This document shows, piece by piece, positions 1 to 64,000 of a stretch of DNA of 64,000 bases. The first letter of the stretch is position 1. Every line of letters starts with the position of its first letter. Below the pieces are notes generated by a model. The model saw nothing but the letters and a program-made list of their open reading frames with translations, was not told where the DNA came from and did not search any database. This DNA comes from Marvania coccoides (Eukaryota > Chlorophyta > Trebouxiophyceae > Chlorellales > Chlorellaceae): assembly GCA_963854735.1 (NCBI GenBank), contig OY978109.1:186001-250000 (forward strand). Reading direction: 5' to 3'. Both the position numbers and the translations under genes were made by a program.

Positions 1-587
1 TTGACTCGCGATGCCCTCGTGCGGCGCTGCGAATGGGTTCTGTGTGATTTTAGGCTGCGAAATAAACGGCTGGGACTGCGCGTCGGCCATCATTCTCCGT
101 GAAAGTCGTTCAGTTACGGCGCCTCATCAGTCGCGATTCGCGATTCGCCCCCCTCTTTTGGGTCGAGAGCAGCCGCACCTAGTCTATGAATATCAAGAAT
201 GCGCTACAGTACATTAACAAATTGTGTGGGGAAAAAACGGCCTGTCAATCGTTGTTTATTGGTCAAGACAGCTTTCTTCAAATTCAAAATGTATTCGACA
301 CCCTTTATAAGCCGTTGAGAACAGTGGGAGGAAGCAGCTGCCCTCGAGGGCCGCAAATGCAAGTGAACGCCGAATGCCCCATCCTCAAACCCCCTTTTTG
401 GGGGGGTGTTTCTAACCCACCGCCCCACCGTCATTTCATTCTTATTTCAAATTCCGAGCTTGCTTCACAAGTACATGCTCCGTCAAAACCTTGCGTATTA
501 TACAGCGATTGTTTACCGGTACTGCAATGCACCCTCCTTCAGTCAAACCCCACACAAAAAAAGAACTTTCATTGTTATTTTAAACGC
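1..587. other. intergenic / 3' flank, no gene seen
   Basis: I see no convincing gene here. The reading frames present are antisense or low-complexity shadows. The segment should hold the 3' untranslated region and poly(A) site of the minus-strand chromatin gene whose stop is at 588-590. A short direct repeat of the type gcgattcgcgattcgc occurs near 130-148. Confidence 0.5.
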
Positions 588-3500
588 TCAATCCATCTCT
601 GCCGTGGCATCGCTGTCAGCCCCATCCTGGGTAGCTGCGCTCACCGTCACGTCGCTGTCCCCCTCCTCCTCCCCTCCCTCGGCCGCCAACACCCCTCTTG
701 CCGCCTTCTCCCTCCGCCGCATCCGGCCCTTCATTCTGCGGTCCTCGTGGTTGCTGCACACCCACGCCCCGCTGGGAAACGCCAGCCCAGTGCACTCGGG
801 GTGCACGGAGATAGCGCACCCGTCGGGGTGCTCGCAGCACAGAAGGTCCCCAGCCAGCTGGCACACGCTGCAGGTGTAGCCCCACCTGCAGGATGCTACA
901 ATGTCTTCGGCAGCGGCAGCGTCCGCCGAAGACACGGCTCGGCCCTGCGGGAATGGCTCTTTGCCCATGGCTTTCAGCACTACCCGCATAGTGCCGTCTT
1001 CCGCCTTGGATTTGCCCGTGCGGATCATGAGAGGGCGCTCCGAGGCGGCGGTGGCAACGGCGGCTGCCGCCGCCGCCGCTTTCGGCCCCGCAGCGCGCGC
1101 CCGCGCGGCCTCCGCCTCTTCCCACTTGGCCACGTCTTCCTCGAGCTTGGCCACCACCTTGAGCATCTTTCCCCCGCGGTCACACAGCAGGAGGGAGGCG
1201 TACGTGGCTTGGGCCGCGGCGCCGGCGTTGCCGCTCTCTGCGCCCCTCCGGGCGGTCAGAACGTTCTTCAGCCACACTGCTCGCTCCCGCGCGGACCGCC
1301 ACAGCCGCGCGGGCTTCCGCATGCGTTTCTCCCGCAAGTAGGCGTGCTCTGCATCGGAGTCGTCGAAATCATCTTCAGCAGCCACAGGGTGGGTGAAGGA
1401 AGGCGCACCGCCGTTAGCGCCACCCGGGCGACCACCAGGGCGGTTGGGGGTGGTCGCCTTGGGACCGCTTCCTCCGCCGCCATCAGTTCCAGCAGTGGCA
1501 GTGGCAGTGGCAGTGGCAGTGGCATTGGCAGTGGCAGTGGCAGTGTCGTCGTTATTTTCGGCCTCCCGCCCTGCTCCTGCTGCTCCTGACGGGCCTGCTT
1601 CTTCACCACTACTGCTGTCGTCGACCCTGCCATCGACCGCCATTGGCTGCGCTGCGTTTCCGTCTTCCGCTGCTGCTGTTGGTCCAGTCGCTCGCTGTTC
1701 CCCACCCTGCTCCTCCTCCGCCGCTGCAGCAGCAACCTGAATGGGCTCAGGCACCGCGGCGGCGTCTGCTTCGCCCAGCAGGGCCGCCATGCCAGCAGCG
1801 TCAGCGCCTGGCGGCAGCCCTTCAACTACCGCAGCAAAATGGCGCTCCAGCCCCAGCAGCAGGTCGCACAGCGCCTGGGGGGTGTCGCACGCCTTTAGGT
1901 CCCGCCGCAGCTCCTTCAGATCGCAGGTCAGCGCCAGATTCACCCCTGAAGCAGAGTCGACCAAGAAGAGGTCGAGCTGGCTTTTAGCGTCTCCCACGGC
2001 CGAGGCGCACGCCGCTGCCGCCAGCGCAGGCAGCTCCTGCTGCCGCGCTTTAGCGTCAGCTGGCGCAGGCCGAGGCAGCGTAAACGGATCCAAGCTCGCC
2101 GCCAGGCCCCCTGCCGCTGCTGTTGTTCCCGCTTCATTCTCATCCAGAGCCCCCACGATCTCATCGTAGTTGCGCCGCAAGCTGGCGTGCAGCTCCTGCT
2201 CCCGCGGACCCCGCCGGTTGAGCTTGGCCAGCAGGTCGTCCACCTGAGCCCGGCTGGTGAGGACTCCGGCAGGCGCCCCTTCTGGCGATTCCACCATAAT
2301 GAAGCTGGGCGCCCCCCGCAGCCACCAGTACCGCCGCGAGTGGCGGTCCAGGCCCAGAGGGTCCGTGCGGAACGCGCGCTCCGCCAGCTGGGCCTGCAGC
2401 CGCGCCTCACCGTCCAAATCTTCCTCCTCGAATTCGTCATTGTGGTTGAGGTTATTATTTAGCGTTTCTTCCTCCGGATCGCCCCCCTCGTCCACCCCCG
2501 GCGTGCCATCCTCCCCCGCGTTCTTCCGCCGCCGCTTGGCCGCGCTGCCGCCCGGCATAACGCCCATCTCCTCGCTAACGAAGCGTTTCCGCTGCCGCCT
2601 CGCGGCCGCCGCCCCCTTTGCATAGTCTACGTGCAGTTTGTTGCAGTCTGCCACCCGCGTGTTGATGTCCTCTCGCAGGTTCTGCCCCTGCGCGATGTCA
2701 TAGCACAGCATGCCCAGCAGGCGCAGCAGTGCCCCAGGCGGCAGCTCCCACCACGCCCTGAGCCCCAGCAGCGCCGCGCAGTGCGTGGCGACCTGCAGGT
2801 CTTCCATCTCTAACGAGAACTCATCCAGCGGCTCCACTGGAGCGGCGAACACCTGCTGCTGCTGTTGCCGCCGCCCCTTGGTGGCACTGCCGTCGCCTCT
2901 GCTGTTACTGTTGAATACGCCTCCGCTGCCGCTGCCTCCATCAGGAGAGGCCAGCGTATCTTCATCGTCCGCCTCTGCCCCACCTTCCTGGGCGCCTGTG
3001 CCAGCGCGAACCCGCGTCAGAAGCAGGTACCGCCGTAAAACTTCAGGCCACGTGGAGTCGGTGAGAACCTGAAACCAGCGGCGGGACTGGGAGCGAATGG
3101 GGGGGTCCCGGTTCATCAGTTCCAGCAGGCAGCACTGCGAAAAGGAGGAAGGGCGGGGAGTAATTACATAAAAGGGGCCAGCAATGCAAGCGTGTTGATT
3201 TTATTTATTTATTTATATAATTGACATCCTCTCGGTTTCAGCGTGCAGCGCCATTCATTGACAAAACGTGCATGATATCAAACCAAATGCTGAGCTAAAG
3301 GTAAATGTTATGACACATTGAACAACTCACCAGCAGCAGCTGGCGCATGAGCGGCCCCAGCTCAGGCGAATCCAACGGCCACGCCACTGCAGCCACCAGC
3401 TCCGCAGCAGACAAGTCGCGCTCCACCTCACAGGCAGCCCCGTACAGCGCCAAAAACTCAGCCACGGTGGCCGCCTCTGCCAGCGCAGCCTGAGCGCTTT

Positions 3501-6159
3501 CTTCTTTCAGCAGCGAGGGGTAGCTCTGAAGGGGGCCTTCGACGATGCGCCGGAGCCGCGACAGCGCCTCCGCCGCCTCTGCAGCGAGGGAGGCGGGGTT
3601 GCCGCCAGCTGCCGCTGCTGTCGCCGAGGCGGCGCCGCCTCGTGCTGCCAGCTCCTGGAGCTCCTTCACCCTGATCTCCAGCCGGTTCAGGTGCGCCTGT
3701 ATAGCAGCGGTAAAATGATATTCGGGTCGAGAAGATGAGTGCGTAAGAAGAAGAGTGTTCGGGCAACACAAGGAAGCGGGGAGAAGATTTCAAAAAAGTC
3801 AAATCGAAGCAAACAGCATTAAAAATGCATCTGAGAAGCTCTTATCAAACCAATAAGTTAAAGACAGAGCACCAGAATCGAAATAAGGGCAGGAAAGGGT
3901 TGCGAAACCGTAAATTAAACTGTATTAGACTGTATTAAAAAAAGTAACGGAAATTTCTAGCTCACCTTCTCTTCCTCGAGTACCTCCCAGTCATCCGGCA
4001 CCCTCCTGGGCTGCCTCCACACATCTTTGGCGGGACCAACCGCCCCCCCCTTGTCCTCCTTCCCCAGCAGCCTCTTCAGCAGCCGCCCCTCCGCCACCTT
4101 CTCCCTCGACGCCGCCCGCTCTACCGTCTCCTTTTTGCGGGTTTCCAGGTCCATAACGCGGCGCAGCGCCGCCTGGGTGGTATCCACACACTTGGGGCAG
4201 CACCAGTCGCCCGTGGGAAGGTCGTTCCAGCCCAATCCAAGGCAGGCCACGTGGTACGACCGGGGGCAAGTATCGCACAGTACCAGGGGCGAAGCTTCCG
4301 CGTGCACCACCCTGTGGCACTTGGGGCACTTAAAATTGTTGCGCTCCACGCGCGCGCGGGTCTTTTGCTCCGTCAACTTGCGCATGGCGTCCGCCTGGGC
4401 GGCTTCCACTGCCGCCAGCTGCCGCACGGCTACCTCGCCCAGCATGATGCGGTTATTGCCGCCGGCTGCTGCGGCCACCATGGCACGCAGTTTGTCGAAG
4501 GGGACCAGGCAGCGCAGGGCGAAGCGCCCGGGGGCCACGCGTACAAAGGCAGCGTCGTGGCCGCACGTCGACGCAACTGCAGAGAAAGGGGGGAACCGAA
4601 GGGTTTAACTCGAAATTCAGCGCTAAACTGAAATAAGACGCTTCGCGGCATGTTAATACCAACTACTAGGAATACAACGATTTTTTCCCCCTGCGGCGGG
4701 AAATGAACAAAAAAAAATTGATTAAAAAAAAATGACTTACTGGAGTTGCGGGCCTGGCGCACTTGGTCCCACTGGTACATGCCACGGTCCATGATGATGT
4801 CCGCCATGTCGTTGATGGCCATCCCCCCCTCCCCCACCTCCCTCAGCACAGTCAGCACGCAGCGCTTGATGGATCCCGGAGCCATCCTGCGCTCCACCTC
4901 TTCCATAGTCTCCACCATCCCTGCCAGCTCATCAACGCTCGGCGCAGCAGCACCTCCGCCCTGCGCCTCCCCTGCCTGCGCCCCTACGCCCCCAGATTCA
5001 TACGCGACGGCGTCGGCAGTGCCGCGGCCACGGCCCCAACGTCCCCGCCCCCTCCCGCGGCCGCGGCCGCGACCTCGCCCGCTGCCACGCCCTCTGCCGC
5101 GTCCCCCACGCCCCCGCGCACGCCACGGGAGGTCTTCCACTGAGAATCGCGCTGGCTTGTAGTCGTCATCTTCATCAAAGTCGCTCATGTCAGCGTACTC
5201 CGCTTCATCGGGAATTTCTTCCTCGTCTGGCTCCGCTTTCGGCTCCACGTCAGCATCGTCGTCGTCCAGGTCCACACCCCCCACGCCGCCACTGTCTGTG
5301 GGGGCCCCTGCGGCGCCTGCGCCCGCTTTTTGGCGAGCGGGGCGCAGACGCTCTGCCAGCGCCGGCGGCGGGGCTTCTGGGAGGCCGAATTTGGTGCGAA
5401 AGTACTCGGTGAGCTTCCACAGGCACTCCACGCCAGGGACACCTCCCACCGGCTCTGCAACGGCCACGGCATGCACCCATTCCAGGGCTAGAGCAGTGGC
5501 AGTGGCGGCGGCGGAGTCTTGCTGCTCTGTGTGTGCATCTGCTGGAGGCCCAGGCATGAGCTTGGCCACGGCGGCGGCGAGCGCGGGGGCGGGTTCCACG
5601 GAGTGATGCACCAGCTTGGCGGCAGCTTCCTCGATGGCAGGAGGGAAGCGAGACACCACTCGAAAGATTTGGGCTTCGCTGGCAGCAGCCTCCTCGAACG
5701 TCAGGCCAGCGGCGCCGGTGTACTTGCAGATCCAGATGCGCTGCCGGTAGGCGTGCAGCGCCCTCAAAAAGTCTCTGCGCGAGGGGAAGCAAGCGAAGGT
5801 GAGAGATGCAAATAAAAAATTGAAGGTCGCAGAGGAGTGATCAAGGGTGCGAGAGGTGCGGGGGAGGGAGATGGGGGTGCGTGAATGGTTTCGGAAGGTG
5901 GGTCTGGGTTGGAATCTGCCGCTGTTACAATGCCCTGGGCTGAGGGAGAGCGTAGGCCGCACCATAGCCCCGTCGCTCTCGTCTGCTGCCGAAAGGTGAT
6001 GATCGTGACGCATATAAAACGAAAAAAATTGGGTACTCACTCATAGCAGGTAAATAGTTCGCCAGTGAAGCGGATGATAAACACTTCATCGCTCGGAGAC
6101 AAGCCTGCTGGCAGCGCAAGCTGCAGCTGTTGCTCGCGCCCATCGCCGAGCAACGGCAT
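588..6159 (-). CDS. ACF1/BAZ-like chromatin protein (WAC, HARE-HTH, PHD, DDT, WHIM, PHD)
   Basis: Five exons (6159-6041, 5774-4741, 4576-3966, 3696-3331, 3134-588) join in frame to about 1558 residues. Domain order: an N-terminal WAC-like segment (1 to ~100) with the WICKYTGAAGLTFEEAAASE signature; a Gly/Arg-rich acidic linker; a HARE-HTH domain (~325-410) ending FVRVAPGRFALR across the intron at 4577-4740; a coiled segment; a canonical PHD finger (467-514, CPKC...CDTC...H..C...CCPKC); a DDT-like helical region (~620-760) spanning the junction at 3331/3134; a WHIM2 motif with LDRHSRRYWWLRG (~972-985); and a C-terminal CSVC...C..H...C..H PHD-like finger (~1465-1505). WAC-DDT-PHD proteins are non-catalytic partners of ISWI remodelers; HARE-HTH is typical of plant HB1/RLT partners. 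A nuclear nucleosome-spacing role is inferred. The start is the ATG at 6159, which begins the WAC domain directly. An Ala-Thr repeat encoded by GGCAGT units lies at ~1490-1546. Confidence 0.85.
1489..1546 (-). repeat. hexanucleotide (GGCAGT)n coding repeat
   Basis: About nine near-perfect GGCAGT units (read on +; one unit is GGCATT) lie inside the last exon of the BAZ-like gene. On the coding strand they give an alternating Ala-Thr tract with one Asn interruption. This is a length-variable, in-frame microsatellite. Confidence 0.8.
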
Positions 6160-6718
6160 CGTAAAAAAATCACAGCTTGTTTAATATGCAGTCCGCGACA
6201 CAGAGCGAAAAATAATGGCCAAAATAAGTGCTAAAAGAAAGGAGGGTCATCAAAGTGGACACCAGCATTGCTGATCGCAGAGAGCGAGGCAGCGCCATCT
6301 GGGCGCATGCATGCATTTCCTAGTCGCCAGAGCATTTTGGGCGCCGGCGGAATCAGCACAACTGTCCGCCAGCAACTTGATAAATTTCCGGTGGCGGGGC
6401 GTGGGTTGGCCTACTCTGTCTGTTGTCATTCTATTGCCTTAAATGCTTTGTGGGGTTGAAGGACAGCAGTGCAGATGTATTTGTGTGGCCTGGTTTACAA
6501 AAACTCCTGCCGACTTTCAAATTCCACCTTAAAAATAAATAAATAAAACAATTAAAGAAATCAATAGGCAAACAAGCAGTGACAAATTACCGAAAACAAA
6601 TGAATTAACAAAAAATTGATGTTAATAAGAAAGGACAATTGCCCTTGAAATATAAATGGGCGCTTTGTGAAAATTTTCACGGCCACGTATGATAGGCATA
6701 GGGGGTGAACAACGCAAC
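6160..6718. other. intergenic between two minus-strand genes
   Basis: AT-rich spacer between the start of the BAZ-like gene (6159) and the stop of the methyltransferase (6719). It must contain the promoter of the former and the 3' untranslated region of the latter. I see no coding signal. Confidence 0.5.
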
Positions 6719-8132
6719 TCAGCTCTGGTTCGACGGGAACAAATCATCCCTGTGCCAGTCGGTGGCCGGCTCATGTGCATGCTCAGCCGCCAACAGCACA
6801 TACCCTCCCTCGTATACCCCATCGTGTGCGGCCACTCCTCCGTCTTCATACCTCGGCTCAATAGGTGTCACTCCCACCCTCAGACCCCTCCCTTTCAAAT
6901 TCGCAACCATCCCGTCCCACATCTCTTGGTCCCTGATGGCGCACAGCAGCAGGCAGCGCCCCCCGGGGCGGAGGCGATGCGCCACTGCCGCCGCCACTGA
7001 TTCAGCCATTGCCCACTCGTACAGGATGTCTGTACCCAGAATGACGTCAAAACGCTCTTTTAGAGGGACTTCCGGGGCCATGCTGGCGCTGCTATGGCCG
7101 TCCAGCGCGCAATAGCTGCCCACCCGCGAAACCACCCCGCTCCCTTCTTTCTTCCTCTTTTCCTCGCTTTCTTTTTGCTTTTGGAGGTACTCCACCGAGT
7201 CGGCCCAGTCCAGGAACCGCACCGCCACGCTGCCCGCCTCCCACGCTGCGTTGCTAGGATTGTTGCTGTCACCGCCGCCATCTACTTCTAAATTTCCGCT
7301 GCCCAGCAGCTCGCCAAAGCTGCTGCACTCCGAGCCGCCGTCCTCTTCAGGGTCCCAATCCGCATCGACAACAACTTCACCACCAGCACCCGATCCCTCT
7401 CCTCCTCCCTCTCCTTTCCCGTCGCCAGCCCCTCCTCCAGGAAAATTCAAATGCAGGGCGTCCCGCAGGTTTAGCAGCAGCTGGTCAACGTAGTCAGTGA
7501 TCACAACCTCCGCCGCACCCAGTTTGGCCGCCAACAGCCCCACTGGGCCGCACCCAGCCCCGATCTCCAGCACTTGTTTGCCGGCGATAATTTGAGGGTT
7601 GTCAATGAGCTCATGACACAGCGTGTGCGCCACGGCCCACACTTTGGCGCCCACGCCGTCCCCCAGTGCGCCCTCCTTGACCGTGATGACGTGGCCTTGG
7701 TAAGAAAGCGCACGTACGCGGACCCCGGCTGCCATTTGTCCGCTGCATGCTGCGATGATGGTGGAAGAAAGTTCGAGGATGACGTCATCCCCTGTAGTGC
7801 CTGCCAGCTTCATGAGCGGCATCAGCTTGGGCACCGCGCCGGCCTTGCGGGCCTGCGAGAAGAGGGGCGACGAAAGCGAGTGAGAAGTAAGTAAGAAGTA
7901 GTTGAGATTGGCGTTGGCAAAAAAAACCCGGATATGTTCGGTCATAGCGTGCCTCCTCGGCGTATGCGTCTCGGGTGGTCACCACGCGTTCAAATGCCTC
8001 CAATGTTGTGCGCAGCATGGGAATGTTGGACAGTTTGAAGCCCTTTGTGCAGGTGGCAATCACATCGAGCCACTCGTTGATTCGTTGGTTGGCAATTAAT
8101 AGCTCCAGAAAATCGCCTTCATCTGCTGTCAT
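6719..8132 (-). CDS. METTL21/methyltransferase-16 family protein methyltransferase
   Basis: Two exons (8132-7953 and 7852-6719) give about 437 residues. The first ~120 residues are helical and resemble the end of an armadillo-like repeat region. Next comes a class I SAM-dependent methyltransferase core: motif I VLEIGAGCGPVGLLAAKLGA, then VVITDYVDQLLLNLRDALHLN, a post-motif acidic insertion, FLDWADSVEYL, FDVILGTDILYEW (the family's D-I-L-Y motif), and HRLRPGGRCLLLCAIRD. Family 16 enzymes methylate lysines of translation factors and chaperones; the substrate here is unknown. The intron at 7853-7952 appears to use a GC donor (GAG|GCACGC), which restores a continuous AYAEEARKAGAVPK. The protein seems to begin inside its helical domain, so an upstream exon before 8132 is possible. 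Confidence 0.8.
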
Positions 8133-8823
8133 TGGATTGCAGAATTTGGAAGGGAATATGAGGCTGCAAAATAAAGTTTTTTATTTTTTTTTTAATTCGG
8201 ACATATGAAAATGCTCGATGCTGGCTGACGACAGCGCCTTGAGTACTATGGACATGTGCAAAAACTTAATAACAAAAAATATATCAAAGACAAAAAAAAA
8301 AGCGCCTCCATGAGTCTGACCATCTGTCCTTTTTAAACGCCGGCATTATCAGGAAGCCTGCTCCTCAGGGATCTCTTCAGTCACCCACTATATTTATACC
8401 ATTGCATTAAAGCACAAGACGATAGGATGGAATAAACTGATTAATGGCACGTTTTGAGCGTTGATATGTCTCAACGACGATATTCGAATTGATAGAGTTC
8501 AGCAAAAGAAGGAAGGAAGAGATAAAAACCGGCTGATGGAGTGTCGCCGCGCCAGATAATACTTGATAAGCTAAAAACAAAATTTAAATGAGAGTATAGC
8601 ATCAGCCCACGCCGTTTTGAAAACAGCAGAAGAGTGCGCTAGGGTGGCGTGTTATAAACCCTTATAAACCCGCTCAACGCACCCACCCACCCAAACATAC
8701 AAATACCCGAGGAGGAAAAAAGAAAGAAGAAAAAAAGAGGCCCTAACCTAGAAATAAATTAATAAATTCCTGACGCGATATTTTTTTTTTCAGTTCGATT
8801 ATATCTTTTCTCGCTGTTTCCCT
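8133..8823. other. AT-rich intergenic region
   Basis: No coding signal. The segment is dominated by A/T runs and short purine tracts. It should hold the 5' region of the methyltransferase gene and the 3' untranslated region of the transporter gene ending at 8824. Confidence 0.5.
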
Positions 8824-10366
8824 CTACGCTTCGAAAATTGACGAGTAGCCGCGTGCCATGATGCGATCGCTGGCCACCGTGGTCAGCGCGCGCCCGTTCA
8901 TGCCATTATAAGGACTCAGCACATCAGACTTCATCCCTCCATCGCCCATCTGCCCCGCCTTGATCAGCAGCGCTTGCCGCTCGCTGGCGCTCAGCGCCTC
9001 AGACATCATCGATCCGTTGGCGTTTTCGGCGCCCACGCCAAACGGCGACGATTCAATGTCGTTCATCGGGATGGGCTTCAGTTTTCGCAAAGCCTCCTGC
9101 TTCTTGGCGGAGCGCTTGGCGCCCGAGTACAGCACCACCCCGCCCACGGTGATGGCGTACCCGAGGATGGAGTAGAAGTTGACCGGGTTGCGGAAGCACA
9201 GCACTGAGATGACCACAGCCACCACGCCCTTGGCGTTGCCCAGTACCTGGAGGGTGAGCGCCGAGGTGTACTTGGTGACCAGGAAGTTGGTGAGGTTGAC
9301 AAAGTAGGCCAGGAAGGAGTTGAACAGCAGCAGCACCCAGAAGCCTGCAGAAGAAGAAGAAAAAAATGCGTAAACTCAATAGGACAGTGTATACCATGCA
9401 GGTGCTTTTGCGGAGGTTAAACGCGGGTCGGACGCGTGTACAGTAAAACGAATGTCGAACAAAAGCCCCACCTCCACCGCTCTGGCCCAGCACCAGGGCG
9501 TTTGCCAGTGCCGCCGGCTCAAAGTAGAGAGTGACTGGCACCAACGCAGCCGCAGCCACGGGGGCCATGTACAGCAGCAAGCTCAGGGAGTCCATCTTCT
9601 CGGACGAGTCCGACAGCATGAGGCCCTGCAGCACGGATTTCAGCGCGCGGCCGGCGGTCGCAGCAAGGGCCGCTGCAAAGCCGTAAATGTTGAACATGGG
9701 CTCGGCGCCGCTGGCGATGACGATGCCCACCACCACGGGAATGAGGGAGAGGTACACCCCACTGGACTCCCGGTGGTTCATCATCACAATGGCGAGCGCG
9801 GCAGTGAAGGCGGGGGTGGTGGCACCCAGCGCTTGGTTGAAGCTCACTGGGATGAACCGTAGGGAGACGTTGCCCAGGACCACGGTGACGCAGAAAATGA
9901 GGGCCAAGGTGGCGATTTTGTAGAACTGCTGCTTGGATTTGACGGGCTGCAAGGTGACCATGCGGCTGGCGGCGAGGCCGTAGCTCATCAGTGAGCACGC
10001 CAGCATGTGACATAGCGTGAGGAAGGCGGGGTATCTGAGAGTGAGAGGGGGGGAGAGGGGCGGGGAGGGAGAATTTGAGGTTGCGTTGGGTGAGCTTGCA
10101 GCTTCAAAAGTTCGATTAGATCGAAATTGAGGGCAGGGTGGGGGTGAGAGGCGATTCAGGCTACCAGGTGCGACTTACTTGAATCCATATATACTCAAAA
10201 GGTACTTGTTAAGGAGGAGGACGCCAATGTTGCTCCCATACCTGGACCAAAAATTTGATTTGATGAGACAAACTTTCAGTACAAAACAGCACTGCGCGGC
10301 CCAAGGAACGCCATGCAAGTGATCTCACCATCCTGCTATCACAATGGCCGTGACTAGAGCTGACAT
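8824..10366 (-). CDS. triose-phosphate/nucleotide-sugar translocator family transporter (UUAT/KVAG-like)
   Basis: Four exons (10366-10329, 10241-10179, 10034-9472, 9344-8824) join to about 394 residues. The protein has around ten hydrophobic helices and no long N-terminal transit peptide. Family signatures include [103 protein letters not shown] and [19 protein letters not shown]. This pattern matches the plant Golgi UUAT/KVAG clade of the drug/metabolite transporter superfamily, whose characterised members move UDP-uronic acids or related sugar nucleotides. A Golgi role in supplying wall or matrix glycan synthesis is inferred. The C-terminal ~90 residues are a polar cytosolic tail. Substrate cannot be assigned from sequence. 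Confidence 0.9.
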
Positions 10367-11190
10367 CTTGAGCAAAAAATAATGATTTTTATGAACAACC
10401 GCTTATTTTCAAAGTCACTTGCTGGTACCCTGTTTACCCGGGGCGTCTGCAATCTAAGCTACAAAAAGTTAAGTGGAAATAAACATGGAACCAGGGCTGA
10501 AGACGACCGCCTCGAATTTTTAAATCAAATAAAATTGCGGTTGCAAGAATTGACGATTCGAGGAGCCCTGACGACCGCACGCTGCCCTGTTTGACAAAAA
10601 ATGTTAATAACTGGCGTATTGCGTACTGAATTGGGGCGGGGAGGCAGCATTTGCGCTCTCTCTCACCCTTTCCACCCCTTTCGGCCCTCTTGCCTTCAAA
10701 CTCCCTCGCGACGATCGTCGGCCAGCTGATACGAGAATTTTTTTCTGGTATGGCAAGGTGCAGAGCCTGCCGCAGCTCCATTTCTTCATTTCGCCGTTTC
10801 TACAGACACCCCGCTGGGATTCGTTTGTTTGTTTGTGTTCAGCTTGCCCAAGTACCCGTGAGCATCATAATCACTCGCACATATCCGGCATTCCTTCACT
10901 TTTTCAAAGCTGTTTCCCTTTTTTCATATGCCCAATATACTCCGAGGATAATTAAGCTCGTCCTATTTCTAAACAAAAATAGGACTTAAGAGTCCCCAGA
11001 GGGAGGACGCCTGTAGTAGGTGCCTGTTCCTACTCGAAGGTTTCCAATCGTCTATGACCTGTTGCGTGTACCACTTCCCTTTTGCATGCCACCATTGCAG
11101 CAGCTCGCTGCCTTCCCGTGGAATAGACACCCAAGCGAGCTGACACTCGTCATCCTGCCTTCTGGTGTTACATGGCAATAGCAATGGCTA
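10367..11190. other. intergenic region carrying a dispersed repeat
   Basis: No gene is supported. The segment holds the promoter side of the transporter gene (start 10366) and the 3' flank of the GNAT gene (stop 11191). Its notable content is a ~103-bp sequence at 10928-11030 that recurs at 36841-36944. Confidence 0.5.
10928..11030. repeat. dispersed ~103-bp repeat, copy A
   Basis: Matches 36841-36944 in the same orientation over about 103 bp with scattered mismatches. The best-conserved blocks are gaggataattaagctcgtc, ctatttctaaacaaaa and cgcctgtagtaggtg. A 16-base piece, atatactccgaggata, also recurs at 60879-60894. It lies in non-coding DNA at every site, so it is probably a small interspersed element or a transposon end. 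Confidence 0.75.
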
Positions 11191-12210
11191 TCATGAAAAT
11201 TCCTTCACCATGAGCGACGCTGGCGTCAACCCCCGCAATTTTATCAGCCAGCTGTCAGAATCCACTTCTTTGTAGCCAGAGGAATCGTATAGTTTCCTGG
11301 CGGCCTCGTCCCCCAGCCTCACGTGCAGGTAGAACCTCTGGAAGCCTCGAACAGCGGCCAGCTGTTCGCAGCCAGCCAGCACTTGTCGGGCAATGCCTAG
11401 GCGCCTAAATTTTGGGTCCACGGCAATGTTGCACCTGCATTGATTGAATACAAGAGAGGGCAAACACCATGGTGGTGAGAAGAGAGGATAAAAACGAAGA
11501 AATACGAGTTGAAAGGCAACCAGAATGATGGCGAGTACAAAATCATTTTGGGGGGGGGACCCACAAATATGCTTCGTTGTCAGGAGGAGACAGGGTCTGA
11601 AACGTGTCTCTGGAGACCGGGTCAAACGACACTGCCGCGGTGGCCACCAGCCTTGAGTTTCCCTGCCCAGGCACTAACCAATCCACTGCTGAAGGGTCAT
11701 TTGGATGAAGCCGGCCCACCAAAAACACGCCTCTCGGCGGCATTTTCACCATATTTTCACAGTATTTACTGCATGCGGTTGGAAAAGGAAGATCTTTATG
11801 GTTCCAGGGATATAAACTCTGTAAAAATAGCCAACAAAGAGGGGTTAATACCGGTAGATTATTTCTCACCGCCCGTCCTCAATAGGAATGCCTTGAGGAG
11901 AGGTGGCAAACGCGCGGGTGAGCACCACACTGGCTGCCCCAACTTCTGATGCCTCCAGTGGGGAGATTATTAGGGTGCTGTCGCCTGCCTGCGTAGGCCC
12001 TTCCCAGTGAAAAGCTTCATCAGCGGAGACGTCAGCAGCGGCCAGAGCGAGCGTGGAGAGCCGCCTGCGCTTGCTGGGGTGCAATTGGGGGTGTGGTGTA
12101 TGTGCAATGGGTGGTGGCTGTGGCCTGCATTTTGTGGCGCTGCGAGCGTCTGTGTGCACGAGTTTTTTTAGTGGCCTCGAACTTTGGAGATGCAAGCTCT
12201 GGCAGTGCAT
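11191..12210 (-). CDS. GNAT-family N-acetyltransferase, possibly organelle-targeted
   Basis: Three exons (12210-11870, 11768-11565, 11434-11191) encode about 262 residues. The first ~50 residues are rich in Ser, Arg, Lys and Pro and poor in acids, which resembles a plastid or mitochondrial transit peptide. The GNAT core follows: beta strands with GDSTLIISPLEASEVGAASVVLTRAFA, a substrate loop with VGRLHPND, and acetyl-CoA motif A, CNIAVDPKFRRLGIARQVL (~183-201), containing the R-x-x-G-x-A pyrophosphate loop. Motif B follows as FYLHVRLGDEAARKLYDSSGYKEVD. The substrate is unknown; plastid GNATs acetylate protein N-termini and lysines. Its start lies only 163 bp downstream of the LPMO gene stop, on the same strand. 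Confidence 0.85.
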
Positions 12211-12373
12211 ATTATTATATATATATTTTTTTAACTGGTGCAAGTTCTTCGAAATAAATAAATAAAAGTGGAGCAGCAAGGTCGTGGAAGGATTCAATAT
12301 TTTGAAAAAAAAGTTGTGGCTTGAGTTGAAATTTGCGATCTCGGCATTTCGGGTGTCGTAGTTCATCAGAAAA

Positions 12374-13693
12374 TCAAAAATAGGTCCATGAACTCGGCGA
12401 TGCTGGCAATGGCAGTCCTCTTATTGCTGCCAGCGAGGAGGACGGCGGGGGCGGAGAGAACAGCGCCATAAAGTTTCCTCTGGCTCCAGACACTGCTGCG
12501 GCGGCTGCCGTAAAGGGATTTCCAAGCTGTTCTTCTTGAACTCCTGCCCCGGCTTGTGCCGTTGCAGACTGAGGCGGAGAAGGAGCAGAGGCAGCTCTCG
12601 CTGTTTCCTCGTCGTTTGCTGGGTCCTCCCACTCTGCAGGGCCCTGGAAGAGGGCTGGGGAGAATGCAGGGGCGGAGGGATCGATGGGATCAATGCCTGG
12701 CGAGCCACGCGGCAAAATCCTAAAATCGAGGTGGAGAAGCATGGAAAATTAGCTGATGCGGCGAAAAAGAAAGGGAAACGGCGGTTTACCTTATGTCTGC
12801 ACAGTTCCTGTAATCGAAAAGAGAAAGGATAATGCAATTTTAGAAGCAATTTCCACCGAAGCTCAAAATAAACTAAATTAAAGAAATTCGTCCTCACCAA
12901 AACTCCTCCGGCCAGTTGGTTTCTCCTCCGCCGCAGGGCGCCAAGTACCGCAGCTGAAACTGCCGCGGCGTGCCGGTGGGGTTGCACGAGTTACCCGTGA
13001 CCCAGTGCGCTTGCATCACACACTTGGCAGTCACGCCATCGCACGCCAAAGACTGAGGAAGCTGAAATGTGGCATGAAAAGCCCTGGGAGGGTCGAAGCC
13101 CTGGTCGCTGGCATTCCCCAAGTACTGCCAGCTGCTGTTGGCAAGCTGTGCGCCGGTAATGTTGGCTTGCGTGAGAATGTGCTCGTCAAGGCATGAGTTG
13201 GTGAGCGCAGCGCGCTCGGCATCTGGAGAGAGGCCAGCAGGGAAGCGGCAGATGCGGTACTGGACCTTGCCTTTGTGGTAAGCGGCGACGTCGAATGCTA
13301 TGTTGATCTGGCTGCCTTGTGCAAAGGTGCCGCGAAGGGCTGTGCCGTTTGCATACGGCCCGCCAGCTTCATGGGATAGGGGCCCGACAGCGGGGTCGCC
13401 GCACATGCCATGCATCGAATTGGGGAAGGGCTCCGAGCCACGGGTCTGGCGGATGCCGCCTGCATTGCAATTTGAGAGAGAAAGAGCGGGCCGGGACTTT
13501 GAGCTGCTGAGTGTTTGCCTTGAGCAATAATTTTTTGACGTAGGTACAAGTGCTGACCGGCGTTCCAGCATTGCGGGCAGCTGTCGCTATTGTGGAGGTA
13601 GTTTCGACTGACAGGGATTGCCAAATAGCCGTGGGCGCGGGAGCGCTGGGCTGCGAGCGCTAAAATCAACAAAATGCTCGATAACGCCAGCAT
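12374..13693 (-). CDS. AA15-like lytic polysaccharide monooxygenase, secreted
   Basis: Four exons (13693-13558, 13459-12898, 12807-12790, 12719-12374) give about 353 residues. A signal peptide (1-20, ending QRSRA) places His21 at the mature N-terminus (HGYLAIPVSRNYL), the first ligand of the copper histidine brace. Further AA15-type motifs are CPQCWNAGG, HGMCGDP, HEAGGPYANGT, then DVAAYHKGKVQYRICRFP with candidate second copper ligand His107, PRQFQLRYLAPCGGGETN, and FWNCADIR (~232-239), which is split by an 18-bp microexon. AA15 enzymes oxidatively cleave cellulose or chitin. A ~115-residue Pro/Ala/Ser-rich extension with no recognised binding module follows. Use ATG 13693: the in-frame codon at 13720 is GTG. 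A role in wall or matrix remodelling is inferred. Confidence 0.85.
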
Positions 13694-14448
13694 GTTTTGC
13701 AATTTCAAGCGCAATCTCACTAAATTAAGTTAATATTATTTGGAATACGGCTGAATTGACTGCGCATTGCAAATTTTCGGGGAAACGAAATTGCAGTCAA
13801 AAAGCCCGCTATTTTTTTGGCGCGCGCGCTGAATGAGTACTGCTTGTGCTGTAAATGAGAAGGTAGCGCTGCAGCGCGGGGATTCCTAGTGGCATCCCCC
13901 ATGCTGCCCTTGTGGGAAGGGCGCTCTAGGCATGTATCTTTTGAACTCCCAAACCAGTCTCCCCCATGCTGCTTCTTATGGCCCAGGCAAATTACAACAC
14001 TTTGCATGCACGGGAGAAAAAGGCTAAAGAGGCAGGGATTGTACGTACAAACTAAAATAATGAAATTTAAACAACGAAAAGAGAGCATCTTTAAAGAGTA
14101 AAAAAGCAGGCGCTGTGTTGCTCCAATGGGGGAGGCAGCTTGCCAAGAAAATGATATTATTATTCAGTTAACTACTTTCAAAAGTAGTAGGATTAAAAGG
14201 GACTTTACAATAAAAGGGGGATATGAAAAAAAGGGGGCATGAAATGCGTGTTACTTCTCACAGTAACGCATGAGAAGCAGAACCGAAGTTTGTACTTTAT
14301 TTAGCATAGTTAACTTTGTATCACTAGGTTCTCAAGAGAGACTTCCATTCAATTCGTTCCAGTTACAACTACCTACCACGACTTCAAAATTGTCTTTCTG
14401 CATTGAAGGACAAAAGAAGAAAACACTTTCGAGAGGACCCATACTTGC
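13694..14448. other. intergenic region
   Basis: No gene supported. It contains the promoter side of the LPMO gene and the 3' flank of the membrane-protein gene ending at 14449. The complement of TGTAA (ttaca) occurs near 14365-14369 and could serve as that gene's poly(A) signal. Confidence 0.45.
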
Positions 14449-15948
14449 CTACTGTACAACCATCATGTCGTTCCACATCAACAGGTACCAGTAGGCCGAC
14501 CCTGCGCCCGCGAAGATCACCGCCGCCAGCGGCCACGGCGAAAAAGCGCTGGACCGACGTTCCCGCCACACTGCTTGGTCCTGCGGTGCCAAACGCTGCG
14601 GGTGCTCCTTCGCAAAGTCCAGGCGTGCTGCATAGTCACCCGCCAGCGACACCAGCGACGGCAACAATAATCCCAGCGTGAACTGCAGCCAGCGCACCAG
14701 TGGGTTGCACACGTCCGCCTGGGAGTCCAATTCTGGGCGGTCTAGAGCCACGGCTGCGACCATAGGGATGCTGAAGGCGATGGTGTGGAAGAGCGGGCGT
14801 GAGGCGGCGGTCTGCATGGTGGAGCAGAAGGGGTGAGAGGGGCGCACGCGGGACATGACGGCGAGGCCTGGTGGGGGGGGGAGGGGGAGAGGGGGCGATG
14901 AGTGATAATTGAATTAATTTATTCGAATTTTGGAGAGTTTAAATTACCGCGGCCAGAGTTCACGCAAACTGTTTTCCAAAGCGAGATATTTTCATTTTTA
15001 ATAACCGGCAGCTAGCTGTAAAAATCTGCGACGTTTGCATGAGAGGTATGCCACAAACTCACTGAATGCGTTCAGGGGGATGCCCATCTCCGGCGGCAGC
15101 TCATAGCCAAACAGCAGAATCAGCCAGAAGAGGGTGCGTGAGCCGATGAGCATTCGAATGAACAGATTGGAAGCGTTCAGCCCCGTGTGCTCCATGCGGT
15201 TGATCATCACCGCGTCACGGTACAGCCCACCACCAGGGTGAAACACATAGCTGCAGTTACGAGTAATTCCAAAGCAAAGCGGTGAAATAAACGTGCGGTT
15301 GAGAAAGTCCTGTTTCTGTTTCTGTTTTGAATTTGAATTTGAATATAAACCTCTCGTACCTGGCGAGGGCGGCGCACACGAAGAAGTTGCGGTGGCGCTG
15401 GTACCACTCCTTGCCCAGCAGGCGCGGCAGGAAGGCTGGGGCAACGATCATCATGAAGTGGCAGGAGGAGCGAAGAATGGCACCATAAGAGAGGGTAGAC
15501 CAGTGGCGGGCGATGATGGAGACCCAGAGAAGGGACCACGGGAGAATGACGTAGCGATCCTTGCTGGCCCACTCGAGTCCTGAAGAAAAAAAGGGGTAGA
15601 GGAGAGAGATGTTGGCATAGGACCATGAGGAATAGGACCACGAGTAAAAAATTGAAGTTGGGCTGCACGGGCACCAGCCCGTTGTGCGCATTCTATGTAT
15701 TTTCTGGCTGTTTCAGTCGAGGAGGATGACTGTGGGGAGATTGGGTGCCTCGAATTCGATGGGATGAACGACTCACTCCGCGCTCTTTTGAACTCCCGCT
15801 CGCTGCTGGGGTCGTTGAAGCCCCATGGAAGCCCCATCAGCAGGTGTACGCGGGAGACCTCGGCCATCCTTGCAAGGACGCGGACATAAATTGATCTATT
15901 TTCTTCGAACTTCTTATTTTCCGAGACCGCGCCACTCAGCTGCTTCAT
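14449..15948 (-). CDS. unrecognised multi-pass membrane protein
   Basis: Four exons (15948-15777, 15579-15360, 15250-15063, 14867-14449) give about 332 residues. I do not recognise the family. It has several hydrophobic segments: YVILPWSLLWVSIIA, AILRSSCHFMMIVAPAFLP, ASNLFIRMLIGSRTLFWLIL, PLFHTIAFSIPMVAAVALD, WLQFTLGLLLPSLVSLAG and PLAAVIFAGAGSAYWYLLMW. Conserved-looking polar stretches lie between them (LLGKEWYQRHRNFFVCAALARY, YRDAVMINRMEHTG). The in-frame codon at 15954 is GTG, so the first ATG is 15948. It is transcribed divergently from the tetraspan gene starting at 16142, with a ~190-bp shared upstream region. Confidence 0.7.
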
Positions 15949-16141
15949 CGCCACGGAAAAAATGCATGCATATCTTTTGCTTTTATTACAAAAGTGGGTG
16001 TTTTATTCAAGCTCTCTCGAGAAAAATAAGTACCACAGTTCGCGTTAGGCGCGAGCGCTCGAATCGAGGAGAAAAAAATTGTGCGAGCAAAAGAGTTTTT
16101 GAACCCGCTGGCTGTTTCACCCATTATAACGAATCGTCAAC

Positions 16142-17084
16142 ATGTCAGGCCTTACCCCTGTGCACCAGCAGCTCCGCAATGGGCCTGGAATTCGCCATTC
16201 GGCGATGGCCGTTGCCCTCTTGGCTGTTTTAAACGTGCGTCTAGTTATTGCAGCTGTATATATACCCATCAATTATTCAGCTATCAAATTTACAATCTCA
16301 TTTCAGCTATCGCTAAAAATAACCAACTCGTTCCTCAAAAAAAACTATGCAGATTGTGTTATCAGTCGCGCTGGCAGCCATCGTCCGCCAGAAACTGGAC
16401 TACCAGTCGGAGTCCCCGTACTGCTACCTCAATACCAAGGGCCAGGTCTGCGTTTTCACGTACGTCACCGCGGGCGCAGTTGCCGTCATCATGCTGGTCG
16501 CCGCAGCCCCCATCCTCTGGCTGGCCCGCCAGAACGGCACGCCCCCCAAGCTGATCAGCGAGCAGTTCTCGCTGGCGTTGTTTAGTTTCTTCTGGCAGCT
16601 GATCATGAGCATCACTATCACCATCCGCGGCGGCCAAGCCACCGACGCCGGCATCCCCGGCGATTCTGACCGATCTGCGGCGATGGCCATGGCCTGGCTA
16701 GCCGTGGCGTCGGCCGTCGGCATGTGTGGCCTCATTGCAGCAGATCTGTAAGCATTCTCTCTGTTTTTTTGCTAATTTCTATTCCTGTTTTATTCTCCAA
16801 GGTCACGTCCCAGGTCTTGCTCCCTTTCTTTTTAATTTGGCTTTCCTGAACACGTGCCAAACACAACTCCAGTTTATAAATTACTATAATTATTAAACAA
16901 CCTTTCTTTCTTCCTAATACTTTCTTCTTATTATTTTCGCTGCAGGTTTGTGCAGCGGAAAAACAGAGTGCCGGAGGGACACGGCCACGATGAGGCATCC
17001 GACAGCACCGTCGAGACGGTGTCCAGCATAGAGGACAAGATGCTCAAGGGAAGACCAAACGGTGCCCTTGCCGACCACGTCTAA
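16142..17084 (+). CDS. small four-helix (tetraspan) membrane protein
   Basis: Three exons (16142-16234, 16353-16747, 16946-17084) give about 208 residues. Hydrophobic segments at roughly 22-45, 70-95, 110-135 and 160-182 predict four membrane spans with short loops. An RxxxDxxxxxPYCYL loop follows helix 1. The C-terminal ~35 residues are hydrophilic and Ser/Glu-rich. The layout resembles MARVEL or CASP-like proteins, but no diagnostic motif lets me name a family. A TGTAA poly(A) candidate lies at 17259-17263. Confidence 0.75.
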
Positions 17085-17258
17085 CTCGGAAGAAACAGCT
17101 CCGCTGCTGATTACAACTCTTCAAGAAACCTCTCAATTGTTCTCTCAGTTCCGCTCTTTGTTTGCTCTGCCTTTCTGCTTTATACATTTAGTTACACAAG
17201 AAATACAAGAATTAAGAAAGTTTTTTCCATGCATCATTAAACGTGAAGCTCCAATTTT

Positions 17259-17263
17259 GTAAG
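17259..17263 (+). terminator. TGTAA poly(A) signal candidate
   Basis: TGTAA lies ~175 bases after the tetraspan gene stop (17084). TGTAA is the common chlorophyte poly(A) signal. A five-base word is frequent by chance, so this is only a candidate. Confidence 0.3.
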
Positions 17264-17353
17264 AATATATTAATGGGTCGTCGTCGGTATTTTCGTTATT
17301 CACATAGCACACATAGCTAGTAGCTTTCAAACAGAATTTCAAAATGGTGAGTA

Positions 17354-18324
17354 TCACTCGAGGAATGCCCAGAAGATGACTGCCAAAGAAAGCATTGCCA
17401 TCACTTGTGTGGTTGCGGGTGCAAATGCAGCGCTGGCAGGCGGCGGTGGGATTGAGAGAGGGACAACGGAGGGCGTAGGGGCGGGTGCGGGAGGGATGAC
17501 GGGGGGTGGTCGCTGGGGCGGGATAGGTGACGGCGGGGGGGAGAAAACTGGTGGGGGAGGGGAGGAGAGGGTGATAGGCGGAGGAGGTGAGCTTGGGGGC
17601 GGCGAAAATGACTCGGGAGGCGAGCTTGTGGGGCTGAGCGGCGGGGATGCAACTGGAGACGGAGGAGGGGAGCTGTTCTTCTCCTTGGCCGGCGGCGGTG
17701 GGCTGCTGCTTGCTGCTTTGGGCGGCGGCGAGGCTGCCGTGTTTGCATCGCACACCAAACACTTTTCCCACGCTGTATCTAGCGCCGCCGTGTCGGTGGT
17801 GTTGCCCGCCTTCTCCAGTTCAGTCTGCAGCCACTCTGGGAGGCTGTCCAGGCCGCTGGCGAACGGGCTGGTTTGGAAATCGATTGCCTCCTGCGCTGCC
17901 TTGGTTTTCCACAGCCCCTCGCAGGAAGTTGCCGTGGTCTGCTCGTACTGCGTATCCACTTTGACCAACTGGTTGAGCTCGCCCAGGTGCTCGAGGTAGC
18001 AGTCGGCGTCACACTGGCTGGGGTACACTAGGAAGGATGCTGGGTCGGGCGTGGCGCCTGTGGCCTCTGCCTTGGCGGTGACTAAATCCACGCATACAGG
18101 CTCCCATCCCACGGTATTATAGCAGTTCCACGCGCAGTTTGCGTATTTAATGTCGCAATCCGGACACCTTGCGGCTCTGCAATGACAAAACGCGGTTTGT
18201 TTGGGGGTAGTTAGAGGTTCGGGGGGAAGGGAAGAAGGGGATCTTGCGAAGTTTACCTGGATGCATGTGCTAGAAGCATTAATGCGAGGGCTGCGGCTGC
18301 CCTGGGGCGGAAAATGCTCGCCAT
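17354..18324 (-). CDS. secreted Cys-rich / Pro-rich wall-type protein, probably GPI-anchored
   Basis: Two exons (18324-18257, 18176-17354) give about 296 residues. A signal peptide (MASIFRPRAAAALALMLLA) is followed by a ~150-residue Cys-containing globular domain with pairs such as CPDCD, CAWNCYN, CDADCYLEH and WEKCLVCD. Next comes a ~100-residue Ser-Pro-rich module with SPPPP and PPSP repeats of the hydroxyproline-rich/pherophorin type. A C-terminal hydrophobic tail (TTQVMAMLSLAVIFWAFLE) fits a GPI-attachment signal. The Cys domain is not a pherophorin domain that I recognise. Extracellular matrix or wall surface is the inferred location. Confidence 0.8.
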
Positions 18325-19849
18325 GAGGAATGCTTCCGTAGATCTTGGAATCTTGTCTTGCTCGTGTCCAAATATAGAAGATCTGGGGCGTATAGGTGAA
18401 TATATTGATAAAAGTATGTTTCTTCAAGTGATTTCCGCACTAATAACCGAGTCCTTTTTCACGCGGAGAACTTGTTGACACGTTGGGACAGACGAGTGTC
18501 CGACTTACCCACCTTTCCCCCCTACTTTCTTTTTTACCTTTTCTCATAGTAGAACCCCCGATGCGTAGCAGTCTTACTATCGAGAGAGAGAGGGAGAGAG
18601 AGAGAGACAGAGAGAGGATAGAGCGGGCAAGGCCACGATTTGATTTTTTTGAGGAGAGGCCTCTCAAAGTGAGGGGAAGGAACTTTTTTAGAGCAGGCTA
18701 CTCGTGAGGTCATACATGTTGCTCTCCCATTGCAGCATATCACCAAGATTTAAGAAGCGAGACTGCAGCCTGATGCAGATTCCTTTTTGTTGCTGGAGGA
18801 GCAGCTCATCCCCTCTGTTCAACGACAGCTCGATGGTAATGTGGTGCAGTCAGGGACGCGGGGCAATGGCTTGTACTTTTAAAAGAAAGAGCCACATTGA
18901 GGTGATGGCTGGCGTTAGGCTTGACTGCGCAGAACATCCAGGAGAATATTGCAGCACAATGCGTACAGATCCAGAATGCCTACTCAGGCATAATCGTCGA
19001 AAATAAAGCAGAAATGAAATTATAAATTTAGAGGCATACGAAAAAGAACAGTCTGGTTTGGCTGCCACTGCCGGGTCCCAACTCTTTCAACTATGTACTT
19101 CATTTCAGCATGCAGATACTTTCGATTGATTCTTCGGAGTACTGGGACTGGGTGGAGGAACACTAGCTTTCCGCTCTCCTTTGTTCGGGGCATTCTCAAG
19201 ATTAAAAACAAATGAAAACGCGGCGCTCTTCCCATGAAAAGGCGAATCGTTGGTGCGTCAGGGTGTTCATAACTTTGAAATGTATAAATACCGTTATTGT
19301 ATTTGCAATTTTCGCTCGATTTCGTTCGATTTTCGATGACGGAAGCTAGGAAGCTAGGGGGAAGCAGCTCGCTTGCTCAATAAAAACAAACGCATACTCA
19401 GATTCAAAAGCAAAGCTCTCTCAATTTTTTTTGCATATGGTTTCAATTTCACTGATCTTCTATACTTTGAGGCCCACCTCGAAGAGGCTGCTGGCTGCTG
19501 CTGCTCTTCGTTGGCTTTCAGCTGAAAGCAACGCTGCACACGGCTTTCACGCCCCAGGAGAATCGCGTAAGCTTTAAAATAGAGACTAAAACACCAAGCC
19601 TGGCTCTTTGGATGAAGTCCAATGCCCCATTTTTCTACTTTGGTTTACTGCTCCCGCCCCGCAGCAAAAACTGATGAATCTTCATCGTCTTATTATTTTC
19701 CAGACGTTTCTGTGGAAATGCAGCAGGCTGGGCACCCTGAAGAAGTCAGGTTCCACGAAGAAGGCGGGTATTTTAATTTAATTTTGAGCAGCAGAGCCAT
19801 TTTAAAAATAAAAGTTCGCCCTATTTCCTATTGAATTGGGTCTGCAGCC
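18325..19849. other. long intergenic region with a (GA)n tract
   Basis: About 1.5 kb with no supported gene. It contains a purine microsatellite at 18581-18617 and ends just before the small plus-strand gene at 19850. An open stretch at 19712-19760 followed by a possible GT donor could be an upstream exon of that gene, but I cannot confirm it. Confidence 0.45.
18581..18617. repeat. (GA)n microsatellite
   Basis: A near-pure GA dinucleotide run with a few interruptions, upstream of the Pro-rich protein gene. Confidence 0.9.
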
Positions 19850-20323
19850 ATGCGGATGCACATGTTCTCAGAGAAAGACCGCTTGGACCCCCGCTCAGAC
19901 GCAGGCAAGCCTGGGGACACCGGCGGAGACCGCGCCATCGGACCGGAGACCATGCGGCTGGCAGAAGAGAGCGCCAAGACCATGGAGGATCCACAGGCCC
20001 TTTCCAACGAGCCCATTCCGCTGACCCCCGACGAGGTGGCTCCTGAGTACGTTATCCCGCGATGCCAATACGTTTTATTTGTTCGTCAAGAAAAGCAGCA
20101 ACTATATCATTTGTTTAATTGCTATTAATAAAGGTACACAAAGGGCGCCGCGCCGATGGACTTCGGGGCGCGAGAGGGCGGCAAAGGTGGGCCTGGGAAG
20201 ATTGAGGCCAACCCCGCGCATGTGCCTCCTTCCGCAGCAGCGAAACAAAGGGCGGCTGAAATGGCTGCTGAGAAAGAAGAAGAGGAGGAAGAGCCTCCGC
20301 ACGTGCCGGACTACTCCCGCTAA
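19850..20323 (+). CDS. small hydrophilic protein of unknown function
   Basis: Two exons (19850-20046, 20134-20323) give about 128 residues. The splice junction makes EYTKGAAPMDFG. The protein is polar throughout, rich in Glu, Pro, Ala and Gly, with no signal peptide or membrane segment. It starts MRMHMFSEKDRLDPRSDAG and ends with a Glu run and PHVPDYSR. The composition recalls LEA/seed-maturation-like disordered proteins, but I see no defining repeat, so no function is assigned. A CTGCAG immediately before the ATG could be a splice acceptor, in which case more N-terminal sequence lies upstream. It converges on UTP25, with stops 117 bp apart. Confidence 0.6.
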
Positions 20324-20440
20324 ATGAATATCGGTTGTATTAGGAGGACAGCAAGCTCGCTTCCTGTTCCCAAGCATGCTTTGAACATTAATTAAAAAAA
20401 CGGGGAAAAAATATAATAGAAGCAGAAGAAGTAAATTTTC

Positions 20441-23268
20441 TCAGCAGAACAAGAAGGTGCCCTTCTTCTTCTTCAGCATCGTGCGCGCCCGGTCACTGCC
20501 CACCACGCGCTCCAGCCGCAGCGCGTCGTACCGCGAAAATACCACCGTTGCTGTGGCTGCCCCCGCCCCCGGCGTGCTTTCTTCTTCAACCAGGTTGACC
20601 AGCTCCTCGTAGAACTGGGGGTGCTCCGGCAGCTGGTAGAAGAAGGCGTCTTTCACCCCCCGAATGCGGTGGCGGTTGTAGAATTGCGCGCGCTCGGTGT
20701 AGAGCAGCACCCGGCGGCGTCCGTCGGCAAAGTAGGCGCGAGCCCTGGCCATATCCGCCCGCTCAGTATACTGCATTGAAAAGGAAAAAAATGGAATTTC
20801 AGTTAAATGAGATGAATGTTGGCACAAAAATGGGAGAAAATGGCTGCAAATTCAAACTAATAACAATGATATTTTGGCTGTTTATTTTTCTCTCTGTGCC
20901 ATGCGTTCACCTCGCAGACTGCAAGGAACGAGGCGGACTCGGAGCGCAAAAAGTTGCGCACGCGAACGAAGTCAAAGTAGGAGGGCACGAAGACCAGCTG
21001 GCCCCCTCCCCTCGCTGCCTCTCGGATCCTGGGCCACACTGCGGCCTTGAAGTGCTCAAAGCGGGCGTCAGGTTCGACAGCAGGGCCGGCGCCCGGAGGC
21101 AGCCGCAGCCACTCAAACACTTGGCGCACCTGCGCAGTAAAGAAACAGCAAATTATAATTTATTGACAAAAAAAAAATTATATGGAAATAAACGCGAAAA
21201 ATACGCGGATTCGGAAATCCACTGTGTTTACCTGCGGCACAATGCGGCCCAGCACGCCTCTGTGCTCTGCGTCCAGCTTCACCCTGCCTGCGTAGTTGGC
21301 GCACCCCCGGCCCACCAACGCAGCCATCTCAGCCGAGGCAAAGCTGCTCAGCACCACCGTCTGGCGGTAGTGCTTAGCTTGCCCTGCCAGGTACCACTCC
21401 CGCACCCGCATAATGTCCACGTCTCGCTGCTGTGAAGGCAGTCGATTGAGCGCCGTCATGACAGTGGTGACGTGAGTCCAATTCTGCATCTGCAGCACGT
21501 CTGCTCGCTCCATGACCACGATTTCTATGGAAGACAAAAAGTCCGCGGCCCCAGGGTCGTTCCCCTCGCTCAGTTTGGTGGCGAGCGCCAGCGGAGAAGC
21601 CACGAGCACGTCAGAGTTATAAAAATCGGCAAACAGCCGCACAGCGCCGCGGGTGAGCTTGATGCCCAGCCGAAAGTGGTCATCCACGTTGCCAGCAAGC
21701 AGAGCGCGGTGCTCTGAGGGTTTTAGCGCCACTGCGGTCTTTGCACGCTCGCTCAATCCTTCTAGATCTTCGTCTTCATCGTCCCCACCAAACTCCTCGA
21801 AAAATCGCTGCTTGTTCTGGATAGAGTCGGTGCGGGTCTCCCGCAGCGCCAGAGTGAGCAGCCTGGACACAACTTTGGCGGCGGAGTTGCGCATGGGCAG
21901 CAGCAACAGCACCTTTGGCCGCGTGAAGCCTTGGTCTCGAGGGGTCTCGCCAGGGTCAACTGCAGCCGCGCGGTCGTTGTTCTTTTTGATGCGGTCGGAG
22001 GTGCGGGCCACGTGGTTGAGCACGTGCAGCAGCACAGCGTCCAACTCTGGGTCAGGGGCGCCTGCGAGGGAAATTTATGAACATTCGTGTTGAGTACATT
22101 GGGAGAAAGAAGCTAGTGGTGGTGGTGTAAAACTAACAGTGGTCTTTCCATGGTTGATTGAATCAAATCATGCGTTATTAAGGCCAAAATGGAGGCTGAA
22201 ATGTAGTTTTGAAAACGACAGGGCAGCCAATAAATAAATAAATAAATTGCCTGTGGAGGTGGGATAGGGTCTGCATGGGTATAGCACATCGCAGTAGGAC
22301 GAAAGCAGCGCAAACAGCGCCCTCTGCTGCGGGGAAACGAAGTCTTCTTGAGGACTACTCCCTGCCTCCGCTTCTGCTGCCTTCACTTCCCGCCATCTGG
22401 TGATGAGACGCTCTCTCACGCCGTACTGCCGGAGATCCTGCGGAACAAAAGCGGGCAGGCGCGCGCCCTCCGATGCCTGCAGCTTGGCGCGTGGCTGCCA
22501 CGCTTTCAGCAGCTCCGGCGCAACAGCTGCAGCGTCCACGTCTATAAAACCCTGTTGTGCTGCGCCCGCCAGCCGCGCCAGCGCCTCCTCGGACAGCTGT
22601 GAGTCTAGATGCGCGTCGAAATGGTCTTCAGTGCCGCCGCTGCTGCCTCTTTTTTGCTGCTGTTGAGCAGCACCGCTGCCGTTCTCCGTTTCTTTCTTCG
22701 TCTGTCCTGCCGTTTCTTCCGGAAACGGGTCGTCACCCTCGCCGCCATCCTCGCCGCTACTATCTTCTTCCAAATCGTCGCCTCCAGGCTGCTCCTCCTC
22801 CTCCAACTGCTCCTCTCCTTCAGCATCACCGCTCACTTCATGCTCTTCCTCCTCGTCTTCTTCGCTTTCACTTTCGCCGCCGCTGTCCCCCGCCAGCTCC
22901 CGTCGCCGCTGCAGGTACGCGCCCGCCACTGCGCCGCCCTCAGCAGCCAGAGAAAGCAGCAGCCGCTCATACGCACCGCCAGGGCCCTGCACCGCTCCCT
23001 TCAGCCGGTCATCATCCGATTCCTCCTCCTCGTCGCTGCTCTTGGGAGTCTCCTCCACCTTGGGTTTCTGTCTGGCCAGTTTTTCCAGCTTCTTCAGCTT
23101 GCGTTGGGCGGTGCGAGTGCCTATAGCTTTGAGGGCCGGGATGTCTGCAGCGGTGGGTTTGGCGCGCGGCGCGCGGGTGGCCTGGTTTTCTGCATCCTTG
23201 GACTTTTTGCGGGCGTCGTTTTCGTCCGGCCTGCCCAGCTTTCGTTTCAAAAGAGTCGCCAAGCCCAT
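20441..23268 (-). CDS. UTP25: U3 snoRNA-associated protein 25 (SSU processome, DEAD-like fold)
   Basis: Four exons (23268-22251, 22061-21232, 21129-20911, 20770-20441) encode about 798 residues. The first ~270 residues are basic, then very acidic and disordered. The UTP25/DEF domain follows: ALFALLSSYCDVLYP, LLHVLNHVARTSDRIKKNN, FTRPKVLLLLPMRNSA, FGGDDEDEDLEGL, NVDDHFRLGIKLTRGAVRLF, DFYNSDVLVASPLALATKL, SSIEIVVMERADVLQMQNW, and a second lobe with GQLVFVPSYFDFVRVRNF and RRRVLLYTERAQFYNRHRIRG. UTP25 resembles a DEAD-box helicase that has lost catalytic motifs and works in 18S rRNA processing in the nucleolus. The first intron has a GC donor (ACAG|GCAATT) whose phase fits exactly. The start MGLATLLKRKLG is at 23268. 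Confidence 0.93.
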
Positions 23269-23665
23269 GATTTATAATTGTTCTAGGAATGCATGCGTAA
23301 GAACGCGGTGTTCAATCTATATGTTGGCGGTATTTGATTATATTTTGCTTTCGATAGAGCGAAAATGCATAACACAAAAATATGAATTCAACTGTGACTG
23401 AAGAAAAAAATTAGTGCTCGTCTGCGTGCATGTGCGGGTTACTTTCTCAGATTGGTTATTATTCTAATGTGCAATGCATGCTCACGCCAGCATTCTACAC
23501 ACTGCCTGCCTCCGTGGTCCTGCTGCGTATGAAACGAGACGAGGTGCATCCTGAGATACGGACGCTGGGCCCTCTGCTTCTTGGGCTGATAGAGCCCCAA
23601 ACGATGTGGAAATCTGAAAATTGGGACTGGGTGAGGGGCACATTGGGCCCAGAGGCTTGAAATAC
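23269..23665. promoter_or_regulatory. bidirectional upstream region
   Basis: About 400 bp separating the divergent starts of UTP25 (23268, -) and the Cys-rich secreted protein (23666, +). No coding signal. It should contain both promoters; I see no clear TATA element. Confidence 0.35.
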
Positions 23666-25146
23666 ATGGCGTCACACATTTTCTTGGTTGTCGCCTCTTT
23701 TGCAAACACATTATTTTTCATCGCTGGAGCCGCTGCAGCATCGAAATACCACCATGGAAAATGCATGTAAGTTGAACTGTTTCCTAAATGCCCGTCTGAT
23801 TGCCCAGTCTTTACATTTTTTTTAACTTTTTCTCCAATTGATCTCAACGCTTAGCGGCGCCGCTGGAGAGCCCAGCAGCGCAATGTGCCGTGCGCAAATG
23901 ACAATGGGAGCGTGCTATAAGACGTACACCACCGTAAACCAGAGGCTGAAAGTCTCCTGCAGCTGGGTCCACTCTCACGACGGAGAAACTGTTTCAACCT
24001 GGAAAGCTTCAACCAGGGGCCTCCTCCCGGATAATACGACGGCAACGGGGCCTGCGTTTTATTCGGGTGCCGTGCCCACCAAATTCAGCACCTGCAGCGC
24101 CAGCTTTACCACAATTTTGCCCAAAAGCGCCAAAGGACGGTGGGGCGTGCGCAGCCAGTACTCTTTCCATTCCTCCCCGCTTCCATACATCTATGTCTGC
24201 ATGGTAAGCTTATAATTTGCAATCCAGCTGTGTTTTTCTTTTATAGTTTGTAATTCCAATTCCAGGATTATGGAAATAATGAAAGCTAATAATATTTTTT
24301 TCTCTCTCTCTCCTTTGTTTCTCTGCAGGCTGGCATGGACTTGACACCAAAGTGCCACTCGTGCGTCAACGACCCTAAAAAGTTTGAGGGAGAGAAGCCT
24401 GCGGAATACAAGCATGACTTCATTCTGTGGGACCCTCAACTCGTTGGGCAGTGGAAGAAAGATGGAATTCTCAGAGAGTGGCTCACTGTGACATACGAAT
24501 CGCGGCTGAGAACGTGCTCTAAGAAGAAAAGGCCGGCACCGTCGCTGTCGCCGCTGTATAAGATCACCAATGATCGGGTCGGACCGAAATATTCTCTCTC
24601 AGTCCCAGCCGGTAAGTCGTGTTTGTTTCTTTCCTTCAAATTCGCAGCTAAGAAACCGTTGGTTTATTTATTTATTCTATCCCCCCTTTTGTTTTAATTG
24701 CAGGCCACTGGATGTCTTTCAACGGTGACAGCTACTCCCTCAAGGGCTTGGCATCGGCAGCGTGGGAATTCAGCAGCACCAAACCGATGCTCTCAAAGCT
24801 CGGCGACCCCAAGCCCCTGGTGTCGGGGCTGCTCACCTTGCAGAACTTCGCCCTTTGGACAGCTTCCTGCATGAAAGGAGTTTGTCGGGCGCCGACTTCT
24901 TTTATCAAGGGCACTCTCTGCAAGGGAGTGACCTGCAGAGGGCACGCCAAAAGACTCGATCCTAGGGCGACGTACATCCTGTTGATTGTCTTCCCTCGAC
25001 TAGACCTGAGCCTCCTGAATCCCAGTCTTGTGCCCCCAAGAGTTGTTTACCAGCCGCAGGTGATTTCCTCGGCTGTGTGGGGCAACGTGACAAAGAATTT
25101 CGCGCATAAATTGAAACATGCACGTGATGAGATGGACAGGTGCTGA
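23666..25146 (+). CDS. secreted Cys-rich protein, unknown family
   Basis: Four exons (23666-23766, 23855-24203, 24329-24611, 24704-25146) give about 391 residues. A signal peptide covers the first ~25 residues (FLVVASFANTLFFIAGAAAA). The mature protein carries some 15 cysteines in pairs such as MCRAQMTMGACYKTY, KCHSCVND, CMKGVCRAP and LCKGVTCRG, suggesting a disulfide-bonded fold. There is no transmembrane tail and I recognise no catalytic motif. Codon use is like the neighbours, so I see no sign of recent transfer. Extracellular location is inferred. Confidence 0.75.
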
Positions 25147-26176
25147 GTTCTATCAACTGTTTGAAACCGGAGATATCTTTACTTCTTAATAATACAGTTA
25201 CTCACGTATTACCTTATTTATACGCCCTTTATCGAATTGATTCAGAGAGAATTCTCTCGGAGTATTGCTTATTTTGCCTCGTATCGGTAACCAAGAAAGT
25301 ATTTTTATAAATTCTTTGCATGGCGATTTTCTTTCCTTTGTCCTTTGTCGAGCCACCATTTCGTTTTTTTGTTCTACTTTCAATCAGACCCAATAACCCG
25401 TACAATAAATACGCATTTTATAACATTAAAAACTAAGAAATATCAAATGGGGCCGGGCGAGATACAACAGGGGCAGGCACTGAGAGCACGCACACCACAG
25501 CAACTCATTGCGACGGCAGGATGGGTCTGGGAATTTATAGCTCACAGTCGTCAGTTCGACCATTTGTTTTTTGTCATTCGGCGCAGCGTGCAATAGAGCA
25601 GAAAGGCAATTAGTATGCGGGGCATCTGCTATACCTAGTTGGTAGTTGACCAGCGTGCCGGCTATTGCCGTTGATTCCCGGCTGTCGGGGCCCTTTCCTT
25701 TCCACCGGCTGCTCTCGTGCATATCACCCATAAATAAAGAAGGATGAAAGTAGAAACTTTACATTTTATTTTTATTTGAAGATGGGTGGGTATAAACAGG
25801 ACAGGAGAGGAAGAAGAAAAAAAATAGCGGGCATACTTTTTAGAATGGTAAAAAACTGAGTGGGGAAAGCAAGTAATGAGCGGAGAGTTGGACTTAAATC
25901 ATCCCAGACTATAAACGAAGTATACACTGAGTAAATATTCAAAAGAATGGAGACAAACAAGAAACGGATTGATTATCACGGTGGCCAGGAAAAAAGAAAT
26001 GCAGAGGAACGCTGACTGATAATATGATTCGAATGGTACTTTAGAATTAATCAATGAATGGGTCCATTATTGGACAAACTGTGGATGGAAAAGAAAAATG
26101 TGAACTAAGGAAAGAAGAAAGGGGGCTAAAGATGCTTACGACAGGTAATACTATAGAGATGAATTACGTCACAATT
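25147..26176. other. intergenic, convergent 3' flanks
   Basis: About 1 kb of AT-rich DNA between the stops of the plus-strand Cys-rich gene (25146) and the minus-strand sulfotransferase (26177). No gene supported. Confidence 0.5.
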
Positions 26177-27118
26177 CTATGTATAGCCAAAACAAGCCAT
26201 GTCTTGGGCGTACGCTTGCCTGAGCATGGCATCATACGTCTGGTTGTGCAGCTTGCGAGCAATTGCAGTAAAGTTGCCGCCTTCGTTCCACACGCTGCTG
26301 GCAAACCCTTTGTCGGTAATAACAGGGAAGGTTTTAGCGGTGGTTCGGTTGGCGATGATGCCCAGCACTTTGCGGAAGTCTTGCTGAAAATTTTCCACTC
26401 TGCCGATAAAATCAAAGGGGACGGTGTGGTAGCTACCATTGATGTAGACCGGCGAGCTCAGCGCCAAACTCTGCGTTTCTAAATGACAGTCCCAGTAGTT
26501 GCTGTCGGTAACCATGCCTTGGAGCACATGGTGCATATGGGCGGCGTTCTGCGGGCGGCGCTGCTGGATGCACGCCTGTTTGTACCCCGAAAAAAAGCGG
26601 TCAATTGGGTGCCGCACAAACGTGAAGATGAAGTAGTTTTTTATTTCGGCCTCCGACAGGCATAAAGTGGAGCAGCGACCCTCTAGGACAGTGCAGTTCT
26701 GGCGGTCAAACCGTAGGGTATTTTTTCCAGAGCAACTGTAGAGGTTTGAGTAAAAAAAACGCTGCAAAATGACTCGAACAGTGGAACTCGCTGCTTTTCG
26801 CACGTCGACGTAAATAAACTTGTGCTCGGTGTTGACCACAACTTCATTAGCCTGGTGGCTGGGCCACATGGCGTACCCCCGCCCAGAAATGAAAGAATCC
26901 TCAGCGGTCTCGGTTTTGCCAAACATTTTGGTTTCCGCTGCTGCCGCGTCAAATTTGCATCTTTTTCCCGAGAAATAACACTGGCATTTAGATGAATACC
27001 ACGAGGAAAGGGGGCTCTCTTCGTTGTACCCCATTTTCTCGGCCTTCATCATATGGCTGGGCAGGAAAGGGGCTGCGAACAGCACCGCCAGCACAACGCC
27101 AATGGCAATTTTCGTCAT
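26177..27118 (-). CDS. Golgi-type carbohydrate sulfotransferase (Sulfotransfer_2 family)
   Basis: Single uninterrupted exon, 313 residues from ATG 27118. A short cytosolic tail and one N-terminal signal anchor (IAIGVVLAVLFAAPFLP) predict a type II Golgi membrane protein. PAPS-binding motifs are visible: the 5'-phosphosulfate loop VRKAASSTVR (106-115) and the 3'-phosphate motif FVRHPIDRFFSGYK (168-180). Several N-glycosylation sequons occur (NCT, NGS, NRT, NFT, NQT). Enzymes of this type transfer sulfate from PAPS to glycans, so a role in sulfated extracellular polysaccharide is inferred. It is one of the few intronless genes in the window. A longer frame opens upstream at 27271 (MFFRWRMVAQ), but the 27118 start places the anchor at the usual position. 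Confidence 0.88.
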   Translation of the reverse strand: MTKIAIGVVLAVLFAAPFLPSHMMKAEKMGYNEESPLSSWYSSKCQCYFSGKRCKFDAAAAETKMFGKTETAEDSFISGRGYAMWPSHQANEVVVNTEHKFIYVDVRKAASSTVRVILQRFFYSNLYSCSGKNTLRFDRQNCTVLEGRCSTLCLSEAEIKNYFIFTFVRHPIDRFFSGYKQACIQQRRPQNAAHMHHVLQGMVTDSNYWDCHLETQSLALSSPVYINGSYHTVPFDFIGRVENFQQDFRKVLGIIANRTTAKTFPVITDKGFASSVWNEGGNFTAIARKLHNQTYDAMLRQAYAQDMACFGYT

Positions 27119-28022
27119 GGAGCTCTGGCTGGCATAACTCGCGGCAGAGCTTTTCAGCACTCGGAAATGGTTCCTAATCAACACTGTGAACTGGGCGTGG
27201 TCGTTACCAGGGCAGCGAGGGCTGTCAACAGTGGAGGGGCGTTGTGCAACCATCCGCCACCGGAAAAACATATAATGTTTTCAAAAATAAAAAACTACGG
27301 TGCGCGCCTCCAGAATGATAGAATACGTGTAGAACATGCGTAAAAACGCTGAAAAAGGATGGAAACTGGGAGAAATGGACAAATGCCAGCCACAGAATAA
27401 TTAGATACGAGCTCTCTCTCACCAACAAAGGAGGGCGTACGAAAGGCAGCAACTGCCTGGAAAGAGAATGCAGTGGCTAGAAGGGCCGGGCTGCGACCGA
27501 GAAGCTCGCGACCAAATATAAGTAGAATAAGCGATCAAAAATCGAAATGGGATATCACAACGCCTGGCAAGAAATAGGTGCAACCCACTTCGTTAAAAGT
27601 GGGCGCAATTTTTGTTTTGCCACGCGTTTGCTGGTAGCGAAGGCGAGACGAGACGAAAAGTCGATTGGGCGGGGAGAAAAAAAAACGAGTTTTCTAATTT
27701 ACGTAGTACGTTGGAAAATTCTTTGGAAACAAAACTTTCGTTCTGCATTTTTAAATCCAATTATGTTATTTTCAACATACGTTTAAGTACACAGTGATCA
27801 TTTTAAGCTGTGAACAGACTGCATGCAAGCACAAATTGTGGGATTATAGTTTTGCACTTCCTCAATTAGAGTAGCCCGTCAGCTTTTATATTTGCAAAAG
27901 GTTGGAACATAGTCTCACGTTCTAAATAAATATAACAGCGGGCTTTTTTAGCCTGCCTGCACCTCCACATTTTTTTCTCACGAAATTTTTATTTTTGCTA
28001 CACGCTCGCAGTCGACGGCCCG
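27119..28022. promoter_or_regulatory. divergent upstream region, sulfotransferase / BMS1
   Basis: About 900 bp between divergent starts at 27118 (-) and 28023 (+). AT-rich, no supported coding sequence. It should contain both promoters. Confidence 0.35.
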
Positions 28023-31000
28023 ATGGCCAAGGAGGGCGGCAAGTCGCACCGCAAGAAAAAGTCCGGCCGCAAGGCCGATAACCGGGCGGCGGCGGAGACC
28101 AAAAAGAAAAAGGACACCCCCGCTGGCACCACAGCTGTCAGCGATGCTGCTGCACGCAAACAAAATCCCAAGGCCTTCGTCTTCTCCTCTCGGGGGAAAG
28201 CCAAGATCCAGCGGGCGCGCACTGCCGAAAAAGATCAGAAGCGCATGCACGGTAAGCCCCATTTATCCCTCTTAAATCTGTTTCCTTCCATACTTTGATA
28301 TATTGTAATCCCCCTTTTTCATGTTTATCAGTGCCTGCTGTGGAACGGCTCGTGGAAGAGCCTCCCCCGTTCACTGTGCTGGTTCACGGCCCCCCAGGCG
28401 TGGGTAAAACCACCCTCATCAAGTGCCTCATTAAGCATTACACGCGCCAGGACGTTCGAGACGCCAAGGGCCCGGTGACGGTGGTGGCGGGCAAGGCGCG
28501 CCGCCTGACCTTCATCGAGTGCCCCCAGGACCTGAACGCGATGATCGACGCCGCCAAGTTTGCGGACCTGGTGCTGCTGCTGGTGGACGGGGGGTTTGGC
28601 TTTGAGATGGAAACCTTCGAGTTCCTCAATATCCTACAGGTTGGTTAAATTGGGTGTTTTTTGAAATCTAGGCATTCTGCGCTTTCTAAATCAGTGTTGT
28701 GTATTTAAAATGGAGCGAAATTCAGCCCTATTATCCCCATTTTGTTTTTAAAGCATATTTTTGTATATATTTTTATCTCACCCGTTTCTTTCAATTTTTC
28801 TATATATTGCCAGGTGCACGGCTTCCCCAAGGTCATGGGCGTGCTGACCCACCTGGACGGCTTCAAGGACACCAAGGCCCTCAAAAAGACGAAAAAGGCG
28901 CTCAAGCACCGTTTCTGGGCGGAAATCTACCCGGGAGCCAAGCTCTTCTACCTCTCGGGCATTAAAAACGGGCGCTACCTCAACCGGGAGGTCCTCAACC
29001 TGGCCCGCTTTATTTCTGTGATGAAGTTTCGGCCGCTGGCGTGGCGGCAGACGCACCCGTTCCTGCTGGCCGACCGTTTCGAAGACGTGACCCCGGGGGA
29101 GGCGGTGCGCGCAGACCCGCGCTGCGACCGGGACGTGGCGGTCTACGGCTACGTGCGAGGCACGGCGTGGCGGGAAGGAGGCATGGCCCACATTGCCGGC
29201 GCCGGCGATTTCAGGCTGGAGGAGGCCTCTGCGCTGCCGGACCCGTGCCCGGGGCCCAGCCAGCTGAAACGGCGGTCGTTGAACGAGCGGGAGCGGCTGA
29301 TTTACGCCCCTATGAGCGATGTCGGTGGGCTGCTGTTTGACAAGGACGCCATGTACATCGATATCCCCGAATGGAAGGTAAATTTTGAAGAGCATTGCTT
29401 ATTATAACCAAATATGTTATAGTTCAGCCTTTTCATGCTTCAAAAAACATAAATTCTGTTTTTTCCATAATAAAGACGTGTTTTTATCCCCATTTTTGTT
29501 TGTTTTTGTTTTTTATCCAACGCAGCTCCAGTTCAGCCAGGCCACTGTGGGCGGCGCGGAGGCTGGGGAGGGCGAGGCGATGGTGCGCGGCCTGCAGGGC
29601 ACCAGGATGGGTGTGGATGAGAAGCTCAAACGCTCCCGCATCAAGCTGTTTGCTGGGGGCGCTGAGGTGGGCCACGACGACGACCTGGACGCCGGCAGGG
29701 GCGTGGCGCTCGACTCAGAGGAGGAGGCAGACGAAGAGAACGGGTGGGGCGGCGGCAGCAGCGGAGGAGAAGAAGACATCTCCGACAGCGGCAGTGAGAG
29801 TGAGGAGAGCGGCAGCGATGAGGATGGCGAGGAAGGCGTGGGTAGACGGCTGAGGAAGGGCGGGGGCACGAGCGGGGCGCAGGTCGTGCACAGCGCCGAC
29901 GGCCGAGTGAGGAGGCGAGCAGTGTTTTCTGGAGATGCAGCGGCGGGGACGCGGGGCAGCGGCAGCGCTGAGGCTCTGGAATTTGACGACGAGGAGGACG
30001 GCAGCGGTGGAGAGGAGGAGAGTGAAGATGAAGGAGGCGGTGTCGGCGGCAGTGACGCCTCTGAAGACGAAGAGGACGAAGAGGAAGATGGTGAGGGCCT
30101 TGGGGCTGCTGCCAAATGGAAGTCTGCGATGCTGGAGCGCGCCAAGCTGCTGTTTTCTGCGCGCGCTGCTGACCTGCAGGACTACATTTATGGTACCAGG
30201 GCCACCGTCGATAAAATGGCTGCTGCGGGCGGCTCAGGGCTCGGACCGGCTGGGGCTGGGTACGAGTCTGACGACGAAGAGCTGTTCCGCCCGAAAAACC
30301 GCGCGACGACGGGCGCCAACGCAGTCAACGGCGGCGGCGGCAGAGAAACCAGCGATGGCGTGGATTGTTCGCGCGCTGCTTTGCCTGCTGCGGTGCTGGA
30401 GCAGTGGGAGGACGCCGCCGCGGTGGACTCGCTGCGGGGGCGGTTCGTGACGGGGGATTGGGAGGTGGGTGAGGCGCGAGATGCAGCTCGGCCTGGGGAC
30501 GACAGCGGCAGCGATGCTGAGGACGCAGCGGACGACGAAGACGAGGTTTTTGGGGACTTTGAGGACCTGGAGACGGGGGAGCGGTTTGCTGGGAGCTCAG
30601 ACCCCGCCACTCGCGCCGCTGCGGCCGCCATCAAGGCGGCGGAAGCGGAGGAGGACGTTGCGGCAAAAAAAGCAGCAAAGAAGGCGGCTTTCGACAGCGA
30701 ATACGATGAGGGTGGGAAAGGTGGGAAGGGGGTAAAGGACGGGACAGAGGGGGAGGCGAAGAAAAGCCTCACTGGCGCGCAGAAGGCAAAAGCGAGGGAG
30801 CTGGAGGAGGAGGGCGAAACGTACTACGACGCGATGAAAAAAGAAATGGCGCAGCGGGCGCAGCGCACCAAGGACGCCATGGACGCGCTGGACCCCGCGC
30901 AGCGGGTAGCCATGGAGGTGAGTTTCGTGTGAAAGAGTGAAACTATTTCCACTACTGCTTTTTTTTATTTTAATAAAGGAAAAAAATGTTTTTTCACGCC

Positions 31001-32649
31001 TACTTGATCAGTTTTTTCGCCTCGTTTCAGCTACTGATGTTTCCCCCCTTCTATTCTTCTCACTTTCTTTTGATTTTCTTCTTTTCTTTTCTTTTCTTTT
31101 GAACTCACAGGGCCACCGCCCCGGCACCTACGTCAGACTTCGCTTCTCCGGCGTGCCCTGCGAGCTAGCGCAGCACTTCGACCCGCGCCAGCCGCTGCTC
31201 GTGGGCGGTCTGGGCCGTGGGGAGGAGTCTCAGGGGTACATGCAGCTGCGGATGAAGCGTCACCGCTGGTTCCCCAAGACGCTGAAAAATCGAGATCCGC
31301 TCATCCTGTCGGTGGGCTGGCGGCGGTTCCAGACGCTCCCCGTGTACGCCATCAAGGACAACAACGAGCGGCACCGCATGCTCAAGTACACGCCAGAACA
31401 CATGCACTGTTTGGCGGCCGCTTGGGGGCCTATGGCGCCACCCGGCACCGGCGTTTTGGCGGTGCAGAAAGTGAACGGGGAGGTGGCGCACTGGCGGGTG
31501 GCCGCCACGGGGGTGGTGCTGGCCCTGGACGCGAGCCTGAAGATCGTGAAGAAGCTGAAGTTAGTTGGCTCTCCGTACAAAGTGCACCGGCACACCGCGT
31601 TTGTCAACGGCATGTTCAATTCGCAGCTGGAGGCGGCCAAGTTCGAGGGTGCAGCGGTTCGCACGGTGTCCGGCATCCGCGGCACCATCAAGAAGGCGCT
31701 GCGGTCGGGAGCCGGGGGCGGGGCGAGGGACGGTGGGTTCAGAGCCACTTTTGAGGATAAGCCGCTGCTCAGCGACATCGTTTTCCTGCGGGCCTGGGTC
31801 AACGTGGAAGTGCCCAAATTCTACAGCCCCGTCACCAACCTGCTGGCGCCGCAGCAGGCGGCAAAGGCCCGGGATTCCAAGCCCCGAAAAAACAAAATCA
31901 CCGCCGCTGCTGGGGAGGAGGACGGCGGTGCAGCGGGCGAGGAGCTGCATGCAGCGGCTACGGCAGCTGCAGCGGCGGCCGATCAGGACCGGCAGTTCGT
32001 TCCTGCTGCCAAGTTTGGCGGCGCCCGCCCTAGCTTTGTTTTCGGCACCGGCGCCCGCGGCTTGGGCTACTACAGCGATACCGCTGCAGCAGGTGGCGGC
32101 GCGGCGGCTGCCACAGCTCGGGACAACCGCGCAGGCGCAGCAGGCGAGGACGCGGCGCCTGGTGGCGATGGCGCTTCTACCGAAGCTGCTCCTGGGTGGG
32201 TGGGAGTTCGCTCCGTGGCGGATTTGCGGCGGGAGCGTGGCATTGGCGCCCCCCGCGTCAGCGACTCGCTGTACCGCCCTGTGGAGCGCAAGCCCAAGGT
32301 GTTCAACCCTCTGCGAGTGCCGTCGGCGCTGCAGGCGGCGCTGCCGTTCAAGAGCAAGCCCAAGCTGGAGGCCAAGCGCAAGCGCAAGAGCCTGGAGCAG
32401 CGGCGGGCGGTGGTGGTGGAGCCGCAGGAGCGCAAGGCAATGAGCCTGGTGGCGCAGCTGAACGCAATTCGAAACTCCAAGGCGGAGGCGCGGCGGGAGC
32501 AGCACGCGCGGTACACCGCCAAGGTGGCGAAGCGGGTGGAGGCGGAGGAGGCCTGGCGGGGGCAGCACAACAAGGAGGAGAAGAAGCGCAAGTACGTGGA
32601 GGCGGGGCAGGCGGCCAAGCGCAAGGACAAGAAGGCACGGGGCGATTGA
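28023..32649 (+). CDS. BMS1: ribosome biogenesis GTPase BMS1
   Basis: Five exons (28023-28251, 28332-28639, 28814-29377, 29526-30917, 31111-32649) join to about 1343 residues, close to the family norm. Order: a basic N-terminus ([31 protein letters not shown]); a GTPase domain with P-loop GPPGVGKTT (96-104), [20 protein letters not shown] and GVLTHLDGF; an AARP2CN-like segment ([37 protein letters not shown]); a long acidic linker in exon 4; and the DUF663/RIBIOP_C domain ([100 protein letters not shown]). A Lys/Arg-rich coiled tail follows. BMS1 delivers RCL1 to the nucleolar SSU processome. A TGTAA lies 47 bases after the stop. Confidence 0.96.
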
Positions 32650-33102
32650 GCGAGCATCATTTTTGTGCCACTCGGCATTTATTTACACGTGTCTTTGTAA
32701 CACAAAAGAGGCAAGCAGGCAAGCGTTTTTGGGGGTGTTGTAGGCTGCAACCGGGAGAGATGGAGCGAGCAGTTGGACATTTTGGGGGAAGGGGTTTTGG
32801 GATGTGGCCCCGTGTAGGTGTTACTATGCAGCGTAGTTGTTACATGAAGCGTCGAGAGCAGCTTGTTTTGTGTGTTTCGCCAGGTTAGATCGCGATCGAT
32901 GGATGGGAAGAAAGAAATCATATGTACTGCTGGTTTGCTCCCACCCAAGCGCTACTGTCGGCGCAGCCACCGTTGTAGATATCATAAACATTTTGTTCTA
33001 GCATAGCACGAGGAGAGAGGACGCGTCCGACACCCCTCGCAATCGGTTTAGACTAGCCAACCAACGTTCCCACTCAATCATCTTTAATTTTTACCAACCG
33101 CA
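32650..33102. other. intergenic between BMS1 and MscL
   Basis: About 450 bp holding the BMS1 3' untranslated region and the MscL promoter side. TGTAA occurs at 32696-32700, a plausible poly(A) signal for BMS1. No coding signal. Confidence 0.4.
32696..32700 (+). terminator. TGTAA poly(A) signal candidate for BMS1
   Basis: TGTAA 47 bases downstream of the BMS1 stop codon. It is the typical chlorophyte signal, but a short word that can occur by chance. Confidence 0.35.
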
Positions 33103-34035
33103 ATGGGCATCAAAGAACACGGCAAGAAGGCGGCAGGATGCTGCGGCGGCATCTGCTCGGGTGAGAAATGGTGTATTTCAAGGGCATTGTTGGTTGGTTG
33201 GTTGGCTGGCAGCGGTCGCCAGAGTAGACCATCCGTAGACTCCACATCACGTTCAACCAAAAATTCACTGCAATTCAAATGCAATGCAGGACTCTGTGAC
33301 TTCATCTTCAAGTCTAAGTTCTTGGAGCTCGCTCTGGCCGTCCTCCTTGGCGGCGCGACAAAAGATGTCGTCGATAGCTTCGTGGCAGTGAGTCCAACCC
33401 CCTTCACCCATTTCCCCTTTATCTTCCCATTCCTTTTCTCCTCCGTTTTTCTATCCGACGCTTTGAACATTCAAATTGATGTCCTTTCTTTCCCCCTCTA
33501 TTTCCTTTCGACCGCTCTAACACTCCCATGAACACCCCCTGCAGGCCTTCATCACCCCCCTCCTTGGCATGATTGGCGACCCCAACAAGACCACCAGTAA
33601 GAAAATCAACCGACACGTTTTTTACAATGCAAACCAAAATACAAATTTGAGAGTTTTGACTCAGAAACAGTTCTCATCAGCCTGCAAACCTGCTTCCTCT
33701 TATGCCATTAAATTTCTGTCTATACACCGTCTGCAGGCCTCCAGTTCACCGTTAACGGCTCCGTCTTCAACTATGGCCTGTTCCTCGACGCCCTTATTGC
33801 CTTCATCATAATATGCACTCTGGTCTACTTTGCCATCGTTGTGCCCTACATGGCTGTCATGGCCAGGCTCTACCCCACCCGCGAGTGCCCCGAGTGCATG
33901 TGCGACGACCTGCCCGCCGCTTCGTTGCGCTGCAAGTACTGCTGCTCCGCCATCGGCCCCGCACCCAAAAATGTCGACAACGACGAGGACATCTCCATGC
34001 CCCCTGTTGCCGTGGGCGTGGGCGCGGCCATGTAA
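33103..34035 (+). CDS. large-conductance mechanosensitive channel (MscL family)
   Basis: Four exons (33103-33160, 33290-33387, 33545-33596, 33737-34035) give 168 residues. The MscL layout is clear: a short N-terminal amphipathic region (here Cys-rich, AGCCGGICSGLCDF); TM1 with FLELALAVLLGGATKDVVDSF, followed by VAAFITPLLGMIGD (28-64); a periplasm-type loop FTVNGSVFNYG; TM2 GLFLDALIAFIIICTLVYFAIVVPYMAVM (83-111); and a C-terminal cluster with four cysteines (C120, C123, C135, C138) in RECPECMCDDLPAASLRCKYC. The same C-terminal pattern occurs in some bacterial MscL proteins. MscL opens under membrane tension to release osmolytes. Three introns show it is a nuclear gene, not contamination. No N-terminal transit peptide is obvious, so the membrane is uncertain. 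Confidence 0.88.
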
Positions 34036-34924
34036 ATAACATCCAAACTTTCTTTTGAAACTCCCCTCCTTTTCTTGTGCTGGTGCCTCCATTGTAGTTG
34101 AGGCGCTCAGCACCGAAATTCTCTCTCTGAAATCTGTACGTACTTTTTTATTCAAATTTATGGCGCTTCCATGCCGTCGATTTTGGTAAATGGCCTTGTT
34201 GCCGTCCTTTCAATGCACTTATTCGATGTCTTTTTCGCTTTTTACCAAGGCCCAGTCTGTTTTTTGCATTTTTTTCTCTCTAATATACATGCAAATATTT
34301 ATATGCACGCTTCATGCACCCCAAGGTCAGTAGATCATTGAAGCAAGCCCAGGGAGGTGATTATTATTTTTTCAAATTGCTTCAATAGGCGGCTTCGTTG
34401 TGTTTTTTTTCTTGGGGCCAAGGTTTAATATAAAAAAAAATTAAAGGAGAAATCATGAGGGATACTCCTCTGCGGGTTCCGCAGCGTGCAGCACAGTCGC
34501 TGCCGGCTGCTGTGGCAGCCGGAGACCGTTGAGTTTGGTGGGTTGCAAAGCACACCCGAGTGGTGCGCGAGGGATGCACACGAGCGCCGGGGAAGTATTG
34601 TTAACCAAGCATAGCTTGGCCGGACGTACGCAGACCAATATTATATTGAATATATTTTCTCCTGACACAACCAATTTATTGACAAAAGCAAAGGCGTGGA
34701 GAAGCCATCACACACATTCAAGGCTGTAACGAATAAGTATAAATGATATACATCGCTCTAATTGCCAGCGTTTGGAGTTTTATACGCCAAGTAAAAAAAA
34801 AAATGTTCCTCGAGTTTTAATTTTCGATAATCAGTTTTCACGCCGATTTTATTTTTATTTGTTTCAAGTTACACAAACATAGCAACCAATTACGTAGCAC
34901 CGCCCCTAACCCTGCTTGCCGGCC
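34036..34924. other. intergenic region
   Basis: About 890 bp, AT-rich, between the MscL stop and the ING gene start. No supported gene. Confidence 0.5.
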
Positions 34925-35968
34925 ATGACATCGTTTCTCCGAGCCTTCGTCGAGAGTGAGTTTGCCTTTTTCGCCCCTCCTTTTTTCACATTTTTTTCGC
35001 CATCTCACTTTTCCCACTGTGCGGCACCCCCTGCAGGCGTCACCGACCTCCCGGCGGAGCTGCAGCGCCACTTCCAAGGCCTCCGAGAGTTGGACCTCAG
35101 AGTCACCTCCCTGCAGCTCCAAGTCGACGAGGACTGCATGGCGCAGCTCAAGCACGCAGCAGAAAGCCAACAGGCCAGCCCCGCCAAGCGCCAAAAGACC
35201 TCCTCAACTGCCACCACCGCCACCGCTCCGGCGGATCCCGAGCTTGCCCAGCGCATAGAAACCAACATGAACGAGCTGATCAAGCTGTCGGAGGAGAAGA
35301 TGCACCGTGCGCAGCAGATCTACGACTTTGTGGACCAACACATCCGCCGTCTAGACAAGGACCTTAAATCCTTCGAGGCGGAGGTTGCCAAAGAGCGTCA
35401 GCGCCTGGGGATGGCCCCAGCAGAGGGCCCTGGGGCTCGGCTGGACGATGGCGGTGCCGGGGGAGGCTTTGGCGGCGCTGGAGGGGGCGACGGGCGGCGG
35501 AAACGCGGCCCGAAAGGCGGGGCGCCCACCCCCGTTGCTCAGCCGACTTCTGAAGAGCTGTACCAGGCTGCGCTGGCGATGGCGGACGCCACGGAGCCGA
35601 CCTACTGCTACTGCGACCGCATTTCGTTCGGGGAGATGATTGCATGCGAGCACCCGGAGTGCCCCATCGAGTGGTTTCACTTTGAGTGCGTGGGGCTGAC
35701 GCCGGAAAACAGGCCCAAAGGTGAGGCAAAAGATGGTCAGAAAAGAAAGAAATGGGAGAGGGAGAGGTGTGGTGGATAAATGCTGGGGTTGTATTGGTAT
35801 TGGAGGGGGTGTTGTTGTAGAAGGGGGGATGCTTGTGGGAAAGTGGTGGCGGGGAAACCAGCTGAGAGTTTCAGAAGAGTTGTCGCCTAAACGGCGTGTG
35901 CTGTTCCCCTTTGGCGTGCAGGAAAGTGGTACTGCAAAGAATGCCGCAAGCTGCTGGGGAAGAAGTGA
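34925..35968 (+). CDS. ING-family PHD-finger histone reader
   Basis: Three exons (34925-34955, 35037-35720, 35922-35968) encode about 253 residues. The N-terminal ING domain is visible as FLRAFVESVTDLPAELQRHF, RELDLRVTSLQLQVDED, then KLSEEKMHRAQQIYDFVDQHIRRLDKDLKSFE. A Gly/Arg-rich linker with RRKRGPKGG (possible NLS) follows. The C-terminal ING-type PHD finger reads YCYCDRISFGEMIACEHPEC, then [26 protein letters not shown], with the full Cys4-His-Cys3 set. ING PHD fingers bind H3K4me3 and recruit histone acetyltransferase or deacetylase complexes. The finger is split by the last intron, as is common in ING genes. It converges on the uL18m gene. Confidence 0.92.
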
Positions 35969-36103
35969 GAGCTGCATCACTGGACTCTCTCGCGGAGTGT
36001 TGAAGGAAATACCGCGTTTCCCTTTTCATTTGGAGATTTTACCCCACTCACCCACCCTGACCCCACACACTGACTCTGACTCGAATTCAATAGAAAATGG
36101 CGC

Positions 36104-36121
36104 TGTAAGATGGTTGTTACA
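36104..36121. terminator. overlapping poly(A) signal candidates for convergent genes
   Basis: Between the convergent ING (+) and uL18m (-) genes, TGTAA occurs on + at 36104-36108 (136 bases past the ING stop). Its complement TTACA occurs at 36117-36121 (29 bases past the uL18m stop). The arrangement fits back-to-back chlorophyte-type poly(A) signals. Confidence 0.4.
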
Positions 36122-36149
36122 CGTAGATAAATCCGGCATTGTCGTTACT

Positions 36150-36620
36150 TTAAACCAGTTTCAGGCCGGACTCTTGCATAGAAGTTATCAATGAAGCGAT
36201 GCGGCCGTGGTAGGTCTGCCCCCGCTTTCGCTGCCAGGTGACGGATTCAATGCCCGCAGCCGTCGCCCGCTGCGCCAGCACCTCGCCCACTCTGTAGTAA
36301 AATGAGAAGAAGAAAAAAACGGCAGGTTTTTACCGTGAGTTGTTTCTTGGCATTGAAAACAATAGAGAAGAGGTGACGCTCCCTCCAGAAAGGCACACCA
36401 CGGGTACTCACTTGCTGCATGCGGTCTTGTCCACGCTCGAGCCCGGCAGGCCCTCTCTTGTGGGTTTTTCTATTGTGGAGGCGGCGGCGACAATGTGGCC
36501 GCCTGGCAATCGCACTATCTGCGCGTATGCGTATTTATTGCTGATAAATAGTTTCAGCTGAAGATTTTTAAGGCCCACTTCTGTCAAAGAAGCCATCATT
36601 GCCGGCAGTGAGCCCTTCAT
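36150..36620 (-). CDS. mitochondrial-type ribosomal protein uL18 (L18p/L5e family)
   Basis: Two exons (36620-36412, 36291-36150) give 116 residues. Family features: LKLFISNKYAYAQIVRLPGGHIVAAASTIE (5S rRNA-binding fold core), KPTREGLPGSSVDKTACSKVGEVLAQRATAAGI, and the C-terminal KYHG-like RGQTYHGRIASLITSMQESGL. This short form without a plastid-length N-terminus matches the plant organellar uL18m proteins that bind 5S rRNA in the large subunit. Mitochondrial rather than plastid location is inferred from the motif pattern only. Confidence 0.82.
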
Positions 36621-37357
36621 CGTTAATCTAAATGTTTCAAAGTTTTTATATTTGGAGGGAAGAGACCACGCAGCGACAACACAGCATCTATTAAATGTTT
36701 AACTATTATTAAAATTGTCAAAACACAGGGATTTTCGCCACTTCGTCTTTGCAGCCACAGCAGGCCAAACTGGTATTCAAATTTGATTTCGGCTGCCATT
36801 GCATGAAGAGGGGGTGGTGCCTCACTTGCAGCTGTTAAAAATGCCCAATACACTCTGAGGATAATTAAGCTCGTCCTATTTCTAAACAAAATATAGATTT
36901 AAGGGGCCCCAGGGGGAAGACGCCTGTAGTAGGTGTTCAGTTCCATATATTTTTCCATATATTGTAGGCTCCTCAGATTTTGTTTCGCTTACGGATGAAG
37001 GGAACTGAACATGCTGCTACGCCCTAAGACTGCCTCAGGGAGATATGTGCAAATATAAATGCAGCTTCAATATAAAATCAATGGTATAGGCTTCATAACA
37101 ATACGTTGGCTTCGTAACAATACTTTACTTTGGACCACACTATCAATGCGCGAAATTGGGGATGAAAGTAACAAGCATGCAAGGAAAATATTAGCGGGAT
37201 GGAGTTGGGGGCACTGAAAAAAGCAGCCCATTTTCAAGCAGCCCATGAATCGTGTATATTTTTTGAAAGGGGAAAACAAACCTCTAAAAATCATGGATGT
37301 ACTTCTAAATAAAAAAATTTGATATTTTCATCTCTGCTACCAATATATAAATGCAGT
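36621..37357. other. intergenic region with dispersed repeat copy B
   Basis: Holds the promoter side of uL18m and the 3' flank of the Mei2-like gene (stop at 37358). Contains the repeat at 36841-36944. No gene supported. Confidence 0.5.
36841..36944. repeat. dispersed ~103-bp repeat, copy B
   Basis: Same element as 10928-11030, in the same orientation, with scattered substitutions. It begins atgcccaata and ends near gtagtaggtg...gttcc. Confidence 0.75.
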
Positions 37358-39114
37358 TCACCCTGCCTTTTCAGTCTCGCCCTCCTCCTCTTTGCTGCTC
37401 TCGGCGGCCTCTTTCGCGCCTTCTGCCACCGCAGCAGCGGCCTCTGCCACCTCCAGGAACTTGTGGATGGGCAGCGGGGAGTGCGCCTCCTCACCGTTGT
37501 GGTCTCCGCCGCGAGAGAACACCAGGGGCTGGTACTCGGCATCGCTGGAGGGAAACTTGGCGGCCTTGAAGTGCTGAACCAGGGCATCACGCCCCTGCAC
37601 GCGGCCGTAGGTAACCTCGCACACCTTCTTGGAGTTGAATTCGTCCCAGCGCCTGAAAGAAAGAAAACAGTGAAAAGAGCGGAAATTGAGACAATTTGAT
37701 CGCCGGACGACATAGAAAATGAGTGCACTACGCAGAAATAAGAAAAAAATTCAATAACAAACAAACTATTTTTCACCTGTTGTGGAAGTGTTTGTAGGCG
37801 GCAGCAGCAGCGACGGGCGTCACAAAGTTGACAAACGCGTACCCCAGGCCACAGCGGTTGCGGAAGTCGATAGGGAGGTAAAAAAAGTCGAAAGTGCCCT
37901 TGAGCCCCGCGTCGTGCAGCATCTCCATCATCACCGACTGGTTGTACTTGTTGGGAATGTTGCGCACCATAACGGTGGTCCTCGCGCCAGCGCCGCCACG
38001 TTCAGCCTCGTCCAGGTTGAACTCAAAGTCGCTAGGGTTGTAGGCGCCGCCGGCGCGGTGGCTGCGGGCGATGCGTGCCGATGCTCGCGTCTCCCCGCGG
38101 CCACTGGCCGAGGCCGTGGGGCTGCTGCCGCTGGCGCCGCCGGAGCTGCTGGGAGGTCCATTGGACTGGTTGAGCGCGAGGGAAGCCATGTGTTGGGCCA
38201 TGTCCATCGAGCCCTGAGGGTGGGGGTAATGGGCAACAGAGTGAGGGTGCTGGTAGGAATACTCCATGCCTGGCGGCGGGGAGTGGCCGTGCGGGTGGTG
38301 ATGGCCGTGTTGGTGGTGCGGGTGCAAGTACAGGAAGTGCGGGGCACCAGGGGGAGACGACCCCGGTGAGGGGCCGTACATCATGCCGCCAGGGTGCGCA
38401 GGAGGGCTGCCACCGTCCATGCGGTGGCCCACGGGCACCGAAATGAAGCCAGGGCCCAGGGGGGGCGACCCTCCTGTGGGGTAGATCGCAGCGGGGGAGG
38501 CGGAGCGATCGGTTCCACCTCCTGCGGCCTCTGCGGGGTGGTAAACATGGTACACAGGGTAGGGGGAGGGCGCGTAGTGGTGGGGAGGATAGGGCGCCAT
38601 CATTTGGGGGTGGATGGGGGGCGGGGAGTCTTGGGCTCGCGAGGCTTCGGCAGCAGCCACGTCTTGGACGACACCCTGCGCATTGCGTGGATGGGAGAGA
38701 GCAGTTTGGTTTTATGAAGGGGTGCGTGTTGTTTTTATTTGAAGCCTATAATTTTATTTTAATAAAAAGAATATTAGGGAATCGACGTGGGCTGCGAATG
38801 AATCGTTTTGTTAAGCGTACCTGAGGTGACTCCCACCCAAAGGTCTGTCCGCTCGCTTGCTGCATGTGTCTTGAATCGTGGGAGCGCGAACGACGATGCC
38901 CGCGGATTCCTGCTTGGAGGTGCACAGATGCCTTAGTGGTGTCTTGGTCACCGCCGCTGCTCCCGCCACTTGGGGCCCCGTCGACTGAGCTCGCTTCCGA
39001 CTCTGATCTCGATGACAGGAATTCCACTGCAGCAGGGTTGAGCTGCTTTGCTCTGAGTTTTGGGATGGTGGGTGCTGCTGGCTGTCCGCCCTGCTTGCTC
39101 AACGCGCTTGTCAT
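37358..39114 (-). CDS. Mei2-like RNA-binding protein (C-terminal RRM)
   Basis: Three exons (39114-38821, 38675-37777, 37652-37358) give about 495 residues. The first ~290 residues are disordered: Ser/Arg-rich (HRRSRSHDSR), then Pro/His/Tyr-rich with HHQHGHHHPHGHS. The Mei2 C-terminal RRM (RRM3-like) follows: [73 protein letters not shown]. This invariant set defines the Mei2 family (fission yeast Mei2, plant AML/TE1 proteins), which binds specific RNAs in meiosis and development. The N-terminal RRM1/RRM2 of long plant forms are absent, as in the short Mei2-C-type proteins. The ATG at 39114 opens the first exon; the 5' flank is AT-rich. Confidence 0.88.
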
Positions 39115-40276
39115 TGCGCAATCATTAAAAAGTGGATAGAGAGAATAAATGGTGCGTATTAAATAGCTTGGGATCCCTAAATAGCATACATACATAGATG
39201 CGGGCATCATTTCGCAAATTCGTGCTGTGCGTGAGGAGACCCCCCACCTCGAAAGACTCCTACTGCCCCAATACTCGGCAGTTTTTGGCCAATTGCCAAT
39301 ATCTCGGGAGGGCTGCACTACCCATGTAACGCCTCTTCGTGTTCTTTGTTCCAACTATGTGTTTTTTATATGATTTTTACACAGGAAAGGGCGACGCACG
39401 CTCGGTCGGAGCCTTCAGCATAGGAGAATGAGTATTATATGAAGATGGTGGGCAACAATTGAATACGTGCGTGGGGAAATGAGCATAAGGCACGTTATAA
39501 GGGAGCAACATCGCACAGAAGGGCCGTTTGCCACCCAACGCTCCGGCCGCCGTTCCCGGACAAAACAACGATAAAAAACCGAGCCCCAGGGCCAGCGCCG
39601 CTGTTGCAGCGTACCAGCTGGGGCCCACAGGAATATCGAGATGCAAATGTGTGAGGATGTTTGTGGAAGCAAAATGAAGAAAGAAGCGTTGTTGTCTAGG
39701 CAGCAAAGGCAGGCCGTATACCCCATCAGGACCACCAACCATAAACAGCAAAGCGCGTCAACAAAATGGCATCCGCGGATACAGGAAGGGGTAACACTTG
39801 GGGATGAAAATATGGATGGATTATTGGCAGGTTTAAAATCATACTTCATTTTTCATATGCCCATACTTCGTATGTTTATTACATACTAGACATAAGTCAG
39901 CACCACCCCGCTGCAGCAGCTCGGTAGTCGTCCCTTGATGGCTAAAGAAGCTCGGGGTTAAATTGGCTGGGGCCAATGACCAAAGAAGGCCCAGGTCTTC
40001 CCCATAGCTCTGGGCCTTGTCTGTCTCCTTCTCTCTTCACCCCCCCCATGCCGCTTCTCAGTGAGATTATCCGCTGGAACTTGGAAGTTCGGAAGTTGTA
40101 TGTTGCCTTCGCCACAATAGGCGTTGGACGTGGGTTAGGTAGATTGGTCTGGCTGGCGTCGAGATCTATGTGTGCTTTTCCAAACAGCTGAATTCAAAAA
40201 AATGGCACACACATACAAAAAATCAGAAGCTTATAAACTATTTATCTATCTAAGGAGTCCAAAATTTATTATTTAA
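39115..40276. other. intergenic region with an uncertain small frame
   Basis: About 1.15 kb between the Mei2-like start and the CLPTM1 stop. A minus-strand frame at 39377-39751 has a hydrophobic stretch (WYAATAALALGLGFLSLF) that could be a small membrane protein. Two frames are open over the same DNA and neither has supporting motifs, so I do not call a gene. Confidence 0.35.
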
Positions 40277-42296
40277 TCATTTGTCCTTCTTGCTTTCCGG
40301 CGCAGCGTCCGCCTGTCCAGCTCTGTCGCTGTCGCCGCTCGCCGCCGCGTCTTCGTCGCTCGCTGCCGCTGCCGCCAAAAGCTTCTCCTCCGCCTCCCCC
40401 TCGGCCTCCTCTCCCTCCTTCTTCTCGGAGTAGCCGAACTCGTTGACCCGCTTTTTGTCCACGCGGTAGATCCAGCGCTGGTAGATGTAAATCAGGAAGA
40501 CAATGTCGTCCCGGAACACAGAAATGCGGTGCATTATAGGCATGTGCACGATGAACGCAAACAGGTCGTCAATGATGGTATTGAGGAACTTGTACGTCAT
40601 TTGGCGCCACGGCATGTGGGCCACCGACTTGAGCTTATAATTCAGGTACAGCTGCGGCACCAGCAAAATGAAGCCAAAGGTGTACACGGCTCCCACCAGC
40701 GAGGTGAGAATCCACGCGTACCAGCTCTTGTGAGTGTTGTAGTACAGGGAATAAACGGCGTAGCCGGCTACCAGGGGGTACAGCACGTACGACATATACC
40801 GCATCGCCTCTGCATCGTACTGGTCAGTCTTGGAGGAGGTGTACGACTCGCGGTCTTTGAAGGAGATGAAGGGGAACTCGGCCTTGGTGGTCACGTTCAT
40901 CGCCTTTGTGATCTTCCAGAACTCGATGGCGCAGCCCACGCCGGCGGACATGAGCACCACGAAGGAGGTGTCATTGTCCAGCAGGTAAAGGAAAATAATG
41001 AGCTGGCACACCGCGTTGATCATGATCGTTCTAGCGGACAGCCCCAGCATGCTGGTGTTGGACTTCCAGAAGCCGATGTCGTTCTTGAAGGCAAGCATGT
41101 CGAAGACGGAGTGCAGCATGGACACGGCGATGGTAAGCGCCAGGAAATAGGGGTTGCCCTCCAGGAAGATGCGTTTTACCTCGTCTGACTCTGAGCTTGA
41201 TGACATTCCCCAGCTCTGCTGCAGCGAGAACGACTGCTCCATCTGCACGAAGAAGGCGAACTTCCAGGGGCCCAGCGGCTGCACCTCAAGGTGGAGCTCC
41301 AGCTCGGTGAGGGTGTCATTGACAGGGACCTAAAATATTTTCAAAAAAAAGGAGAAAAAGATAGCAAGGATATTTTACTAGTTGCAAGGCAAATACGAGG
41401 AAGAGAAAAGAGATGGAAAATACTCAATAGCATAAATTATATATTTAGAATGGGTAAAACCAATATGGATTAAAAAAAAAAAAAAAAAAAAAGGAAAAAT
41501 TTTGTTGTCTCGCTCTCACCATGTAGTCTCGCAGCAGCCAGAACTCGTTGAACCAGGTGTGGGGGCGATAGATGTGGGTGGTGGTGTCCAAATCGATGGT
41601 CTGCGCCAGGTGGGGCGGCAGCTTCTGCGCGGGGTAGGACCCAAACTCATCAACAAGCGTGATTGTCACGTTCGGCTTCAAATAATTGGCAATGACCGTC
41701 TCGTTGGAGCCCACGGTGTCCTCGGGCAGCGGCATGTCCTCCGTAGCATTTTTCCCGCTCAGCAGATTGATCCCGGTGCCTGCTTTCTTTTTCGGCATGA
41801 AGGTGTTGAGCGCCTTTGTCTTGGCCCAGGACAGCGCGGAATCGTAGTCGTCGGCCGTGGGGTCGGGGGAGGCGCCAGGGGGGGTGAATACTGCGTGCAC
41901 GTACACGCTGCCGTTGTTTTGCACGGCTTCAGAGGGGCGGTAGAGGTGCGTTGTGCGGCGGGGCTCTCCGATGCCTAAAGGGATGTCTCTCTCGACCCAA
42001 ATGGGCTGGGAGGAGCTTACGACTTGCTGCCACTCGGGGAGCTCCGAGATGTAGAAGTGCATGTCCACGGGGGTGCCGCGAGAGATGAGCGGGCGAACGG
42101 TGACGGCAGCGGGGGCAGGGGCGCCGTCCTTTCCTGCGGGCGCGCCCTTGTCTTTGCCCGCGCCCGTGAAGGACTTCATCATGTACCACATCATGCCCAT
42201 GCGGATGAGGCCCTGGAGGAAGCCCCCGCGCTGCGGCTGCGCCGCTGCTGCGCCGCCTGCCGGAGCGGCGCCACCTGCGGGCGCTGCGGGCGGCAT
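40277..42296 (-). CDS. CLPTM1-family ER/Golgi membrane protein
   Basis: Two exons (42296-41520, 41329-40277) give about 609 residues. After an Ala/Gly/Pro-rich N-terminus comes MGMMWYMMKSFTG, then a large lumenal domain: PVDMHFYISE, PIWVERDIPLG, SVYVHAVFTPPGASPDP, ITLVDEFGSYPAQKLPPHLA, HIYRPHTWFNEFWLLRDYM, LHLEVQPLGPWKFAFFVQME. The conserved multi-span C-terminal half follows: VKRIFLEGNPYFLALTIAVS, LHSVFDMLAFKNDIGFWK, FLYLLDNDTSFVVLMSAGVG, EFWKITKAM, YPLVAGYAVYSLYY, TFGFILLVPQLYLNYKLKSV, MPWRQMTYKFLNTIIDDLFA and FRDDIVFLIYIYQRWIYRVD. CLPTM1 proteins sit in the ER/Golgi; animal members retain receptors and CLPTM1L scrambles GPI precursors. An upstream non-AUG-bearing or coding exon may exist, because an acceptor-like CAG lies just before this exon at ~42345. 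Confidence 0.93.
41472..41492. repeat. poly(A)21 homopolymer in CLPTM1 intron
   Basis: An uninterrupted run of 21 A on the + strand inside the single CLPTM1 intron. On the coding strand it is a T-run in the intron just downstream of the donor. Confidence 0.9.
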
Positions 42297-42814
42297 GGCC
42301 GGGTATGAGGGGGGTGGTGGGAGTGCAGGAGGGTGGTTGGTGTGCCTGCAAGGTGGAACAGAGAAATACATCGCGGCTGTGGGTAATGTTTTGAGGGGCA
42401 GAATCAAAGTGAATCAGTTCGATCAAAAATATGAAACAGCAAAGAGCTTGTGTGCTGGGCTTTGATGATGTCATTGATACGCCATGCGAAGAATTAATGG
42501 GTTGTCGTCAGCTAAATGTTCGAGAAAGGAAATGGGATGTTCTAATATTCAAAGCCCTCGCCGGCGCGCTCACCTCTAGTTGACGCTGCCTCTCACCGAT
42601 CACAAAGGCTGCAAATGTCAAATTTGAAAATTCAAACTGCAACAAACGAGGGAAAACTCCTTTTCAACCAAACTTTTTGGAAACTTTCACAAAACAAAAA
42701 ATTATATTTTTGGTTTATGTAACTAAACATTTGAGTGCGTGAGATGACGCTACACTTTCTATAAAACACCTTGATCAATTCATGCATTGATAATATTTAA
42801 AAATAAAATCAAAC
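42297..42814. promoter_or_regulatory. divergent upstream region, CLPTM1 / RPAP1
   Basis: About 520 bp between divergent genes starting at 42296 (-) and 42815 (+). It probably contains the CLPTM1 5' exon or untranslated region and both promoters. No coding sequence can be proved. Confidence 0.35.
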
Positions 42815-45800
42815 ATGTCCAACTCAAGACAAAGACAGAGATTCCTGGAGGCTGACGCCGAGGAGGATCTCATCGCGCTGCAGGTACATAATATGGGTTG
42901 CAGATCATTCAACGAGAGCCATTCATCAGACATATAGTGCTCGTCGGATGATTGGAAACCAAATGTGAACTTACCTTCGCATGTTTGCATCGTTTACCCC
43001 CGCAGGAGCGCATGAAGATGACCGGCGAGCTCCCATCAGCCTCTGTCACTCGCGTGAAGCGCGCCGTGAAGGCCTCTCAGCCCTCGGAAGCCTCCCCACT
43101 GCCGCCTGCAGCAGCTTCAGCAGACACCGCTGCAGCCTCCGCCGTGATGCAGGCGATGCAGCAGATCATGAAGGACACCGTCAGCGAGGTGCGGGAGCGC
43201 CCGCAGCCCTCGCAACAACCCCCTTCGCTGCCTTTACTCCCTCACGATTCCTCAGCCCCCTTCCCCAAGGCTGTGCACCGCAAACTCTCCAAATTTTCGC
43301 TGGGGAGGAAGAAATCACAGCCCCAGGAGGCAGCTGCTGGCCCGTCAACGGCTGCTCTGCAACAGCAGCCGCCGCCGCCACCGCGGCAAAGCACAGTGAG
43401 ATTTCATGAGCCGCTTTCTTCCTCTTCCCAGTCAGACGCGGAGGCCATCGACGCGCAGAACGCAGGCGTGCTGGCCACCATGACGCCGGAGCAGGTGGAG
43501 GAGGCGCGGGCCGAGGTGCTGTCTCGGCTGCCACCGTCGGCCGTTGAGTTTTTGAAAAAAAGGGGCGCTGCCAAGAGGTCATCAGCCGCTGCTGCTCCTG
43601 CCGCCCCTTCGCAGCCGGCCACTACTACGATCCAGCCAGCAGTTGACACGGACAGCAGCAGAGAGGCCCATTCAACTGTTGGCACCTCTAAGCAGCAATC
43701 CCAGCAAGAGACGTTCAATCCTGCAGCCGCTCAGCCACTGCTGCCTAAAGCCTCGCCATCTGCAGAGAGGCTGCGGTTCGACGTGGCTGGTCGCGCGTTG
43801 GGTCTCAAGCCGCTGGAGGGTCCAAGTTCCACGGCAACAGCAGCAACAGCGGCGGTAGTGACTAGGGATCCTGTGAGGAAAGCTGAGGCCCTGAGCCTTG
43901 GTTCAGTCATAGAAGAAGGCTACACGGTGGCAGAAGCGTGCCTCCTGGCCCGCAGCACCGTGCCGCAGCAGCGCGCCTTCGCGCTGCGGCTCCTTTCCTC
44001 CGTGCTCACCCTCGCCAAGGCTCGCTTTGACGCCCCCGTCGTTCCGCAAGGAAAGGAGGAAGAAGAGGAAGACAGGGTGGTGTGGGGGGACGTGTGGCGG
44101 CATGCGGTGCATGCTGTGGAAGTCCCCCGCACCCTGCGGCTCGCGCTTGATGACGCATCGCCTGCAGTGGTGGCGGCAGCAGCGGAAGCCACGGCAGCGC
44201 TGCTAGCCCCCGGTCCTGCTGAGCGTGCTGCGTTGGAGGCCGCTGCAGCGCACCCAGTCATCGGCTGGCCGGCGGTGCCGCTGCACCTGGCGCAGCGCCC
44301 TTCGCCGGCAGACCCTTGGCGCACTGCCACATTGGACCTTGAGAAATTTTCGGCGGTAAAAAGAAAGGCGGCTTCTGGGGAAGAAAGTGAAGAAGAAGGC
44401 CAGGAGGAGGTGCCCCGGCCGGAGGAGCTCGCGAAAGTGGACCCTCTGGCGGGGCTGGCCAATATGCAGCTGCTGGAAAGGGTGGCGTTTGTGCTGCGCA
44501 CACTGCGCCCGCCCGGCGCCTCCCCCGCGCTGCTGCAGCTCGTGGCGGACGTCGCGCTGGCAGGGCAAGACGCCGCTAGCAAGGTAGCGGCGACCCCGGG
44601 CATGCTGGACGCGCTGAGCTTTGCTTTGGAGGAGGAAGAAGGGGCGACGCGCGTTCAGGCGCTCTGCGCGCTGCGCATGCTGTGTCAGGGCTCTTTTCCC
44701 GCCGCACGCGCATCACACGCCGCAGGACTGTGTTCCTCAGCCGTCCCAGTCCTTCTGATCCAGCCCTCGCAGCCCTCAGCGCAGTCTAACTCTGTGCCGC
44801 TGCCTGCGCTGTGCGAGGCGCTGCAGATTTGGAGGGCCTGTGCCATGCACGGGCTGTTTCTGGTGACCATGGATGACGCCTACCCCTCTCTGTGCCGCTT
44901 GTTGACCCCCACGTACCCTCGTTTCATCCAGCAAGAAGAAAATCTCCATGCAGCTCTGCCGCTGTGGGCGGCGGCGAGGGAGCTGCAACTGACCCTGGCG
45001 CAGCTCAACTGGAATGCAGAGAAGGCTGTGAGGATGGGGCAACCTCCCATGGTGTCCCCTGCCTGCGCAGCGGCCGTGGCCAAGCAAACTATCGATTGGC
45101 TCATAGGCCTGCCGCTGTCGGAAATTATCGACGCCTGCGCTGCCGCTGCGGTGGATGCGGAAGCAAGCAACCGCCATGCTGTTGTTGTAGCGACTTTGAG
45201 CACGGTCAGCGCTGCTCTTTTCCACCTTTCTTCGTATTTTTCTGTGGCAAAACTGGCAGCGGCGGCAGCGGAGGCAGAAGAGGAGGCAGTAAAGGCAGAT
45301 GACGGCCTTGAGGCTTTGATATCTTCCAACATTTTGGGAACGGGCGATGCGGGGTTCCCAAGGTCTCTAGCTGCCCTGCTGCAAGCGTGTCTGGAGAATG
45401 AAAGCATTGCTGACGGCACTGCAGCGATTTTGGAATCGGCGGCGTGCGCAGCAGCGGTCTCGCTGTCTCAGCTGACAAATGCGCTGGCGATTGAATCCCA
45501 AACGAATGCAGACTCCCCTGGCGACTTGGCGCTGGCTCCTTTTACCTCCTCGGCAGTGATCGCTGTGCTGCACCTGCGCTACGCCGCCATCAGCGCCTCC
45601 TCGCTGCTGCTGCCATGGGGGGGCGACGTCGCGCGCTCTCAGTCTGCGCTGCAGCTCTCGCGGTGCATCGCGGCTGCCGGGGGCGGCGGCTCTGCCGCCG
45701 CCGCCGCCGCGTTGCACATTTTGCCGCCTGGCGCAGATGACACCGCCCTGCGCCTAATGGCGCAGCAATTGAGCCTCAGAGCAGCGCAACATGCGCTTGA

Positions 45801-47128
45801 ATCGGCCGGGGGGTTCCTGGAGAGCAACTCACAGCAGCTGGGCCCTCTGGCCGCTGGCTTGGCAGCTGCTGGCGGTGCCGGCGCTCACCGTGAGAGTTTG
45901 CCCGCAAAGCCGTCGCCCAAGGAGCTGAGCAGCGTGCTGCTGGCTGGATACGCCGCCACCTGGCTGGGATTCGTGCAGGAGGGGTCAGAAGACGAAGGAG
46001 AGGCAGAGACATCAGCAGCGCCCCCCCTGCCGCCGCAGCCTTTCACTGCCGCATTTATAGTTCCAGAAGGTGAGGGAACCTAATTTCTGTGGAATAACGT
46101 CAATCATTTCCATCATACACTACTCCTTCCTCTCTTTCTCTTGTTTTTTACATTATTACCATCCCTATTGTTCCCGGTCCTTTACTGCAGGCTCCAACCT
46201 GCCTCTGCCAGAAGGCTGGACCCTCTCGCAGGCCCCTGTGCTCCCTCCAGGCTCACAAATCAGCGCCCCGCGCTCTCTGGCGGTCGCCTACGCTCTCCTA
46301 TGGGCGTTGGGAACCAGCCAGCCTGAAGAAACAGCGCCGGCATCGTCGCTCAAAGCGGCCACAGAGATGCTGTTCAGCAGCGATGCCGCTGCTGCAATGG
46401 AGGCCGAAGAAGGGGACGAAGATGCCTGGAGGGAGCCTCTGGCGCGGTGGGCGTTCGCGGCGCTGCTGCAGCGCGCAATGTCGGCGGCAGTAAACACAGA
46501 CGCAGCAGCAGCCCCGTCGCATGAATCCCAGCAAACGTGGAATGGCTCTGGGCTTCGCAGCTTTGTGGAGCATTTCGCCGCGACTTCATTTGGCGACCCG
46601 CTGTTTGGCGCAGCCGTTGCCGCAGCCATGAGCCCCGCATTCGCCCCTCTAGACGCTCAAATTGAGGCGCTGGGAGTTCTGATAGAAAGCCACGCGCTGG
46701 GCCTGCTGCCGCCGCTGGACGCCTGCCCAGGCCACAGGCAAACCTACCTGGGCGCTGTGGAGCCCACCAGGGTCGCGGAGCAGACCTATTTGCAGGTTTT
46801 AACCACCGAAAGGCTTCCGTTGGAGTCAGCAGCGGTGGAAACCGTCTTCCATCGCCTGGCCAGCCGAATTTTCGTTGTATCCAGCGACGGCGGGGGTGCG
46901 GGGTCGTTGGAGTCGCGGCAGGCGCTGCTGCGGGCGGCGATTCGGCGGCTGGCGAGGGCGGGGGACGGTCACCAAGCGGCTTTGAGTGCGTTGCTGCGAT
47001 GGAGCATGGCGGAGGGTCGCCCTGTGGATGTAGTGGATGCAGATAGGCTGGAGTTTATAAGGACAGCGTGCGCAGCTGACGGCGAGGAGGGACTGCTGCA
47101 AGTGGCACTGGACGCGCTGAAAAATTGA
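42815..47128 (+). CDS. RNA polymerase II-associated protein 1 (RPAP1/MINIYO) homologue
   Basis: Three exons (42815-42883, 43006-46069, 46191-47128) give about 1356 residues. A 23-residue first exon (MSNSRQRQRFLEADAEEDLI) precedes the RPAP1_N region (~165-210): IDAQNAGVLATMTPEQVEEA, then EVLSRLPPSAVEFLKKRG. The RPAP1_C start (~279-350) reads LRFDVAGRALG, then IEEGYTVAEACLLARSTVPQ, followed by QRAFALRLLSSVLTLAK. The remainder is an Ala/Leu-rich helical solenoid, as in RPAP1/MINIYO. These proteins assist Pol II nuclear import and assembly and elongation; in plants MINIYO switches cells to differentiation. Divergently paired with CLPTM1. The name rests on the two short conserved blocks and overall length. 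Confidence 0.85.
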
Positions 47129-47275
47129 CGAATGATTTTTTTTTTACAGCGCCATAAGAATGAACGAATTAACGATAGAAAGGCAATGCAGCAGGTAGCC
47201 AAAAATGAAGAGAAAAGCAAATAAGACGTGTATTGTAGCTGTTTAAGACATGAAGGAACGCCTTCTCAGCACTCT

Positions 47276-48878
47276 TTAAATAATCAAACCACCGCCGTGC
47301 TTCCACCTCTGCGAGAAAGAAAAATGGAAAAACAAATTTATCGAAAGAAAAGCATTATAAAAACATACACACAATGCATCTTCTTGTTTTGCGTTCCTGC
47401 ACCTCGCCTCGCCCTCCATCCCCTCACCTTTTTGAACATGAGTCGCACCGCGTACAACTGAGAGAACGAGGCCAAGCAGATCACGGAGTAAAGCGCCGTG
47501 TAGTACCAAAACGTGCGGCGCAGGGTGGACTCCGCGGTGCGCAGGTGGCGCACCGTGCGCTGGTACAAAAAGCGCTGCTCGTTGGTTACATTCAGCAGGT
47601 AGTGGTCAAGCCGGAGCAGACCATGCTCTAGAGACTCGATTTGCTCCTTAGTGCCCAAATCTGCAGGCTCCAGCTTGTGCGGATGGTCCTCCCAGTCGAA
47701 CCCGTCGCCCATGTACTCCTCGTAGTTGATCAGAAAGTAGGTGATTTGAACGTTGACCGAGGGCCGCAAAAGGGCGCCCGATGAGATCTTGAAGCAGACC
47801 TTCCAGGGGCCCAGGCCGCCCTTGGCCTTGGTGCCGTACTCCACCTCGCTGACGTCGGTCTCGGACTTGAGGATCTCGCCGTTGGGGGCGTAGAGGGTGT
47901 AGTCGACAGCTGCCTTGGCCTCTTCGGTGCCGTACTTGCTGGTGACCTGCGCACCAAAAATGAAGGGAACAGATGCGCGTTCAAGGTAAAGGAGGTGCTT
48001 AATCATAGGTTAAAGAGTAAAATAGGCGCTCAAAGGATTAAAAATGACTGGAAATTAACTACATTAATTGCCGTGGTATTGAGAAGTGTTTTCTCTATCT
48101 CACCAGGAATCCCAAATCGACGTAAACTGGAGCTTGATCAGGGTGTTCCTCGTGGTTCTGAATGTACTTCCACTGACTGTCCGATATGTGGTCTGAGAAG
48201 CACTCCTCTCTGCAAAAAATACAAGGAGCGGAGAAAAAACAGCGTGGGAAACGAGAGAAGCTGCAGATGGGGGCAATATAACGAGAGGACGAGGTCGATA
48301 ACGCGAAATGCCCATGCTATGGTGGAATAATGCCCGTTCGGAGAAGAAAATGAAGGGAAACTCGTTTTTTTTGCTGTTAAAATGGCAGGAAGAATTTCCC
48401 CTCTGCTGTCTCTCAATGAAAGTGAGCCAAATCCGACAAAAACGAAACGAAAACTAGCCAAGTTTGAATTCAAATTTGACAGTGTCTAGATTAGTAATAA
48501 ACAAACAAAAAAGTTCAAAGGGGAGTGCGGCGGCGGGACGAGCGACTTCAACTAAGGGAAGCCTCCTCGCTCCTGCTGCCGCCCCCGAATCCCACGAATA
48601 CACCACTGAGGATGCTTTGCCTCGTATGGACATCTAGAAATCAGAACAGCAGGTAGTTGAAGGAAAAAAAAAAAAAAAAAAAAACAATTCAATCAACGTC
48701 CGTCAATAAAACACGTGACAATCGCAGCAGCGAGCGGGTAGATGTACGACATGTGATCCAATCTATAAAGTTACCTTCCGGCGAATAAGCGCCAAGCCAA
48801 ACTTTGCGATGGTTGTGGCGAAATGATCAGCATAATAGCGACTAGCAGCGACGCCACGGCGCCCTGCCGCCTCGCCAT
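47276..48878 (-). CDS. p24/TMED (emp24/GOLD) cargo receptor
   Basis: Four exons (48878-48775, 48209-48104, 47946-47428, 47308-47276) give 253 residues. A signal peptide (VASLLVAIMLIISPQPSQS) leads into a GOLD domain with the paired cysteines in REECFSDHI and GPWKVCFKI. A coiled-coil follows (LGTKEQIESLEHGLLRLDHY, NEQRFLYQRTVRHLRTAEST), then one transmembrane helix (ALYSVICLASFSQLYAV) and a short basic tail, RLMFKKRWKHGGGLII, ending in paired aliphatic residues. p24 proteins cycle between ER and Golgi in COPI/COPII vesicles; the dibasic and terminal hydrophobic residues fit coat binding. The tail is encoded by a separate 33-bp last exon. GOLD insert length is somewhat above average. Confidence 0.92.
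48664..48684. repeat. poly(A)21 homopolymer
   Basis: A run of 21 A on + inside the first intron of the p24 gene. Confidence 0.9.
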
Positions 48879-49137
48879 AGTCGAGTATGTGCTAAAAGAA
48901 TGCAAACTTTGGCTTTGAAATCGGCGGATGGGACGCGCAAGGGCTCTTCTCAAATTCAACTGTGAAGCTAGCGAGAAACTGGTCATGAAAAAGTTGTGTG
49001 ATTTTTTTTACAACCCCCCGAAGTATAAAAGGCGTTTGAGTTGCGGCACGTGGCAAGAGAAGAAGAAAATAGAGGAGCTCCGCGCTTGATTTTCATTTTT
49101 TCGAAATTCTGATCTCAGAAAAAACTCCACAGAAACC

Positions 49138-49707
49138 ATGAACCTTATCATGTGGGTGTGGGTGTGGGTGTTTGTGGGTGGGTGGGGGAGAACGGGGGGG
49201 GTAAGTTGGGGGTGGGGGGTGGCAAAGGCATTAATTGATCATTTTGCTGATTTCAACGTCGTATCACCGCCGCCACTGGCAGTGGCTTCTGGAGAGCCCC
49301 AAAATGGCAGAATGCCAAGCTTTTAATACCCCCCACCTTCATTTTTATGTGTCTTGCAGGGCTGGGGCTGTGTCTCCGGCCGCAGCATCCTTCAACAACC
49401 AGCTCCCCCCGTCCACCCGCTGCTGTTGCCCAGCGAAGCCGTTAGCGTAGGTGAAGATCCCATCCTCGTGAACGCCCCTCTGGCAGAGCAAACGAGGCCC
49501 GCCTCTGGTCGCTGTCCAGATATCAACAATAACGAGGTTAGCCCTTCAACTCTCATGCCGCCTCAAGACGCCTGCCGGGAAGTATTTTGGCTGCGGGCGC
49601 AGGGTGTTCGCAACTATACCTGCACCCTGGAGGGTCCCTCTGAGTTCTCCACGTCCTACGTCATGTTAATTGGCAATTTGTTCACCGGTGACGGCTTTTA
49701 TAATGAA
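49138..49707 (+). pseudogene. truncated tandem paralogue of the 52.4-kb secreted gene
   Basis: Two exons are readable: 49138-49200 (signal peptide MNLIMWVWVWVFVGG) and 49360-49707. The second exon aligns with the intact gene at 52373-53515: SEAVSVGEDPILVNAPLAEQTRPASGRCPDINNNEVSPSTLMPP here against SPVSVPRDPILVFAPLAQITRP, CPPVDNNAVSPATLMP there. It ends GDGFYNE at a GT donor, matching RGFINE of the other copy. The two downstream exons (those starting AKLPQLDIF and DTYGALLDRS in the intact gene) are not found before the next paralogue. Instead, a LINE 3' end lies at ~50008-50780. Introns differ between copies: this copy has one after the signal peptide and lacks the one after DPIL. It is either a broken gene or a gene with a shortened 3' end. 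Confidence 0.65.
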
Positions 49708-49989
49708 GTACGCATGCGCACGGGCAGCATGATTATTTTTTTGCCGCATTTATCATTGCTTCCCTCTATACGACTTGGGCGTGCGGCTGAGAGAGAGAGA
49801 AGTGGCAGGAAGACAGGGCGTGCTGACGCTGTTTAAGATGTTATTAATGATAAAAGAAGCAGCGCGGCTCTAACAAATTTGAACCCAACCGCTCGCTTGA
49901 TGCGTTCCATTGCTGTTATTTTCGTATTAGAGTGTGCATTCATGTGTGCATATGTGCGAAATAACATTAAAACTGGATAAATAGCAAAT

Positions 49990-50780
49990 GATGTAAATAT
50001 TGTTGACATGCACAATGAAAAAAATAGCGGCGTGGTGCCCGCGGGGAGCGACGACCTGGACGACCCCAGGCTGGCAGAGGCGGCCATGCGCCAACGCTAC
50101 ATGGATTTTTACCGTCAACAATCGGGGACGAAAACTGACTTTTACAAGGCAACAATACGAGGCGGTGATACCACAATGAGTTCTTATATTTTGCAGCCGT
50201 ACCTTTCTTCTGTCCTTTCGGTTCCGCGGCGGGTCTCTTTGGCAAGATTCCGCTGCAGCTCTCATCATCTTGGGGTGGAGACGGGGCGCTACATTGGGCG
50301 GCCGCATTCGCATCGGACATGCCGCTTGTGTGCTTCTGGTTCTTGCGAGGACGAAGAGCACATGGTTTTTCATTGCACATGCCCTTCGTTGGTAGCAATG
50401 CGGGCATCCTACCCATCTTTATTCCCTGACGCGCCATCTTCTTCTTCGTCTTCCCCTTTTTCTCCTTTGAATCTTTTTCAGTTTCTGCAGCAAGCTCCGA
50501 AGCAGGTTGCTTCTTTCATTAAAGCCAGCCATGACGCTGGCGAGTACGAGAAGCTGCGTGGTTGGATATAAGCTTTTCTTTTCTTTTCCTTTGTTATTCT
50601 TTTCTCTTTTTCTTTTAGCGGTTGGTTTTTCTTTGGTCTTTCTTTATTCTCATTTTCATTCATCAATTTATTATTATTATTTCTGCTTGCACTTCGGTGC
50701 CAGTCTGCTATGTTGCCTTAGCTGCTTCTTTGTGCGGACTTTAAACCTGTAATGTATGTATGTATGTATGTATGTATGAT
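49990..50780 (+). mobile_element. 5'-truncated non-LTR retrotransposon (LINE) 3' end
   Basis: An open frame at 50008-50571 gives 187 residues. It reads ILQPYLSSVLSVPRRVSLAR, FRCSSHHLGVETGRYIG, HRTCRLCASGSCEDEEHMVF, then HCTCPS, the C-terminal zinc-binding region (zf-RVT-like) that follows reverse transcriptase in many plant and algal LINEs. No reverse transcriptase domain precedes it, so the copy is 5' truncated. The 3' untranslated part ends in a TGTAA and a (GTAT)n tail at ~50752-50779. The same 3' end recurs at ~52938-53020. The exact 5' boundary is not defined. Confidence 0.75.
50752..50779. repeat. (GTAT)n tail of LINE
   Basis: About seven GTAT units immediately after the LINE 3' untranslated sequence; microsatellite tails are common at LINE 3' ends. 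Confidence 0.85.
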
Positions 50781-51105
50781 AAAGAAAATTAATTTTTGCG
50801 GCGCTGCGCCGCAGAAGTACATGGTGGTGCTGCAGCGCTTTAATTGAGCTCGTAGGTATTAAAAATGACAATCTTTAGATCTGGGATCACCATGCAGGCG
50901 AGGCATGCGTAGAATGAAGTGAGAGGCCCGAAAGAAAAATGGCGGCGGGTTGGCTCTGGGAATTCCCAAAACAAATTTGTATAAATTTGACTTCTTGAAG
51001 TACATTTTGGTGTCAAAACTTCAGTTTTCAAAGCAGATGGCTACGCTCCGATAGGTCACTTTCGCATCGTCAAAGTATATGGCGTTGTCAGAGAAGGCGC
51101 GGCCT

Positions 51106-51560
51106 TTATTGATGGCCGATGCGGCGTACTACGATTCGTGTGATTGTTTTTCTTGTACGGTGTATTCCATCTTCAAGCGCTCTTTGCGCATCTACTTGTA
51201 ATTGTAGATTTGATTTTGTATCTTTTTCATATGCACATGTATCTTGTAAATTCGGGTCCACCTGCCTTGCGCGTTTATATAAATGCTTGCCGGTGACGCC
51301 GCATTTCTCCATTATCTCATGGAGCTCCTTAGTGCATAGGCTGGCCTGCAATTCAAAATAATAGTTAGTATAGAAAAATAGAGCAATAAGACGCCAGCGG
51401 GACTACATCCTCAACATCACCAAAACGAATCTGCGCCCATTAGAAGAATAGTAGCCGCGATTGGAGAGCTCTGCTGCCCTTCTAGCGGTAACGTCATCTA
51501 CTTTTTCCTCGCGCGCTAGGCGCTTTCGAGTTGACTTTGAGACTCGGCGCCGGCCACCGC
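51106..51560 (-). CDS. possible minus-strand coding fragment, unknown
   Basis: Two minus-strand segments join in phase: a segment ending SNGRRFVL at 51421 (GT donor), and 51345-51106, which begins ASLCTKELHEIMEKCG after a CAG acceptor and ends at TAA 51106-51108. The product is basic (RVSKSTRKRLAREEKVDD, KHLYKRARQVDPNLQ) with helix-turn-helix-like character, but no family is recognised. The 5' end cannot be fixed; a hydrophobic frame (SLILGLLLYYNWDY) and another open frame lie upstream to ~52200. It could be a lineage-specific gene or a transposon remnant. Low confidence. Confidence 0.3.
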
Positions 51561-51832
51561 TTGCGCAAGTCCAGCAGCCGCTTGCGGTGTGGTGGCCAGC
51601 CCCAATACTTGGTATGCGCTTCGCACAGCTGAGTAATCCCAATTGTAATAGAGGAGAAGGCCGAGAATCAAAGACTGAGCTGCAAGTTGCGTGACCGGGC
51701 GGTTCAGAGGGGCCGCATTTTTTTTGTATGGGCATCGGAATCAATTTATTGGCGCATGCTTGTGATAATCAGCGTGAAATAAGCAAGCCAACGGCCTTGA
51801 TTCAACAAAACAAGCTCGCTGCCAAGGCAGCA

Positions 51833-51840
<8 letters not shown>

Positions 51841-51886
<46 letters not shown>
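51841..51886. repeat. (AT)23 microsatellite
   Basis: A pure AT dinucleotide run of 46 bp, preceded by an A-run at ~51829-51840. Confidence 0.95.
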
Positions 51887-51888
<2 letters not shown>

Positions 51889-52372
51889 CAAATAGCGCGT
51901 TTGTCCAGACGTTGCTCCAGTGCAATGCATTGTTCTCTTTCTTAGAATTCCGACGCCCCGGTGCCTGGTGGTTCGCCCTTTTTCCTGACTTGGGTTGTCA
52001 AGGTGGTGAACAGAGAATTTGAGAGGTGCGTGCGGAGAGGCTGCTGGCTGCAATTTGCCCAAATTTTTCCGTGGGGCAATATATGATCGAGATGTGACCG
52101 CCTCCTCCAATTCTGCGGCAGCTCCAACTGAAGCGGCGGCGCCATAATATAAAATTGCATTGGCGGCACAGCAGCAGTGCGCTGCTTTACCTGGCAAGCA
52201 TTCTTAAGGCTAATGGAAAATATACATGGAGCCTCCATGCAATCGGAGGCGTGCGAGGAAAAAAGAGAGGCGGAGTGGAAGACATTTTTTTTCCAGGCAA
52301 ATAACTTTGGATGCGGATTTTTCAAGCGCATTGTTGAAATAAATATGTTTGAAATGCTTAAAATACACATTG

Positions 52373-53515
52373 ATGCCACTCGTCAAGCTGCTCGCCGTTT
52401 TAGTGGCCTGGATTTGCCTGGCTGCCGGGCACTTCCAGAACCCCCAGCTCCTGCCCAGCAGCCCAGTTAGCGTTCCACGAGATCCCATTCTGGTAGGTTG
52501 ATTTTTGTGGGGTTCGTCGTATAATTTTGCTCTCTTTACAATTCAAATATACCCTCTCTGTTGCTGGATGCTGCCCCCCATGTAGGTCTTTGCTCCGCTG
52601 GCCCAAATAACCCGGCCCACCACCCCATGCCCTCCCGTAGACAACAATGCAGTCTCTCCTGCAACGCTGATGCCCATCGAAGGCCCTTATAGGGAGCTAT
52701 TTTCCCTTGAAGTTTCCGCTGACCTCGATAGCTACTCGTGCTTCGCAGACGGGCCTCTGATAGTAAACGGCACGGTTTATGTGCATGGTGGCGGGTTTTT
52801 GGGCCGCGGTTTCATAAACGAGGCAAGTAATCGATCGTCATGCCCGTTTTGTTCATTTTCTTCATTTTACGGAAGCGCATTTGTGGAGGCCTCAACACTT
52901 ATTTTCATTCTTATTCCTACGCGCACGGCTTTCACTAGCGTGCCAGTCTGCTACGAGGCCTTAGTTGCCTTTTTGTGTGGACGTTAAACATTGTATTGTG
53001 TATGTATGTATGTATGTATTTATATTTTAGCGCCGACTACACGAACATTTTTTTTTAATAATTTGGTACAGGCCAAGCTTCCACAGCTGGATATCTTCAC
53101 TTTGGATGGTAGGAGGGCTGGAACTGCGGTAGTAGACTCTGATAGAGTCACGTTTGATGCCCTCGGGACCAACCCTCCAATCAATGCCAGCGACCCTTCT
53201 CCGCTTTCTGCAGCAGCTCGAAGCTTGACCTGGAAGCGCTGGCCCATATTTATAATCAGTGGGGAGCTGCTGCCTTGGGCATGCTGGATTACTCAGACGG
53301 CAAGTTTTTTTATTTTTCTTTGCTGTTTTTGATAGCTCAATAACACAAAGAAAAAATTACCCGCAGTTTTCTTAATAATGATTAACTGTGTGCAGGACAC
53401 TTATGGAGCTTTGCTGGACCGCTCTACAAACATCAGCTGGCCGCCGCCGACTTGCCAGCGCGGCCCAGATTTCATGCTCATTTTCAGGGCGAAGTACAAA
53501 TTTTGGAGCTGCTAG
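52373..53515 (+). CDS. secreted protein of an unknown family, intact tandem copy
   Basis: Four exons (52373-52492, 52586-52822, 53072-53299, 53396-53515) give 234 residues. The signal peptide is MPLVKLLAVLVAWICLAAG. The mature protein carries few cysteines (PCPPVD, SYSCFADG, PWACWIT, PTCQRG, and the terminal Cys), several sequons (NGT, NAS, NIS) and beta-rich stretches such as YRELFSLEVSADLDSYSCF and PLIVNGTVYVHGGGF. I do not recognise a domain. Introns 2 and 3 both start with GC donors (GAG|GCAAGT at 52823, ACG|GCAAGT at 53300); the phases only work with GC, not with the nearby GT. Intron 2 also holds a LINE 3' end. It follows the truncated paralogue at 49138-49707 in the same orientation. 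Confidence 0.72.
52938..53020 (+). mobile_element. solo LINE 3' end with (GTAT)n tail, intronic
   Basis: The sequence from gtgccagtctgct through ccttag, ttgtgtgg/ttgtgcgg and acnttaaac to a (GTAT)n tail matches 50697-50779, with about 80 bp shared. It sits in intron 2 of the intact secreted paralogue. No protein-coding part of the LINE remains here. Confidence 0.7.
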
Positions 53516-54178
53516 CTGGCTGCAATTGATTTATTCAAACGCTCGAAGTTCAAAAAAACACACAGATGCAGAACAGATGATATCAATTGCACGTATTTTG
53601 GCCCAGCACGGAAATACAGTGGGCATACATGTTTCATGTAAGATGTGCAAAAAAATTGCATGGCAGGAAAAATTAAAGGCCTATTATCATCTAATATAAG
53701 AAGCGCAAAATGTGTAATGAAATTTGTACGGCAGGCACGCTGGCAGGTTGTAGGAAGGACTCATTAATTACCGGAGCGGCGGTGAGATGGGTCGCGAATA
53801 ACACCAAACAACAACCATTTGAGTGTTTAGACTCCGCACAGAGACGGCAACAAAGGCCACGCAGCAGAAGGGCAAGCTTGGTCCTAACAATGAAGTCAGG
53901 AGCCTACCGCCCCATAATAAGACTAGTACCTGAATTTAATAATGTGCTGTAAGACAGCAGGGTTTTTACTCTCTCCACATTTACATTCTGTCGATTTTTT
54001 TTTCTGGGTCTGGTTGATAGAGACTGGGTAGAGATTGCGGAGGAACACGAATTTCGCCTCCAATAACCGTCTCCACAAATTCCTGAGAACAATTATATGC
54101 AAAATGCTGCTGCAGCAGCAAGGCAATAGTTTGCTTCCAATTTCGAGATAATTTTTTAGAAGCGATCTGTCATATTGT
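53516..54178. other. intergenic, convergent 3' flanks
   Basis: About 660 bp between the stop of the secreted paralogue (53515) and the stop of the DM13-DOMON gene (54179, -). A plus-strand frame at 53710-53952 has no recognisable features and is not called. Confidence 0.45.
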
Positions 54179-56420
54179 TTAGAAAATGGCAACCCAAAAA
54201 GCGATGGAAACAAACGCCGCCGCAACCGCAGTTCCCCTTCCAGCTCCAGCAGAGGGTGGGGATGCCGGCGGTGGCGCTGCATTCACTGGCGCGTTCGGAG
54301 CTGCCCCTGGGGTCTGCGGCAGAGCTTCTCCAGCATCCAGCACTTGGATTTTCCATCCTAATTTTTGATGCACGGTGCACTGATAGAACACCACATCCAG
54401 CGTGTCTTCGTCTGGAGTCCAGGTAAAATACGCAGGCTTGTCTGCAGTGCCTGCAAGAACAAATTAAAAAAATGTTAGAAGCTCATGTGGTTGGCTTGGG
54501 CAAATATGCTAATTAAAAGGGGGATTAGATGCTGAAAGAAGACCCACCGAATGTGGAGGAGTTTCCTGCCAGCACTCGTTCCCCCTGATAATCGACAAGA
54601 CTGCCGCCACCGATGATCGAGTCGGTGATATAGACGGGGTGGGTGGGCCCGGACTCGACGACCCATGTGTAGGTGGTGCCACGGCGAACCACAAGCACAG
54701 GGCTCTCGTTTCCGTTCACCCAGAGACTGTAACCCCAAGCAGGAGGGTTGGGATAATTTTTATTGGCTGGAGAAAACAGGGGGAGCGCGATGAATGAGAA
54801 CTGGACGAAAAGTAATCTACACGAGTGGCACACTTACACCCAATGGTGACTTTAAATTCAGTAGGTCCGTCAAGAGTGGCCACCGCAACAATAGAGGTGC
54901 TGGGGCCTGGCGCAGGGGCGGCGCCAGCAGCGTTTGCGACAATCTTGCGGCAGATATTGCCGCTGCTGGCCCCCAGATCCAGCCTGATTGGCTGGTATTG
55001 CCCTGCATTAACCGATATTATTTCATTTGTGCCTGGCAGCGTCAGCCTATGGTAGAGAATAACGGGGACGGTGGCGTTAGACCCCTCGCTGATAGGACCC
55101 ATAGCGAAAACAGAAAACCGGGAGCCGTCGGTGGGCCACGCGTTGTCCTTATTGTCAGTCGGCCCAAGGGGACGCGTCAGCAAGACGCTGAGGGTGTCTC
55201 CCACTTTGTTGCACGCCACCAGCTTTGCGGAGGTTGTCGGCACAAAGGGAGTGGTGCCCGCGTAGTCAGGGCACGCCCCAAGGCCCGAAGAAAAATCGCA
55301 CTGCGCCTGGTCAGAGAGGTGGTAGTTGAGAGCAAAACACTCGGTGCCCACCATGCCGACAACCACGACGTCGCTGCCCACCATCTCCGGTCCTGTAGCC
55401 CCCGCTGGAGAGTACCCAAACGCCATCCAGCGATTTCCATCGCCAGGGCGGCCTTCAAGGCCCATGGACAATGTGGAATTATCGTCAACAGACCAGTACA
55501 CGTTAAAATATCCAGGGATGAGCTCCATGCAGTTGGGGAGAGATTGAATGGAAGGAAGGCGAGGGGGGGAGGGGCTGGAAGGAGGGGAGACGGCGGGAGG
55601 GCTGGCTGGCTTTGCAGGCGCTGGAGAAGGCGAGCTGACTGGTTTTGGGGACGGCTCAGGCACAGGCTCAAGCGATGGACTTTTGTTCTCGACATCGGGA
55701 GATTCAGATGCGGGTGGCTCTTCGATCGCCTGGGGGCCTGCTGAGAGCTCCACGTGGCCCAAATCGGCGAAGAACTCTTCGCAATAAACGCTGATGCACT
55801 TAACATTGCTCCAGTCTACGTCAGGGAACAGCGTGACTGTGAGCTCGCCGCCCGAGAATTTGTCCACCAGCTGCTCGCTGGAGATGCGGACGCCAGACTT
55901 CTTGAGTACGGCGGGGTCACAGGTGGGCGCCGCCCACCAGTAGACTTGCGGGGCAAAGCCGTCGTAGCTGCAAATTGTGTTGAAGGATTTGTTAGTCGGT
56001 GAAAAATGTGTTAGCGCACTACTAGCCCAAGTAGGAAAACAAATAAGAGCGAACAGCGTGTATTTAGCTGCATTCGTATTGATTTATTGATTTCTAATTT
56101 TTTTTCTCACCTGAAATCAGTAGCTGTCAACTTGCAATCGCCTGCCGAGACGCTGCCGGCAATCTCGTGCTCCAGGCCATCAAGGTCTCCAGAGAATATT
56201 GGACAAGCGCATCTCGCTGCAAATAAATTTTACATACTGTTATGTGTTAGAATTTCTCTTATGCTTCATCATTCACGAGCAAGGCCCCGTCGGTTGAAAA
56301 CATCCGCGTTGGATGGGATGGAAATGTCGAGCAGTTGTGGAGGGAGACCCGGTACGCACCTGGTTTGATGGAAAGGAAGGCGAACAGTCCCAAAAGAAGA
56401 TAACGAGGAAAGATAGGCAT
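54179..56420 (-). CDS. DM13-DOMON-cupredoxin-like secreted redox protein, probably GPI-anchored
   Basis: Five exons (56420-56360, 56216-56111, 55967-54838, 54766-54548, 54450-54179) give about 595 residues. Order: signal peptide (YLLLGLFAFLSIKP); DM13 domain (~28-125) with AGDCKLTATDFSYDGFAPQV, YWWAAPTCD, VRISSEQLVDKFSGGELTVT, CISVYCEEFFADLGHVEL; a Ser-Pro linker; DOMON domain (~195-340) with YFNVYWSVDD, GDGNRWMAFGYSPAGATGPE, MVGSDVVVVG; a further beta region to ~430; a cupredoxin-like domain (~433-540) with NPPAWGYSLWVNGNE, RGTTYTWVVES, THPVYITDS, then FYQCTVHQKLGWKIQV; and a Pro/Ala linker with a hydrophobic tail (GTAVAAAFVSIAFWVAIF). The HPVYI His and the C-x-x-H pair match type-1 copper ligands, with Leu where the axial Met usually sits. 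Plant DM13-DOMON proteins end in cytochrome b561; none is present here. Extracellular electron transfer is inferred. Confidence 0.85.
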
Positions 56421-57574
56421 TATATAGCCAATTTCCGAGCTGGTACGAAAATGAAAACTATTCTGATCTGCTTCCGAAAGAACTAGCCAACAACTCGTGT
56501 CCCACTGGCTGAGCAGGTGCTTGGCAGATCTAAATTCAGTATTAAAAAATATATTTGCGGCGTATTGCAAGTAAAATTCTTGTCTACTGCGTTTAAATTG
56601 GGTGGACAATGGCAACGCGGTTCCGAAATTTCTTCTATAAAAAGAAAAAAATGCCGTACAGCAGCACGTGCACAGCAACTGATTAATGAAGATGAAAGAC
56701 GTGGGCTCATGGCCACATGCCCCAAACCTTCCAGGACCTATTGTCGACATCATTTGATTGTGGGCTAGCCAATGAGCGCTCCGGAGCGACGGCATCTGAG
56801 CCACTCCATGGAATCGCCGTGCATCACTGCTTGCCTGGTATACAATCTGACCCGCAAGTGTACAAGTACGGTCTTCGCCGATCCTAAATATATTTTGCAT
56901 TCCATCTATTGATTGAATTGAATAGCTGGATGGAAGGGAGAATTGGCGGCGGAGATTTTGAGGGGCCGAGCAACCGTAAGACACTTAATTTATGCCGAGC
57001 TCAGCAATGCATATTGCCAGTTTTCATGCAGAAGAAAGCTAGAAGTTGATCGAACGAGAGGGGAGAGAAAATTTTCATTGGGAGAAAAAAACATGTTTCA
57101 AAAGTTTTGTTACCACAACGATATTGTTCACTCTCCTCAAAAATATGCGCAATTTCTCTCGTTGCATAGATACATTAAAAACTGAGAATGTGCAGAAAAT
57201 CATTGAAATTCAAGCAATTGAATTTTTGTCGGAGAGCAAACGAAACAAATCTCCCTCGTTTGGAGCGCCTGTTCATTCATTCTAAAATTTTATTAATGCC
57301 GCCGAACTATTTTTGCGTGTTGTACATCCCATTTTCAAGCGGTTTCCCGCTTGTAAAAGCACCCGCTCGTTTCAATCCCACAAGTTTCCGGCCGAAATGC
57401 TGACATATAATGCTATTTCTCCGCGTTAAGACGCCCTCAAGATTCCATAATTCGCCAACCTTCGCCTCCCTCCGCCCCAGCGGCAGCAGCAGCAGCACAC
57501 CTTTCCCCTTGCGCTTTTTCCATCACTCCCTTCCCTTCTCAGACGCCCCCCCCCGCCGCCCCACCCTGCACGCC
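56421..57574. promoter_or_regulatory. divergent upstream region, DM13-DOMON / lipase
   Basis: About 1.15 kb between divergent starts at 56420 (-) and 57575 (+). No coding signal apart from a frame extension 57410-57574 upstream of the lipase ATG. It should hold both promoters; the 3' part near 57460-57570 is C-rich, as in a 5' untranslated region. Confidence 0.35.
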
Positions 57575-60500
57575 ATGGCTTCTTCAACCCCAGGAACCAA
57601 TCCTGCAGAGGGGGCCCCAGCAGCTTCCACCGCTCCCATTTCATCCCTTCAACCTGACGTTCAATCAGCCGCCACTCGTCTCCCTTCTAGCAGCCCCCCC
57701 CACGCTGTGAGTGAGGTTTATCAGTACGAGCGCTGGCGAGGGGTCACATGGGGCCCACCCATTGCCGTCCTGGACCGGCCTGCGTGGGGCGACGCCCACG
57801 GCAACGAAATTAAGCTGGAAGCAGCGGGGCTGCCTACCCCTTCATCCAGTGAATGGGAGGTGGAGGTAAACGCGGCCACCGACGACGATGGGTGGCAGTA
57901 CGCGACCGTGTTTAAGCATTTGGAGTATAAACGCCCGGGAGGGCGGGCCTCCCAGCGCTTTGGGGACACCGTTAGGCGGCGACAGTGGCGGCAGCGGGAC
58001 CGGGCGGTGCTGGGCGTGGCCGCGGAGCCGCCCGCGAGCTCCGCTGCGGCGGCGGCGGCCAAGCAGCGTGAGGAGGAGGCGAAAAAGAAGGCGATTCGGG
58101 CGTTTGTGGGTATGATTTTGGACTTGGTGAGCCGGCGGGCGGTGTGGACGCTGCTGCCGTGGGATCCTTCTGCGCTGTACTTTGTGTACCAGGCGCACCA
58201 GACGGTGTACGCGAAGCTAAAGGAGCAGGCGTCGGAGCGGCGGCTGTTTGGCGCAGACTCTGAGTGCCAACCGCCGTCACTGCTGCACGGCGAGCGCGGC
58301 ACACTGCTGCAGGTAAAGGAGCGAGGGAGAGAAATTTTTTTCCTTCTTCTTATTTGCTACATCTCATCATCGATATAATTATTTTCTTTCATTTAAGTTT
58401 GGCCCTCTTCATTTTGGACGCTAGAACTTTTTTTTCTTTCTTTCAACACCTTTCACGGTTTTTCATTATTATTAGAACATTAAATTCGCATATGTTCTTG
58501 CTTCGACGCAGGACCTTCTCTGTGCCGCGGTGCACTCCCGCAGCAGCTACGGTTTCGCCATGCAGGCCGGCCACATGGCTTCTGTCGCCGCCTACATCCG
58601 CCTCCAAACCCTCGAGCCCCTCCGCTTCAACGCCGTCGCCGGAGCGTCCGTGGAAGCCAATAACGAGGCCGTAGCAGCGCTGGCAGGCGTGGATGTGGAA
58701 GACATTTTAGTCTCCCACTGGCGCGCGTCTCCATTCCGCCCTGCGCACTACGTAGCCATCGACAGGGCCAACGGCTGCGTGGTGGTGGCTATCAGAGGGA
58801 GCTTAGAGGTGGGAGACCTGCTGAGCGACCTGTCGGCGCACCCCATGGAGGTAACGATGAATGGCGTGGCCGGGTGGGTGCACCCTGGCATCCTAGCAGC
58901 GGTAAGTGTTTCCAGTATTAGAAACAGCGCGCTACATTGTGGTGTCTTTTTAGTTTCAGCTGCCCTTTTTTTTTTAATTTCGTAATGCTATAAATGCAGC
59001 CATTGGCAGGATTGCAACCCACTTTCTTTATTAGGGGCTCTTCAACGAGCTCAATGATCCTCGGGGTATCTGATTTTTGTAGGGAGCTATTTAACTAATA
59101 TCTAACCACGCCCCCCCCCCTCCCCCTCCCAATTTCCTCGCTTTATTTCCCCCCCTTCTGCATACAGGCAACCTACGTGCACTGCACCACCGAAGCAGCG
59201 CTCCAAGAGGCAGCGCAGCGCTGCCCCGGCTGGCCGGTGCTGCTCACGGGGCACTCGCTGGGCGGTGGCGTCGCTGCGCTGCTGTCGCTGCTGCTGAAGG
59301 AGCGCGGAGGCGTGCAGGGTCTGGGCAACGTGAAGACAGTCACAGTGGGGACAGCGGCGGTCGCCAGCGCAACCCTGGCTGCCGCATGTCAAGACGACGT
59401 CATCTCAATCGTAATGGGCAGGTGAGGGACATTTCTAGTGTGATATGTGATAATAATATCAGTGCCCATTTTTTATATATTATGGCGACTTATTGGCGTT
59501 ATTTTCCCATTGATGTACTATTGATTTCTTCCCTTCTTTCTTATTTCCAGCGATATCATCCCTCATCTGAGCTACGCCTCAGTGGAGCACCTCTTGGTAG
59601 AGATGTCTGAAGCATCCCCAGTGCGGCAAGCAGCAGAGGGCATTCGCAGCCGCCTCAGCCAAGTGCTGACCACGCTGGCATCGGTGGGCGACACAATCGC
59701 CAGCACCGCAGAAGGCATGGGCGGAAGCGGTGAAGCGCTAGAGGAAGAAATCGAAGAAGAGGACGCAGGCAATGCTGAAGCAGCAGCAGGAGCAGAGGAG
59801 AGTCGAGGCGGTGGACGTGCGTCAGCCTGGCATTCGCTGAAATCTGCATCTTTCAAAGCGGCTGCGGACACGCAGACGTGGAGGTCGCTGAAAAAAGCGG
59901 CGAGCGACGCCGCGAAGGGGTCGGCGAAAATGGGGAGGGGGCTGGCGGGCACGCTGCGGAGCTTTAATGGCGAAGACGACGGTGCGGCCAAAATGGTGCC
60001 GGTGGTTGATCTCAGCGACGCAGGGATGCAGAAAGAGGCGGAGACGTTGGAGCGGCTTCGGCGGGAGAAGCGGCAGCGGGGGGCGCTCGCTTCTCACCCC
60101 GTTAGCACTGCCGCCGCCTTGGAAGAAGAAGAAGAAGAGGAAAGCGGCGGAAATGCTGCCTTTGAGTCTGGCAACGCAGGAGAAACGGTTGTGCTGACGT
60201 ACGGTGTCCTTGAATCAGACAGCGGGCTGGCGGCGGCGGCGGTGGCGCAGCAACAGGCAGCGCAAGATGCAGCGGCAGCGCAGCCAACGGAGGACCAGCA
60301 GCAGCTGCAGGACGCTCCAGGAAATCCTGAGCACCTGTACCCTCCCGGGCGAATACTGTGGGTGTTTCCTGCCGATGAGGATCTCAGCAGTTTGGCGGAA
60401 AACGGCGGCAATAATGGAGCGGGCGAAAATGGCGGCGGAAGGGGCGGCGAGGGAGAAGAGAAAGTGGATGCGAGCATGAGCCAGGAGGTGGAGAGCTGGT

Positions 60501-60844
60501 GGGATGCTGCGTGGGAGGGGGCGCCCCTGCCTCAGAAGCTGCGCAATACGCGCGAAGAAGGGGCGGAGTATGAAATCATCGGTGAAGGTTGCTGCAGCGG
60601 CATGACGGACACGTGTGCGCCCAATGAAGGAGAAGGAGACGGGAAGGTGGACATGGTCGAGGCAGCAGCGGATGCTCAAGCAGCGGGGCCTGCAGAGGCT
60701 GCGGCGGCAAAAGCTGCGGCTGCAAAGACTGCGCCGTTGGTTGTGGAGGCTGAGCGGACTGCGTTTGAGCGGCTGCTGATCATGCCCGACTGCCTGAATG
60801 ACCACCTCCCCCACAGGTACTTGGAGGCTTTGGAACAGCTGTAA
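57575..60844 (+). CDS. DysF-domain plus lipase class 3 protein (diacylglycerol-lipase-like)
   Basis: Four exons (57575-58312, 58512-58901, 59168-59421, 59551-60844) give about 891 residues. Residues ~45-141 match a peroxin/ferlin (DysF) module: VYQYERWRGVTWGPPI, SEWEVEVNAATDDDGWQYAT, VRRRQWRQRDR. A lipase_3 alpha/beta hydrolase follows: SYGFAMQAGHMASVAAYIRL, PAHYVAIDRANGCVVVAIRG, WVHPGILAA, PVLLTGHSLGGGVAALLSL (nucleophile ~S406), SIVMGSDIIPHLSYASVEHL (candidate Asp ~462). Then a long acidic, Ala-rich insert and a C-terminal IMPDCLNDHLPHRYLEALEQL, the D-H-x-P-x-x-Y segment that carries the catalytic His in DAG lipases. The activity inferred is sn-1 DAG or acylglycerol hydrolysis at a membrane. 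The frame is open to 57410, but ATG 57575 (GCCATGGCT) has the better context. Confidence 0.88.
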
Positions 60845-61140
60845 ATTTGAAGGGAAGATCAATGAATTCATGCGCTCGATATACTCCGAGGATAGTTTTT
60901 GAATGAATGAAAGAATGAATGAATTTTATGCATTTGCGCTCGGAGGACTCTCAATGACGTGTGTGCTGGTGAAAAATGAATGGTTAAATTGTTAATTGTA
61001 AGAAGTAAATACGAGCAAGGAAAAAGAAGGGTACGTGTTAAAACGAGAGCGGCGAGAAAAAAGAAAAAAGAACGAAATGAATTTTAAACAGACAGCCTAA
61101 ATAAAACTGCAACAAAAACTGGCAAACAGAAGGGCGGCAA
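60845..61140. other. convergent 3' flanks, with 16-base match to dispersed repeat
   Basis: A short spacer between the lipase stop and the KHE-related stop. Positions 60879-60894 (atatactccgaggata) match the dispersed repeat copy A. A (GAAT)n-like stretch lies at ~60900-60923. Confidence 0.4.
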
Positions 61141-62346
61141 TCATAGCGAGCTCTCGCTACCCAGTCCCTGTATCACCCACGGCGAGCCAGTCACCCTCCT
61201 CCGGGCTCTAGCCACGGCCTCAATCATGTTTGGAATTCCGAATTTTTCGCCCGCCGCCATGGCTGCGCTGTCCTCCAGGGGGGCGTGTGCCCTGACCGCG
61301 GGCTTCACGATCTCCTCCAGGTCTGCACTGGCGTAAAACAGCAGTTTCATGCCTGTATCGGCGTCAACCTCCGTCTTGTGCTGCCGCCACGCTGCCAACG
61401 CTGCCGCAGGGTCCCAGCCGCTCGCTTTGGGCACAGCAGGTGCCGCCGCGTTCTCCGCACCTAGCACGTCTTCCGCCGACGGCACCTGCTCCCCCTGCAG
61501 CTGCGCCTCCAGTCGCCGCTGCTTCTGCAGTATCTGAAGGCGGTCGAAAATGTCCAAGTACTTGTCTTCTCGCTTTATGAGCCGCGCAGGCCAACTGTCG
61601 GGAGGGTATTCGAACCCCGAAGCGGCCTGCGCCTGCAGCAGCGCGTCGCGCAGGCTGCTGAGCTGCATAGAGTCGAGAGCTGCAAACCCTTTTTCCAGCG
61701 CTTTGCTGCCTTGCAGGGCGCGAACGTGGGAGTAGATGCGGTAGAAGGTGTAGTACACGGTGAGGTTGGGCAGCGGGGTCAACTGAAAAAGAAACATAAA
61801 AAAACAGCAGTGAATTATGGTTGACTGTCAGCGGTAACACAGTTCAAGAGTTCGCACCATTAAGGGGAGTTGAGGCACAAGCGTGAGGCCCCACCACAAC
61901 AATCGCCTGCGATGCCTGCGATGGCCAGCCGCAGCCATCGCCCGCAGCCGCCTCCTCACCAGCCGCTCCTGGAAGCGGGTCGGATAAATCAACAGCAGCT
62001 CTGCAGGCCCTGTGGGAACCGCTTTAAGAAAGCTCTCTGCAGGGTCTTCACGCGCCAGCACCGCCTGCGCCATTCGGTAGCCTCGGTTGCGCAGGGAGCC
62101 CTCTTTTGCGCGCTCCAGCTTGTCCCATTCGGCACCCAGCCGCTGCTTGAATTTATGCATCAGCTGCCCCCCCAACGCCGCGAATTTCTCCTCCAGCGTG
62201 GGGCCTTGCTGCCACCACGGCGTGGTGAGTGCGCTGCGAGCGGCTGCTGCTGCGCTGGCCGCTGCTGGAAGGGCGGAGGATGGGGCGGCGGCCCACAGCC
62301 AGTAGCGGCGGAAGATGGGCACCACCAGCGCTTTGGCCTTGGACAT
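61141..62346 (-). CDS. mitochondrial K+/H+ exchange-related protein (Mit_KHE1 family)
   Basis: Two exons (62346-61858, 61782-61141) give about 376 residues. The N-terminal region contains FRRYWLWAA, then LMHKFKQRLGAEWDKLERAK, GSLRNRGYRMAQAVLAREDP and FLKAVP. The family core follows: LLLIYPTRFQERLVRRRLRA, RHRRRLLWWGLTLVPQLPLM and, across the intron, LTPLPNLTVYYTFYRIYSHV then RALQGSKAL. This matches PF10173-type proteins of fungi and plants, implicated in mitochondrial K+/H+ homeostasis in the inner membrane. Two hydrophobic segments flank the splice junction. The C-terminal half is predicted helical and ends GLGSESSL. Confidence 0.82.
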
Positions 62347-63848
62347 CGTGCGGCTGGCGGCCTGATGGGAGTGTCTTAGGTGGTCATGCGGTCGAAAACG
62401 CGGCTAACACTCACGAACGAGTTTAATTTGACATTTTATTGACCGGAAATTCATTGAGAGAGGCAATGTGCACAGGTGCTGGCCTTCATGGGTCTTCAGT
62501 ATAAGCTGATTTTTATTGATCGATGGAGTATATGAGGTGAAAAAGGGCTTTGAGAAGAATTTGTATTTGATTTTTTTTTCAGCTGTCGACTGAACTGATT
62601 GCATCCATTTTTCTGCATTTTTATAGGGTGATAAATATCATCAAGGACATGCCACGGAGGAGCTGAGTTGCAAGACTTCTAGTGAACATTTTTTCGTTGC
62701 ATGTATGAAGCTGCCACCGACGGGGGCAGTGCCCCATCGTACAACTCAATGTCCACATGTTTTTCATCAATCCAAAAGAGCCGCGCCTAGAATATTGATC
62801 CGCAGTGCCTCTGGCAGACCAGGCTGCACGCGCAGCGCAGCGCAGCACAGCACAGCCCGCACCCTCAGCTTCACCTCCTCCAGCCGGACAAACAGCTGCG
62901 CAAGGTCTTTCTCCGGGCTCCGCAGCCACACCACGAACAGCGCCACCTCAATCCCACGGCAAGGCGTCGAAAAAAAGTACAATTTGCGAAAGTCAGCCAC
63001 TGACAGCAGCGGAAAGTTTAGGAGCTTCTGAGAGTAGACTAGCTCAGAGGTAGGCCCCTTCATCTCTCCGCCCGCCTCTAAATGGCGCTGACGACCTCCC
63101 TGTGTCCTTCGGCCGCTGATTCAAATAGCGGGCCTCCCAGCATTTTGCCGCCTGCAGCATTCAGGTCTGCCTGGCATTCGATGGGAATTTTCACCGCAGG
63201 AACGTATCCTAAAGAAGCAGCGAGCCCCAAAGGGATGCATCCGCTGGATAACTTAATATCTAGGTCGATTTTCTTCTCCACCTGTGCTTTGCCAGCACTG
63301 CCACCACTCAAATTTTCTTCCACCGAATAGCCATGCCTTCGAAGGATCCACAATTGTTCGAACGCCATCCATTAAGTAGTAGATTTAGTTTACACCTCGT
63401 GGTTCCCCAGGATTTTTCCGCGGGTGCTTCTCGGAAATAGTCAAATAGCCTGCAGCGGTGTATCACTCACCATACAAGAATGGCAGCTGCATGCACACAT
63501 CTCACAGTACCGTTTACCATTCCAATAAGCTTGCATTAAATGTGAATGTATGAAGCGGGCGAAGCGCTCCATTTTTTGGTTTATTGGCAGGGCAGGGCGG
63601 TGCTGCGGGGCGTTGACAAATTCTGAAGCAAGGTTGGGAAGATTGATGGTGTACGCATGCCGGGGTTGGCATTATAATTGCCAGTACCAGGCCAATCGCG
63701 GGCCTCGAATGATTTCAAGGCGGCCGAGTGCTTCCCATTTCAGGTTAAGGTTACCATAACACGTCTCCCCCCAATAATGTAAATCGGCAATCGGCAATCG
63801 GCAATATTTTTTTGTTTAATTTTAGTTCTGAAAGTCGACAGATCAACG
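62347..63848. other. intergenic region with an ankyrin-like remnant
   Basis: About 1.5 kb between the KHE-related start (62346, -) and the partial gene at 63849 (+). The only coding-like signal is the minus-strand ankyrin remnant at 62767-63368. Three tandem copies of a cggcaat unit lie at ~63783-63804, just upstream of the partial gene. Confidence 0.45.
62767..63368 (-). pseudogene. ankyrin-repeat remnant with a frameshift
   Basis: From ATG 63368 the frame reads an unusual N-terminus, then ankyrin-like units: GCIPLGLAASLGYVPAVKIP, QADLNAAGGKMLGGPLFESA and AEGHREVVSAI, then a stop at 63078-63080. In the next frame the expected continuation, LEAGGEMKGPTSE, begins at the same point, which is what a one-base frameshift in an ankyrin repeat would produce. 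That second frame runs on to ~62767 with LLNFPLLSVADF but no clear further repeats. It is either a decayed gene or a sequence error, or an unrecognised splice. Confidence 0.5.
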
Positions 63849-63957
63849 ATGGGGTTCTTCGTTGGCAATATATTCATGTGGCAGCCTGCCGAGGTGTGCA
63901 AATTTTTCGAATCTCTCTCGGTCTCCGGCCTGGCAGGGACGGTCATCGAGAAGGGTG
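63849..63957 (+). CDS. first exon of a gene leaving the window, SAM-like start
   Basis: The ATG at 63849 opens MGFFVGNIFMWQPAEVCKFF and ESLSVSGLAGTVIEKGG. A GT donor (GGTG|GTACGT) follows at 63958, in phase 1, and the gene continues beyond the window. The W-x-x-x-x-V-x-x-F-x-x-L pattern resembles helix 1-2 of a SAM (sterile alpha motif) domain, but too little is visible to name it. Confidence 0.45.
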
Positions 63958-64000
63958 GTACGTCTCCACAATCCATCTAGCATTCTGATCACCCGCTATC

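Follow-up and report, generated by a model that had tools for sequence, protein, structure and literature searches.

A DM13-DOMON-cupredoxin-like protein of Marvania coccoides as a candidate extracellular haem-to-copper relay

One gene in the window, by which we mean the whole 64,000-nucleotide stretch of Marvania coccoides DNA that was analysed, encodes a DM13 domain, a DOMON domain and a C-terminal cupredoxin-like domain in a single chain. We put a probability of about one half on the reading that its product is a cell-wall protein for electron transfer, secreted and probably GPI-anchored, in which a predicted haem would pass electrons to a predicted copper. Electrons would enter at the DOMON haem, either from wall ascorbate or from separate DOMON-b561 proteins encoded in the genome, and would run downhill through the copper to an acceptor in the wall, which could be a copper enzyme or else cupric or ferric ions. 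The single conserved cysteine of the DM13 domain may join this relay.

Gene model and domain content

The gene lies on the minus strand at 56420-54179, and these limits are exactly those proposed by the sequence-only reading. Spliced in silico, it has five exons and a frame of 595 amino acids that stays open to a TAA stop codon. The four introns of this predicted model, taken from the genomic sequence, measure 143, 143, 71 and 97 nt, with GT-AG boundaries at all four. Exon 1 (56360..56420) carries the start codon and a hydrophobic signal peptide, approximately residues 1-24 with the cleavage site placed by eye, which runs into exon 2 (56111..56216), where the DM13 domain begins. Exon 3 (54838..55967) holds the remainder of DM13, a Pro-rich linker, the DOMON domain and the start of the cupredoxin-like domain. 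The first half of the latter is located in exon 4 (54548..54766) and the second half in exon 5 (54179..54450), followed by a Pro-rich spacer, the C-terminal tail and the stop codon. The N-terminus is hydrophobic and signal-like (Kyte-Doolittle 15-residue mean 1.67). At the C-terminus, a Pro/Ala-rich spacer of small residues leads into a 15-residue hydrophobic stretch (mean 2.49), part of a tail of approximately residues 575-595 (54182..54244) that fits a GPI signal.

All three domains score above their curated Pfam cut-offs, which rules out chance domains. The DM13 domain (PF10517; residues 33-130, 55745..56181) is split by intron 2 (56110-55968) and has a whole-protein score of 49.4 bits against a cut-off of 25 (E 7.9e-13); Pfam finds only one copy in the protein. 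The DOMON domain (residues 210-346, 55097..55507) scores 44.8 bits against 32.7 (E 1.8e-11). The C-terminal domain belongs to PF25489, the At5g54830-like family, with 100.7 bits against 27 (E 7.3e-29). It spans residues 425-544 (54335..54862) across exons 3-5, interrupted by introns 3 and 4; these limits are close to those of 433-540 suggested from the sequence alone. Nor is the match as a whole a chance one, the closest relative being 56% identical across 97% of the searched stretch. In the genome searched (22.46 Mb, 15 contigs), six-frame profile searches that ignored introns gave the window locus as the sole DM13 match at E 0.001, and no PF25489 match beyond this locus.

Predicted haem and copper ligands

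Ligand columns were read from an alignment of the window protein with 158 relatives, comprising 38 non-Knickkopf and 120 Knickkopf-type insect proteins. For the Knickkopf-type set, the top 120 of 310 matches were taken (P0040-P0158 and P0021); two of its members are named knickkopf and most are automatically named Skeletor isoforms B/C, so the label is inferred from the two named members, protein length and P0021. P0039 was placed among the 38 non-Knickkopf relatives despite 46% identity to P0021 and an Asp in the DM13 cysteine column. Named relatives of algal kind are Micractinium tetrahymenae, Prasinococcus and a Chrzof1 entry. The counts cover relatives other than land-plant proteins and thus do not include the copper ligands of At5g54830 itself, which may be degenerate.

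The DOMON domain of the window protein has the Met/His pair used by cytochrome DOMON domains for binding haem b, and Met251 (55382..55384) and His362 (55049..55051) are its predicted haem ligands. Met is present in 33 of 33 scorable non-Knickkopf rows and in 118 of 119 Knickkopf-type rows (the other has Val), and His in 36 of 36 and 120 of 120, respectively. A fold comparison made with the relative P0007 likens the DOMON domain to the cytochromes of cellobiose and pyranose dehydrogenase. A similar arrangement is described in an excerpt of PMC10784552 for plant AIR12, a GPI-anchored extracellular DOMON cytochrome b with a Met/His haem site; AIR12 differs in having a single DOMON domain only, with neither DM13 nor a cupredoxin.

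The C-terminal domain was guessed to be a cupredoxin in the sequence-only reading, and fold comparison bears this out by way of P0007, whose PF25489 domain is a predicted beta-sandwich that aligns with solved cupredoxins. A search of the PDB with the domain's sequence profile returned no cupredoxin, the best matches being to ribosomal S19 (E 0.2), so it is the fold that carries the case for homology to copper proteins. The motifs THPVYI and QCTVH, together with an axial Leu, were recovered as proposed. They supply the predicted type 1 copper ligands His475 (54639..54641), Cys530 (54377..54379) and His533 (54368..54370), with Leu536 (54359..54361) in place of the usual axial Met, the last three in a C-x2-H-x2-L arrangement.

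This pattern is strongly conserved outside the Knickkopf-type set. The first His is found in 32 of 34 scorable rows (P0002 has Gln and P0039 Asn), while the Cys and the second His are each found in 31 of 32, the sole exception in both columns being P0035, which lacks PF25489. The axial column contains Leu in 29 and Ile in 3 of 32 scorable rows. The DM13 cysteine, Cys118 (55781..55783), is matched in 28 of 29 scorable non-Knickkopf relatives; the remaining one is P0039. All five metal ligands occur together in 27 of the 38 non-Knickkopf relatives. Among the other 11, P0002 surely misses one, and the rest are gapped at one or more ligand columns. The Gln of P0002 in place of the first copper His is a clear exception that counts against a relay. 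Multiple His and Cys motifs of cupredoxin type lie in the single chain of P0030 (1423 aa), suggesting repeated PF25489 domains.

From the computed fold and ligand columns, PF25489 appears to be a cupredoxin with His, Cys and His ligands and a non-coordinating axial Leu. Such a domain would bind a three-coordinate type 1 copper of fairly high potential. Laccases offer an analogy, and functional T1 sites with an axial Leu or Phe are reported at 470-790 mV in an excerpt of PMC6487685. By the same analogy, the axial-Leu copper would be the more oxidising centre, and electrons would therefore flow from haem to copper. Rusticyanin (including its Met148Leu mutant) differs in being a bacterial, single-domain protein, with no sequence match to the PF25489 domain. 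The rusticyanin ligand spacing is C-x4-H-x4-M, as against C-x2-H-x2-L here.

Knickkopf, Skeletor and the role of the family

A DM13-DOMON-PF25489 chain with a membrane anchor and no b561 is the order of insect Knickkopf and Skeletor, so the architecture itself is known; for the window protein, the anchor is predicted. Skeletor proteins from Nylanderia fulva (P0032) and Anoplophora glabripennis (P0034) contain the three domains by Pfam and retain the DM13 Cys, the haem Met/His pair, the copper His/Cys/His set and the Leu, with 33-34% identity to the window protein in the cupredoxin domain. They differ in their length of about 1350 aa, their two or more DM13 motifs and their long extra stretches. 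Knickkopf (P0051 and P0073 bear the name) shares the domain order, the membrane-anchored C-terminus and the haem Met/His pair. According to an excerpt of PMC4140639, it has two DM13 domains, against one in the window protein, a single DOMON domain and a GPI anchor or transmembrane end.

The Knickkopf-type proteins diverge at both cysteines. None of 118 has the copper Cys (Ser in 117, Leu in 1) and none of 113 the DM13 Cys (Asp in 105, Asn in 6, Glu in 2). The second copper His is present in 84 of 118 and the axial residue is Met in 111 of 118. This pattern of Ser for the copper Cys, with an acidic residue or Asn for the DM13 Cys, is absent from the window protein, which has both Cys530 and Cys118. 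The same excerpt of PMC4140639 describes some 200 conserved residues at the C-terminus of Knickkopf as unrelated to well characterised domains, and gives the protein a role in organising and protecting chitin and an affinity for colloidal chitin. In the open-licence literature, a body that leaves out most subscription journals, we found nothing linking knickkopf with plastocyanin or cupredoxins. Knickkopf may have been annotated as 'plastocyanin-like'.

Comparison of these ligand patterns suggests that a redox relay was probably ancestral in the family and that Knickkopf is a derived form without copper. A broader proposal, which we would back at just short of even odds, is that DM13-DOMON-PF25489 constitutes an ancient one-chain extracellular relay of thiol, haem b and axial-Leu type 1 copper, retained, whether or not a b561 feeds it, in algae, a chytrid and insect Skeletor. 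On this view, Knickkopf would be a paralogue whose relay was dismantled by joint loss of the DM13 and copper cysteines, with the haem ligands kept; its 'uncharacterised' C-terminal region would be a former copper protein, and the family would have had the older shared function of acting oxidatively on a chitin-like wall. The insect cuticle requires both Knickkopf and Skeletor. Should the C-terminal region be a cupredoxin whose copper site is intact in algae and Skeletor and broken in Knickkopf, spectroscopy and point mutants could tell whether these proteins are redox relays, and the algal short form offers a convenient version with a single DM13 domain for testing the idea. The new element is the ligand pattern, from which we predict that the family is redox-active and that Knickkopf is a dismantled branch of it.

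Knickkopf, the best-studied relative, organises chitin and is essential despite lacking the copper Cys, and the role of the family therefore need not be redox. The window protein could likewise be an organiser of the wall matrix that binds, orders or protects a chitin-like polymer, its metal sites being structural or vestigial. The shared domain order is consistent with this, as are candidate chitin-related genes of the genome. Contig C11 has a GT2 frame containing QRRRW, a mark of chitin synthases; the PF03142 search is loose and also matches 4 of 14 control genomes. CBM_14 is matched four times, and further candidates are a GH18-like frame on C8 and a C4 gene for an LPMO that carries CBM_14. 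Against an organiser, the window protein, like Skeletor, keeps both of the cysteines that Knickkopf has lost, and a pure scaffold would not be expected to conserve five metal ligands. We regard this role as possible but unlikely. On C8, three CBM_14 repeats lie beside the GH18-like frame (L021/L023, C8:174843-175833), in which a DxxDxDxE stretch was recognised by eye; this is a likely chitinase.

Electron partners, cytochrome b561 and gene surroundings

The sequence-only reading had also remarked on an AA15-like LPMO in the window and proposed that the relay could serve as its electron donor. The enzyme is indeed encoded on the minus strand at 13642-12924 (13642-13577 and 13439-12924), with an N-terminal His after a signal-like stretch, and is 39% identical to the C4 LPMO (E 1.7e-34). 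The genome search with PF03067 listed the C4 gene only, without the window copy. Cellobiose dehydrogenase is an established LPMO donor, and the resemblance of the DOMON fold of P0007 to its cytochrome, along with LPMO genes in the window and on C4, speaks for such a role. A high-potential copper with axial Leu would nevertheless be ill suited to reducing the copper of LPMO; the haem could serve alone, which leaves the copper domain unexplained. The donor role has a small chance of being correct. AA15 enzymes with CBM14, and AA15 enzymes in green algae, are on record in an excerpt of PMC5823890.

There is a slim chance that the cupredoxin domain serves in copper delivery and not in electron transfer, loading wall copper enzymes (LPMOs, oxidases) or taking up Cu(I) at the cell surface. 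Its fold with a Cys/His site would suit this task, as would the LPMO genes, but C-x2-H with an upstream His is a closed type 1 pattern and not a Met-rich transfer site, and the presence of haem ligands in the same polypeptide favours a role in passing electrons.

Returning to the haem-to-copper relay, candidate feeders are encoded elsewhere in the genome. It contains at least three DOMON-DOMON-b561 genes, two adjacent on C4 and one on C1, and their separate products could feed a lipid-anchored relay. The two C4 genes (L010/L011, C4:1048414-1053063) are near-identical and probably arose by recent tandem duplication.

In some relatives the b561 is part of the same chain. The long form, DM13-DOMON-PF25489-DOMON-b561 (plant At5g54830 type; P0001, P0002, P0012, P0013 and others), has its first three domains in the order of the window protein, with identity of up to 56% over 97%. 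Its second DOMON domain sits, in sequence, between PF25489 and the membrane cytochrome b561 in which it ends; the window protein ends instead in a GPI-like tail. The earlier proposal of a DM13-DOMON-cupredoxin chain holds for the three domains and their order, which Pfam confirms. We reject its further suggestion that the copper module had replaced b561, as 13 of 34 relatives with PF25489 have both. The window protein simply lacks the second DOMON and b561, and would correspond to the outer half of the long chain without its membrane part, anchored by lipid instead.

A b561 exon downstream had been named as something that would overturn the short chain. Searching the window by tblastn gave no second DOMON or b561 (best E 0.034), while the same queries recovered the genome's own b561 genes, and a hidden exon is rejected on these grounds. 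Tails like that of the window protein are found in P0003, P0008, P0018, P0020, P0025 and the insect protein P0021; P0004, P0006 and P0007 stop directly after PF25489. A tree that leaves out P0021, P0024 and P0028, whose matched pieces are under the length limit, places the window protein in a well-supported 10-row clade, in which 5 rows have b561. It thus seems that b561 presence changed repeatedly among the relatives, some tree rows being fragments. The 8 changes on the tree, against a shuffled mean of 10.4, are a soft figure, as several rows lacking b561 are fragments. The nearest full-length relatives (P0001 and P0010, both long forms) and the mixed clade might suggest a truncated gene model, with a second DOMON and b561 at the end of the real protein. 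Such truncation is highly improbable given the tblastn result, the lack of another PF25489 locus in the genome and the similar tails of the relatives P0003, P0008, P0018, P0020 and P0025.

Among the genes within about 12 kb of the window gene, we saw no link to it. Next to it on the plus strand, two similar frames at 49327-49833 and 52586-53329 share the motif NNxVSPxTLMP, match no Pfam family and may be a paralogous pair.
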